Notes under the pieces: generated by a model
What the model was told of the DNA's origin: nothing
Database searches by the model: none
The model's input: the letters and a program-made list of their open reading frames with translations, nothing else
DNA from: Polytrichum commune
Taxonomy: Eukaryota > Streptophyta > Polytrichopsida > Polytrichales > Polytrichaceae
Length of the DNA stretch: 64,000 nucleotides
Direction of reading: 5' to 3'
NCBI GenBank assembly: GCA_950295325.1
Contig: OX485809.1
Coordinates: 36,647,081 to 36,711,080 of the forward strand
Position numbers and translations under genes: made by a program
Part shown: piece after piece, positions 1-64,000 of the stretch
How positions within the stretch are numbered: position 1 is the stretch's first letter
Layout of the letters: each line of letters begins with the position of its first letter

Positions 1-217
1 TATAATCTGGGGGTGATGGCAAGTATAAGAGTTAAATAAATTCAAATTTTTCTCTGATTTGAGAATGTACAAGCAGTAAAAGAATTTCAATGTACAATTT
101 CAGTGTTCAATTTCAATGTATAACTTTACAAAATTCAAAAGCATATGGCACTGACTGGGTCGTTTTACAAGAGGCTATATACCTAGATACAAAATAAAAC
201 TGCAGCTATCTTGGTTA

Positions 218-3200
218 TTAGCTTGTGGCATGTTCCTTTTGATTGGCAGCAGCCACTTCAAGATAAGAAATCGCAATATTTGCATGCAAAGCAGCTCCAA
301 TCGGTAGAACATCTTCATCTGGGAAAAATTCTGGTGAGTGAACCATTCCTGCGCTGGACCTCTTGGAAGGATAATCAACTCCAATCAACTGCATGGCTCC
401 TGGAATTTTCCCCAAATAAAATGAAAAGTCCTCTGAAGCCATGTGGGGCGATTGTAGTAGTAACACATTCTCCTCTCCCAATGTCTCCACCCCCACTTTG
501 CACATGTGCTCATAGGCATTTTTATCATTGACTACTGGTGGATACAACAGTCTATCTGGATTCAAAAGCACCTCAGCTGTGCACCTCAGCACTGCTGCTT
601 GCTGCAATATGACCTGAAGATTTACCCATAGAGAATCAGATGTTGCTTGGTTTTGCAGCAAATATGGTAGTGATTGTAAGAGCAACTCCTAAAAACTAGG
701 TAATGGATGCAAGGAACCCTGCTACAGCCCGTAGCTGGGCGACACATATACGATATCAACCATGTCACGAGGACCGCTTGCTACAATCTACATTCATCGT
801 TCTAATGTCAATGAAGACACGACACATCAGTGAGATCTGAGATGGTGAGCAGTACGAACTAGGTGATGGATGTGACCAACCCTGCCACAGCCTGTAGTGG
901 GCATTAAGTCTACTGAGCCACAGTAGCTATGAGGTAGGAATTGGGTGCATAATAAAGCTGGTGGCAAGGTCACTATCACATGATAGTGGGCGTAGTGGTT
1001 GGTCATGGTAGGTTCATCAATTACGGGTGATGATGCACCCCCTTATAACCAATCAAGAATAAACACGTCAACAAAATCATTTGGCCTAACCACTCCACTG
1101 ACAATGATTCACTCAATAAGCAACCTCCTAAATCTTAAGGGACCAAGACCACATGCTCATTCCACCCCCAACCTCCATAAGTTTCCCAAATCATGAATGC
1201 CCCAATGTATTGAGGGAGAGGCAACCCTCTAAACCCCTTCCAACCCTCAAGAATTGAGGTCAAATGACTTTAGAGGGTTGTCTCTCTCAATAATGCGTGG
1301 AGACAATGAAGACTTCTGATATGTGTGGACTTCATGTTTGAGATGGGCATGCGGCATTGGCCCAAAAACCTTTAAAAGCCAATTATTTCAGTGACCGCAG
1401 GAGTTGTTCTCAGTGTGTCAAGTATGAAGGTGTAATCCTCAAAGAGAGTGTATCTTGCAGGCTCTAACCACTAGCCAAGCAAAGTTCACCTCACATAACT
1501 AGAGAGCACAAATAAGAATTCATTGAGAAGAGATCAAAATAGCTACTTTGGTGTAACTTGGCTGAATCATGATTGTAATTGACACGAGTCAAACTTTTCT
1601 CCAAACCTTATGCACTACGGACAAGGAGGTAAGACATCTCACTTTTGCTATTATGAAGAAAAGGTTAACGTCCCATAATGCCAGATTCCTGGAAAACTTG
1701 TACAAGAAAGGTACCTCATCAATGCGCTGACTCATGCGTGAAATGGTTGCCTCAGTAAAAGCTCGTAAAGTTCCCAGAATGGTCACAGAGCTCGGTATCA
1801 CATTGTAACCACCCTCACCATTGATAGATGTCACGCTGATCACCTGTTACAAACCCCAAAATACAGATTTTAGCCCGGAGTTACCTCTCTTGTAGGGATA
1901 TGAACCATGTGCGATAAAGGGGTATTTTCAAGGGGTTATGTTTACAATGCACATTTTCATGGGATAACCCATGTATTTGATGAGAATTCTTGAAATATAC
2001 CTAATAAATTCTCAAAAAAATAATTTCTAGTACCTATAACTATGCAATCGTTTTGTAAATTTACTCTTTTGGTTCCACCCTATAATTTCTTCCACGTGGT
2101 TCTTAATGTCTTACAAAGAGTGACCTCCCCGGGGATTTAAGCTGTGAAGACCACGGGATAGGTGCTTTAAAACCATCAGATCCATTGTTCATCACAAATC
2201 TCACAGATCGCAACATGTGGGGAACTTCCACACTTACAATGGAACAAACCTAATGGAGGAATTTGAGTTTCCTTCACTGCAATGGCCTCTATATTTTCTT
2301 TTTGTGTAAACTCCAATCCAGTGATTCTCTCCTTAGCCATTAGCCTTAGCCTTAGCCTTAGCCTTAGCCTTAGCCATTGAATTGGCCAATGTTGCATCAC
2401 AAATAAGTATCCATTTCAATAAAATTTACTGTCAGGGTGCTCTGTAGTGATTTTGAGTCGCAGTAAGCTCTTAGTAACAACTTATACCTCACTGCTATTT
2501 AAGAAATTCCAGCTCAATAGAGTTTATCCTTCAACTCAATTGGACTTTTTGTTGGGAGTTGGTCCCCTATGATTTTTCAATGAAATTTTCACATACAAGA
2601 TCAATAACTTCAAGATGGTGCATGCTCAAAGGCAGTGTTTGAATTTGAATGAAGAGCAGTAACCTATTTCGGTTCATTGAGGGCCCAAACTCATTTTGGC
2701 ACCTCTTGGCATGCCAAAATGAGTTCGTTCAACCCTCGGATAAACTGGTATAGAATGTTCAAACCTCCTCACTACCTCCAAGCATGCACCACAAATTTCA
2801 CCGAAAATGGAAGGTATTGGAGTCATCCTATAATTCAATGGGAGTTTTTGTAATGAGTTGGTCCCCTATAATCTCCCATAGGTACTTTTGGATATGAAAT
2901 CATTGATTTCTTATTTACTTGTACATGCTCAGAGGTAGTATTTGAATTTGAATGAAGAGCAATCTAATGTCGGTTCATTTGAGGGCCAAACTCAATTTAG
3001 CACCTCTTGGCATGCCAAAATGTAGTTGACCCTCAGTGAACCAATGTAGAATGTTCTTTGTTCAAACCATAAACATGCACCAACAACTTACCAAACATGG
3101 AAGGTGCTACATGCAGAAACAACCAACTCCCAACCAAAAGTCATGTTGAGTAAAGAGGAAAACTTCAATAATGTGAAAGAAGGAAATTTACCACACTATC

Positions 3201-5966
3201 AAGGGGGTCCGTTTCGCGTGACACCAAGGTTTGCAGGCTGAGTATAATCGATGCAGCGGCCACAATTGGGTCAGCTGTGAGCTGTGGTAGCCCTGCATGT
3301 CCACCGAGTGCTTGAATCACTGCCTTAAAAGTACTGGTGCTGGCCAGGAAAGGCCCAGGTTTACTGCTCACTACACCCACAGGATTCATAGTGTCCACAT
3401 GCATTCCAAATATGGCCGATGCAGACCCTAATGCACCTCCTTCTATCATAAACTTTGCACCTGCTCCACCTTCCTCTGCTGGCTGGAATAAGAGCCTCAC
3501 TGTTCCCTGGTATGCCACAAATCTCCAATTACAAATCTATGCAAACAGATAGACAGCATGGGTGGGAACCCAATTGCAGGGCCACAAAACAGGTACCCCA
3601 AATAGTCCTATTAGTGTGGGTTGCCATTTGGAGTTACATTGTTGCTATAACTTTATAATAAGATTATCATGTTTTATTTGGATATGACAAACAACTCATA
3701 TGCATGTCAAGGAACATGAAACTACTCACTCAGTAAAAGAATAATATTCTTGATAAAAGTTATAGCAACTTGTAACTTCAAATAGCAACCCACACTAATA
3801 GGACTAATCGGTGTAGGTGTGACCAACTTTGTGTGAGAACTGGCATAGAAGGATATTTTAAACTACGCATTCTTCTAATAACCACGAAGTTGCTACTGAA
3901 AGTTATCCTCTAACCTAACTTGAGCTTTAGTTGGGAGTTGATTGTTTTGCATACAACACTTTCCATGTTTGGTAAGTTTTTGGTGCATGCTTGGATTTAG
4001 TGTGGAGGACTGAATGAAATATTGGTTCATTGAGGGTCAAACTCATTTTGGTGTGCCAAGAGGTCCTAAAATAAGTTTGGCACTCATAGAACCACACAAA
4101 ATAGGTTACTGCTCTTAATTCATGTTCACACTCCCTCCAAGCATACACCATCACAAGTTGAAAGAAATTTGTTGATATTGTATGCAACACAACTAGTGGA
4201 TAATTATAGGGAACCAACTCCCAACGAGAAGGCCCATTGAGTTAAGGATACCCTCAGTACCCAAAGCAATCTTCACCAGCTCTGACAAATAGTGTGTTGA
4301 ACTCAAATGCATTCAACTCAGGAATGTTGGTTGAATTTACTCAAACCTGCAAGCTGCTGCGGTGTCGATGAAGTAATTGGGCTGCTCCAAGGAGCATGGC
4401 CACATGCATGTCATGGCCACACGCATGCATTTTTCCATCCTCCTTGCTCTTGTGCTCCCAATTTCCAGCTTCCTGCATGAACCACCGCAAAAATGGAGGC
4501 ATCCCAATTACTGCATGAACCTTAATTTCGACTTCTCTTGAAATTTTTGTTAAGGTAGATGTGCCTAAATCAAATACTCTGGACACCTGTATTTGAGTGG
4601 TATGTGATTAGACATGGATCTAAGAACTGGCACCAAAAAGATATGTGTTTAAAAGAGGTTGGACTATGTGCTCAAAATATGCTAATTGTACTAGACTCAA
4701 TACTCAACCTGATTGGGGGGACCTATATTACCACTTGATGAGCATGAGAATCTTCATTTTGATAATGAATAAGATCTTCACATGAGCTCCGAAAATTATG
4801 AGGCAAATGGCTACGGGGCACGATTTGGATCTGTTCATCATCTTGCACTAATTGCGTGTTTCACATCCTACGAGCAGCGGGTGCAGGAGAAAAGTATCCA
4901 TCTAAGGCACGTTAACCTTAACCTTGAAAGGCTTAACCCATTTTTACATAATAATACACATGGTTATTTGCTATAACAACGAAGGTTGCAAGGTAGGTCA
5001 ATGAAGCATCAAGAGCGATTCGGTGATGTGAATTCCAAAAGTCTCTCGTTAGGCACGAAGAGAATAAGTTCACCATCAAAGATCCCCTCTGGCGAGAAGA
5101 TGGTGCCATCAAATTACTGAAGTCCTTGTGAGGAGCATGTGAGTTCACAGTACGCATTAGGTATTCCATTTGCGCCGGAACTTACATAGGCTACTGAAGA
5201 ATGTTATGTCTGAGGTCTCGCACCAAATTCTCGAGAATAGAGAAAGATTTTTTGATTCATGGCTCCAATTCACCATTGAATTACCGGAAAAGAAAAACTG
5301 TCAGGGACGCGCCTTACAGTCGACACCTTACTGATAGCAATCTTCTTCGGACATGAAGCCTTCTCCCATTTACTAAGACTCTTCAGCTCAAGAGGTGGCC
5401 CCATATGGAATCATTCTTAGGGCATGTGGGTTACCTAAAAACTATTCCAATTGCGCTAGAACTTACATAGGCTACTCAAGAATGTTATGCTAGGTCTTGC
5501 ACCACCGCGACGTTCTCGAGAATAGCCAAAGATTTGCTTGATTCGTCGTTACTCAAATTGACCATTTAAATGTGAGAAAAGAAGCAAACAGTTAGGAAAG
5601 TGCCTGGATTGGAAGGGCGTCCATGTCTGCTCGGAGAGCTACGACGGGCGAGTCTTGGGACACTCTGCTGCCTCGGACGATGGCCACCACGCCCGTTTTG
5701 GCCAACGGGTACTCATACTCCACGCCCATCCGATCAAGCTCCGCTCGAATGAGCGCACTCGTCTTCACCTCCTCGTACTGGAGCTCCGGCTGCTCGTGGA
5801 TGTTGCGTCTCACGCGCTTCATCCACTCCACCGTCTCCGGGTGTCGCGCTTCTTGGAGCATTAATCTACTGCTTTCACTGGATGTTGTTGCGACACCAAA
5901 ACTTCCAAACACCGATGCCAGCAACATCAACAGCAGGAGTAGAAGGAGCAATGTTGAATTGGCCAT
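218..5966 (-). CDS. IAA-amino acid hydrolase, ILR1/ILL-like (M20D amidohydrolase), 5 exons
   Basis: Exons on minus: 5604-5966, 4347-4472, 3192-3506, 1715-1843 and 218-613. All join in phase 0 to give 442 aa, the usual length of the ILR1/IAR3/ILL family, which cleaves amino-acid conjugates of auxin or jasmonate. The start at 5966 opens a Leu-rich signal peptide (residues ~1-24); an in-frame ATG at 6068 would bury it. Visible M20D metal and catalytic residues: Cys139 and His141 in HACGHD, Glu174/Glu175 in QPAEEGG, His199 in FGMHVD and His403 in VHSPEF. Other family landmarks are [17 protein letters not shown] and [13 protein letters not shown]. The C-terminus is KEHATS, so the HDEL/KDEL retention signal of some relatives is absent. 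Introns 2-4 are GT-AG; intron 1 appears to be GC-AG. A Harbinger transposon lies 141 bp upstream. Family is near certain; substrate is not readable from sequence. Confidence 0.93.
1208..1292. repeat. foldback hairpin in hydrolase intron 4
   Basis: Arms of ~25 bp (1208-1233 and 1269-1292) are near-perfect inverted copies around TTGAGGGAGAGGCAACCCTC and enclose a 35-bp loop. It lies in the 614-1714 intron. Probably a tiny MITE; no target duplication was identified. The same intron holds an imperfect direct repeat (~690-730 and ~853-905). Confidence 0.5.
2337..2378. repeat. TTAGCC hexamer microsatellite in hydrolase intron 3
   Basis: About six consecutive TTAGCC units. Simple sequence, not the plant telomere repeat (TTTAGGG). 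Confidence 0.85.
2524..3156. mobile_element. foldback MITE, two joined copies, in hydrolase intron 3
   Basis: Two direct, diverged copies (from ~2524 and ~2830) each open with a GTTGGGAGTTGGTCCCC-type end and share an interior with TGGCATGCCAAAATG and a GTGCATGCTC block. Only the second reaches the inverted end (AACCAACTCCCAACCAAAAG, ~3121-3140). A third relative lies in intron 2. Non-autonomous; superfamily not assigned. Confidence 0.6.
3602..3808. mobile_element. MITE of the ATTAGTGTGGGTT family (FB2) in hydrolase intron 2
   Basis: Inverted ends of ~55 bp: CCTATTAGTGTGGGTTGCCA at the left and its near-complement before 3808, followed inward by GGAGTTAC-TTGCTATAACTT. At least four more copies lie in the window (45964-46178, 46205-46375, 47028-47903, 58207-58422). 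No ORF. Confidence 0.7.
3903..4251. mobile_element. foldback MITE, third copy of the GTTGGGAGTTGG family, in hydrolase intron 2
   Basis: About 349 bp. The left end contains TTAGTTGGGAGTTG and the right end GAACCAACTCCCAACGAGAA, inverted to each other. The interior matches the intron 3 copies (GGTTCATTGAGGGTCAAACT). No coding capacity. Confidence 0.6.
4540..4990 (+). repeat. dispersed repeat R1, copy in hydrolase intron 1
   Basis: R1 is recognised by an ordered set of blocks: GGTAGATGTGCCT, GGACACC-TATTTGAGTGGTATGTG, ACATGTGTTTAAAAGAG, GAGCATGAGAATCTTCA, GAGCTCC-AAAATTATGAGG, and a TTTCACATCCTACGAG tail. Similar copies occur at 31745-32080, 60595-60990 and 61600-61960, partial ones elsewhere on both strands. 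No ORF and no clear termini, so its class is unknown. Confidence 0.6.
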
Positions 5967-5996
5967 CTTGACCTGCAATTCGTGTGCGAGTGGGGG

Positions 5997-6106
5997 GCTG
6001 ATCACACCGACACTTCTGGCACCATCCGTCGCTGTTATAGGTGAAAAGTGGAGGGCCAGCAATTTCACGGCTGGAAGCGGACGGAAAGGTTGGTGCGATC
6101 AGGGCA
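5997..6106 (-). repeat. small foldback element forming most of the hydrolase 5' leader
   Basis: The segment starts with CTGATCACACC and ends with GGTGCGATCAGGGCAT, so its ends are inverted copies of TGATCACACCAA. The interior (GACGGATGGTG, CCACTTTTCACC on minus) matches another copy at 55465-55612. The hydrolase ATG is only 31 bp away, so the leader and perhaps the core promoter derive from this repeat. No convincing TATA box was seen in it. Confidence 0.5.
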
Positions 6107-6109
6107 TAA

Positions 6110-6141
6110 GAGCATCCGCACCCATGCTCACTATACCCGGC
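6110..6141 (+). repeat. left terminal inverted repeat of the Harbinger element
   Basis: 32 bp beginning GAGCATCCGCACCCATGCTC; one mismatch (A versus G at position 21) to the complement of the right end. Confidence 0.93.
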
Positions 6142-6189
6142 TCTTCAAAGGGCCAGTAGAGGGCTCCACAAGGCTCTAGGGCCTCGCCA

Positions 6190-6553
6190 AATATGGCGAC
6201 CCCCACCCTTCCTCCAGACCTCTCCAGAGGCCCTCGCGCTGCTTCCCGGCGCTCCCTCCCTCTCGCTGCCTCCCGCCGCTGCCCCGTCACTCCCCCGCCT
6301 GCCTGCCTGCCTCCCGCGCTGCTCCGTCACTCCCCCGCCTGCCTGCCTGCCTCCCGGCGCGGCTCTGTCACTCCTCCCGCAGATAAAACAAATAAAGGTT
6401 GGACGAGCCACATCAGAGGCTGCGAGCAAACATAGATTTTTCGACTGTCACAGACCACCACAGACTGCCTGCAAACAGAGCTGCGAGGCTTGTTTTCTGC
6501 TCTTGAAGGAGGTTTAGGGTTGTTTGAGTTAATAGAGTTCCTCAGTTTGATAT
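6190..6553 (+). promoter_or_regulatory. GC-rich 5' region of the Harbinger transposase gene
   Basis: 6190-6370 is C-rich and CpG-rich, unlike the surrounding DNA. It holds two ~46-bp tandem copies of a unit containing CCGTCACTCCCCCGCCTGCC. An AT-rich AGATAAAACAAATAAAGG follows at ~6380. This is the natural place for the transposase promoter; the exact start site cannot be read. Confidence 0.45.
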
Positions 6554-6574
6554 GTGTATTTTGTAGTTAATCTT

Positions 6575-7870
6575 ATGGATCAATGGCGGGAACGCCTTCT
6601 TGCGACTCGGGAGCTTATTTTGGAGGACGATGAGGAAGATGATTTCAATGTTAATTGGATTATTGGATTAGGGTTGAGTGCACCGCGTGGTCACATGCCG
6701 AGCATTGTCCATGGATCACGTCCAGGGAAATCGCCCAACATTGATAGGCATAGACACGAGATGCATGCCCGCATGATGTCTGATTATTTTGCAGATGAAC
6801 CTACGTATGACCCAAATTTTTTCCGCCGTCGATACCGTATGCGGAGGTCATTATTTTTGACCATATTGGATAGGGTTTGTGCTAGAGACGATTACTTTGT
6901 TCAGAAACAAGATGCATGTGGTTTTTTGGGGTTGTCCCCGCATCAGAAGATCACCTCCGCTTTGAGGATGTTGTGTTACGGTTTGTGTGCCGATGCTACA
7001 GACGAATATTGCAGGACTAGTGAAACCACCGCGATGACATCTATGAAGCGATTTTGCATTGCAATTAGGTGTGAGTTTGAGGCATACCATATGAGACAAC
7101 CTACTCGTGCCGATTTTAAAAAACAGTTGGCAATTAATGCTGATCGTGGATTTCCAGGCATGTTTGCCTCACTTGATTGTATGCATTACGAGTGGAAGAA
7201 TTGCCCGGTTGCTTGGCAAGGGGACTTCGGTGACAAAGATGGGAAGAAGTCGATCATATTGGAGGCCGTGGCGGATGGTGGTTTGCACATATGGCATGCG
7301 TTCTTTGGGTTACCCGGTTCCAACAACGACTTGAACGTGTTGGATCGTTCACCGCTCATCCACAACATGTTGACTAGCGAAGCTCGTGACATGCAATTCG
7401 AGGTTAACGGGTGTCAGTATGATCGATATTATCTTCTCACGGATGGTATATATCCCGAGTGGTCTTGCTTCGTGCAAAGCATCCATCAACCACAAGATGA
7501 GAAACGCAACTATTTTGCGGAAAGACAAGAGGCCGTGCGCAAGGATGTTGAGAGATGTTTCGGGGTGTTGCAGGCCCGTTTTGCGATAATTCGCAACCCT
7601 TGCCGGCATTGGAGCATGGAAGTGATATCGAACATCATGTTCACGTGTTGTATCTTGCACAATATGATAATTGATGACGAAGAAGGTGTTGAAGGACTAG
7701 ATGATATTATTGGTGAGTTGCATGAGGGAAATGTCCCAATGCAAAGAGGTTTGTCCTTTGATGAGTATATGGCAAGTACCGTGGACATTACCAATGCGGA
7801 CACTCATTTTGGTCTCCGTGGTGATCTAATTGAGCACTTGTGGATGTTGAAAGGCACCAATTTGGCCTAA
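6575..7870 (+). CDS. PIF/Harbinger transposase (HARBI1-like DDE nuclease, DDE_Tnp_4)
   Basis: Single open frame of 431 codons from ATG 6575 (G at +4, MDQWRERLL); a frame-matched ATG at 6554 adds seven residues. In numbering from 6554: an acidic N-terminus with DDEEDDF, a helical DNA-binding stretch around LSPHQKITSALRML (~129-142), then the DDE catalytic core. Putative catalytic residues are Asp208 (SLDCMHYEW), Asp259 (GLPGSNNDLNVL) and Glu333 (DVERCFGVLQARF). The C-terminal CCILHNMIIDDE motif is typical of plant ALP1/HARBI1-like proteins. It should cut and join element ends in the nucleus, together with the Myb-like partner. No premature stops. Known host-domesticated relatives exist, but the intact TIRs around it argue for a working transposon gene. 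Confidence 0.93.
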   Translation: MDQWRERLLATRELILEDDEEDDFNVNWIIGLGLSAPRGHMPSIVHGSRPGKSPNIDRHRHEMHARMMSDYFADEPTYDPNFFRRRYRMRRSLFLTILDRVCARDDYFVQKQDACGFLGLSPHQKITSALRMLCYGLCADATDEYCRTSETTAMTSMKRFCIAIRCEFEAYHMRQPTRADFKKQLAINADRGFPGMFASLDCMHYEWKNCPVAWQGDFGDKDGKKSIILEAVADGGLHIWHAFFGLPGSNNDLNVLDRSPLIHNMLTSEARDMQFEVNGCQYDRYYLLTDGIYPEWSCFVQSIHQPQDEKRNYFAERQEAVRKDVERCFGVLQARFAIIRNPCRHWSMEVISNIMFTCCILHNMIIDDEEGVEGLDDIIGELHEGNVPMQRGLSFDEYMASTVDITNADTHFGLRGDLIEHLWMLKGTNLA

Positions 7871-8637
7871 TATATAAAGGGGTGACTAGTATCCATAAGT
7901 TTGGCCATATCAATTGCAATACATGTGAGTTTTGGAGAAAGAATGTATGCTGAAATTTTTAAATAATATGCAAATGTATGACTAATATCACATTTATTGG
8001 AAAAAACTATGTCCAGTCAATGCTAAACCAAGTCCAATGTCATCCTCGGCGCACATGTTTTGTGAATTGTCATGATCTATCATGACATCCCATGTGGTGG
8101 GCATCCCCGGTCCAACATGCTCAATGTCATCCCACTGACCACTATCACCATGGCTATCTACATATCTACCGGGTGCAATCCCGCCATCTTCTCGGAATCG
8201 CCGACTACAAGGATCATGCTCTTCATTCGCATGTTGTGCCTGCAATCAAAAACAACAAAACAGGGCTTAGGCACATTCAAGGCTTAGACACACTCAAGCT
8301 CATACACATTCAAGCACGGGCGTAATGCCACATTCGACCACAAATTGTCCATAATTGAAACATCCACACAGAATGCATGCAGAACAGAATCATCCACACA
8401 CACAAACATGCCAATGCTCGGACTCAGCCTGCCCTGCAAATCACAGTCGGCAGCAATGCTGCATTCCATCAACCAAACTCGTTGACTGTAGACCACACAG
8501 ACTGTCTGCAGAACAAAAAATTACAAAAAAACCTACATTCACACTCAGCCCTCACAAACTGCCTGCAGATAACCGAGAACTAAATAACCCCCTAAACCCC
8601 TAAACCCAAAACCTACATTCACACTCAGCCTTCACAG

Positions 8638-8695
8638 ACTGCTCTCTTTTGTGCCTGCAATTAAACCAGAGCCTGTAATGCCACATACAGGGCCT

Positions 8696-8729
<34 letters not shown>

Positions 8730-9000
8730 ACACTAACACTTACAGACCCTCCCCCTGTCAAAAAGAAGCATTCAGACTGCTCTCTTTTGTGCCTGCAATC
8801 AAATCAGAGCCTAAAAATCCACATACAGGGCCTGCAGAAAAAAAAAACAAAAAAAACCTTCCCTAAACCCTTACAGACCCTCCCCCTGTCAAAAAGAAGC
8901 ATTCAGACTAATCTCTTTTGTGCCTGCAATCAAATCAGAGCCTAAAAATCCACATACAGGGCCTGCAGGGAAAAAAAAAAAAAAACCTACATTATCCCTC
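8638..9000. repeat. three ~125-bp tandem repeats with poly-A blocks inside the Harbinger element
   Basis: Units at about 8638, 8776 and 8904 each contain CTCTTTTGTGCCTGCAAT, AGAGCCT, CCACATACAGGGCCTGCA and a run of A (8-27 nt). A shorter motif, CACAGACTGCCTGCAG, recurs through 8470-9060. They fill the convergent 3' spacer between the two genes, where they may serve as transcript ends. Confidence 0.7.
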
Positions 9001-9170
9001 ACAGACTACCTGCAGATAACCGAGAACTAAATAACTCACACAGACTGCCTGCAGGAAATTTAAAAAAAAAACAGTCACATTCAAAGTCGGCCACAGTCTG
9101 CCCTAGAAGAGAATTAGAATTCGGACAGGGTCACAGTCGGCTCACAGAAAGTGAATCCAGCATTCACATT

Positions 9171-10709
9171 TCAAATTACATCAAGCAGGATCACAGGCTC
9201 ACAGTCAAGCAAAGTGGCTGGTTTAGTACGAGAAATTGAATCCACCTCAGAATCGAGATCGTCTTCCTCGTCGGATTCTTGCAAATCCCCAATTTCTCTA
9301 TGACCCGGATGCTCGTAATTTGATCTCATAGAATCGAATTCCACTCGTGCATCCCGCAATTGCCTGAGTGTTTCCTCATCTTCTTGAGATCTCTTATCCG
9401 CTTCTTCTCGTTCGCGTGCCGCCTCGGACATTTCAAAAACCTCTCGCTCTTGTTGTTCACGCAACTCAAATGCCGCGGATTCCGCCCTTCGACGTCGTAA
9501 TTTGAGCAGCTCCTCCTCACGAAGCAAACGAATAAATTCTTGAGCCTCCGGCGTGGTAACTTGGTTCATCGGTGCGGTGAAAAGGAGTAGCATGTTGTGG
9601 TACTCCAAACTTGCCGCCTTGCGAAGTGTTGCTTCCGCCATCTTCTCGGCGGCCTTGGCTTGAGTCAAAGCCGCTCTCTCGTGCACCTTGTCAGCACGTT
9701 GGGCATCTTTTGCTGCTTTTGTGCCTCCGGGCCTCTCTCTGAATGTCATGCTTGTAGTTGCCTCACCTGTAGTATCCACAGCACTCATACCATTTTGGGT
9801 GTCCATTTGGGAACCCGATTGCGACTCGTGGTCAGAAGAACCAAACACCCTCCTAGAGGGAGTTGTTTGACGCGATGGACTAACACCGTCAGCCCAACGC
9901 GGAAAATCTTTCACCAATTCCCAACAGTGTTCAAACATGAACTCAGTGTTCTTAGCAGTTTTAGTACGATACAAATCTTTAGCCATGCGAATAATGTCAG
10001 ATTCTTTACTACCACTTTTGTTTAATCTTTTGATTTGATTATAGGCTCCGATGAATTTTCCCACATCGTGTTTAATCATGCCCCATTTTGATTCCAATGA
10101 TCGCGCGCCCCTATGTCCACCTGGTCTACATTGATCATAATGCAAATAAATTCGTTCCCAGAAAGCATTACCCTTTTGTTGATTCCCGCAAATTGGGTCC
10201 TGAGAGATTGCGAGAACACTCCTAGTCAACTGGCGCTCTTCCTCAGGAACAAAATTCTTACCTTTCGCAGGCCGCACATACCCTCCCCCACAACCCCTGC
10301 CTCGGCTTCGACCAAAATCAACAGAGGGTTGAGTATGCAGGGAGAATGTTGGGTCACTCACCTGGGCTTGATGGCCTGCTCCAGTAGTCACATCCGGCAC
10401 CGAGGCCGTCGGTGCTTCGTGTTCGCCGAAACCAGTTGAATGCTGCAAGTGAATCCCCGCATGCTGGCTGCGATCGAGCCCAGTTCGCCGAGATTGCAAA
10501 CCATTCGCTTCACCCACTCGCGGCGACGGCCTCCCCCGCATCAAACCCTCAAATTCGACGTCGTCGAATCCCCGCTCACCAACCCCGAAATCAGTTGCCG
10601 CAGGCGCTCCTCGCTGCAAGCCACCGCGTCCACGGCCTCGAAGCACTGAGTGCCCACGGCCACGTCCTGCCATCCCGCCAAAAATTCTCCGAACAGCGGT
10701 GCACACCAA
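9171..10709 (-). CDS. Harbinger ORF1: Myb/SANT-like (trihelix-type) DNA-binding partner protein
   Basis: Open frame of 512 codons. ATG 10673 (MAGRGRGHS) would give 500 aa and may be the true start. The N-terminus is rich in RG/GRG. Residues ~153-270 form a Myb/SANT-like region (FVPEEERQL, GNAFWERIYLHYD, SLESKWGMIKHDVGKFIGAY, ELVKDFPRW). The C-terminal third is a charged coiled coil (~330-460; ELLKLRRRRAE, REREEADKRSQEDEE) with an acidic tail (SDEEDDLDSE). In known Pong/PIF systems this protein binds element ends and brings in the transposase. Plant databases often label such proteins no-apical-meristem-associated or glutathione S-transferase T3-like, which would be misleading. No breaks seen. 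Confidence 0.9.
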   Translation of the reverse strand: MVCTAVRRIFGGMAGRGRGHSVLRGRGRGGLQRGAPAATDFGVGERGFDDVEFEGLMRGRPSPRVGEANGLQSRRTGLDRSQHAGIHLQHSTGFGEHEAPTASVPDVTTGAGHQAQVSDPTFSLHTQPSVDFGRSRGRGCGGGYVRPAKGKNFVPEEERQLTRSVLAISQDPICGNQQKGNAFWERIYLHYDQCRPGGHRGARSLESKWGMIKHDVGKFIGAYNQIKRLNKSGSKESDIIRMAKDLYRTKTAKNTEFMFEHCWELVKDFPRWADGVSPSRQTTPSRRVFGSSDHESQSGSQMDTQNGMSAVDTTGEATTSMTFRERPGGTKAAKDAQRADKVHERAALTQAKAAEKMAEATLRKAASLEYHNMLLLFTAPMNQVTTPEAQEFIRLLREEELLKLRRRRAESAAFELREQQEREVFEMSEAAREREEADKRSQEDEETLRQLRDARVEFDSMRSNYEHPGHREIGDLQESDEEDDLDSEVDSISRTKPATLLDCEPVILLDVI

Positions 10710-10885
10710 AAATTAGAACAAAATCTTCCCTAAATCACCCGGCTTTTGGGCGCACGCAGAGAACTCGAAGACTCTGGAAAATGGCGCGACAGGGGAAGTT
10801 TTTCACGAGCCCGCTCTTGAAAGAGCCGTTGCCCGGGTTGCGGTGGGGTGGTCATTCCTACCCGGGCCCGCCAAAAGCCATTGAG

Positions 10886-10917
10886 GCCGGGTATAGCGAG
10901 CATGGGTGCGGATGCTC
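10886..10917 (-). repeat. right terminal inverted repeat of the Harbinger element
   Basis: On the plus strand it ends CATGGGTGCGGATGCTC, immediately followed by the TAA target duplication. Confidence 0.93.
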
Positions 10918-10920
10918 TAA

Positions 10921-11230
10921 GTCCCAATCCGCAACACCATTTAGCAACCCGAATCGGAGGCAGAATCTGCACTCGGTACTTCCAATTAGAGATTTAGAAG
11001 TGACACCAGACTTTGAGATGTTGGATTTTGGTCTTGTTACTGCGGCCATACCCTGCAACCATGACCCGCAATCTGTCTGCTTCTCAATTTACATGGCAAC
11101 CCAGCAACACAAATTCAAGGCAAAAATCGGTACTTCCAATGTAGACTATTAATTAGAAAGTGAGAAAAGATAATTTTTATTAAGATCTCAAAATCCGGTC
11201 TTCTTACTGCCGCATCCAACAACCCTCGCA
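10921..11230. repeat. displaced hydrolase upstream DNA with a 154-bp direct duplication
   Basis: This was the immediate upstream flank of the hydrolase gene before the Harbinger insertion. Two diverged copies start at ~10975 and ~11128 with CGGTACTTCCAAT and end with GTCTTCTTACTGCCGCAT-like sequence. No gene or clear core promoter seen. Confidence 0.5.
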
Positions 11231-11301
11231 ACACCTACTTCAAAATTCGGAAATAATGAAACCTTGTCTCATTTCCTACAACACCAACAACATACAAAAT
11301 G

Positions 11302-11652
11302 ACTACACTAACAAATATGATAGTTAGTGTCATATGGTACTTCATATCAATAGGTGGACAAATACTGTCATGGATGATGGATGAGTTCATCCATTGGCCA
11401 AACCCCTGCCTCCTCTTGTCAGAAACTTGTGATGAAATATTGTCATGGTTGATTGAAATTTGGATGAAAAATCACTTGGTAAGTGGCAGTGATTGCAACA
11501 CTATAAATCTATAATCCCCCCCAAAAAAATTACAAAGAATGACAAATAATGTTGGGTTAGCATTTAGTGTTGGTGACACTACACCGCGGTTTACAATTAG
11601 TGTTGAGCAAGACAATTAGAATTGGTGACACTAAATATCATGTTTAGTGTTG
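11302..11652 (+). mobile_element. MITE of the CTACACTAAAT family (FB3), copy 1
   Basis: Ends are inverted around ACTACACTAA and TTTAGTGT. The interior contains GATGATGGATGAGTTCATCC, CAACTTGTGATGAAATATTG, GGATGAAAAATCACTTGGTA and TTGGTGACACTA. Five other copies share these blocks in the same order (42300, 44187, 48665, 49412, 57607). About 365 bp when complete, no ORF. Ends resemble CACTA-type tips, but no target duplication could be confirmed. Confidence 0.75.
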
Positions 11653-14010
11653 GTACTTCCAAATTCGGAATGTTTCAACAACACTCCAACTGTTGTAAAT
11701 TGAAAATTCCAAATTATCAAAATTTGCTTTCATTACTTATTACAACGCTCGAATCCCACAAAAGTACACATGCCAACCACTTTAACTACCTTAACCCTTA
11801 TTATCATGTTTTATGTATTTTCAAGATGAGTTATAAAGTGGGAGTCACAAGCTTGCTTTATGAAACATTCAAGAAGCAAAAGTGTTGACACAAGTTCAAA
11901 AAACACATATTTACGGTTGGGCTTTTTATGTACAGTTGAATGACAAGCTTTAAATAAGCATTTTTCAAAGAAAAAATTAAGAGAAACTTCATGAAATGGG
12001 GATGACATCAAGTTCAATGGAGATTTTTGTAGATATGTTCGTCTTATGGAGACCTATGAGTTATATTAAAATGAAAAAAAAGAATAGGATCGTATATATA
12101 AAAGTTAGAACAATATTTGTTAATACAATTGGAAACTTGTCATTTGGTTCATCATATTTGACATTATGTTTTAGATATTTCTATCATGCATAAATAATCA
12201 TCTTGGTAATACACATACCAAATTTGAAACAAAAATGATACAATTTTCATTTCTTTTGAATTCTTCAATTTTGATGCTTTGAAAATTAATAATCGGAGAA
12301 TTTTGAAAGTTGATAGTTTTCATGAATCTAAGTATTCCATTGACAAAACCATTCACCAGCTGGGGGGGTTGGCCATGAGGGCAACACAAAACCATAAATT
12401 GTATGGTCCTCTTTTCAGAGCACCGCTATAAAGTAAACATTGCACACTCCCATAAAACAATACCCTCTTCTCCAAAAGGACCTCCAAATGTGCGCTTAGG
12501 CGGCAATACCGTTAAGCTTGAGACCACAATGTGGTCTCGGCTAACATTAGGGGTTAAAACCTTACTTACAGTCTTGGACTCACCATACTTGAGCTCAAGA
12601 CCTTGAAGCTTGCAAGTTTGGTACGCTAGAGTTCGCACACTTGGCACTATGAATATATATATATATATATATATTGATAAGCTTGGACATGTGCCATCCT
12701 AGGATGTTGCACCCATGCATATGAATAAATATCCTCGATGAATACAACCCCATACATCCATGCGATATATGGCCAACCCATGTAAGCCCAACATATGTGT
12801 GTATGTCCATGCCCATGCTCGTGAGCTTCTCATGACCTGCCATCATGTCCTCATGCAATGCTTTAAGAAAAATGTCTGTTTTTTTCTTTCTTTTCAAAAT
12901 AAATTATCCTACTTTGTCCTATTGTTCATGCTATGTCATCGCCACCTTAGCTCCATGCCCATCTTTTGCACTTGCAGCCCCCACCTTTCCATTTGTTTCC
13001 CTCTCTTTTGTCACAAGTTTGTTTTGGTGAAGAACTTTTGGCGGGTGGGTTTTTTTCTCGTTGAAGGGCTAGTTGGACATGTGTCCATCTTTTGTAGGCT
13101 CCCACCACTACCACCACAAGCTTTGTTGTTTATCGATTTTCTTTATTGCAAGGAGGTTAAACTAGACGTGTGTTATTTGGACACTGTCATCTATGAACCA
13201 TGTTTCGTAGGAGATGAAACAAGCAAATAGAATAAGATGATTAGCGAAGTCCAAATTGTGCCCATAGCTATTTGCTTCCTAATTTTTGGAGCTCATGCAA
13301 GTATCTTATTTGATATCAAATCAAAGAAATTCGTGCTCATTAACCCTTAACTTCCCAAGCAACCCATTTCTGGTAGATGGATGATTTCTTCCCCACATTA
13401 ACTCCACCTAACTCATTCACCCACAATCAAAATAACTATAAACGTCAAGCCAACATGAATATCTACCCATAAATACATGAGCCATGCAATTTGCAGATGA
13501 TTAGGATGTGGAATGAGATGTCAAAATGGGAAGTGGTAATGTTGTGTTGGAAGCTCATGTGAGAGTGTTAACCCCAACCAATGGTTGTTACTTCAATGCA
13601 AACTTTGCGCGAACATCAATGATGTTGATTAAAAATGTTTATCATTTTTCTTTTAATGTTCATTTAAATTTGGTACTTGTGCTCACATCAAACATTTAAT
13701 TTAATGTTTGGATTTTTTTAGTTTTTGGGAATTCTTTGCATTTATGTGCTTAGAAATATAGGAAAACTTACATGCTTCTTGGAAATTGTTTTCTTGGGCC
13801 TTTTTTTTTTAATTATTTGACTTCTAGCCCGTATTCTTAAGTTAAAATTTGATAATTAGCTTCTATAAGATACTTGAGTACTAAAAGATCTTGAATGAAT
13901 AGGAATGGAATAGAAAGTCTTAGACTAGTAGTGGGTAGTTTGAAGCCCCTGGTCTATTAGACACAACTAATTTCAAAAAGCTCACCACATCCTCTTAAAG
14001 TAATTAATTT
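11653..14010. other. AT-rich non-coding stretch
   Basis: No credible gene. Contains an (AT)n run at ~12653-12674 and a reverse partial copy of R1 at ~13240-13330 (AATTTTTGGAGCTCATGCAA). Open frames here are short and show no family motifs. Confidence 0.4.
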
Positions 14011-14012
14011 GT

Positions 14013-14017
14013 GTGTG

Positions 14018-14049
<32 letters not shown>

Positions 14050-14050
14050 T
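14013..14050. repeat. palindromic compound microsatellite (GT)n(AT)n(AC)n
   Basis: A run of GTGTGT, then TATATATATA, then ACACAC repeated; the whole can fold on itself. Confidence 0.9.
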
Positions 14051-14814
14051 ATAGGTTTTCAAGTCTTCTTTATGAATTATGTTTTTTTAAATCTAAAATT
14101 TTGTCTAAAAGTTATAAAGATTTCCATGAGACTACTTAGGAAGTTATCTATCTAGGAACATTTGACTTTCAATATTTACCACAGTTATTCTATAGTTGTG
14201 ATTTCTTTTAAAACTCATATCTACAAATAGGTCTTGATGTTGCTTTTCTAGTCTAAGTATTTTTTATTTATTCTTAAACTCTAGTATCAAGTTATAGGTA
14301 TTTTCGTGAAGCAATTCTAAAATCTTTTTTTATAGAATATTTTTAGACTTATAAATGATCATAATATATTTTAGGCCACCTTTATTTGTATTATAATACC
14401 TAAAATATATTAGAAGGATCTACATTGCTCATTCTATGGTAGCTAAGTTTGGATTGGACTTTTAAACACTTAGTAAGATTATCTAAATCCATTTCGCTTA
14501 CCAAAGAAGTTTAAATCTTAATCTTAGTTTATTTGTGATTCAAATGTAGGTACAAAACACCCTTGACTTAGAAACCCAAGGGGTGCCTACTTTACCTCAA
14601 ACATAGCTACATGTGTTCTTGCAAAATATGTTCATTTTTAATGGTTTCTTCTTTAGTGTTAAATCTAGTTCATAGTGTGGATACTTTGTTAGGATGTTGA
14701 TTTAGAGCTTTAGTTTTTCTTTTCTTTTCTTCTCATAACATTGTAGGCTTTGGTTGTTACAAGTTTGTTCCTAGTAGATACAAATATTTGTGGGCACAAA
14801 AGAATCCCATTGAA

Positions 14815-14965
14815 GCAATGTCCAGGAAGATTTTTGGACACAATTGGTCAAAATTCAAGTGTTTCTAAGTCCAACTAGTTACATGTTGTGATCTTTGGTT
14901 TCTCTTTAATAGTTTCAAGGATATTTTATAGATTCGTCTAAATTGATGGGCTTAAGGTACTATTA
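14815..14965 (+). repeat. dispersed repeat R3, copy 1
   Basis: Marked by GTCCAGGAAGATTTTTGGAC, ATTGGTCAAAATTC and AGTCCAACTAGTTACATGTTG-like blocks. Related copies: 43040-43195 (reverse), 49225-49345 and 49878-49965. No coding capacity; class unknown. Confidence 0.5.
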
Positions 14966-17004
14966 GTTTTAATTTATTGGCATTGGATATTGTAGATAGA
15001 CATGTGTATAAAGACCGAAAACAAAGAATTGTCACTTTGGTTATCATGCAACATTATTTGCAAGATTGGTAAAACATCATAAAGTGTAGATATATTTAAT
15101 TATTTATATTGTTTTTTATGCATCAATCTAAATTCTTCGTACTTTGACAAACAAGGTCACACGTTGATATTTAATACAAATGTTTTGAGTATCTCAACAC
15201 TTTGGTTACTCTTGGTATGTCAGTTGATCTCATATTAGTTAAAGGTCCATTCAACGAAGTGTCTACAATACGTAAATCAAATGGCTACTATATTAGGTTC
15301 ATGAGTTTTTAGTTCTAATACAGAGTGTGAATGTTGATGTTGTGCTTATTTATGTGCATTTTTCATTGGTGCTATTTGTTGATCTTGCATTTGTGTGTAT
15401 TCAACAACTCAATTGCTTCATTTGCAAGTTGCGGCACCAATGGGTGTAGCACTTGCAAGATCTATGGGACTTCTTTGGATTCTTTGGCAATTGCTTTATA
15501 AATTTATGCGGATACATAGTATATAGACTATTTTTTGGACAACGTGTGGGAATCTTGTAATTGTGACTTTAAACACAACCTTGAAGCATGACATTAAGGT
15601 CACTAACTAGGCCATAATTGTGAAACCCCCTATGATGGTAATGAACATGAAATGATGATTCTTGTCGTCTTTGTTTATGACACGTACATGCAATTCATTA
15701 TTGTCATTAAAATACCACCATGTTGATTTGCACTAGGCTTGAATGTGATTTTAAACTATAAACCTTGAACCCTATAGTTTGCTTGGTTTCCTTGTGTTGT
15801 ACATGTGCTTCTTGAGAGGTTTATAGTTAGTTATACACTTTAAGGACTTTGTGCCACTGCAAGGAGCTTGTCAAACTCCTTCAAACAAAGCCCTCTCACG
15901 GTTTTTTCACTATAATATTTATAGTCTCCATCGCAAGTTTAGGAGCTATTCTATCCAGAAGAGTCTTGCCCCTGTAATCACATGTTGTATCCTTAGTTGT
16001 TGCCACCAATATCACACTGCAAACAAAATTGAAATAGAAGATTAGCACAAATTGAAACATAGAGTTCTAAGCAACATAGTAGATATGAACATTATAGTCT
16101 TATTATTAACTTATAGATTAATTTATTTTTTTAAAATCTGATGTAGGGGATACCACATGGACCCCGGTCATTTTTTTTTTGCATATGATGATAAGAATGT
16201 TTTGAACTCATGAACTTGCAAACCCCAAAACTATGGATGCAGTGAATTTTGTGAACCAAGTTTGATTTGGCATGATCATTCTCTGTGGATCTACAACAAA
16301 ACCAACATCCAATGTCAAATAACTGAATTTTGATATGCCATGAATAGCATTTAACAGACATCAGATTTGAATTCTCACCTATTGATCTCATTCATAGCAT
16401 CTAGAAGACTACCAATTGCCCCTATTACATCAAGACATATCCAGTCTATTAAAAATGTATTATTCTTTCTCATTTATTTGAAATTAATCAATATGAAGAC
16501 GCCATACTGTAACCCAATGGTTACCCTTTCATACCCAAAATATTTAACCTTTGAACTTCACCAGATCCTCATCCTCAAGAAGAGTCTGCTCAAAAACATC
16601 ATTGACTTGCCACTAGTGAGGACTCCAAAAATTTACTATGTCATCTATCACACTCTCAGTTACCCTAATATTGTTAACCACGGAGACATATAACACATGA
16701 TCATCCTCTCAATATCCATTGAGGACTTCATTTTTCAACAACTGCACATCGAACTCCAAACATGGGCCTAACCAATGGCAACAATTCTCGGCAGCAAATT
16801 AGAATGGACAAACAAGATTTAGCAAAAAGGATGAATTCTCAAACTCCTGATGACCGAATTGAGTCAGTCTTTTCCAACTTCCTTCTGGGGGCAACATCAA
16901 TATCATAGTGTCATCCCTACATGTTGTTTCTTCAATATCGGCAATGGATGCCATTTCATTTTACAACACCAAAATGACGATATGATTATAGAAACATTGA
17001 AATA
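14966..17004. other. non-coding stretch, no recognised gene
   Basis: Mixed AT-rich DNA. A few segments (15850-16030, 16540-16690) have more balanced composition, but neither strand gives a recognisable protein, splice structure or RNA gene. Confidence 0.35.
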
Positions 17005-17600
17005 CTTGGACATGTCCAAAAAAAAGTGGTAGCAGAAATGGGCGGAAAGCATGTTTTGGCAACAAAAATACTTCATCCACTCCATTTTGTTGCATGTGTT
17101 TATTTTTTTCGGTTGCTACTAAATCCAGAAATCATGTGTGAGGCTGGTTGATTCAACCTCAACTCCCTTTCTTGGAATTCAAGCATCTATCTTGCATATG
17201 AGAAATCAAAGGGAAGGGAGCTGGGTATCAACCCAACTTTGCCCCTCACCCACAACAAATGACAGCAAAGTCACTCACTCAACACATGGAGAAATTGTTG
17301 GATAAGTCCCAAATAAACAAACAGCATGGTTGCAGAAAGGGGTGGGAAGTGTGTTTCGGCAACGCAACACTCATTCCATCCCCTTCTGCTGCCACTGTTT
17401 TTTTTTTTAGGGTTTTCAGTTGCTACTACATCCTAAAATCATGTGGGGGACCTGGTTGATTCAATCCCAACCCCTTTCCTTAAATTCAAGCATACAATAT
17501 GGCATCTGAGCAATCAAGAGGAGGGGAGGTGGGTACCAATCCAACCAGGCCCTCACTCACAGCAAATGACAACAACATCACCCAAAATGCAACGACCACC
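17005..17600. repeat. 300-bp tandem duplication
   Basis: Two diverged copies with a period of 300 bp: GCAGAAATGGGCGGAAAGCA at 17032 and GCAGAAAGGGGTGGGAAGTG at 17332. Both continue through GGTTGATTCAA, AATTCAAGCAT and CACAACAAATGACA-like blocks. No ORF spans the copies. Confidence 0.8.
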
Positions 17601-17833
17601 GAATTTCAGAGGTGACTAATTTACCTCTTGGCCATCCTCCGTGTGTCCTTCGCTGGCTTTTCCCTTTCTTTGCTTGCAATGCATGCTCCACCGCCCTGCA
17701 ACTCGAGATCATCTGCAAGCTCGCCTTCATCTCCCGTGAATCACAGCATCCTTCCCGCCACCTGCATCCCTCACAGAGCCTCCACCTCAAGAGCCCCTCT
17801 GTCTGCTTCCATCTCCTGTGCGAGTGCCAAATG

Positions 17834-18328
17834 AGGGCCACTTCATCAAACACGAGACTGAGAGCCCGTGACCATTAAACTTCAAGCACTCTCATTGGTG
17901 GAAACGGCGGAGCCCGTCCAAGTTCGCTTCACACTACGCTTGAGGGACCAATGGAGTATGTGAGTGCAAGATGGATGTAAAGTCTACATGGGTTCCTACA
18001 TGGCATCAAATGGATCATGTTTCATGGTCACTTGGACTATTTTTAAAAATCACTTCTTGGAGGTAGGCCTACCACAAAACTAGGAGACCGTGGCACTCTG
18101 AACGCTCACGACCATTATTTTATTCTATTTTATCATGTGTGAGGACCCACATGAATAAGAAATCGTTCAAATAGCATTTGTTTGAGGGCCCGGTCACATA
18201 TGACTTCACACTACACTTGAGGGTCGGTGACCACACTAGATGATTTTGGAGGTGTGTTGAGACGGCCTTTGGACACTATCTTTTGGGCTCTCACAATTTC
18301 ATGGTCGACTCGTGTGTGAAGTGGCCCT
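17834..18328. mobile_element. transposon of the GGGCCACTTCACAC family (FB4), copy 1
   Basis: Left end AGGGCCACTTCATCAAACAC; right end TCGTGTGTGAAGTGGCCCT, inverted to it. Subterminal GAGAGCCCGTGACCAT and GGGCTCTCAC-TTTCATGGTC are also inverted. Relatives at 25312-25458 and 50853-51699, and a left end only at ~24055. No transposase; target duplication not confirmed. Confidence 0.65.
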
Positions 18329-20500
18329 GAGAGCGTGTTACAATTTTTTGGAGGTTTTGGGTGTGGGGGTGGATGAAGGTGACCTTTGATTGGTTCATGT
18401 ATCCCAATCCGGGCCCACCCCACCCGGCATGGTATTTGTTATGATACCTCAACTTCCATGATGATGTGTTGCATGTGAGAAATGGCAAGCTTGGGTACAT
18501 AGCTTTGTGAGCACTAATGATCAATGAGGAGATATCACACTGAAACAAAGTGTGGTGAGTTCAAAGCGTTTCATTTGGAGTGGTATGGGATCCATGGACA
18601 GTATTATGGTCTTCAAAGACCACTTTGGTTTTAAGTACATCCACGTTAGTTGGTTTCATGGGCAGTCTACAAATAAGGTATTGGTCTTGAAGATGCCATT
18701 GGATCTTGCTGGTAGTGGGGTGGACCACGTGAGGCGCATGCATGCCGGGGGTGATATGGAAAATTCGTGGATCATGTTTGATCATGTCAAGCGCCTTCGT
18801 GACCTTGCTTTTGCACATAAATCTTAACTCGTTCATACTCTCGATGCTAACTAACTCTTTATCAATGATTAAGTTGATTTTTTCTTTAATGGTAGCCTCT
18901 CATTTTTCCATATCTTCTCCATTTCACTACGAGGTGAACCACACCATTTCTTACATCATGTTAAGTTAGCCTATGTTTTAAAATCATAAATAATGTAAAA
19001 TGATAAAATATTATAATAACAATTGCAATTGCAATGTACAACTTTGGTTTGAAATAATAACTAATTATAATTTATTCCACTTTTATTGTGAAAGCAACAC
19101 AAATAGTGAGGACCACAAAAAGCATAATGTATCACAATCAATGTTATGTTCAAAACTTGGACAACGTTGAGTAACGCTTTGGTCAGTCGACCATAACTCC
19201 TCTTTTACATTCGTCAACCTTTGGTTAGTCATAATATGGATGTGTAAATATGCGATTGATTTACTAGCATATTAGTCTTAGTTGATTCTTATGAACACAT
19301 ATTGTTAGCTAGTTCTTTGCACTAGGTGGTGTGGACAATTTTACCATGACCTTGTTTAGCTAGCATTCCGATTAGCTAGCATTCCGATTAGCTAACCTTC
19401 ACTAACTTGAAAGCTAGCTAATTCCCTTAACTAGGTCTAGTGGGTGAATAACCAGGTATCCCGCTAGCTAAGGTTTCCCTTAGATTTCTTAACCTAATAT
19501 CAACTATTACTCTCTCAAATTATGGGTTTTGGTTATAAAGAACAAATTGTGGCTTCCTCAAGAAAACCAATGGATGTGGATACAAGAAAACCAATGGATG
19601 TGTTATTAGGATACTTCTCTCTCTGCAACCACTCCTTGTAGGAAATAAAACACGCAATTTGTGGGAGATGATTAGCAAATCCAATTTGTGCATGGAGCCA
19701 TTTGCCGCATATTTTTTTAATGTCAGTGTATGATTGACTTATTCATTATCAAAGTGGAGATTCTCATGCTCATTAAGTGGTCTTATATGGTAGACGTACC
19801 CATTTTCAATACCCCTTCCCCAAACTTAAAACATGGAGTCCCCTAAAGTTGTGCAGTTTCACACATGTAGCCGTCATTTTCTAACGTGATGGAAAAAGCA
19901 GTGAAGTTTCACACATGTCGCCGTCATGTCTAGCATGATGGGAAAAGAAGAGTTAAAAGGCCTTAAATTTGAGTTCCTTAAAAAGTGCACCAATTGTACT
20001 CATGCTTTTGTCTCCCAATTATCGGAAATAGGCCAACCCGTGATGTGAATATGGGTTGGGAGTGAATATTGCCTTTAAAATATTTACAGTAATTTCAAAA
20101 CTTGAAAATATATTATGACTTTTTTGGTTAAACATTGTGATATCAAATTCTAGACATGTGGAAAACCACTCAAGTATTATACATGTACTACACTTCAACA
20201 AAATTTCTTAAGTTAATGGAAATGGATATGTCTACCTTAAGTCCCTCCAAACATTGTTGAAAGACCTTTGAACCTATACTAGTTAACATTTTTTGAATAC
20301 GTAGTCTAGTCTCTTGAAAACACATGTCTTTTTGGTGTCCAACTTTAGATCCACACCTTACCACATACCACTCGAATATAGGAGTCTAAATTGTTGTTGT
20401 GCTAGAATTAGGTACTGGTTCCTCATATCCACAAGGTTTTTGTTCAAAACAAAATTGAGGGCTTTGGCGTAAAAGACCTTAGTATCTCAAATTGAAATCA
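18329..20500. other. repeat-rich non-coding stretch
   Basis: Holds a 91-codon open frame at 18552-18827 with no family resemblance, short tandem duplications (GCTAGCATTCCGATTA at ~19362-19392; CAAGAAAACCAATGGATGTG at ~19560-19600), a ~57-bp repeat with AGTTTCACACATGT-GCCGTCAT (19855-19925), and reverse partial R1 copies at ~19630-19800 and ~20275-20395. Confidence 0.4.
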
Positions 20501-20511
20501 CAGCTTTCAGT

Positions 20512-20676
20512 GAAATTGACATAAGATTACTCAGCGGTGTGCTTTCATTTTGTGGGCCATGGAAATATAACCATGGGATGACACATATTCAAATTGAGCT
20601 CCTAGCATTCCATGGTTATACCCCCATGGCCCACAAAACGGAAGCACAACACTAAGTAATGTTATAGACTCAATTA
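20512..20676. mobile_element. foldback MITE with ~70-bp arms
   Basis: The best-matched arms (20532-20575 and 20610-20656) contain TTTTGTGGGCCATGG and CCATGGCCCACAAAACGGAAG; homology extends outwards to 20512 and 20676. Interior is only ~35 bp. No ORF; superfamily unknown. Confidence 0.65.
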
Positions 20677-23580
20677 TCTTGTAACTTCCCACGCCCAATT
20701 TCCCTCAAATTTGCCCAGAAAATGTGACCTCAATTTCATTGACCGTATATGGAGATCTAAAGTTTTTCTTGACAACTCCAACTGTATAGATGTTTTCAAG
20801 TTAGAGGTGCCTACTCACAGTCCAAATTTCAAATGTTGAAGTTTTCTTATGTAGGAGATTATAATAGGAATGTCAATAGTGGTCTTGGGGGGTAGCAATT
20901 TAGAGATTAAATTAGGGTTGGTTTTTTTTTTTTTTATCAAACCTCCACTCAACATCTCCAAATGACAAAATGTTACCCTCATTCAAAAGAGGGGCAGTTT
21001 ATCTACTCAAGTAAGCTCGCAAATCTTGAATCCATTATTTTGTGATTTTTTGGGAAGCTTTACAACTTGAAGTAGTGGTGCCACAACTGCGCACCTTCCA
21101 CATGGATTTACACTCACGAACACATGTTCGACTAAAATTTCCAACGATAAATGTTTAGGATATATTTTGTTTGAGTGTCAAGCAATTTTCATATCAATCA
21201 TTGCACATAGGGATCAACAAATAACATGTGTAGGATATGTTGCCTTCAAGGTGACAAATGTCAAGTTTTGGTTCATGGACCGGTTCCACTTGCAACAAAC
21301 TAGTTGAGCGCACATTCCCATATTTGAAATAATCCATAAATAGCTAACTTTGTTGAACGAATTTATCCACGTGGCAAAACATAGCAGACTTGAACATGAA
21401 CAAGAGGAGTAGTTGAAATAGTCAAGAAACCATGCGAACTAGTGTCAAAGGGGTTAGAGCAAACTGCTCACGATCATATTATGGTCACATAAGACATTAG
21501 GGGTTATGCTACTACATCATTCTTTTGAAAAGCAAGGATGGAATCATGTTGAGTGACGAGTCATAAGAATTGATATCCAGGTGGTGGTGAAGTGCTCATA
21601 GGAAAAGAAGTTAGAATGGACATCCACAACCCTCATAACGTACGCGGATGCTATCCGGTTACTTGTCTTAACCAAACACTTATATTTTATTGGTCCGTGG
21701 GTCGGTGAGGATCAAAGAACAAACACCATAAAAACACATTTAAAAAAATAAAAATTGAACTAGATCGTGAAATGTTATCGACTACTCCCACACTCAATAA
21801 TGAACACAATCGGAAGCACCTATGTATTCAATTAAGGAATCAACAAACATGAACTTCCAATTACACATGATAACTAAATCAAGGGAAGTCCGATACTCGA
21901 TCCAATTAATGCTTCGTTCTACTAAATATGCTAATGCAACACAAGTTTCGTTGTGTAAACCTAATTGTTAGAAGCTGGAGAACCTGAAAAACAAATCGAA
22001 TAACAACACCCACAGACCTTAATTATCTCAGCTTGAATTCTTCACCACTTTTATTGAAGACTCATTAATGCTTACTGCATCATTCTTTTGAAAATCAACG
22101 CAAGGACGGAACCATGATGAATGATGAGCCATAAGAATCAATATCTAGGTGGTGGCCATGAAATGCTCATAGACAGATATCCACATGAGTCAGGACAGAT
22201 ATCCACATGAACTCTCATACTTTATGTATCAAAGACTTAGCTTCTTGATCATTGAGAGATTGCTAGCTGTGACGTCGCTGGGCCCTCATGTGTGTGTATA
22301 TGTGTCCAGGCATACAGATCACTCCACCATGAAGACAACAGGAATCAAAGCGCGACAGATAAGGCCAAGATGATGGAAGCAAAAAGCTCAAGCCTCATCA
22401 CCCAATGCTTGGTATATGCTTTTTGGCCGTACGCTTTGATACATATATATTGAAGCCTCAGCCCATACATTGATTGTATTCCTAGCATTCAATACGCGAT
22501 GAGCATCCAGCTCTGCACTTTCGGTTGCCGCAGAAGAAATGAATCAAGCTCATTTGTCTGTTCTGTTTCAATCTCCTGGAGTGACGAACAGATAAAGTTG
22601 CTCGTTAGTAGACTGCGAATGATATTACACCACAGGTGGCTCGTGATTTGATGAAGGCAGACGTGCCTAATTTGTTCAGTACTCATCTTAATCGGACACT
22701 ATATATATATATAACTTGTACGTCGTTAGGTTTGGAACCGAGAATCTACATCACAAAGACATGTGTTTAAAAGAGACCGGACTACGCGCTTAAAATATGT
22801 TAACCACTCTGAGGTAGAAATATCATAACCCATTAACCACCCTCTAGCCGTGCACTAGACCACTGTCATAATGGTGAAGTGCCATTTCTACAACAAATCA
22901 TGGCTCGGTGGCAACTTCAATGTGTGTACACTTAGTGTAGTCAATGGGAGTCAAGTGTTAATGTACTCATGAGGTAACTGATTTAGGCGATGTTCTGTAG
23001 GGAAATGCGGATTACTGTGTTCGGTGTAGGGAGAATCTAGTGAACGAGTAGGGGTTTGAACAACTTTCCACTTTGAAAAGTTGTAGCATTTTTTTGTACA
23101 GGGCAGAAAAATATGAAACAACTTGCATTCTTCATGAATCCTTCTCGTCTATCTTGGAAAATTTTCTCATGATTGTCAGACCAGATCTTCGATGCGAATC
23201 ACCTTATTTTCACAGGTTATGGTATTTCTACCTTAGACTCAACAGTCAGCAGACTTGGAAGGACCTGTGTGGCCATTTAACGAGCATGAGAATCTTCACA
23301 TTGATTAACAAATAAGAAAGTCATATGAACTTCAAACATCACGAGGCGAATGATAGGCTATGGGCATGATCTGGATTTGCTCGTCATCTTGCACGAATTC
23401 CATGTTGCATATCTGACGAGAAATGCATGCAAAGCGAGAAGTGTCCGAATAATATATGTCTATCATACCTTATTGGTGATTTTCCAGTCTCAAAGTGTGT
23501 GCAATACACTCGTGACTGACATACAAACTCCAAGTTGGTCTTGTAAGTATGGGCACTCTGCACTGCCGTGGACTGACTGT
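20677..23580. other. non-coding stretch with decayed repeats
   Basis: A ~90-bp direct repeat occurs at ~21510 and ~22070 (CATCATTCTTTTGAAAA, GGTGGTG). A 20-bp duplication GACAGATATCCACATGA lies at 22170-22205. Split R1 fragments lie at 22725-22815 and 23265-23440. The 22250-22680 portion has balanced composition but no recognisable gene. Confidence 0.35.
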
Positions 23581-23599
23581 TAGTAGTAGTAGTAGTAGC
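23581..23599. repeat. TAG trinucleotide microsatellite
   Basis: Six consecutive TAG units. Confidence 0.9.
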
Positions 23600-24625
23600 T
23601 AGTAGTACTGCAATATAACATCATGTGTCGCAGAATTTCCGAGTTATGAAGACCTGCTCGATCCTGCAGCGCAATTACAATCGGAGGCACATTATCACAG
23701 CCGGATGCATGGCCCTAATTGTAAAGAAAAACCCAACAACAGTTGTCCATAAATTGTGGCAGAAAGTAAAACGAAGTTAATAAGGTGCCTTACAAAGGCC
23801 GTCATCTTCAATATAAGTAACCTGATCTAATGATATATATAGATATATATATATACATGTGAAGAGAATATCACTTCGATCGCCAATCACCATGACACTG
23901 TGGCCATGTCATAGTACCCTTCAATTAATTGCATCCCGCTTTTTGAAGGCACGTCGCTTTATCGCTTCCCATGACCCATCATATGCCTTTACAGGGAGGG
24001 TCTTGAAAGTCGTATTCAAGGCTAGCTAGCGAGCGCTTTGTGGTGTCTACTTATTTAGGGTCACTTTATAATTGAAGGTGAGGGCCCTTCACCCGTGACA
24101 TACAAAGTACGTGATTGGTGTCGAGAAGCGAAGGCGGAGAGTTGGAGACGATTCACGTTACCTTTACATTAGACCTTCAAGGCCTAAGGGACCAAAGAAA
24201 TTCAAATGGATGAAAAATCTACATGACAACAAGGGAGAGTCACAGTGAGGGAGTTGTCGCATGTGAGCGTACGCCTCATTCATCCGACATAAAAGTCTTC
24301 AAATCGTATGTAGTTTGGAGGACATTGTTTCAATGAAATTGACATTGAATTTAATTTTAAAGATCCCGAATTAGTCTAGTCAAGTCATTAAGGATGAATC
24401 CCAGAGGCTGCACACCTTTCATTGAAAACCAAGAACCACATGCGTTTGCAACGTTAACTTTACCCTAGAAACTCTCTATTTTATTTTATTTTTGTAAAAC
24501 CAAGCATTACACGTACAATTTCAATGATAAAAACACAAGTGACAATAAATATACGTAAAAAAGTTACATTCATATATAGTCATTAACATAAGTATTAAAA
24601 TATACTTTTGAATTATAATGAACCC

Positions 24626-24628
<3 letters not shown>

Positions 24629-24662
<34 letters not shown>
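24629..24662. repeat. (GT)n microsatellite
   Basis: About seventeen GT dinucleotides without interruption. Confidence 0.95.
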
Positions 24663-24665
<3 letters not shown>

Positions 24666-25311
24666 ATGGAAAAGCCTAGCATTCATTAATAAAGTCATTG
24701 AAGACTTTGCATCCTCTAGATGAAACTCATAAGCATCTAAGTCTACAATATATGTCACAGAAGCTAATGTAATTATTGTTTTTAGAACTACCATCAAATG
24801 ATATGTAAGATCGTAAGTCTACTTATTGTCAATTCCTTTGGATACCAACGTAAACTAATCTCCGTGTTTGATGGATGGTCCATCAAGTCGATTGGATCCC
24901 TGAACTCCATCCAACAATTAAATACTTATCCCCTAAAGTCTAGTGAGCCTATCATAGAAATACAAACGTTGTATATGTTGTAGACGTCCTCCACACATGT
25001 TCATAACTACGATTTAAAATTTGTATAGCATATGTATACATAATACATTGTAGTTCAAATTAATACCATTTGTGCACTTACATATACTCATATGTGTTAT
25101 GAAAGGTGCAAACCCCGGGAGATGAATTGGCCACAGACTTATAGGGGGGTATGGTCGTATGGATGAAAGATACACTCGTATGCAATAATTCCCTCTCTTC
25201 AATAGCAAGCGAAAAAATGTGGCAATCAATTAAATTCCCACTAGCTTCTAGAAATATTCTATTGCCATGGTGGGGACCCAAATCCGAACATATGTTGTAG
25301 TCTCTCAACAT

Positions 25312-25458
25312 GGTCCACTTTCACTTTACGCAAAGCTTGAGAGCCCATGAAAAATTGCAAGGGTGGAACTTTGTTTCCCAAGTTATGGCCTTGGGATGTT
25401 TCCAAGGGCCTCTAGATTTTCATGGTCACGGCTCTTGGTCTTTGTGTAAAGTGGTCCT
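25312..25458. mobile_element. short FB4-family MITE
   Basis: 147 bp. GGTCCACTTTCACTTTACGC at the left is inverted to TTTGTGTAAAGTGGTCCTTA at the right; GAGAGCCCATGAAAA and TTTTCATGGTCACGGCTCTT follow inward. Confidence 0.6.
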
Positions 25459-27338
25459 TAACTCATCCATTGGAAGTGAAGATGTAGTGAGAAAACCTAT
25501 AGGATTATATTTAATTTCTAGTTGATAAAATTAAAATGGTATTAGGTAGAGGCGCCCAAGTTTGTTGGGCTGGGCCTGAGTGGAATGAATTTACTCCTTG
25601 GACCTCAAATTAAAAGGGATTTGTTTTCTCTTCAATCTAGACCAGTGTAACTAGGCTTTAAGTAAATATTGATATATGCATGAATTTTAGATATAATGTA
25701 ATTATGTGTGTGCACTTTTATCAATGGACCCTTTGAAAGAAATGGCAGAAACTAGTTTTAAAGGTGGATTTCATCGATTGTTTTAGACATGTTTTAGTTG
25801 CATGGATATTGTGTTATTTGTGAAGAATACAAATCTAGGGATTATTAGATGCCACTGCTTCTTAAAGTCCGTATAATTAGGGTCTCCATCGTATTGTTAT
25901 AGTATTCCCCTGATAATTTGTCTTGCAATATACATGTCTTGACATCAAAGTTATCCATGTCCCATATGATCCATCATCATTAGATAGGACAAGGGTAATA
26001 ACAATTTCCCATATAAGAGGAAATTTGACAAACCATGTTGCTCCAAACTAGTAGAGTGGTTGACTACCCCAATTGTTAGTTTGCTTCCCCAAAAAAAAAC
26101 AATTAGATAGGTGGGGTTGACCTACACAAACAAAACAAGATTTTTTTTAAAAATGTTACTAGATGACCAGTCAAGTGGACTAGTCATATCCACCAATTCA
26201 CCATTGAAGTCGACTGGTTGGTTTTCACCTATGACGGTTGTCCCGCCCCTTCCAATGTGACAATCCTATTTGACATCATAGAAAATTCTCTTAGATGCAT
26301 TATTAATCTTGGACAAGTCTTTGGGCTATTTAAACTTGAATTCTAGTTGTTTACATAAATGTATGTGGTCTATTATGATGTGAAGCATGCATGGGGATTT
26401 TCTACAAAGCTTGAACCTTGAATCCAAGAGAAAACAAAATTTCGGTTCACCTTTACCATATACACCACCTAGTATAAATAAGAGTCTTGCATACATTTAT
26501 CCCAACTATTAGAATTTAGATAGGAATGCACTTAAAATGCAAGCATAGTCAAGTCCACAACTCCATTACCCTGCATAAGTTTAAATGAAAGAGATTCAAA
26601 ACAATATACTAACTTTGAAAATTTGTGAGTGAACAAATCATAGACATTTGAAAAACACATTGATCTACAAAGCCAAGCAATTTTGTTGACAAAAACAATT
26701 TCAAGAAAATTCTACATATTATAGAAGACGGTGCAAGTAGTGTGCAAGTAGGTATATTGAACACGTAATTGTGTAAAATTCGTTTAGAATTAAAAAAAAT
26801 ACATTAATATTTTTTCCATAAATTTTTGTAGTGATGCTCTCAAGTTTGTAATGAATTCAAGGAATGTGAAAAAATATCCAACTTCAATATATTCAAGGTG
26901 ACGTCATGAAATCTACGTCTAAAACCAAATTTAGCCATTACCATTTGAGCATTACTTTAAAGCGATAAGTTGTGTGAAAATCTCATCTTGACATTTCTAT
27001 ATCTGAATACCTAACACAACGATAAAGGGCGCCATGACAAAAAAAATCCAATTTGAACAACACTTTGCTACTACTTTGGAAAGTTTTACCAAAACAAATT
27101 ATGGTTTTAATATACCGGAGCAATTTTCTATGTACTTGATTGTGCTTGCTCCCTTGAATGTAGTAAGTCAACACCAGATGGTGCAAAATAAAAATAAACA
27201 CCCCTAACATCCCTTAATGTACCAGGGTAAATATCATTTTAGGATTCAATTTTTTTTGGATATTATACCATTAAGGGCAATTCTTTCATTTCAAATGCTC
27301 TTTTAACCTAGATTTAATCATGCACTTGGGCTTCAAGA
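25459..27338. other. AT-rich non-coding stretch
   Basis: I see no gene, RNA or clear element here; only short A/T runs and isolated small open frames. Confidence 0.35.
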
Positions 27339-27492
27339 CTTACATAACATTATTCAAATTCATAACAATGTTTTGTTTGACTGACGGTATTCCACGAGAT
27401 ATTCCCCACATTCAACCTGAATGTGGGGAATATTCTATGGTATACTATCAATCCACAAAACATTGTTATGAATATGAATAATATTGTGTATG
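27339..27492. mobile_element. foldback MITE with 75-bp arms and a 3-nt loop
   Basis: The centre ATTCCCCACATTCA-acc-TGAATGTGGGGAAT is a perfect palindrome. Arms continue outwards (CATAACAATGTTTTG and CAAAACATTGTTATG) to TACATAACATTATTC and GAATAATATTGTGTA. No ORF. Confidence 0.7.
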
Positions 27493-28708
27493 TAGCAATT
27501 TGAAATAGAATACCTTGTTTAACTTTGAAGAACTTTAGGAAAAACACCGCAACACATATTGAAAACTTCCACTTGTACTACACATCATTTGCAAAAAACT
27601 TGACATGTACATGTGTTTCCAAAGTTTTTTATATCACTCGTAAATGTACGTAGGGGGTTTGAAATTGGGCATTCATGTGGTACCGATTCGTCCACATTGA
27701 GTGGACCCCCTTCAAATTTTAGACTTATTAAGGTTGCAACTAATCCACATCAAGTAACAATAAGACTTGAAGAGAAGGGGTGTGTGTCTCTTCTACACAC
27801 TTGAGAACAACACAAGCGTGTCTCACGCATGGGGAGCATGGGGACATGTGGGGACCGTGGCACCCGTGCCATGTTAATTTGGGCCATGAACATGCTTTTC
27901 TTTCATTTGTTATTTTAATGTGTAGGGAATGTTCAATCTTTTTCCTACATTTGGAATCATCCATTCTAGAAAGCGGTCTTCCCTTCTTCCAAAAGTACAA
28001 ATTATGGACACCTTATATACGTTGTTCATTTATCAATGTGAGCCACACGATATCTAAGCTATTGAAGTGGCCCCTCAAGAAGAGAAATTACATTTTGGTA
28101 CATTACGTAGAACTTATTTGTGGTAACTATATTTAATGAATACATATTGAGATAACACTTAAGAATAGCGAAGTTTCAAAATATTTTTTATGTGATAGAA
28201 ACAATTTGCCAGAAAATATTCACAAATCGTTTCCAATTTCGTTAGGAAGTCATGTTCTTCTTTTTATTAGTTGAATGTGGAACAAATATTATAGACAAAG
28301 TGCTTCAAAAGTTTTATATTTGGATGATCATGTTTTTTGTATGTCAACAAATACATTTGAAGATGAAGTTGTTTGCATACTTGATTTCACCTAGTAAATT
28401 ACGATGACATGCTTATTCTCCTAGCCGGTCTCATGCTTCTTGCCCCTGCATTAGCCTTGACGATTCTCATGGGACACATGGGATTCATCATTTATTTACC
28501 AATAGTTTCTTATTGACGAAGGAAAGGACATAAAATGTTCAGGATATACTATAACGCCGGGCGTGCACTCAATGTAATAGAGGATCAACACCACCGAGTG
28601 CCTAATTTCTACCCCCCTATGTGTGTTTACAGTTGATATCAAAACACACATATCTGCACATGTTAAACTTTGTACAAAGTAGATGTGATATCCAAAACTA
28701 GCACCAGA

Positions 28709-28792
28709 CCTAAAACCAAGATCACATACTAGTACAATCATACATTTGAAAACTTCAAATGTATGACTATGATACATGATGTTGGTTTTAGG
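28709..28792. repeat. 84-bp stem-loop, precursor-like
   Basis: Arms 28709-28750 and 28754-28792 pair with few mismatches: CCTAAAACCAA with TTGGTTTTAGG at the base, CATACATTTGAA with TTCAAATGTATG at the tip. The distal arm recurs at ~31078-31098. Most likely a MITE end; the size also fits a small-RNA precursor, but nothing proves that. Confidence 0.45.
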
Positions 28793-28852
28793 TTATGTAG
28801 AAGTTTGGGGTTGGCCTTAGTTTCTAAGACTTATCTCTTTGAACATACGTGG

Positions 28853-29232
28853 CCATTTCACAACCTTAGATTTTAAGGAATATTCACCTTCTAGTCCCAT
28901 CAAGATTCTGGCAACAAGTTGGGTGTCATTTTCGAGTGTACGTGGTGGTTGTTTTATTTTTTATATATATAACATAGGAGGCGCTTGACCAACTAGCTAG
29001 TTTCCGTCAAGTAGAGAGACAATTTCACGGCCGGGAATCGAACCACCAGTCACTCCGTTCAGTTTGGGTACCTTTGCACTATCATCCGGAAGTTTCGGGT
29101 CATCTCGGACATGTGTACATGGTGGTCTCAAAACCCTTGGGAATGAATTTAAGGTTCTCCCTCCTCAAGAACAAAATAGGAAGCCTAGAAATTATATCGG
29201 GTCGTCAACCAATGCAATATGGTTAGCCCAAG
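28853..29232 (+). repeat. segment X, copy 1 (carrying the SINE)
   Basis: Matches, in inverted orientation, 30729-30942. Shared blocks include ACGTGGCCATTTCAC, CTTCTAGTCCCAT, GTGTACGTGGTGGT-CTCAAAA and CTAGAAATTAT-TCGGGTCGTC. A 163-bp SINE interrupts this copy only. Confidence 0.75.
28936..29126 (-). mobile_element. tRNA-derived SINE (163 bp) with 14-bp target duplication
   Basis: The element is 28950-29112, read on minus. It has an RNA polymerase III box A match (TAGTGCAAAGG) and a perfect box B (GGTTCGATTCC) 37 bp apart, both within its first ~80 nt, and an A/T-rich tail (TATATATATAAAAAATAAAA). Flanks GTGTACGTGGTGGT (28936-28949) and GTGTACATGGTGGT (29113-29126) are the duplication, one mismatch. 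The inverted paralogue at 30729-30942 lacks the insert. Mobilisation would rely on a LINE, none of which is seen here. Confidence 0.85.
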
Positions 29233-30728
29233 TGCTTTGTTAAATAACATATAACCTTAGTTCTTGGCACTTGATGAATCGCCTTCTTTTTATTTCGGAT
29301 AGAAAAACGGACAGGTGAGGTACACATGCATGATTCACGTCCTTTTCTTTACTTAGACACTTACTATTTGTTTCGTGTGTGGTGAAAGTGAGGATCAAGA
29401 AACAAACACCATAAAGACACATGTTTAGAAAAGATTGCACAACATCTTCAAAATTTCCATGAAGTACTCCATGTCATTCAACAAGACACACGACAGTTGG
29501 GAGGACCTAGCTAGTATGTAATTCAGTTTGAGGAATCGACAAACACGCACATATCCGACACCCACAACTGAATCAAGGGAGGTCCCATTTCCAATCTGGT
29601 TTTTTGTTGATCCTCCACCCTGATAGATCGGCTTTCCTCGTACACCGTTCCGCACAAGATCAAGATGTGAAATCCGATCAGTAGAAAAATGGAGGGAGTA
29701 CACCCAAAACTAATCGAATATCACCTGTGTGCCTTCAATGCAAAGGTATCACAGACAAGCTGATGAGCGAGCACTAGATGAGCCAGCGGCAAGTTCTTCA
29801 TGGCATGCATGCAGAAAAGGGCTCAAAGTGCACACGACGGTACCTTATTTAAACTGTGACAGTGCAGTAGTATTATCTGGCTGCTGCTGCTACTGCAGCA
29901 GATGTTCCCTTTTCCCCTGACACCCATCGATCGCTTCAATTCAATTGAAATGCGGCAATGGGGACTCGCAGGGTGTGATTGGAGGTCATGATATATTGTC
30001 CTGGCCTGCACCAAGATCGGCCCAAGATACGGCAAGTGAAGAGCTGGTGGCATGGCGTTGGGTGGTGGGGGGGAAACAATAACATATTATGTGTTTTGGA
30101 GCCTGTGAGACAAAGTTTCAAGGGCCGGAAGGGAATCATGCAGGTTGTGTTGATGCATGTTTTGGCCTCAGCGCCCACCACTACGTGTGCCAGTTCGTCT
30201 CCCAACAGTTCATAAAAAGTCATCATCGATCCCGCCCTCCCCTCCCCTCCCCTCCCCTCCCCTCCGCACTCCTACTGTAACTGTCTCCCACTTTTGTTTG
30301 TCCTTCTCGTAATAATGAAGCAACGCCTGTTGTGTCACAGCCTCCCAGGTAGCTTATCTCTCTTGTAACTTACAAGGGGGAGATCGAGGTGCTTTTTGGT
30401 TTCTAGTGTCACTTTACTATATATCCGGAGTGGAGTTACGCATGCAGTGCTACAACAACTTTGCGCTTAAGAATACAACCAACTTCTGAACAAGTAAAAA
30501 GCAATTCCGTTGTCCATACAAACTACTTTACTTCATATGTTTTGGTGGCTAACAAATGAAATCTGCAGTGAGGAGTTAGAAGCGTTACGTAATTCCAAAT
30601 AGTATATAAGTAGTGGCACTGAATACCATAAGCAGTGTACTACGGTGTAACCGATTTTAGAATAATATTACACTAGTTAGCTAGCTATGCACCAACACCA
30701 TGTAGTATTGCTTTCACCCAAAGTGGTG
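29233..30728. other. DNA between the inverted X copies; balanced composition, promoter-like patch
   Basis: 29700-30350 is less AT-rich than its surroundings and holds short open frames of unknown meaning, a CTGCTGCTGCTACTGCAGCAG palindromic patch (~29880) and a (CCCCT)n tract (30237-30263) ~20 bp after CATAAAAAG. It could be a promoter and leader of an unseen transcript. No protein recognised. Confidence 0.3.
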
Positions 30729-30942
30729 GGCTGACTCACCGTATTACATTATTGACGACCCGACATAATTTCTAGGCTTCCGATCCCGGACTTGAGGAGG
30801 GAGAATCTTGAGTTAATTCAAAGGCTTTTTGAGACCACTACGTACACTCGGAAGCGACACCCAGCTTGTTGCTAGCTAGGATCTTCATGGGACTAGAAGG
30901 TGACAGGCTTAAATCTAAGGTTTGTGAATTGGCCACGTACAA
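30729..30942 (-). repeat. segment X, copy 2 (empty site for the SINE)
   Basis: Inverted relative of 28853-29232. Reading on minus, GAGTGTACGTAGTGGTCTC continues without interruption where copy 1 has the SINE, which defines the insertion limits. Confidence 0.75.
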
Positions 30943-31705
30943 ACAAGTCAGACAGCATCAGGAGGCATGTAGTGAGAGAGAGAGAGAGAGAAATGTCTCA
31001 GGAACTAAGGTATATCCAATACTGTCAGATACCTAAGATCAACATTGTCGACCACCGTCATACATTATGATTGGAGTACATGATGTTGGTTTTAGGTGTT
31101 TTTTCAAGAAAGGGTTGGAAAGTGTTTGGGATTGGATAACTAGAGTGTGTTTCGTATGGCATTGTGTGTGGCGTGTTTTATTGTGCTGATAGTGAGAATC
31201 CTCTGGTTAGCGCGGACAACCGTTAGGAGCACGAACTGCGCGTTGGGCTGCGTAGACTCGTCGTTGAGACGGGCCTTGGACGCTTTCGGAATTTTTCTTT
31301 TCTTCTTAATTTATGCGCGCCGCTCTAATTGTTTTATGTGGTTATTTATAGAATGCCTAATTTAATGAGGCATGAGTTTAGTGGTGGACCCAAAAATTTA
31401 CAAGGCCATCAAGGCCCTAAGCAAAGGGGCAGCTCTCTAGGGATTCTGTGTGCATTTGATAGTGCTAGCCTGGTTAAATTATATGACTTAAGCTAGACCA
31501 TATTAACATACTACTTATTCCCGATGAATATCTTTGTGACAAAGTGATAATTTAGGTGAATATCTCATTGTAAGTATGACATTAGATTCTATTAGTACAA
31601 CTTATCGTAGGTAGACTATACTTAATAACAACAATATGTAGTGAGATAGACAACCCTTGTTCGATTACATCTTTTTTATTAGCACATCTATGTTTGAGTG
31701 GTATG

Positions 31706-31740
<35 letters not shown>
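31706..31740. repeat. ATT trinucleotide microsatellite
   Basis: Eleven ATT units, bounded on both sides by GAGTGGTATGTTGTT. Confidence 0.92.
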
Positions 31741-31744
31741 GAGT

Positions 31745-32080
31745 GGTATGTTGTTTGGTGTGACCCCAAGGATGCATGTTGAAAACATATGTGTCTAAAA
31801 AACATTGGATTGCACATGCTGAAAATACGATATCCATTCTAAGTTCAACGATCAACACAGTTGGGGTAGCCTAGTATGTGACCATTTCATGAGCATGAGA
31901 ATCTTCACTTTGAATATGGAGACAACATTCATACGAGCTCTAAAAAATATGATTTTGATTTGATTTTGATTTTGATTTTGACCTTGATTTTAATTTGCTA
32001 AAAATATCTCGTACGATTGCATGTTTTATATGCGAGGAGAAAAGTGGGTCAGTTGGAAAAAGTGACCGTTTTAAGACCCA
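31745..32080 (+). repeat. dispersed repeat R1, another copy
   Basis: Contains ACATATGTGTCTAAAAAACA, GAGCATGAGAATCTTCACTT, CGAGCTCTAAAAAATATGA and ATGCGAGGAGAAAAGTG in the R1 order. A short GATTTT tandem expansion is at 31953-31980. Confidence 0.55.
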
Positions 32081-32446
32081 TCTATCTTAAATCAAACAAG
32101 AGTTAACAAAACTATGCATGCCCTCTGCAAGGTGATGAATGAAAGAGATCAGGTCTGAGCTGCAGTGGCTTCTACTTTCAGAAGTATGTGTGCCCAAATC
32201 ATGACACTTCGCATGCACTTCATGCTTGCTGCAACTGAACAATTATAAACCACTCACGAATAATCATGCGACCTCAGGAAGAATCAGGCTCATGTACCAT
32301 CCTTTGTTCACATATCATCATGATTTAGGGCCTCTTCACACAAGAGCTCGAGTTGAGAGCTTGAACTTGTCATTAATCTTCCAGAGTTTGGTGCTTGGAT
32401 TTGACAAGGTACCATCCAAAGTTCAATGACTTCCAAATTAGAGAGA

Positions 32447-32883
32447 GCTTCACCCACGGGGAGGTCACTCCATTGTAAAGTTGAACAACCACGTGCGAAC
32501 ACTCTACATGTTAAAAAATCTTACTTTTTACATAAAGCATCACTAAAATGGGTCAATCTTTTATTGATGTTTTTTCATGAGTAGATATACATGGTACCTA
32601 TTACATAATAAAAAATGGTAACTAAATTTGATGATTTTTTTTTAATAAAACATACCGCTTCTAACTACAATGACGCAATATTGAACTAAAAAAAGTACTA
32701 CAGAAAATGAAGATGACTAAATGTTTTTTAAAATTATACAAAAGATACTATCAATGGTTATGTATATCTAGAAAAAATATCATAAATTTTAAAACTATCT
32801 ATGGCATGTAATATAGGGGTAGCAAACTTTGTTCGCACGTGGTGTTCAACTTGACAATGGAGTGACCTCCCCGTGGCTTCACC
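32447..32883. mobile_element. hAT-type MITE (421 bp) with 8-bp target duplication
   Basis: Element 32455-32875. Inverted ends start CACGGGGAGGTCACTCCATT and extend ~50 bp (to ACCACGTGCGAAC). GCTTCACC is directly repeated at 32447-32454 and 32876-32883, the 8-bp size typical of hAT. Interior is AT-rich with no ORF. Confidence 0.88.
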
Positions 32884-34790
32884 AATCCTGAAGTTCTCTA
32901 TACTTTGAGCGCAAGTGTAAATTGGCAGAGTTCAAAGTGAGATATCAAAGTGGGGATGGTACTAAACAAAGTGGGGACAAGTCAAAGAACATTTGAAAGC
33001 CCATCAATTTGGGGTCCACAAAACAAGAGCTCAAATTCTCAACATTGACCTAAGCGGCCTTCATGGGGTAGCTTAGATTTCTAACCAAGAGCTAGTAAAA
33101 AAATGGCCGAGAGCTTGTCAGAGGCATTCACATGGGGGACCTATCAAGGCAACATGTGAGCATTGTCATGTTGGTAAAAAATTGAAGCTCCCAAGTGTAA
33201 GGTGACTCGAACAGACAAGTGTGAAGACCAATATGTGCTAAAATATTTTTTAGTGAGGCCATCCGGTCCCAAACTCTTACCTTAGGCCATGATAGCCACA
33301 ACCACCTTGGAGAGCTCTTAGAAATCTCTTCCGAAGAAAACAATGCATGCAAGAGTTGTTGGGCATCTGCAAAAAAATTAGAATGCATGCACAAAGTTGA
33401 CAACAACTTGCATGTGGGGTATGTAGAAAGTGGCGTACACAAGCTGACAGTGTGGAGATTGGCACACAATGTGTTGCTAATTCATGCCAAATCTCTTTGA
33501 ATAAAGGCCAAACTTTTGTCTACATCCACCAACTAAGTGATGAGAAAACCCATCAACCATTCTTTGATTGTGAAGAAGTGTGAGCCCAAAAGGGTGCCCA
33601 CATTTAGTCTTAGACCCTTGAAACGTTAGTTGATGCACTTTGAAGTAGCATGTTACTTCACAAAAATATAAAAAGAGTGAAATGTTAGTCTTAGAAGTAC
33701 CATGTTGTAAGAGGCTAGGATGTGAGTTGTTATTGTGTTTTTACCTTCGGAAGGATTTGAGTGAATGAGGATAGGTAAGGAGAACTTGGATTGAGTAGTT
33801 AGTGAGTAGGCTAGTACAAATGGATGGAGACAACCAAAGTGACTCAAGAGGCAAGTGCATTCGAATTGGGATGAATGGAGGATCACATGGAGCGCACAAG
33901 TGGACCACCTCATCATGGCCACTTAATGGGGAAGGCCCAAGGAAGAATGCAAGGTGGAGGATAAGCAAATTCTCAAAGCACCAATCAAATCACGAGCTAA
34001 GCATCGTGGTTTGAATTAAGTGGTGAGCGACGATTTGGGAAAGTAAGGGGAGAAAGTTATGGCGGCGGAAAGCGAAGGAGGCTAAGTTTGGGTTGAAGCA
34101 TCCCAAGTTTGGTAAAGTGTGGTAGGTAGAAAGCCAAGGCTAGTTAAATGTTCGAATTAGGATCCTTGTTGATCATTTGAGGGAGGAAGGCTCAGAAGAT
34201 AGGATTGGCACCTACTAAGTAGGAGGAAATCTCAAGGGCTTATCGTGAGCCTTGAGGGTGCTCACCCCCTCAAGCTTACTATATAATCCCTCATTCTTCC
34301 CTCACTCATCCTCTCTTTCCTTTGTGCTCCAAGGCACCCCACGAGTTATAAGTGTGGGTGTGGGAAGCCATATTGGAGCACATGTGTGTGCTTAGTTTTT
34401 AGTTTGAGAGCCAAGGCTTGTTAGCCTTGAAGAGGGCTTGACCTCTTGGTAGAATTAGTGTTGACGTGAAGGATTTTAAAGTTAATTCATGATTCCAATT
34501 TGTGGTACTTAAAGTTCATGTTTTGAATACACGTGGTTGCAAGTTCCATGTTTAAGAGTTGAGCACTTGATGTTGTGATGAGTGCAAAAATATACTTGTG
34601 TGGATTAGTTAGTCTTAGTGAAGTTAGGAAATTTTCTCTCCCCCTCTCCTCTCTAGGATTTTAGGATTTTAGGATTAGAGAAGAATTGTGTGATTAGAAA
34701 GGGGTTGTTAGTAGAATTAGGGAAATTAGGTAGGAAGATTAGTTAAGGGCTTGAATAATTAGTGAGGTAGTTGGGGATTACAACTACAAA
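32884..34790. other. non-coding stretch with a promoter-like patch
   Basis: No protein family recognised. At ~34280 ACTATATAATCCCTC resembles a TATA box and is followed by a CT-rich leader-like segment (34297-34325). No matching downstream gene was found. A 113-codon frame on minus (33128-33469) shows no family motif. Confidence 0.3.
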
Positions 34791-34796
34791 GTTGTG

Positions 34797-34985
34797 GGTT
34801 CATGAAGGAGCTGGGTTTATGAAGGAGCTGGGTTTGTTTAGTTAGAAAGTAAAGAGCTGGGTTTATGAAGGACCTGGGTTTGTTTAGTTAGAAGCTAAGG
34901 AGCTGGGTTTATGAAGGAGCTGGGTTTATGAAGGAGCTAGGTTTATGTAATTAGAAAGTAAAGAGATGGGTTCATGAAGGAGCTT
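34797..34985. repeat. minisatellite built from AGGAGCTGGGTTTATGA
   Basis: Eight or so 17-18-bp units, some separated by GTTTAGTTAGAAAGTAAAG, giving a higher-order period near 50 bp. Confidence 0.85.
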
Positions 34986-37540
34986 AGTAGATAGCCTACC
35001 TAATTAGCTCATAGACAAGTAGTTAGTTACATTATGCTAGTTAGTGTTATGTGTGGCTTTCACAAGTAAATGTATTTGAGATTGACTATAGAGAATAGTG
35101 TTTTTTTTAACACTTGCATCCTCTCTTTAAAAATAAACCACGTGCACAACTTAATGGAGAATGTGGAGCACTCTCGCGATGGCAAGACAAAGGAAGCAAA
35201 GACCAAAGGTGCGAGGGAGAGATTGACATAAGTCACATAAGTATTTCTTAATACTTAAAGGCTTATGTACGGTATGGAGACACCAAGTGAGACCTCTTAT
35301 AGTAGCGATACGGAATACACAAGTGATAGTTCAAGTGGTAGTATAGAGTCAATGGCACGGACTCCATTTAGGAGAGGGATATCCTTAAGGGCTTGTGTAG
35401 CTAAAGCAGCCGGATGGACGTTAGAAGCAAACAAAGACAAAATAGCACCCGAGCATAAGGAGGTTAAAATAACATAGTTAACTTGTGCATTCTCCACATA
35501 CGTATTGAAATCGTACATTGAGTTGTTAAAAGTGAAATTCCAGTTAAATCCAAGACCACTTGAAGGGTGAACCTTGTACTATGGACTCATCCAAGTCCAA
35601 ATCCAATACCGCGGAGGAATGTGAGCCCAAACCCACTACTCGGACTACGGACGCTTAAGGGTGGGGGGTTTGGCCTCACAAGAAGACCTTGCACATTCTA
35701 TTTTCAAACTTCGTCCGTCATGTGCATGAGCTAATTGAATGCCTTTGATTCAATGTTTTATTTATTTATTTTAATATATGGAAGGTGTCGCAAAGGCAAT
35801 TCGTACACGTCGAGAAAATGCCAGGGTGGCTTCCAACTAGTGTGGTCTAGCATAAGAACTAACTACATAGGAAAGAATTAGGGAGGCCGTTGGAGTGGCT
35901 ATGAATGCGTGGGATGCCAAATAAGGCGAAAGTGGTAGAGCTTAAGAGGCCAACATGTGGTGATAAGTGAAATAGTTTTTTAGCCTAAATGAGATATTGA
36001 AGAAAGCAAGCATTGCAACTTGGCAAAAGGTTTTTTTTTATAAAATTGATGTTGCCATCACAACAATTTCACGCTCCACTTTGACACCTAATCAAAGGTT
36101 GAACACGGAATTCAAACCCTAACCAAAATGACCCTATCCAATGCAAAATTCGACGGACCTACACAAGCAAACAAATGAACCAAACAACCTTAGAGTGAAC
36201 AAAACAAAGCACATTTATACAAGCATGCCAAAGCACATCATAATTGTGAAGGCTCTATTAGAGTTGGAATTGGTGAAGCAAGGATGAAGCTCCACCATGT
36301 TCCACACATCCTCCTCTCCTTTTGAACCCACTATGTATACCAACCTATTTTGAAGTCAAATAAAAGAAAACTAAATGGACATACACAATTGCAAAATTGA
36401 TTTTGGTTTGTACCATAATAGTTGTGCACTGACAATGGCACATGACAAGAAGATGGTGGAAGCATATGCTCTTCACCTTGAAATGAGCTCGTGGGGTGCA
36501 CTCAATGTGGCATGTAGGCCCGTGCGGAGCCACGTGGGTGCACAAAAGGGGTATTAATTATGCCTAGGGGTTACAAAATATACATAAGGTACATGTATTC
36601 TTGATTCTAGCTTTGTCAATTTACTAGGCGTATTATTCATATAGTCCTAGTTGTATTTCTACTTTTACGCCAATAGCCAATTATAACGAAGTGGGTAATC
36701 TACAAGAGGTCCAAACTAATATTTCATCCTATATGTGAACCATAGTCATCCTTGAAATTTAGGGTTCAGGACAAGAGGGGAAAGACCACCCTTTGAAAAT
36801 CCTAAAGGTTTCTCATTGTGAAGCTCATAGGTGGAACAAGGTTGGAGCTCGTAGGTAGTCCTTCTTGTGACCGCTTCTCTAGTTTTGGGTTTAAGGCTTG
36901 GTTACTATCTACACTTTTTTGCTTTGCAAGGCATTCGGGATTTTTAGGAATTGGTTTTGGGTGGGGATTTTGTGTAATATTGTTGCTAGTAAGTTTGTCT
37001 TTGTAAAGATGTTGTTTTTGGAGCTTTGTTTGAGTATTGATGACCAATTAACCTCTTGCACTAACCTCCCAATATAGAAATAGGATCATGTTGGTATCAT
37101 ATTAAGAATGGATCAATGTGGACCTATGATTTGAGAAACTATTTGATGGCAGTGTTAGATACCGTCATTGCATTGGCCACAATGACTCATATTGTAGAGA
37201 CAAATGTGTATGAGTTACATCCAATGGATAAATGAGTGTTTAATGATTCATCAATGGTTAATAATATGTCTTGCTAAGAGTATTTAAGCCATATTTTCCC
37301 CATGAACTTTTTGGCATATACATATGAATTGGGATCTATATAATTTTTTAACTTTCACTTGTGTATGTACTTGAGGGGACTTCCCAGCTACATATTTGTA
37401 CATATGAAGCTATGGAAATAGAAAGAATATCTAACTTTAATTTAAGGCATATGCTACTACCATCCCCAACCTATTAGTCAAGGTCAAAGGATCCATTACA
37501 TTCAAAAACGCCATATCATGACAAAAATGGTATTGGCACA
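34986..37540. other. non-coding stretch, no recognised gene
   Basis: Contains a 70-codon Ser-rich open frame at 35265-35477 (SYSSDTEYTSDSSSGS) without homologues I can name. 36375-36557 and 36780-37050 have modest coding-like composition but no motif. Confidence 0.3.
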
Positions 37541-37559
37541 CTAAACACTAAGATAGATG

Positions 37560-39760
37560 GCAAGTTGGAAGTCTGCCCAAAATTTGAACCACTTTAAGCT
37601 TCCCCTCCATAGCAAATCCTCAGTTGTTTCCAATCCTCTATGGCTTCTTGGTATGGGAGGTCTTGGAGCTTGAAGAATGGTTGAGAGAAGAAACACACAA
37701 AAGTCCATTTTGACTTTCAAACAATTTTTTAGTTGTAGTTTCAGGAATCTTAGGGTAGAAAAGGTCTTCTTATCCTCCACATTGGCGAGCACTTGCATCA
37801 TAGCAAGCTTGGTCATTCTCACATACTCACTATAATTGTTTGCTATCACCACATTCATGCTCAACTACTTCCACAACTTTGCGACAAGTTGTGGTCTACA
37901 AGAAGGGGGCTCTCTATGAGAGGCTCCTCCAATGCCCAAGCATTATTGTTGGTCATCGTAACCTTAAAGAAACTTGCTTGAGCATCCAACTTTGCAAATT
38001 TTAGGATGGTTCTTGCCTTGCATGTGTCTAAACTTCCTAGGTTTCCCACAAAAGTTATTGATCAAGGGTAGGTCTTGCATGAAGGTCATCTCAATCCCCC
38101 CTAACATGGATCGATAATATTTTGGCTCAAGGCTCTCTTTATAACGAATTCATGCATGAATTTCAATCATAGATAAAGGAAACATCAAATTATGAATCAC
38201 AAGCAATCATTATGAGCACGTGCAAGTTGCATCGAAACTAATTCATCTCGAATTAACAAAATAACGCATGAGAGACAAAACTCTCTCCACAGTTCTTAAC
38301 GGAAGGAGAATGACCATTAAGCCTAACCGTTGGAACCATCACTACGTCCCATTGTATGAACTGTTCATAACACCTCCCCCCCCCCCCCCCTCTTATATCC
38401 AATAGAAAGGACAACATATTCTAAAGGTTGCCATGATGTCTTGGAAGGAAAACAATGGTTGAGCTCAGCCATGATGGTCTCGGCCGCCTTGGTGCAATGA
38501 GCTTTCACTTGGGCCATAACATGAAGGAAATCACCTCTTGTAACCTCTATCTTCTCTCCTAAGTGCATGAACTTGTAAGTAACATCATTGATGCGGAATG
38601 ACAACTGCTTCGAGAGGTTTTCAAATTTGTCACCCATTCTTATTGAACAAGGTCAAATACACCAAAGTTGATGTCATTGAAAGCATCAACTTATGGTGTT
38701 CCAAATGTTAACTTATATCCACATATATTTGATATAGATCGGTTGGACAAATACTCAATGCATGAATGAACTCCACAACATAGCAGTCTCTTGTTTGTGC
38801 ACACTTTATATGATTATGGTTGGATTCAAATAAAGGTAAGATCCTAGACAAGCCAAGGAATGTCTCCAAGTCCAGCAACTTCTCCAAGTTCTCATATGTT
38901 GTTGGAACAATCTCCTTGTCAACTTCCATCTTCATTACAAGTGGCCTATACGCATCAAGAATCATCTTTAAAGGTGAAAGCATGCTAATTTATCTTGTCT
39001 TCATCATTAGAAAATAATGGAGTATCCTGCAAGGTCACTATTACGCCACTTCGGGGTCCTTGTATGATGGCACCTCTGTCTGTCCCATTGCTAATCATTT
39101 AACAAACAAAACCTTTGTCATTTAAACCCCCACAGACACCACAAGCGTTGTGTATAGTTTTGGTTATGGCCTTTAATGTTGCACCATCGTGCACTATCTC
39201 AAGAGTCAAAAGTAAGGGAAGGTGCTTAGTCCTAAACTATATAATCGCTAAAATGTGGAACTGAGTAGCACAAGTAGTGATCTCACCACAACTAAGACTG
39301 AAAAAATACACTTGTTTGATGGCATCCTTGATTGCATCCAAGAACAATTTAATAATGCATTCGGCCATCACCCAAGAAGAATTATTACTCCAATGCTTGA
39401 CATGTAGACTTCTCACTCTCAAATGCTGGAACACGTCATGGACTCATAATATGTGATTGGTTTTCCTTGGCTCAATAGATGGAACAAATCAACAAGTTGG
39501 ACAATTTTCTTCTTATTCTCTGCACTTGCATTATTCACAATCTAATGCAAAACATAGTTGGTGTGTATAGTAGCGTAGAGTCTCTCATTCTATGCATGTT
39601 GGCAATTAAGGTCCATTTCCATTGCCATGCAGAAGGATCTACCCCTTGTTGCAAAGTGTTTTTCCTCCCAAAATGTTTCCAAAGATAACCAAGCTTTGGA
39701 GCAACCGTGACATCTCTACCCTCTATTGTGGAGCACACTCGGCACAATACTCTTACAAGG
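37560..39760 (-). pseudogene. decayed hAT-like transposase (DUF4371 / Dimer_Tnp_hAT)
   Basis: Pieces in the family's normal order on minus: CRVCSTIEGRD with WKHFGRKN (39535-39747, N-terminal zinc-finger-like part), HLRVRSLHVKHWSNNSSW and FFSLSCGEIT (39237-39434), LLLTLEIVHDGA (~39180-39220), IIQGPRSGV (~39050), MLSPLKMILDAYRPLVMKM and LETFLGLSRILPLFES (38708-38983), and the C-terminal dimerisation motif KLAMMQVLANVEDKKTFSTL (37690-37820). The CMAHRTNL-type block between the 39050 and 38983 pieces is missing, and frames change between pieces. It cannot encode a full protein. Element ends not found. Confidence 0.75.
38374..38390. repeat. poly-C run
   Basis: Seventeen C in a row; length may be unreliable in assembly. 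Confidence 0.85.
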
Positions 39761-41159
39761 GCACCCTCCTCACCATAGATAGCCCTCGGCCTAGTAATGT
39801 TGAACTACCCAATTATCCTAGAAGTGTCTATTGCAATCATAAACCCCATGTCTCTCTCTAGTTGTTGGAGAGGGAGTCTACCATAATTATGAACCTCAAG
39901 ATCAACATCTTGTAGTCTCTAAAGCCCAATGTTGGCTTTTCCCTAGTGCCAAAATGGTCTCTAATCTTGAAACCTACATGTGGAGTGAGCCAAAGAACCA
40001 TTATAGTGGAAGGACGAAGCCAAAAGGAAGGATGCACCGACCAAATCACAACTAGAACATCAAAGATGAAGGAAAAGGATGAAATATTGACCCTAAATTG
40101 TCTCCTTACCTAGAACCACAGTTTCCTCTTTGCAAATCACCTCAACACAAACATGAAGGTGCTCAAAGAACCAAAGGATACACCCAGTATATATAAAATA
40201 GATTGAGCACACATTTCATCGCGAGCCATCCAAGTGATATATACAAGTTGCCAAATCTTTACATATAATTGCAAAAGAAATTGAAAATTTTGAACAACAA
40301 CCCCAACATAGATCTTAACAACAAGCACAAGCACATGGTGTAAGCACTCACCTTCACAGTGCCAAGTCCCTACACCCACTTATTTAGCAAAGATAAACTT
40401 ACTAGTTGCAAATCTACACATTGCGTTGTTGCCCAAGTACACAACCTAATGGGCATGTCGAAGATGAATTCCCGCAACCAACTAACAACCTACATCCGAA
40501 GTGCAAACAACCTCACAACCAAACTTCACATAGTCCAATACTGTGTGGCGTTATTCCAGAGCCCAATACTGTGAGTGATCATACAAAGGCGTTTCTTGAT
40601 GATCCTCAGTGGCCCGAGCATATTAAAGACCCTCAACAGAAACAAATCGAGAGGTGAACTTCTTCCAATATATGATAATACTATAACTTGGATTTTTTCT
40701 AATTAACTATAATTACTCTTGAATTTGGTCTTCAATTTTTCTAGTTAACTATAATTGTTCCCTAAAATATATTGAAAAAAACCTCGTGAATCGTAGTTAT
40801 TTTGGTAGTTGTCCAGGGTCTGAAATGCTCCCACGAGGGAGGTGAAAGGTTGGTTAGGGTTTGGCAGAGGGAGGAAACCCCTCCTGCACATCAGTCACCA
40901 TCTATCGGGCAGCGGGCACCTAGCGGATTAAAAAACAATCCCTCCCTAAAAAAATCCCCCGTTGCCTTTCACAGAGGCTTGTACGAGGGGAAAAAGTGAC
41001 TAAAATTGCCCCGAAAACAAAACAAAACAGTGCTTTGATTTGAAGAGCCTTTGGTTTTCTGGAAGATATATCCACATCTTGTTTCTGTGACTAACCTTTT
41101 ATTGGTTGAAATCCTGTCAGATATCGACAACTCCTGGTGTTAATAAATGAATCAAGAGA
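39761..41159. other. non-coding stretch after the hAT remnant
   Basis: Upstream DNA of the decayed transposase, perhaps part of the same element, then AT-rich sequence. A short open frame at 40406-40657 ends in DDPQWPEHIKDPQQKQIER, not recognised. Confidence 0.3.
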
Positions 41160-42266
41160 CCCAAATAGGGCAGACATTAAGTCCCCCATACGAACTATGG
41201 GGGGTGTCAGATCCGGGCTGGGGCAGCCTCCTCAGAAATTTCTGAACCCGACCGAAAATTGTTGCCCGCCCCGCCCAACTTCGAAAAAAATATTGCTCTT
41301 GCATTCTTGAAGGTCGCTTGACTACAAATCTCATATTGAGTGCACTTCACCTTCAAGGTCTAAAATCCAATATATATGTGCACTTCCCACTAGTAAATAA
41401 CAATTCATTGGGATATCATTCCAGAAGTGAAACCATCAATGAAGGATGTAATTAACTTGGAGGTTATAATTTTTATGACTTACCATTTGAAATTGTCTTT
41501 GTCATTCTAAAGTGAAACCTAACTTTAGTGTGTTGATTTAGTATGTATATTTTATAATATTTTAGTCATGCCGTCTACTTTCATAAGTATTTATACACAT
41601 TCAAACCAATTAGGTGTGATTTAATGTAATTAAGTCTAATTAATTCTGATTAATTCTAATTAAGCCCAAATAAATCAGAAAGTATGCTTACCAAATTAAG
41701 TAAGACACTTTCAAATAATTACATTAAATCACACGTAATTATAAATTAATTAATTAATTCCAGTAATTACATTAATTTGATTTGAGTGTGTATGAATACT
41801 TGTGAAAGTAGATGGAATTACTAAATTAATTGTAAAATATACATACTAAATCAGCACACTAAATTTAGGTTTCACTTTAGAATGACAAAGACAATTTCAA
41901 ATGGTAAGTCATAAAAATTATAACCTCAATGTTAATAAGGATTTTGTAATTTTATTTGACCTCCAAGTTAATTACATGCTTCATTGATGGTTTCACTTCC
42001 GGAATGATATCCCAATGAATTGTTATTTACTAGTGGGAAGTGCACATATATATTGGATTTTAGACCTTGAAGGTGAAGTGCACTCAATATGGGATTTGTA
42101 GTCAAGCGGCCTTCAAGAATGCAAGAGCAATATTTTTTTTTCGAAGTTGGGCGGGGCGGGCAACAATTTTTGGTCGGGTTCAGAAATTTCCGAGGAGGCT
42201 GCCCCCGCCTGGATCTGACACCCCCCATAGTTCGTATGGGGGGACTTAATGTCTGCCCCCAAATAG
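41160..42266. mobile_element. foldback MULE (1,089 bp) with ~530-bp arms and 9-bp target duplication
   Basis: The element spans 41169-42257. It begins GGCAGACATTAAGTCCCCC and ends with the complement. CCCAAATAG is directly repeated at 41160-41168 and 42258-42266, the 9-bp size of Mutator-like elements. The two arms match over nearly their whole length at high identity (for example TTGTTGCCCGCCCCGCCCAA in both) and meet near 41690-41740. No transposase, so it is non-autonomous. A transcript across it would be a long hairpin RNA. The perfect duplication implies a fairly recent insertion. Confidence 0.93.
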
Positions 42267-42299
42267 GCAGGGGAGGGTGATTTCCTCAAGCTACCAAGG

Positions 42300-42663
42300 C
42301 TACACTAAATATGATATTTAATGTCATATGGTAGCTTTTCAGATGACACTTCTTGCGAATAAGTGAACAAATATTGTCACGGATGATGGATGAGTTCATC
42401 CATTGACCAAAACTCTACCTACTCGTGTCAGCAACTTGTGATGACATATTGTCATGGATGATTGAAATTCGGATGAAAAATGGCTTGGTAAGTGACTGTA
42501 ATTGCAACACTATAAACCTATAATCATCCGATTTTTTTTACAAGGGATGACAAATAATGTTGGGTTAACATTAGGTATTGGTGACACCACACTGCAGTTT
42601 ACATACAATTAGTATTTAGCAAGGCAATTAGAATTGGTGACATTAAATATCATATTTAATGTA
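42300..42663 (+). mobile_element. FB3-family MITE, copy 2
   Basis: Begins CTACACTAAATATGATATTT and ends TATCATATTTAATGTA; interior blocks as in copy 1. Starts 34 bp after the MULE target duplication. Confidence 0.78.
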
Positions 42664-43500
42664 TCTATTATGGGGGACCTCGTCGCCTCGACAACTTCCA
42701 TGGGTTTTTTTTTGAGGGCATTGTGTGAACTACAGGAGAGAATGGAAATGAGGATCAACGTCCTTTGAAAGAGGACCATTTCAATTTGATTTGAAGGGCC
42801 TGAAAGCTTCTACCTGAAGGTCCTTGTATTGCTTGGAGTTCACTCCGGTTGGTCTTCTCTGGGATTCGACACCAATGAACCCACCATCTTCGATAGTTTG
42901 TAGACTTTGCCTGTATAATTGTACACGGTTTCACCTGGTCCTCACCTATAATCGGGGAGAACCGGAGGTTAGTCACAGATGAACCAGTTGAGTTTGAGAA
43001 ATAACTGGTTGAAGTTCAAGACTTCGGGAGAATTACATATCACTTTAGAGGAATTCATGGAATATACCTCAAATTAGTATAGAAAAACCAAAGGTTGTCG
43101 TCAACATGTAACCGGTTGGAGTTGCAAACACTAGGATCTCAACCGATTATGCCCAAAAATCTCCCCGGTCACTGGTCCTCACATTTGTGGAGAATCCCTC
43201 CCGGTTGAACAAGTACAGGCAGTCGCAATTGTAGTTACCCCCTCCCCCACAAAAAAACTACCGTTTACCTACTGAATTCTATCACGGTCCCACAAAATAG
43301 AGACGGATTAACAGAACTCGTAAACTGCAAACATGGAAACAATCACAACGATCTGAAGTGATGACTGTGACTCGATTGTCTGTAAACAGGCTGTGAGTAA
43401 GTAATAAGTGTGCGTGCAGTAATAATTATAAGTATGGAGAGAATTGAAGCCCATCCCATACGAACTTCGAAGGTCATTCTCTATCTCGTGACTGTAGCTC
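42664..43500. other. non-coding stretch with a reverse R3 copy
   Basis: 43040-43195 is R3 on minus (AACATGTAACCGGTTGGAG, AAAAATCTCCCCGGTCACTGG). The rest shows no gene. Confidence 0.4.
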
Positions 43501-43945
43501 AAGTAGGTAACTTAACTAGAGGATCTGCAGGAGGCGCCGCAAATTTTTGGGAAACAACACACGATGACAGGCTCACGGTTTTGACCACCCCAGTCGCAAC
43601 TACTGTAGGGAGGTTGATGAGACACGAAGCTTCCACCAACAATCAATGAGGCAGGCAGGCAAGCAGGCAGGCAGGGAGGGAGAATGCGTTGGGACTCGAT
43701 CCACCCACCCACCCACCCACCCACCCACCCCATGATTCATCATCAGCTCCTCGGAATTCGCGAAGAGCTCCTCCCCTCTTCTTGTTGTTTAATACTTGAA
43801 AAGATTATTGGCGATCACAATATTCCTCCACCTTGAGGCCGCCTCCCTCCCTCCATAATTCAGGTCCCTAGCTAGCTAGCCTGCACAGACTGCCAAGGAC
43901 CACCTGTGATCGATCAATCGATTGTTGTTGTTGTTGTTGACATGT
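43501..43945. other. higher-GC patch with three microsatellites
   Basis: Contains (GGCA)n-like sequence (43650-43675), (CCCA)n (43700-43730) and (TTG)n (43923-43940). Composition differs from its surroundings, but no protein, RNA or clear core promoter is visible. Confidence 0.4.
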
Positions 43946-44186
43946 CAACCATACACATACAGCAGGAATAAAGGTGGGAGCATTGTATTGTAGCCTTGGT
44001 ATATTCAAAGTATATTCAAGCGTTGTTTATCCGTTGAGTGTCTCTCGTTGTTGGCCTCCGGGGTCGAGTCCAGCCAAGGGAATGGAATGTGGCCGCCTGT
44101 CTTTGAACGCGAACCACAAGCTTCTTGAAGCTTTTGTGTCAAGGATATGTCAAAATCTGTGTCACCTATATAGGGTCATGTTGTCT

Positions 44187-44516
44187 ACTACACTGAAATA
44201 TCGTATTTAGTGTCGTATGGTATTTCATGTCACTGTGGCGATTTTTCTAATCACATTTCTTGTGAGGAAGTTTACAAGAACTGTCGTTCCAACTTTCTAA
44301 GTATGGTCCCTTTCTGCGTCCTGACGCGTCTGTAGTGAAAATGTTTTTGTGGGTGATTGAAACTTGGATGAAAAGCATCACTTAGAAAGTGACAATGATC
44401 ACAACATTGTCACAGTGAATCTATTGTGCCCACAAAGTAGAAACAATGTTAGGTTTACAATTAGTATTGAGCAAGACAAATCTAATTTGGTAATTGAATA
44501 TAGTATTTAGTGCAGT
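44187..44516 (+). mobile_element. FB3-family MITE, copy 3 (diverged)
   Basis: Ends ACTACACTGAAATATCG and TATTTAGTGCAGT are inverted; the interior keeps TTGAAACTTGGATGAAAAGC and TTAGTATTGAGCAAGACAA. Confidence 0.65.
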
Positions 44517-45562
44517 GATCGATCCATGTTTTTGGTAGTCGTGTTGACACTAGTATCTGAATATGTCAGCCGTGGAAACTTCACTGAGTTACTGATGTTT
44601 TCCTGCTTGAGTTCATACAACAATTTCCAAATAACACATTCCAAATAATATGCTAAGTAAAATTGACATGTTGAATCTTGACTGCTCAAGGGCATGTCAA
44701 TCAACGTTATAAGCATGTTGCTTTAGCTACCACTTTTCTAATACATTGTTTATGGTGAGTATTGTGGGTCACACTGTAGACAAGGAAACCCAACACCAAA
44801 AATAAACCTCAACAAATTAAATGCTACCCATCTAAAAGTAGGATTTTCGTGAATTTTGCATATGAAATAATGTAGGTATGTAAAGATTGATGCAAAAACA
44901 AATCCCTCGAGTATTGAGTGAATCCATGTTTTTAATATGTGATGGTGTATAGTGCCGTCCACGTTGTAGTGCATCGAAGGGCATGTCACACAAGAAGTAT
45001 GCCGACACTATTCAATGCGAATGGATAATGTCCCTATCTAATTGCTAAACCTAAATCGGGTCCAAACATCATGGAATTTATCTTGCTTCACTTCCGATAC
45101 TCATCCCCAAACTCATATTTCTTTATTATGATTACAAGTCTTATACAATTGTCTTCCCGATCGCATAACACCATCTCTAGTAGCTTAATTTATCAAGGCA
45201 CCACTTCCTCAATTCATTTGACTGATGTACCAATGAACATAACTTATAATCAACAAGTGTAAAATTGTTTTTGTGCACATATATGTAATTTGTACTTTGG
45301 TAGCCAACAAAACATTGCTAGACTGCTAATTTCAACATTAGGAGTTTAACACATCTATCATCTGACACGTGTTTGAATAACATGTGTGTGCGCGTGTGTG
45401 TGGCTAGAATAGACACTTCCAAGAATGTCACATGCATATGTCATACAATAAATTATAGTACAAAATCTATTAGCAAGTAGACACATAATGGTATGACATC
45501 ATGTGATATGGATGTGAATTTTTGTTATTCTTTCTTAACAAAATGACCACGTGTCTAATGAA
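44517..45562. other. AT-rich non-coding stretch
   Basis: No gene or defined element seen. Confidence 0.3.
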
Positions 45563-45608
45563 ACAATATTTGTTTAAGGTACATAGGTGCACCTTAAACA
45601 AATATTGT
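45563..45608. repeat. perfect 18-bp-arm hairpin with 10-nt loop
   Basis: ACAATATTTGTTTAAGGT (45563-45580), loop ACATAGGTGC, then its exact complement (45591-45608). Confidence 0.9.
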
Positions 45609-45963
45609 CAAGCATTGATTTTGTGAGCCATTGTCTCGGTCCTTGGAATAATATCACAAGTGTCTTTATTTTCCAAAAGAAATAGCTTCCATTGATTCAC
45701 CACCCAAAAAACATGTCTTCACTTGAAAGTCGGTGTTCGATTAATACGACACATCTAGCTCCCTTCTAGCTTAGAAGTCGGTTGATGAGAGGATATATAT
45801 CTAGCCATAAGGATTGGCATGGATTGAGATAAGGTAGGTGTGATCCCAATACCGACCTACTTAGCCCAACACCCTATTGTTTATCCGGACCATAATTAGA
45901 TACCACCCACACACTCCAACAAAACATAGTGGACCTACTAGAATGTGAGAATTACACTACACC

Positions 45964-46178
45964 GATGATTATCCCAATTACTGCGTGTTACTATTTGGAG
46001 TTACATAGTGCAATAACGGTTTATCCAGGAGTTCTATTTTTACTAGCGACAGTTCAATAGCTTGTTTAGACATTATTACACATAAATGATTTTGCATGGT
46101 AAAATATCACACTCTCATTAATTAGTTATAGCACTACGTAACTCTGAATAGTAGTAACACGCACAAATTTGTATAACC
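45964..46178. mobile_element. FB2-family MITE
   Basis: Left end GATTATCCCAATTACTGCGT then TTACTATTTGGAGTTACATA; right end GTAACTCTGAATAGT and AACACGCAC, inverted. Confidence 0.65.
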
Positions 46179-46204
46179 AGTGGACACCTCTTCCTCAAGG
46201 TTTA

Positions 46205-46375
46205 CCATTTGAAATTACACGTTGCTATAATTTGATGATAAACACAATGACCCATTTCTTAAGTTCATTTCGTGCATGATATCCATATATGTTATTTAGG
46301 TGAAAAATGATAATATTGATACAAAATTTACGACAACACATAACTCCAAATAGTAAATCACAATACTAATAAGTG
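46205..46375. mobile_element. FB2-family MITE, diverged
   Basis: CCATTTGAAATTACACGTTG at the left is inverted to ACATAACTCCAAATAGTAAA and ACTAATAAGTGTG at the right. Confidence 0.5.
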
Positions 46376-47027
46376 TGATAATGATGTACTTCTCTTAGAC
46401 GAAAAACAAGGCGCTTACTACCACTTTTAAGTTATATTTAGGCGTTAAGATTTAGTAGACTTGACTCGAGTCACCCCCTTTTGGATTAGTGGAACCCAAG
46501 AAAACCGAAATACTTGGGGGAAGAGTCGTTGGTGGGACCGCAACACGCCCAAGCCACGTAAAAGTGGATTAGGATGCGGTGGGTCCCGCCCTCCAACTAC
46601 CACGTACATGCGGCATCCTAATAATAATCATACTACTACTACTACTATAATGAACCTCAAAAGTATCGGGGAAAAATAGAGGGGCGACACATGGCTATCC
46701 CGCTAGTGGTCGGCCCCGGTGGGATGGGTGGGTGGGTGTGGGTTGAAATGTCCATGGCATGATTGGTCAATTGATATTTTAGTTCCGTGTATTTTATTGA
46801 GATTGAAACACCCCGGATTGGGCACTTAATTCTCTCTCTCCACGCAATGCCGGCCTCCTAATTCATTCCCTTCGCGTCAAACACGGTTGACGAAGCACGG
46901 CAACAATATGACATTTGGTTTGTTGGCTTCCCGGATTCCGTGCTTTTATATACCCTTCGAGTGCCTATGTGTACTCGTGTGGGGCCCTTCTCATTAAGTC
47001 GCCATTCTTTCCTCGGTAGAATCGACT

Positions 47028-47903
47028 TTGATTATCCTATTAAGTGCGTGTCACTATTCTACAATTTGGGCGAACCAACCCATACACTCGTTTCTTGCTG
47101 GATGTCAAAACCCTTGCCTCCAAGGAACGAGTGTACGGGTTGTTTCATCCTAACCTAACTCCGAGTTATGACTACTATTTGGAGCTATGACTACGATTTG
47201 GGCGAACCAACCCATACACTCGTTCCTTGTTGGATGCCTAAACCCTTGCCACCAAGGAACCAATGTACGGGTTGCTTCGTCCCAACCCAATTCAGAGCTA
47301 TGACTACGATATGGGCGAACCAACCCATACACTTGTTCCTTGTTGGATGCCTAAACCCTTGTCTCCAAGGAACCAGTGTACGGGTTGTTTCACCCCAACC
47401 CTATTTGGAGCTATGACTACGATTTGGACGAATCAACCCACACACTCTTTCCTTGTTGGATGCCTAAACCCTTGTCTCCAAGGAACCAGTGTACGGGTTG
47501 TTTCGCCCCAACCCTATTTGGAGCTATAACTATGATTTGGGCGAAAAACCCATACACTCGTTCCTTGTTGGATGCCTAAACCCTTGCCACCAAGGAACTA
47601 GTGTACAGGTTGCTTCGCCCCAACCCTGTTTGGAGCTATGATTACGATTTGCGCGAACCAACCCATACACTCGTTCCTTGTTGGATGCCTAAACCCTTGC
47701 CTCCAAGGAACCAGTGTACGGGTCGTTTCGCCCCACCCTATGACTACTTCATGAGAATGTAATATTTTTCCAAGCAAAGTTATTTATGTTCTTTCATGTC
47801 CGAACAATCTACATAACTTTCATAAGTAAAAAATTCAACTCGTGAGTAAGACATTACTCCACTGCGTGACTCCGAATAGTAACACGCATTGATTGGGATG
47901 ATC
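47028..47903. mobile_element. FB2-family MITE expanded by an internal tandem array
   Basis: Left end TGATTATCCTATTAAGTGCG then TGTCACTATTC (47029-47060); right end GACTCCGAATAGTAACACGC then ATTGATTGGGATGATC (47868-47903), inverted to it. Other members are ~170-220 bp; this one is ~876 bp because the interior holds a minisatellite. Confidence 0.7.
47071..47745. repeat. tandem array of six palindromic ~113-bp units
   Basis: Unit starts (CGAACCAACC) at 47071, 47203, 47316, 47429, 47542 and 47654: period 113, first unit 132, fifth 112. Each unit pairs CCAACCCATACACTCGTTCC with GGAACCAGTGTACGGGTTG, 24 of 27 bp, around a ~23-nt loop. Because 113 is not a multiple of 3, apparent open frames here cycle through all frames and are not genes. 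Confidence 0.92.
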
Positions 47904-48664
47904 GGTGCCATATCTTATATTGAAAGGTAGATGGATCTTACATGGTACCTACTTCAACTAGCCCACTTCTTCCTAGGATATGAAACACACAATTAGCACA
48001 AGGTGGTTAGCAAATCCAAATGATGGAGACCATAGCCACTTCTTTTCATAATTTTTGGAGCTCATATGAATATCTTGTTCATTATCGACGTGAAGATTCT
48101 TGTGCTAGTTAAGTGGTTATACATGTTCCCCCAATTATGTTGACTCTTGAGCCTAAAATGGTTAGCATTTTCACCACGCAATCCGATCTCTTTTAAACAC
48201 ATGTCTTTTTGGTGTCTATTGTTGGAGCCACATTTAACCACATATTAAGTTAAGGTTTTGCTATCACTTCAAACTAAGTCAAGGAAAACAACCATGGTAC
48301 TAGATCTCATGAAAGACTAACCTAGTGTCTATAAGGATTAATGTCACATTTGATTGAGGTTTCTAATAACAGTACGTGTCTTTTACTCCTCCATTCCTTC
48401 TTAGTTAGATTTTAGTTCACACGCTTATGGTTCTTTGATGTTTTCTTTGTCGTGTGTGATTCCATCCCATGTGTGGGGACTCCCATCACTATAATTCCAT
48501 CCACTATCTTTGTTGTGAAGCTCTTTTGGCTTTGGCAATGGTCTTTGTATCAATAATTGTCTTCTATATCTGCCATGGTCTTCCAAAGCATTCTCATCCA
48601 TTTGGGTTTAGCAATTCTTCCTTAATTATAATGGCATTTAACCCAATCCGAAAACGCATCAAAT

Positions 48665-48782
48665 TCTTACAAAGAATGACAAATAATGTTAGGTATGCAT
48701 TTAGTGTTAGCGACACTACAAGGGCGATTTATGACTAGTATTGTGCAAGAATTGGTGACACTAAATAAAGTATTTAGTGTAG
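48665..48782 (+). mobile_element. FB3-family MITE, 3' part only
   Basis: ACAAAGAATGACAAATAATG through TTGGTGACACTAAATAAAGT and TTTAGTGTAG. The left half is absent. Confidence 0.65.
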
Positions 48783-50080
48783 ACACCCAATGCCCACCTC
48801 TTTTGCATTGGGCCCTGACCAACACTAGCTAGGTAAAGGGGTCCTAGTAAAACGATGATTCTCATATGTTTGTGGTTAATTTATCTCAAGTGAATCTCCT
48901 TAGACGAATTTGAGAGTTTTGATGTTAATTTGGAAGTCCGATGTCTTTAAAGAAATTATAGGCTTTAAAATTAAAGACTTCATTTTCACCTTGGATAATT
49001 TATGGTGAGGGCCCCGCTCAAAGAGATGAGTGTCTAGCACGGTCCTCATTCAAGACTAGTAGCTTGATTCAATGGTCATTTATGCTAGGGGTGATTGTGA
49101 TCATGGTCGTGGTAGTAATTTGCTCTCTTTGATTCTATCTCCATGGGAAAAAGCATAATAAATGCTAACAACCCCCATGACCACCCCTTACCCATCAACC
49201 CCTAATTATTTGTTAGGTTCGTGACCAGTGTCCAGGAGATTTTTGGACATAATCGGTTGAGATCTTAGTGTTTCCAAGCCCATTGGTTACATGTTGATTG
49301 GATATTTAATAGTTTGAGGTATATTCTCTAAATTCCTCTAAAATGATCAGTATTTTTCCTAGAGTCTTGAACTTCAACCAATTAATTTTCAAATTAAACC
49401 ATTCATTTGTAACTACACTAAACATTGTATTCATGTCACCAATTCTATTTGTCTTGCTTAATACTAGTTGCAAACCGCCCGTGTATTATCACCAACACTG
49501 TTTGTCATTTCTTGTACGATATTTGAGCACTCAAGACTTAAAATGTCACTTCCTAAGTGGCTTTCCACCCAAATTTCCATCACCCATGACAATATTTCAC
49601 TACTAAAAATGTAGGATGCAAAATACACCAAACTCTGCTTCAATAAGTGGCATGGATTTAATCCAAATTGTAAATTTATTCATGAGAAGTGTCATTAGAG
49701 AAGTTACCACATTGACACAAAAAATACATTATTTAGTGTAGTGGTTGGGTCTCCCTATTCATTGCTTTGTTAGTGTAACTTCTCTGATTGCGTTTTCACC
49801 ACAGCAAGTGAGATTGGTGGGTGCCTTATAATACCTTCTATATTTTGTTGTTGAGGATATATATTGTCGTCCCTTAGACAAATGTCGGGGAGATTTTTGG
49901 CCACAAGCGGTCAAAATCCTCGTGTTGCCAAGTCCAACCGGTTACAAGTTGCATAACATTATTAAGCAATGTGCAAGGCCATTCATGTGGGCCTTGAGAA
50001 TGTAACCATGGGATGCCCCAACCTAGCATTTGCAAGGAGACTCATATTAAACATGAATTCTCACTAGGTTGGTTGCGTCA
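48783..50080. other. non-coding stretch with R3 copies and an FB3 copy
   Basis: R3 at 49225-49345 and 49878-49965 (GGAGATTTTTGGACATAATC, GGAGATTTTTGGCCACAAGC). The FB3 copy is listed separately. No gene seen. Confidence 0.4.
49412..49742 (-). mobile_element. FB3-family MITE, reverse copy
   Basis: Begins ACTACACTAAACATTG and ends ATTATTTAGTGTAGT. TGTCACCAATTCTATTTGTC and GAAGTGTCATTAGAGAAG are complements of the forward copies. Confidence 0.7.
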
Positions 50081-50094
50081 CCGAGGCGTTGTGA

Positions 50095-50420
50095 GCGCTT
50101 CCCTTGCGGTCACGCGCTAGGAAGATCTCGGCCATCAATTACGATCTGAGAGATCTAAAGGCTCCTATGCTGCCCCAACTTCTGGCTTCTCTTCCCCTCG
50201 GGTAGAGCTTGAAAAAACTCACGGTGAATGAAATCCCCACCTCCATCCACTTATGAATCTAGGATGAAATTTTTCAAACTCAATCCTTCATTAAAAGGAC
50301 TTGTGGAAGAGATGATGCCAACGGGGGAAATCGAACTCCTACCTCTTCCTTCCCAAAGTTGGGGTCAAGGATACTAGCTATCAACTCCGAGCCTCCGGGA
50401 TCTCCATTGGGAACTTTGGG
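50095..50420 (-). repeat. possible tRNA-related repeat (SINE-like head)
   Basis: On minus, GATAGCTAGTATCC is followed by AGGAGTTCGATTTCCCCC, resembling degraded pol III A and B boxes. Balanced composition, no ORF. No target duplication found; the resemblance may be chance. Confidence 0.25.
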
Positions 50421-51396
50421 AACCCTCTGGGAACCTTCAAAAAGCCCACACAAATGCTCTCACATAACCGGATGAACAATTGACCCCTTCATCTTGTAAA
50501 CATCGAGTTTTCATCTGTCAAACATTTTTTTCCGGGTTGCCCGAGCAATGTCGTAGACCGTAGGATGGGGCGATGTGAATGAATGGCTTCGATGTGGTCT
50601 GCCCATGAAACCACACCCTCCAGTCATACCGCCACAGTGGGTATCCCTCTCAAGACCCACGTGAACGAACGCATACTACTTGATGATGTTATGTGTGATC
50701 TTTTCAGGTTTTCTTTCTTAAATGAAGGTATACTCCACATGCATATTCCTCTAAAACAACAGGTGATGTTCCAAAGTTAGTCTATTTCTTAAACTCCACT
50801 GGTTCATTTGTAACTAGCGGGCGGTTGGTTCACGTCCTCCATTGATGTACACTAAGGGCCACTTCACACACAAGGTTGAAGGCCCTTGACCATGGCAATG
50901 TAAGAGCTCTCATTGGTCGAAAAGGCGGAGACCGTCCAAGTTCACTTCACACTAGGAGGTGAAGGCCTAAAGGCCCCCCAAAAAGTTCGTGGATGAAAAG
51001 TCTACATGGAGTCCTACATGGCAGGTTGTGGATAAGGGTGCATGGTCTACCGGAATTTGCGTCAGACCCACCTCCAAGAGGGTAATAAATTTTTTAATAG
51101 TTTTTTTCCCCAGCAGGACAAACAAATTTCAAGGTAGACTGCATGGTGGATTCCAAAACAAATTCCAAGATAAATTCCGGGACAGATAAACGCCACCGAG
51201 TAATTCTCTTAAGTTGATAAAATTTGAAACATGTTATATTAAGCCAAACCCTCCCCTCTTTTTCCGCCCACAAAATATGCAATGGTCCCGCAACATGGTT
51301 CATTCTCACTTCACACTATGCTCGAGGGCCCAAGACTACATAAAATGGCTTTCCCAACACCCATGATACGGCCTTTGGATGAGAGTGAATGTATTA

Positions 51397-51456
51397 GGTA
51401 ATCGTTTTATTGGAACCGGTTCTGCACCGATAACCGGTTCCAATAAAACGATTACC
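51397..51456. repeat. perfect 25-bp-arm hairpin inside the FB4 element
   Basis: The arms 51397-51421 and 51432-51456 are exact complements; the inner part is TTGGAACCGGTT and AACCGGTTCCAA, with loop CTGCACCGAT. Confidence 0.95.
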
Positions 51457-51459
51457 GGA

Positions 51460-51642
51460 CGTAACCGGTTGGCCGCTTTGTTGAGCCGCGCAGGTGACCT
51501 AAACAGTGGGTCACCTGTCACCATAACCGATTTAGATGATCATAACCGGCTGGGATGTCGAGGTTATCGTCTGCAAACCTGTGCGCTCAAAGCCAATCGT
51601 GTAGTGCCACCTCGGCAAAACAAAGCGGCCAACCGGTTACGG
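51460..51642. repeat. second inverted pair, CGTAACCGGTTGGCCGCTTT, inside the FB4 element
   Basis: CGTAACCGGTTGGCCGCTTT at ~51460-51482 is exactly complemented near 51620-51642 (AAAGCGGCCAACCGGTTACG). Between them lies a small hairpin, AGGTGACC and GGGTCACCT (51490-51517). Confidence 0.9.
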
Positions 51643-51989
51643 GTGGGTCCTCACCATTACAAGGTCACGGCTCTTGGCTCGTGTGTGAAGTGGCCCTAAT
51701 AAGGAACGATTCTCCGATTCATCAACTACCCATTTTTATACGTTCCCCTGCCACTTCCTGTTGCCCAGCTTGCAGACAGATATCATTTGGGCATGTTGGG
51801 CTCCCAGCCTCCCATGTCTCAGCATGCTTCTTCGCCAAGTTATGCTAAAACGGGCACATAATTAACTCACTCGGCTGAAGTTTCCAATTCGGGAAGAATT
51901 GGCGTCCCAGATGATAGGAAATGTAGAGGCAGCAGGCATGCTTGAATTCCGCCCGAGTGGATAAACGCCCCCAATCTCTCTATCATCTA

Positions 51990-52384
51990 GAGCATCCTCA
52001 GTCGGTCTAGGTAAAGCTCACTGCAAACCACAACCTATCTTTTGACTGACCTAAAATTAGAAAATGAAATTACCATCATTAGAAGCACACCTAAATAAAC
52101 GTGAGATATTTCTCAAGAAAAAAGAATTGTAAAAATTTGATGTAGGTGAAATCCCTCATTGAAAACACCATATTTTCAAAATTTAGAGGGAGTGCACCAA
52201 ATCTTGCTTTAAAATGGAAAGATCCTCCCACACTCCCTCCAAATTTTTGACATTTAGAGGGAGTGTGGGAGGATTTGTCCATTTTTAAGCAAGATTTGGT
52301 GCACTCCCTCTAAATTTTGAGCAATTTTAAGCAAGATAGGTCTTGGTTTGCAGTGAGCTTTACCTAGACCGACTGAGGATGCTC
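51990..52384. mobile_element. Tourist-like MITE (395 bp), possibly related to PIF/Harbinger
   Basis: Inverted ends of ~50 bp start GAGCATCCTCAGTCGGTCTA; the first eight bases equal those of the full Harbinger element at 6110. Flanks are CTA on the left and TAA on the right, so the target duplication is TA or a decayed TWA. A second foldback sits inside (52180-52320; TTTAGAGGGAGTG-type arms). Confidence 0.78.
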
Positions 52385-52663
52385 TAATAAGCTAAGTTAG
52401 CTTCTAAAAGCTTCTCCACTCCCATGCACGACCACATCCCACAATAAAATTTCATGTTCTTTTGAAAGTATGTAAGTTATGTATGCGGATTTCGTAAACA
52501 TCAACGACTGCTTTTCTTTTTGTCAAAAAACAAATAAGTCTCCAATGGATTGACAACGGACGGATGAAATGCTTAATCCTTTAAAGGTCGAAGCATTCAT
52601 CGCCAACTTTTGTCCATTCAAGTCTCGGTCTAATGGTTGAGGCATTTATAATCGATTGAATCA

Positions 52664-52816
52664 TAGCCCACCCATATTTATTGGTGTGGGTCTGTAGTGA
52701 ACTACCAGCGGGGGCCATTTTTAGAGTTGGTTTAGCCAGTGAGGACTCGATGGATGTAACCAATGCCGGTACTCACCAATCATTGGTAGCCCGCACCAGT
52801 AAGTGTGGGTGGGCTA
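52664..52816. mobile_element. foldback MITE, TAGCCCACCCA ends
   Basis: 153 bp. TAGCCCACCCATATTTATTG and TAAGTGTGGGTGGGCTA are inverted; GGTGTGGGTCTGTAG and TTGGTAGCCCGCACC continue the pairing. Subterminal style recalls CACTA elements; unproven. Confidence 0.55.
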
Positions 52817-53327
52817 TAAGAGAGTTTGCATCTAATTAGGAGGAGTAATAGTCAAGAATTTTTTGATTTTTTTGGCCCTTACGAAGAGAGACAAATGGTA
52901 AGGAGACTGCAAAATTCAAAAAAAATCATAACCATGGAAAAAAAAATTGCTACAAATTTTGAAACGGTAAAGTTAGGGGAACACATAGTCAATCTATAAG
53001 TCAACCCATAACCGCTCATCTAAATGCTAATGCTTGGCTACTATGGTTGTCAAAACTCTTGTGAGGATTATCAATCACAAGCTGCCACCGCATAAACTTT
53101 GATTCTATTCACCTAAAACATACAAATATCATCCAGTTGGCATTACGTGACCCTAGTGAGCGATGAAATGAACTTGGTTGACTATGGATGCCTTGACCTT
53201 CATGGCAGTGCCTCAAGTTCCTTGAGTGACCATTTGAGCTCATCGACCCCACCTTGTTTATCAACGTTATAAACATCTTCATGCAAGATAGCCATGGCTA
53301 CTTTTAGCCGACCCTCATGCCTAGCAC

Positions 53328-53490
53328 TTCTGTAATGTAACTATACCTAGTTACCATCCTACGATGACGAGGCGTCCTCAACGACGAGGCTAATTGACAA
53401 TATGATATTGTAAAGTAACTACACCTAGTTGCCATCCTACGACGACGAGGCGTCCTCAACGACAAGGCTAATTGACAATGTGACATTTAA
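53328..53490. repeat. ~78-bp tandem duplication
   Basis: Two copies of a unit with ACGAGGCGTCCTCAACGAC and GGCTAATTGACAAT, differing at a handful of positions. Confidence 0.88.
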
Positions 53491-53625
53491 TGTATACCAT
53501 GATGACGAGGTTGGGTGTATGGACACCTAGTCATCGACGGTAGTGTCATTGTAAGGTAAATACCAATATTGATGGATAATTGAATATTCTAACCACATGT
53601 GCCAGTGTGTAAGCGGAGGATGATG

Positions 53626-53989
53626 GGAGCTAGACAACTCCTAGTTGAAGATGGATGGATTGGAGTTAGACAACTCCAGATTGACAACATGTGCACTGGA
53701 GTTAGACAGCTCCGCATATAGTGCATTGGAATTAGACCATTCCATATTGAGAACATGTGCACATGAGTTAGACAACTCTCGATGAGGTGCATTGGAGTTG
53801 GACCGCTCCAGAATTGGAAAGATGAATGTTATTCATTGGAGTTAGGCAACTCTTAATGAATAGATGGATCTAGTTGGAATTAGACAATTCCAACTAGAAG
53901 AATGAATGGATGAATTTAGTTGGAATTAGACAATTCCAACTAGAAAGAAGGATGGATGAATCCAATTGGAATTAGACAATTCCAATTGG
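53626..53989. repeat. array of ten short stem-loops with near-constant AGAC loop
   Basis: Loops at 53632, 53668, 53704, 53734, 53770, 53800 (GGAC), 53844 (AGGC), 53882, 53928 and 53974; spacing 30-46 bp. Stems: GGAGTT-AACTCC in the early units, CTAGTTGGAATT with AATTCCAACTAG at 53870-53897, and CCAATTGGAATT with AATTCCAATTGG at 53962-53989. Between units the two arms change together. No ORF. Function unknown. Confidence 0.88.
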
Positions 53990-54149
53990 AAGAATGAGAT
54001 TGAGATAAGAGATGGAAGAAGGTTCTAGAAGAACCAAAGATAGAAGATTCATAGTAGAACTAAAAGATAGAGCTATGAATATGATACTTTTACTATATGT
54101 AAAGATAGAAAGTAAAAGTAGTGCTTCGGCATAAGAAGAAGCTCGGGGG

Positions 54150-54177
54150 AGGAGAGAGGACCTTTGGTCTCTCTCCT
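54150..54177. repeat. hairpin AGGAGAGAGGACC / GGTCTCTCTCCT
   Basis: Twelve paired bases with one bulge around a TTT loop, shortly after the ten-unit array; smaller inverted pairs (GGTTC-GAACC, ATTCATAG-CTATGAAT) lie between. Confidence 0.7.
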
Positions 54178-54507
54178 ATGGTCGGGTGGTTGAGCTTTAA
54201 CCAAAACATACTTGGTCTATGATTGTTTTGGGTTGATACGTGTTAGTGTGGAAGTTGGTGATAAACCGGTGAGAGGTTCGTTACAACTTCCTTGTGTGCT
54301 TTTGCCTTTTGCATGCTTAACTGCACATGAAATTTAGACACACGCCTTAGCTTAAAGAAGAACGGTGCTTCTTGTGAGAGGTTGGTGAGGTGGGGGTTGT
54401 CCTTGGTGGGGTTAAGGTCTTTGATTACTCCTTACGTGACGGTGCTACACATCCGAGAGGCTCCACCTCCCCTCAAAGTGGGCACATGTCCCTTGGTTCT
54501 TGATTCA

Positions 54508-54580
54508 TTTTGGGATTGGCTTCTTTTTGCCTTCTGCCTCTATAAATAAAAAGAAGGCCGAAGCAAAATCATCCCAAAAT
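54508..54580. promoter_or_regulatory. TATA-like motif in the loop of a ~29-bp stem
   Basis: CTCTATAAATAAAAAG at 54540-54555 has the form of a plant TATA box. It lies between ATTTTGGGAT-GGCTTC-TGCCTTCT and AGAAGGCCGAAGC-ATCCCAAAAT, which pair imperfectly. No gene was identified downstream. Confidence 0.35.
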
Positions 54581-55294
54581 TGCCAAAAATAGTTTAGTCA
54601 TGTTCAAAAGCTCAATTAAAAATATTGACACCCCTCATGGTAGATTTGACCATACAAATGGAGACTTTCTAGAGTCATTATTGCCCATGCACATTTTCAA
54701 TTATTCATGCGTTCAAAATCATAAGATTATAACGTAAATGTGTACCGTAGCTCTCTAGCAGCCTGGGCACTATTTTGCCTAATAATCATTTGAAGTGTGA
54801 AAGTAAGTTAGGCAACTCATCAAATTACATTCTAAAACTGGGCAAATTCAAAACTAATTTAAAATAAGTTAAACATTTATCCAAGTCATTTCTATAATTC
54901 ATGAATGGTTTTCTTAAATTTCATCTATGGCGGCTACGATTAACCTAAACACTTCCCTTAACCAATAATCCTTGCCCTAAAGTTTGTCTTCTACTTGTAA
55001 GTCGGGGTTTTGCTTTGTGTGAGAGTTTTACAAAGTGATCCTTGTGAGAAACTATGCCACTTGCATTATTGTGATTTCATGCACTCTTTGTATGTTATTT
55101 CCTTTTTCTGGACACTCAACGAAATTAATTTCCCAAAAATTTAGACACCTTCAACATTAATTAGTTTTTGCCCAAGCTGCTAGAGAACTACGGTATATTG
55201 GTATTGTCAAACAACGATGACTGCCTAGATGGGGTTGATGCGGACTTAGTAATTACCACTCCAACCAAACCCACTGAGATCATATATATCAATA

Positions 55295-55332
55295 TGTATG
55301 TATGTATGTATGCATGTATGCATGTATGTATC
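55295..55332. repeat. (TGTA/TGCA)n microsatellite
   Basis: ATGTATGTATGTATGTATGC and continuing. Confidence 0.92.
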
Positions 55333-55464
55333 CACCTTGCCGGTGGCCGGACTTACTATTGGCTGAGCCTCATGCGTGGGATATATCCACTGTATAATGT
55401 GGGATTTATTTTCATACCGATGGGCAAATTAAGTTAGTCAATTATGATGTTCAGACTGAGGTGT

Positions 55465-55612
55465 TGATCACACCAGCCACTTATGACACCATCCGTCAGC
55501 ATCTACGGTTGTTATAATAATGTGAAAAGTGGTGGACCAACATCTATTTCTCAACATAATCCCAACAATCTGACGGTTAGAACTGATCCGAAAGTTTGGT
55601 GTGATCAGGGCA
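55465..55612. repeat. second copy of the hydrolase-leader foldback element
   Basis: TGATCACACCAGCCACTT at the left and AGTTTGGTGTGATCA at the right are inverted. CACCATCCGTC and GTGAAAAGTGG match 5997-6106 in the same orientation, and both are followed by GGGCAT. Confidence 0.6.
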
Positions 55613-57606
55613 TGACACTTCCTAGTAGAGTGTGCGTGTATGCAGTTTAATGTGAAGGTTCTTCGGTCCCTGAGAAATCCCACAAGTCCCTGAAAACTCT
55701 CTCTGGGTATTTGGATGAGATAGAATCGGTGTCGATTCAGAGATGCCAAAACAATGTTGTCATTCTTAGGCACTTACTCTTAGCTAGGCAGGCACAATCA
55801 CGATTTCTCAAATATATACCTGGTTCCCAACTTCGGAATAAATCGACACTTGGCAAATTAAAGCAAGAACACCAAAACAATTCGCCCCCTAGCTAGCCTG
55901 CAACCTTCTTATTAAGTGGGTTTCGATGAGCACGTGTGTTTGGATTCTCCTTCAAAATACTCGGCAATAACTTTCTTAATTTAACTCATTCAAAAGTGGC
56001 TTCCACGATCATGTCGTGATGAGTCTCTCGGTTACTAGCTAGAGGCCAGTGCCCTGAAACACTTATCTAGATACATAGATAGATAGCACATGATAAGCTT
56101 AATAATGGAGTTCCTTATACCATGATGTTCAAATGACGGCTTATGATGTTTGACTTCAATAACATATGTTTGTTCACCATTTTTACTCCCCCAAAACCTC
56201 CGACCTGTTTAGTTCCAACACTTCTACCTCAGTCATTGGAGGAATTATGTCGCATTCCGCCACTTATGATAAGCCTGGTTCCAAATAAAGTATGACCACG
56301 TGGGATTGAAGCCTCATAATAAGTATCAACAACAATCTAGGTTGCGGTTGTATCCGTCCCACAAACAACGCCCCATTACAATATGGTAGAAGAAGCACCT
56401 CTCCTGGGGCCACTCAAACAGATTCTCTTAGCAATTCCAAGTTCGCAATCCTGCCTGCTATGGCTTGTGTGTTATTTTGTTCCATGTTCTCCAACTTCTA
56501 CCGATTGGATTTCCACCACCGGACTTGTGTTGCATTAGCAAGTCTACGATGAAACATCTGCAAAAACCGGATTGAAAATTGGAGCTCCCCTGACTTAGTT
56601 ATGGTTATCTAAAGTGCATGTTTGTTGACGCTTTAACTGGATACATAGGTCCTCTCAATTGTGTTCACTATTGAGTGTAGACCAGTTATTAATATTTGAA
56701 CACGTAATCTGATCTCTTTTAAACATGTGTTTATATAATGTTTGCTCTTTGATCCTCACCGAACCACATACCGATCAAATATAGGGGTGTGATTAAGGAT
56801 TCAAGTCACTTACGACCCATCTACCTTGTAACTTATGAAGGTACTTGTGCGGGTGTTATGATTTGGTTCATTTTTTTTTCTTGTTCTCCATCCTCTATTG
56901 ACCAAATTTACGCCTTCAAATTCTTGTTGCATTAGCGAAATTATCTATGATGAAGCATCAACAGAAACCAAATTGAAAATTGAACTTACCCTCATTTAGT
57001 TATGGTTATGGAAGTGCATGTTTGTTGATTCCTTAACTAAATTTGCATGTCCTCCCAATTATGTTTATTATTGCATGTGGACTGGTTGATCAAATTCGAA
57101 TCCGTAGTCTAATCTCATTTAACATGTGCCATCATGGTGTTTGTTCCTTAATCTTAACCTAACCACACACCAATCACATAAAGGTGTCCAATTAAGAGAA
57201 ATAATTGAATAACACCCAAATATATATATATCCATGAGTGGGCCCTCGATTGAATCGTAATTTGTATTTGAGTTCAATTTTTAAGCGAAGTCAATGTAAA
57301 TACTCACTCAAGCAATCCTTAGGGTGAGTTTCCATGTAGGTTGCTTGCCCACTAGAGTTTAGATAATAGTAGGTTGGAGTTGTTCACATGTAGATAAGCA
57401 CGAGCCGCCAACTAACCACATTTTGGTGGTCTACTAAGATGTCGAGGGTTGTGAATACAGGCTACTAGACTTTCATGCACCCAGTAAGGTACTTTTAAAC
57501 CTACAAGTGCCAGTCACCGAAGGATTGATGACTTGTTTTAGGAGGTGGAAGTTTAACTTGGTGGAGGAGGTTAGTAGGTGGGCCTAGATTTGAGAAGATG
57601 AGAGTA

Positions 57607-57979
57607 GCTACACTAAATATGAAATTTTGTGTCATATGGTATTTAATGTTACTTTGGTAACTTTTTAGACGACACTTCTTATGAATAAGTTCACAAATAA
57701 TGTCATGGATGAAGAACAAGTTCATCCATTGGCCAAACCCCTACCTTCTCTTGTCATCAACTTGTGATGAAATATTGTCATGGATGATTAAAATTTGGAC
57801 GAAAATCGCTTGGTAAGTTACACTAATTGCAACTCTATATAATCCCCCCAAAACTTTACAAGGAATGACAAGCATTGTCGGATTAAGAATTAGTGTTGGT
57901 AACACTAAACCGCGGTTTACAATTAGTATTAAGCAAGACAATTAGAATTGGTGACACTAAATATCAATTTTAGTGTAGT
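57607..57979 (+). mobile_element. FB3-family MITE, best-preserved copy
   Basis: Starts GCTACACTAAATATG and ends AATTTTAGTGTAGT. All interior blocks are present (GTTCATCCATTGGCCAAACC, GTCATGGATGATTAAAATTT, ACCGCGGTTTACAATTAG). Confidence 0.8.
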
Positions 57980-58206
57980 TGGCACAAAGCCTATCCTACT
58001 AGATTACATCTACATTTAGGGCAGGCTTGTCCTTATTCCCTCTAGAATTTGGTGGGTGAGAGGCCTACATGGAAACTCATCCTTAGTATTCTCCACCGAT
58101 TTCACACTATAATAACTACTCCAATAATTCTACATTGAATTTGGTCTCCTACAAAAAAAGAAGCTACAATAAGTTAGCCATAAGAATTGGAAAAAATTGT
58201 AGTACA

Positions 58207-58422
58207 CTAATTATGCCAATTAGTGTGTGTTTATATTATCGGAGTTATGTAGTGCTATAACTATTTATTCAAAATCTTATATTTTACCAAGAAAAGTCAT
58301 TTATGTTTTAAAATGCCCAAACAACCTATTGAACTTTCATTAGTTAAAATTGAACTCCGGAGTAAGACGTTATTGCACTGCGTACCTTTGAATAGTAACC
58401 CACACTAATTGGGATAATCATT
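58207..58422. mobile_element. FB2-family MITE
   Basis: GCCAATTAGTGTGTGTTTA at the left; AATAGTAACCCACACTAATT then GGGATAATCA at the right. Confidence 0.72.
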
Positions 58423-60170
58423 ATAGTAGAAAAAATGGTCCCAAACAACGTGGTTCTAAACAAAACTCTTGTAAAATTGGCGCAACCAATCTATCTATCT
58501 TTATATATGTATGAGGGGTCCAGATTGGTCACTGTAATTGAAGAACACAATTCTTTGGAACCACGTTGTTGTTGTTTGAAACCACTTTGTTTTCTACATT
58601 GTTCCTAGAATAGGTGTTGGATTCTTATTGTTTCTACTTTCAAATTTTTTTTACTACCGAATTCTTATTTATTTCTTCATGTGTACACTACATTAAACAT
58701 AAGATCTTGTGCCCCCCCCCCCTTCCCCCCTACAATACACCATAAACCCACATAAATGACCATGCAATCACTACGTGCCAACCAAAGAAGCAAGCATGGG
58801 ACACACTTATTCCTACAAGACAAGTCATGGAGTGACAATTTGATTAACATGGCACATCAACTTCAATGCCACATGATATCATATTTATAATGGGGTATAG
58901 TTTCATGACACCTACCATGGGGGAGAGTGAAAACACACATGAGATTATATAGTCCATGTTTTATAATTTAATACTATATTGGCTTTTAACATGGGACCTA
59001 CTTGGAGCAAATTACTTCAACAAACTTGGGCAGGACAAAATTGTAAGATGCCCTCATGGCACACTAAATAGTCCTAGTATTGTGGGCCACATTATCTTTC
59101 TAGAGCTCATGCTATTTCTCAAAATGAGAATTCATGTGGGCCACATCAATTTCCAACCCACATCAAATTTATAGCAGAATATTAGTGTGGGCTACAATAA
59201 AAAATTTCCTAGAAAATTAATGTGGGTGATTATTTTATTTTGTGCTACTTTTGTTCTACAAGTAATATTTGATGTGCTGGTCAGAAGTCTTCATGAAGAC
59301 TTAGGGGAAGACCCGGGTCTTGGACCCATGTTGATTCCAACATGACTAGAAAATTATTGTGGCACACGCTAGTTATTTCCAAGTTGTTTTTCCACCCACA
59401 CTAACATGACTATTCGGTGTAGTTGTCAAGAACCATAATCGTAAATAGTGTACCTATTTTGGGTTAAGTTAGTGTATTCCAAGGTAACACTATGAATATA
59501 CCTACAATAATATTCACTATGTAAGTGACAATACTAACCCATACTATTTACCATAAATCATGTATAGTGCACCTATTTAGGTTATTTAGTAGAATATAAC
59601 TTCGTGAGTGAAAAAAACACTCATAACATTATCTAGCTATGACTATATGCTAGATGGAGCCAGGAATAAGTCAAAATACTATTTGGAATTATCTTATGCT
59701 TATTCTCTCTCACCAATAGCCCAATAAACTTATGTGAAGCATTGGCACTAAGATTATTAGAGTGGAATGGCTAATGACTACTAAATAATGTTATACTTGC
59801 ATTGCATAATTTACAATACTAATCCAAACTAATTGTCACAAATCCTATATAGTGTATCTATATGTGTTGTGTTTTTGAAACTTGATACCCTTTGGGCATT
59901 GGCAACACCACCACCACATCTCTTTCCAAATCCTACTCCAAAGCAACAATGGAGGAGCTTGGGGAGCATTACATGGAGAGACCTTAAAACTATAGTGGTG
60001 GAGGCACTACCACTACAATACCTACCAATTGTTTATATATATATAATGTAAGATACAATGATACCAATTGTTATATATTTGTAATCTTAAACATGTAAGA
60101 TAATGTGTGCATTTGGTACTACCAATAAAGTGATTATGTAAACCTCACTATGAAGAATGAAGTTTTATTG
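58423..60170. other. AT-rich non-coding stretch
   Basis: Diverged direct repeats near 59528-59585 and 59812-59862 (ACAATACTAA-CC, TATAGTG-ACCTAT). A poly-C run lies at ~58713. No gene seen. Confidence 0.3.
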
Positions 60171-60188
60171 GGGGGGGGGGGGGGGGGA
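60171..60188. repeat. poly-G run
   Basis: About eighteen G in a row. Confidence 0.88.
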
Positions 60189-60504
60189 CATCTTCTTGTA
60201 TTGAAATGGATTTAACCAAAGTATAGGAGCAACTATATAATTGTAAAGTATGGGCATGAGCTAGGTCGAAATGCCCTTATGGTCTTTTGTTTGAGTGTAA
60301 CCATAATGTCTTGGAGGGTTTATTCCTTCTAAAGTAGTGTTGGAGATGTTTTTTATAAGAGAAACCAAAAAAACAAAAATAAATCATTGCGTAAAACACA
60401 TGTTGGCTATTCATGTTGCTTATACTTGTCCTTTGTTTGACATGATATCCCCATCATTGAAAAGAGTGCATGATGCTAGTGCGGAATGCTTGCATGTACA
60501 CTTC

Positions 60505-60990
60505 CTTATGCAAAATGGTCGCCCGTATACATATTACCAACATGTCTTTGCTCCCCCTTACCATCTGCCCTCAAATTCCACATTACATGACCTGAGGGGC
60601 ATTTTCTCTAAGGTGGATGTGCCTGATTTGGGTTATGATCTTCAATGAACACCTATATTTGAGTGGTGCATGGTTGGATGTGAATCTAGGAATGGACATA
60701 TATAAAGAAGACATGTCTTGAAAGTGATTGGATTGTGTGCTCAAAAGGTGTTATGTATTCTAGACATAACAATGAATATAATTAGGGGGAGTTATATGAT
60801 CATTTAGTAACTCATAGAGTCTTCACTTTCACAATGAATAGGATATTTATATAACAAGCTCCTACAATTGTGAGGAAAGTGGCTACAAGAACAATCTAGA
60901 CTTGCTAATAATCATCTTGATTAATTGCATGTTTCAAATCTTTTTAGAATTGCGTGTAGAGAGAAAAGTGTCCATTCAAGACCCTCTACC
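60505..60990 (+). repeat. dispersed repeat R1, extended copy
   Basis: Adds an upstream block (TATGCAAAATGGTCGCCCGT, CTCAAATTCCACATTACATG, GGGGCATTTTCTCTAAGGTG) before the usual R1 core at ~60650. The same upstream block occurs at 61440-61560, so R1 is longer than the other copies show. Confidence 0.6.
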
Positions 60991-61439
60991 TTACACATAA
61001 CCAATGGCTCACCCAAGAGCATCAAAACACATCTTAATGTATCATCCATGGAGGCATAATATCATCCTTAATTCTCATACTATGTCCATGAGTTGATTGG
61101 TTATGACCGATAACCAACTCAAGTAGGTGACTCGACTCTCCGCTCATGTATCTAGTTTGTAATTGCTAATAGTAACACACACTATGAGTTTATCATAATG
61201 AGTGCAGGGCCATCCAAGGATGAGTGTTCATAACACCTACCGAGGGGGAGAGTGAATTGGGGGAGGGGAAGGCTATCATAAAGCTTGGCGATTGCTAATT
61301 TTTACCAAATGAAACCCATAACTCGGGTTTTGAGACCTCAAATTAGTCCAATGAGCTTAGATTTGTATGAATCAACAACCAACATGTCTATAGGGGCATG
61401 TATTTTCTATTACTTCCTCAATAGGTATTACGAAACAAA

Positions 61440-61960
61440 ATCCTTTTTGCAGAATGCCCACCCGTATGTAGATTACCAACAAGTATATTTTGCTCCCCTC
61501 CTTGGGAAACACCCTCAAATTCCACAAGACACAACCCAAGGGGCACTCCCTCCCCTATACGTACTTGCTAACATGTAACCCACATTATGGTAGACATGCT
61601 TAATTCGACTATTTTTCGTATTTGGACACCTATATTTTGAGTGGTATGTGGATCTAAGAACACATATGAACACATGTGTTTAAAGAAGATTGGATTGCAT
61701 GCTCAAGCTATGATAACCATTTTAGGCTCAATAGTCAACATAATCAAGGGCACCTACACGACCATTTGATGAGCACAATAATCCTCACTTTGGTAATGTA
61801 CCAAATATTCAAACGAGCTCCAAAAATCACGAGGAAACTGACTACGGCCTCAATTTGGATTTGCTAACCATCTCATACTAATCGTACATTTCATATCCTA
61901 CAAGAAAAAGGCTAGTTGGACAAAGTAACCATTTCAAACCCATGTACCTTATACCATGCC
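61440..61960 (+). repeat. dispersed repeat R1, second extended copy
   Basis: GCAGAATGCCCACCCGTATG, CTCAAATTCCACAAGAC and GGACACCTATATTTTGAGTG, then the R1 core ending in TTTCATATCCTACAAGAAAA. Confidence 0.6.
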
Positions 61961-62949
61961 CCACACCAGGGCCAGGCGTTGCACCTTGGCATAGGAGGAG
62001 TCCCCCTTGATGTGGAAAAATCATCTTTTCCAAAATTCACTACTATTACTTAAGACTTTTCATCCTACCCACATTAACCCCACCAAATGTAATGTACTAC
62101 AATTTTGTCCATCCAATCCACTACATACTAGACAAAAATTCCTATAAAGATGGAAGCTCTCCCACAATTGCGGGCCGATTGTTGGTCCTAGTGTGACATG
62201 TTATAAAACATACTACTATGTGGAAGAAGTTTTTGTCTTTCTAGGAGTCTTTTGTTTGTATGCATCGACAAAAACGCAGTCCATTACATCCAGTGAGATT
62301 ATTGTGAGTAGGACGAAAGGGTCCTTACTGGTAGCAGTAAATTTTGGGGAGAGGTGAACTCTCCCTATCAAGCACGAGCCCTCCTACTAGCGAAGAGCAT
62401 CAATTGGCCCTCGGGTGGGCATGCTCGATATCACTCATGCATTTGCTCACACCTACAATGCGCATCAGCCAACATACGACTCCCACCCGTATCGAGCACA
62501 ACTCTATTCATTTTCAGCCTACGACAAGATGCAAAGCACTCGAGCTCCAAACACTCATTGCCTAAAAAACGAATGTCAAAAGTGCCCCATACTAGCGTGA
62601 ACCAACCGTCCGTTGGTTATCACCCTCACCCCACACCTACTCGTGGGCACAACCACCACTGGAAGGCTTCCACTACCACAGAGGATAGATTTTTGTTTGG
62701 TTTTCTTCTTCTTCTTTTCCATTTTCTTTTAGCCCAACCAGCGAACGCTTGAAACTCACTCACATGCATATTATATCCATCCAGTCGTTGGCTAAAAGCA
62801 ATGGAAAAGTCCCCCATATTCGATGGGAAACCGCCCCTTGGGCAAGGCGGACTAGCTTGAGAAGTAACCCAACCCGCCATAGCTAGCTATGCACTCACAA
62901 TACAACAATGAGTGTGTGTGTATATATATATACATATATATAGCCGGGG
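61961..62949. other. non-coding stretch, no recognised gene
   Basis: Short open frames only; a (GT)n(AT)n tract is at 62909-62942. Confidence 0.3.
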
Positions 62950-63620
62950 CCGTCCAAGCCCCAGAGTTGACCTAATCCCTTAGCAAGATGCTGTTGCGAG
63001 TAAATATCCCACCGGCTTGGGTTGTGGTGGGTCAAAACCGGCAGCCCGCTTTCCATAGAGGGTGGTGGCATGGGGGTACGTGGGCATCCAGGAGGCAAGG
63101 AGCTCCAATGATAAGCGCAATCTTATTCATCCCTAGCTACGTAGCTAGCGAGCTACAGCGCCCCCCCCCCCTCGCTCGCCAGTGCGACGAGGGAGCGAGC
63201 TAGGCTAGGCTAGGCTAGGGTGAGTTAGCTGGGTAGGCCGCGATCGAATCGAGCGAACCAGGGCAGAAGAAGCTGACAAGCAAACAAACGCCGTCAATGC
63301 AATCATGGGGCAGTGATGGCGGACGCAGGGTTGACTCGAGGGCCCGGTCGGCGACCCGGAGGCGGATTCACGTGACGCGCGGGCAGCCATTGGTGCCCAA
63401 GCCACCCACGACGGCGACGGCCAACCAGGGCGCGCCACGCGGGATGCTTGGCCTCCACGCAGGCCGACCGGGTAAATGCTGGCCCTGGAGCGGGGCGCAG
63501 GGTGACCGGACTCGCCGGTGGTCTGCCACGTCGGCTTGCGTCCCCCTGCCCCGACAACCTCCCTCATTGGTTGGCCCCGGCTGTATGTATAGTGGGTTTC
63601 CCCTCGTTGAGTATACGGAT
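62950..63620. promoter_or_regulatory. GC/CpG-rich block, candidate promoter of a gene outside or at the window edge
   Basis: The only long GC-rich, CpG-dense non-transposon block. It contains a G-box/ABRE-like core with CACGTGACGCGCGG (63370-63383), CCATTGGT (63389) and CATTGGTTGG (63565), then TGTATGTATAGTGGG (~63580), a weak TATA-like site. Also a (GGCTA)n tract (63200-63220). Open frames on both strands lack family motifs, so I do not call a CDS. Confidence 0.4.
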
Positions 63621-64000
63621 AACCTCGTGTACGTATTGTATGCAGTGTTCAAGCTTGAAGGCTTCATCAATGCCTTTCAAACGCGATGTGCCTAGTGGTG
63701 CATTTTTTTTAAATTTATTCTGAAATGCACATTTTCAAAATGCATTTTAAAATACTCGGAAAATGTTGAGGCTTTTTTGTGTTTTTTTAAAATAAATTCA
63801 CGACTACAGTCAGTCCAAGCCAGTAGGGCTATTATAGATACATTCAACTTCGCCAATTGTTCCATATTACCATATTACCATGTAGCATTGGTACATTCAA
63901 ACTCAATGGGAGTGTCTAAGCCTTGAGTTTTGGCACACGATTTGAAAAATACTAGAATACATAATGCACAACATGGCACACTAGAGAAGTTGTGAATGGT

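Follow-up and report, generated by a model that had tools for sequence, protein, structure and literature searches.

The closest known system to the array described here is that of the repeated motif (RM) boxes of Sireviruses (Ty1/copia). In the accessible part of PMC2829016 (Bousios et al. 2010), these boxes are described as palindromic; an element has 8 to 32 of them, of which the 3′ LTR holds 3 to 14. The first lies 200-400 bp into the LTR and the series spans 300-500 bp, upstream of the TATA box, 117 of 127 boxes falling in the upper half of the LTR. Tnd-1, like the locus studied here, is without CGG-CCG (same part of PMC2829016). Palindrome clusters in the LTRs of maize Sireviruses are targets of small RNAs (Bousios 2016, as cited in the available text of PMC10760457), and the excerpted text of PMC3316501 states that the BII boxes in the LTR of tobacco Tnt1 bind defence-induced DNA-binding factors. 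Here we analyse an array of ten palindromic units in Polytrichum commune, found within a 64-kb stretch of DNA (the window). The preliminary description of the locus knew of no named element like it; this stands for superfamily, motif and spacer, all of which differ, but palindromic boxes in LTRs as such have been described in Sireviruses, as the consulted portion of PMC2829016 reports.

All ten serial stem-loops of the preliminary description were recovered where it had placed them (Table 1). Their successive spacings are 36, 36, 30, 36, 30, 44, 38, 46 and 46, and units 8-10 are 46-bp tandem copies. With up to three mismatches allowed, the 16-base motif occurs 11 times in the window, 10 of these inside the array, against an expectation of 2.1, and none of 100 shuffles of the window reached 11 matches. 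The loop, previously described as fixed, is AGAC in eight units and departs from it in units 6 and 7 (GGAC and AGGC). Similarly, complementarity of the arms is complete in the perfect stems of units 8, 9 and 10, but six of the ten 6-bp cores (units 1, 3, 4, 5, 6 and 7) contain one or two non-Watson-Crick pairs. Neither an Rfam family match nor a tRNA was found in the window.

Table 1. Features of the array and of the LTR that carries it, in window coordinates.
Feature	Position	Strand	Basis or location
Target-site duplication ACTTC, left	53326..53330	.	
Solo LTR, 955 bp, TGTAATG...CGTTACA	53331..54285	+	Alignment to copies A and B; target-site duplication
Two direct repeats of 78 bp at LTR start	53331..53486	+	
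Ten palindromic boxes GGARTT-AGAC-AAYTCC, inferred U3	53626..53989	+	
Unit 1 (type 1), one core C.A mismatch	53626..53641	+	
Unit 2 (type 2), perfect core, 7-bp stem including one flanking pair	53662..53677	+	
Unit 3 (type 3), single T.G pair	53698..53713	+	
Unit 4 (type 4), loop-closing position T.C	53728..53743	+	
Unit 5 (type 5), 5-bp stem	53764..53779	+	
Unit 6 (type 6), GGAC loop	53794..53809	+	
Unit 7 (type e), 8-bp outer stem TATTCATT/AATGAATA, small internal loop, 5-bp inner stem, AGGC loop	53830..53862	+	
Unit 8 (type f), perfect 13-bp stem	53869..53898	+	
Unit 9 (type f), perfect 11-bp stem	53917..53942	+	
Unit 10 (type f), perfect 13-bp stem	53961..53990	+	
Two heat-shock-element-like palindromes, TTCTAGAA (54023-54030) and GAAGATTC (54043-54050)	54023..54050	+	Between array and TATA-like box
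TATA-like box CATAAGA (TATAAGA in several relatives), putative core promoter	54130..54136 (LTR 800)	+	Alignment of relatives
Hairpin AGGAGAGAG...CTCTCTCCT just past TATA-like box	54150..54177	+	
Target-site duplication ACTTC, right	54286..54290	.	

LTRs were suggested as the host structure by two array pairs in which the members share one orientation and lie 6.4 and 6.7 kb from each other. The LTR boundaries were set with two full copies, A (loci L009/L010) and B (L011/L012). ACTTC directly flanks both ends of the window copy, which is therefore a solo LTR, and no coding region accompanies it; element B carries CCTTC on both flanks. In copy A, the primer-binding site TGGTATCAGAGC, which we take to be of the iMet tRNA type, begins two bases past the 5′ LTR (L009:4098-4109), and the polypurine tract GAAGGGGGAGAT precedes the 3′ LTR in both copies. 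The open pol frame of copy A (L010) encodes, in order, the Pfam domains RVT_1, RNaseH, integrase zinc finger, rve, SH3_Tf2-1 and Chromo, the rve match scoring 24.9 bits, under the cut-off of 32.6. From the TG...CA ends of the LTR, the 5-bp duplication, the primer site, the polypurine tract and the domain order of the related copy, the window LTR is assigned to a Ty3/gypsy chromodomain retrotransposon. Between the LTRs of element A, 4 of 777 positions are different, and the array contains none of these. In element B, a single-base difference separates the two LTRs over 909 aligned bases, together with a 46-base gap around LTR 540-586; since this gap has the length of one unit, a whole unit was gained or lost at or after insertion.

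The array occupies LTR 296-659, ending 141 bp upstream of a TATA-like box, and from this position we infer that it lies in U3. Some form of the TATA-like box is present in 16 of the 17 relatives (of 21 supplied) that were aligned over the promoter region, although the form in the window copy is weak. The two short palindromes between the array and this box are exact in 5 (TTCTAGAA) and 8 (GAAGATTC) of the same 17 relatives, and a stem similar, by a simple pattern, to the hairpin just past the box recurs in 8 of them. The two palindromes resemble the consensus of heat-shock elements. Heat-responsive LTRs exist, ONSEN being one example.

Among overlapping 1,250-bp bins of the window, counted for stems with arms of at least 8 bp and loops of 3-30, the richest start at 53751 (210 bases) and 53126 (192), the mean being 32. 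The further inverted pairs previously noted up to about 54580 belong to the LTR of the array as far as 54285; those beyond lie outside the element. Other repeats occur elsewhere in the window: a MITE-like element at 54743-55195 with 27-bp terminal inverted repeats that are 93% complementary (TACCGTAGCTCTCTAGC...); another at 51988-52386 with 54-bp terminal inverted repeats at 96% and an inner palindrome of 145 bp; a long imperfect palindrome of 1.1 kb at 41168-42258, 84% identical to its own reverse complement; and tandem repeats at 47059-47741 with periods of 113, 132 and 225 bp, including about five copies of the 113-bp unit.

As RNA, the + strand of the array folds at -122.6 kcal/mol (z = -9.5), far beyond shuffles, and the whole LTR also folds strongly (z = -7.9). 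Such folding would suit a function of the transcript: near the 3′ end of the genomic RNA, Gag or a host protein would recognise the row of U3 stem-loops, with a role in packaging, stability or export. There is precedent for a structured 3′ element with a stabilising effect on the RNA of a plant retrotransposon, the Evade ENE (available part of PMC12501189). We nevertheless consider an RNA function rather unlikely, in part because the antisense strand folds equally well (z = -10.7). Two unit types also retain mismatches that pairing would not favour, with C.A in 29 of the 32 distinct units of type 1 and T.C in all 32 of type 6. Further evidence on both sides comes from the comparison of copies below.

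A search of the genome (407.8 Mb, 64 contigs) for arrays of the motif, as the preliminary description had advised, found the exact 16-base motif 643 times (322 and 321 on the two strands), against a single occurrence of the reversed control. Twenty places from the contig 1 motif list (L044-L063) were taken as 1.2-1.4 kb pieces and treated as putative LTR copies. Four of them (L047, L050, L053 and L057) align across about LTR 220-896, and one, L056, gave no alignment of at least 60 bases to the window LTR. Most of the others align over the array only, several also near LTR 761-866, a block that surrounds the TATA-like box and is common to several relatives otherwise aligning poorly. Recurring unit types are found even in the poorly aligning loci of this set, and the same types recur across arrays that are about 10-30% diverged. 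The units are thus not merely the product of two or three recent duplications, as had been allowed for, although units 8-10 are indeed tandem copies. The palindromic array is real and old, and, judging from these alignments, the array and the core promoter look like long-lived parts of the LTR. Separately, for nine loci (L066-L071, L082, L085 and L091) the alignment to the window copy is confined to roughly LTR 218-896; their LTR ends differ while array and promoter are common, as if parts of LTRs had been exchanged.

We then asked how far the two arms of a unit match. From 420 distinct units, with loci L001-L008 excluded from the counts as duplicates, 12 unit types were defined by 40-base context. 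Outer arms match those of their own type beyond what the common core accounts for: 52 of 144 positions are paired, whereas swapping right arms between types leaves 35.4 ± 4.5 (p = 0.0001); over the nearest seven outer positions the count is 28 of 84 against 20.3 (p = 0.008). Without types f and c, p is 0.0085 for twelve positions and 0.096 for the nearest seven, and without f, c and e it is 0.012 and 0.085. In the core, a pair that switches between G-C and A-T is matched in 595 of the 643 intact cores and reads G.T in 20 and A.C in 28. These counts come from related copies and are not independent; the similar numbers of G.T and A.C are as expected from decay at the DNA level.

In the 420 pooled units, the two top-scoring of 780 column pairs are stem pairs (E = 0.23 and 2.3), and the mean score in register is 36.8, compared with -9.4 to 3.6 in slid registers. 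A covariation check of these units with a tree-based null returned no pair at E < 0.05, and type f alone yielded no significantly covarying column pair. Stems covary between units, as had been proposed, in so far as unit types differ from one another, but not within the same unit followed through its copies (see below). Where units of a single array show matched differences, these mainly reflect inheritance from distinct unit types. For the core switch pair, a bound dimer would not need both arms to switch, and descent from two unit classes would give the observed matching.

To follow single units through related copies, we took 68 loci, each covering LTR 290-700 in a single alignment; 23 were identical to others, and the remaining 45 with the window gave 46 rows. 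Loci L094-L108 (15) raised the set to 61 arrays. The tree tests drew on four of L044-L063 (L047, L050, L053 and L057) and left out the remaining 16, and three group-2 rows present in an earlier round were removed from the tree set. In these 61 arrays, which belong to the window's group, masking took out 53 of the 610 unit rows, the misaligned units being chiefly 7 and 9. Internal branches represent active lineages and terminal branches mostly decay. At internal nodes, a Watson-Crick change on both sides was found in one of 90 stem pairs, where 0.81 and 1.11 were expected on two trees. This pair, in unit 10 and eight pairs out from the loop-closing pair, changed from G-C to A-T, passing through G.T on the FastTree tree. 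Arms within orthologous units change independently, the outcome that the preliminary description had itself named as refuting joint change of the arms, and no continuing process of matched change is visible within the window's array family. That two-sided changes stand at chance level also counts against an RNA function.

The core and loop behave differently from the rest of the unit. We compared core and loop with spacer and flank by parsimony on these copies from one genome, and the ratio was lower on internal than on terminal branches in all three trees: 32/191 vs 147/525 (p = 0.016), 36/184 vs 175/432 (p = 0.0002) and 36/178 vs 160/449 (p = 0.005). Core and loop are conserved on internal branches. 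Outer stems displayed no such conservation in the same trees (internal/terminal 26/53, 22/67 and 25/65). Stems also seemed to be gained along the trunk towards the window copy, which looked like improvement of the outer stems; we set this aside as ascertainment bias, the pairs having been defined on the window copy.

If pairing in the sense RNA were selected, active lineages should tolerate G.U more than A.C. Counts of new G.U/A.C/other mismatches, after masking, were 14/6/3 on internal and 46/44/38 on terminal branches (p = 0.036 for G.U against the rest, 0.14 against A.C); slid-partner controls for these counts were noisy, for example 11/5/1 at +1. With trees built free of stem and loop columns the tolerance was gone: 15/8/3 vs 54/47/36 on the first (p = 0.13 against the rest, 0.36 against A.C) and 13/10/6 vs 50/44/33 on the second (p = 0.68 and 0.82). 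Two earlier, unmasked counts, 12/2/1 internal vs 28/29/33 terminal and 25/7/6 vs 54/51/43 (p = 0.0016, or 0.0032 with another tie-break), had looked like strong RNA selection, in large part through misaligned units; masking weakened the signal to the p = 0.036 above, and it was gone with the stem-free trees. Selection on RNA structure, one of the three causes first suggested for the array, thus left no robust signal in this test.

Some observations still lean towards RNA. G.U is frequent, as in the second pair from the loop of type f (70 of 139 distinct units), and at one outer pair of type f G.T exceeds A.C genome-wide by 37 to 10, in related copies whose counts are not independent. In addition, outer stems are specific to the unit type. 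A narrower variant would have the hairpin itself read by Gag or a host protein, with each unit type presenting its own matched outer stem around a fixed AGAC loop at the RNA 3′ end; we regard this as unlikely. Among the matches listed in our literature search, no title dealt with a plant retrotransposon whose U3 holds several hairpins recognised in this way.

Matched arms could also be a functionless by-product of mutation, if template switching during DNA replication or reverse transcription copied one arm onto the other; the hairpin-templated repair of the preliminary description is of this kind. The mechanism has been documented for RNA hairpins (consulted part of PMC8794818), the window copy contains perfect arms of 11-13 bp, unit number shifts quickly, and four same-branch two-sided Watson-Crick changes fall on terminal branches of the first tree. 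On internal branches, however, such changes numbered 0, 1 and 0 in the three trees. Inversion of the spacer is one product of switching between arms, as the accessible text of PMC8604942 describes, and it is all but absent here: of 908 four-base loops (overlapping loci counted), 695 read AGAC and one GTCT, although foldback switching would spare the loop. Conservation of core and loop on internal branches speaks for selection instead, and we judge template switching to be a quite improbable source of the matching.

Finally, the chief role of the hairpins might lie in host silencing, where they would give rise to small RNAs or be targeted by them. Palindrome clusters in Sirevirus elements draw an excess of small RNAs, according to the available part of PMC10760457. 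Such a role would come at a cost to the element and would leave the retention of core and loop on internal branches unexplained; we consider it improbable.

Taken together, the array is probably a row of cis-regulatory boxes, palindromic in form and set in the LTR U3 of a Ty3/gypsy chromodomain retrotransposon with many copies, whose promoter they would enhance. Conservation of core and loop on internal branches favours sequence-specific cis-regulatory boxes, and the conserved, asymmetric AGAC loop with its kept orientation fits sequence recognition of the core better than selection for pairing. Each box probably binds a dimeric plant DNA-binding protein, and together the boxes would work as an enhancer with several sites, or as a responsive region, for the promoter of the retrotransposon, with transcription driven from the TATA-like box. 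Among the causes originally put forward, the two-fold symmetric protein-binding site is thus the best supported, as a prediction from core and loop conservation. Whole repeats are gained and lost, probably through slippage or recombination, and unit types, each with its own matched outer arms, are mixed and multiplied. Sequence recognition of the core does not account for the outer stems; a dimer site alone would not give type-specific complementarity beyond the 6-bp core, which forms runs of 0 to 7 pairs.

Titles on palindromic arrays in Ty3 or chromovirus LTRs were absent among the matches listed in a literature search covering only a minority of subscription journals, and searches with short motif strings returned only other topics among the matches listed. 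That a Ty3 chromodomain family has a layout similar to that of the RM boxes but an unrelated motif suggests more than one origin of such arrays. The family has many copies, both solo and LTR-paired, and through them one can ask whether it is a protein or the hairpin that maintains the palindromy.

Relative to the known systems, the array resembles the Evade (Copia93) ENE, as presented in the accessible part of PMC12501189, in that both are structured and lie close to the RNA 3′ end in a plant LTR retrotransposon. The ENE forms a triple helix with the poly(A) tail and its function is shown by deletion, whereas the locus here is an array of stem-loops. With the palindrome clusters of maize Sireviruses, as far as the available source describes them, it shares a cluster of short-loop palindromes in the LTR control region and strong predicted folding. 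Those clusters belong to copia elements with a CACCGGAC-type motif, and their small RNAs were measured in maize. The Tnt1 BII boxes likewise lie in the promoter region of an LTR, binding being stated, in the part of the source available, for Tnt1. Tnt1 is a Ty1/copia element, unlike the Ty3/gypsy host of the present array.

Likeness to the Sirevirus RM boxes, within the part of their description at hand, extends to dyad symmetry, number, start, extent and relation to the TATA box, with ten boxes over LTR 296-659 in our case. Six of the ten units start before the midpoint of the 955-bp LTR, compared with 117 of 127 RM boxes in its upper half. The host here, in contrast, is Ty3/gypsy with a chromodomain and an integrase after RT, not Ty1/copia. 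The RM boxes have, in the same partial source, a CGG-CCG core and a CpG island; the array has GGARTT-AAYTCC and 3 CpG in 364 bp. It also has a fixed asymmetric 4-base spacer, AGAC, and several unit types with their own extended outer arms. Since superfamily, motif, CpG content and spacer differ, the array is not a member of the Sirevirus RM group, the system to which it otherwise comes closest.
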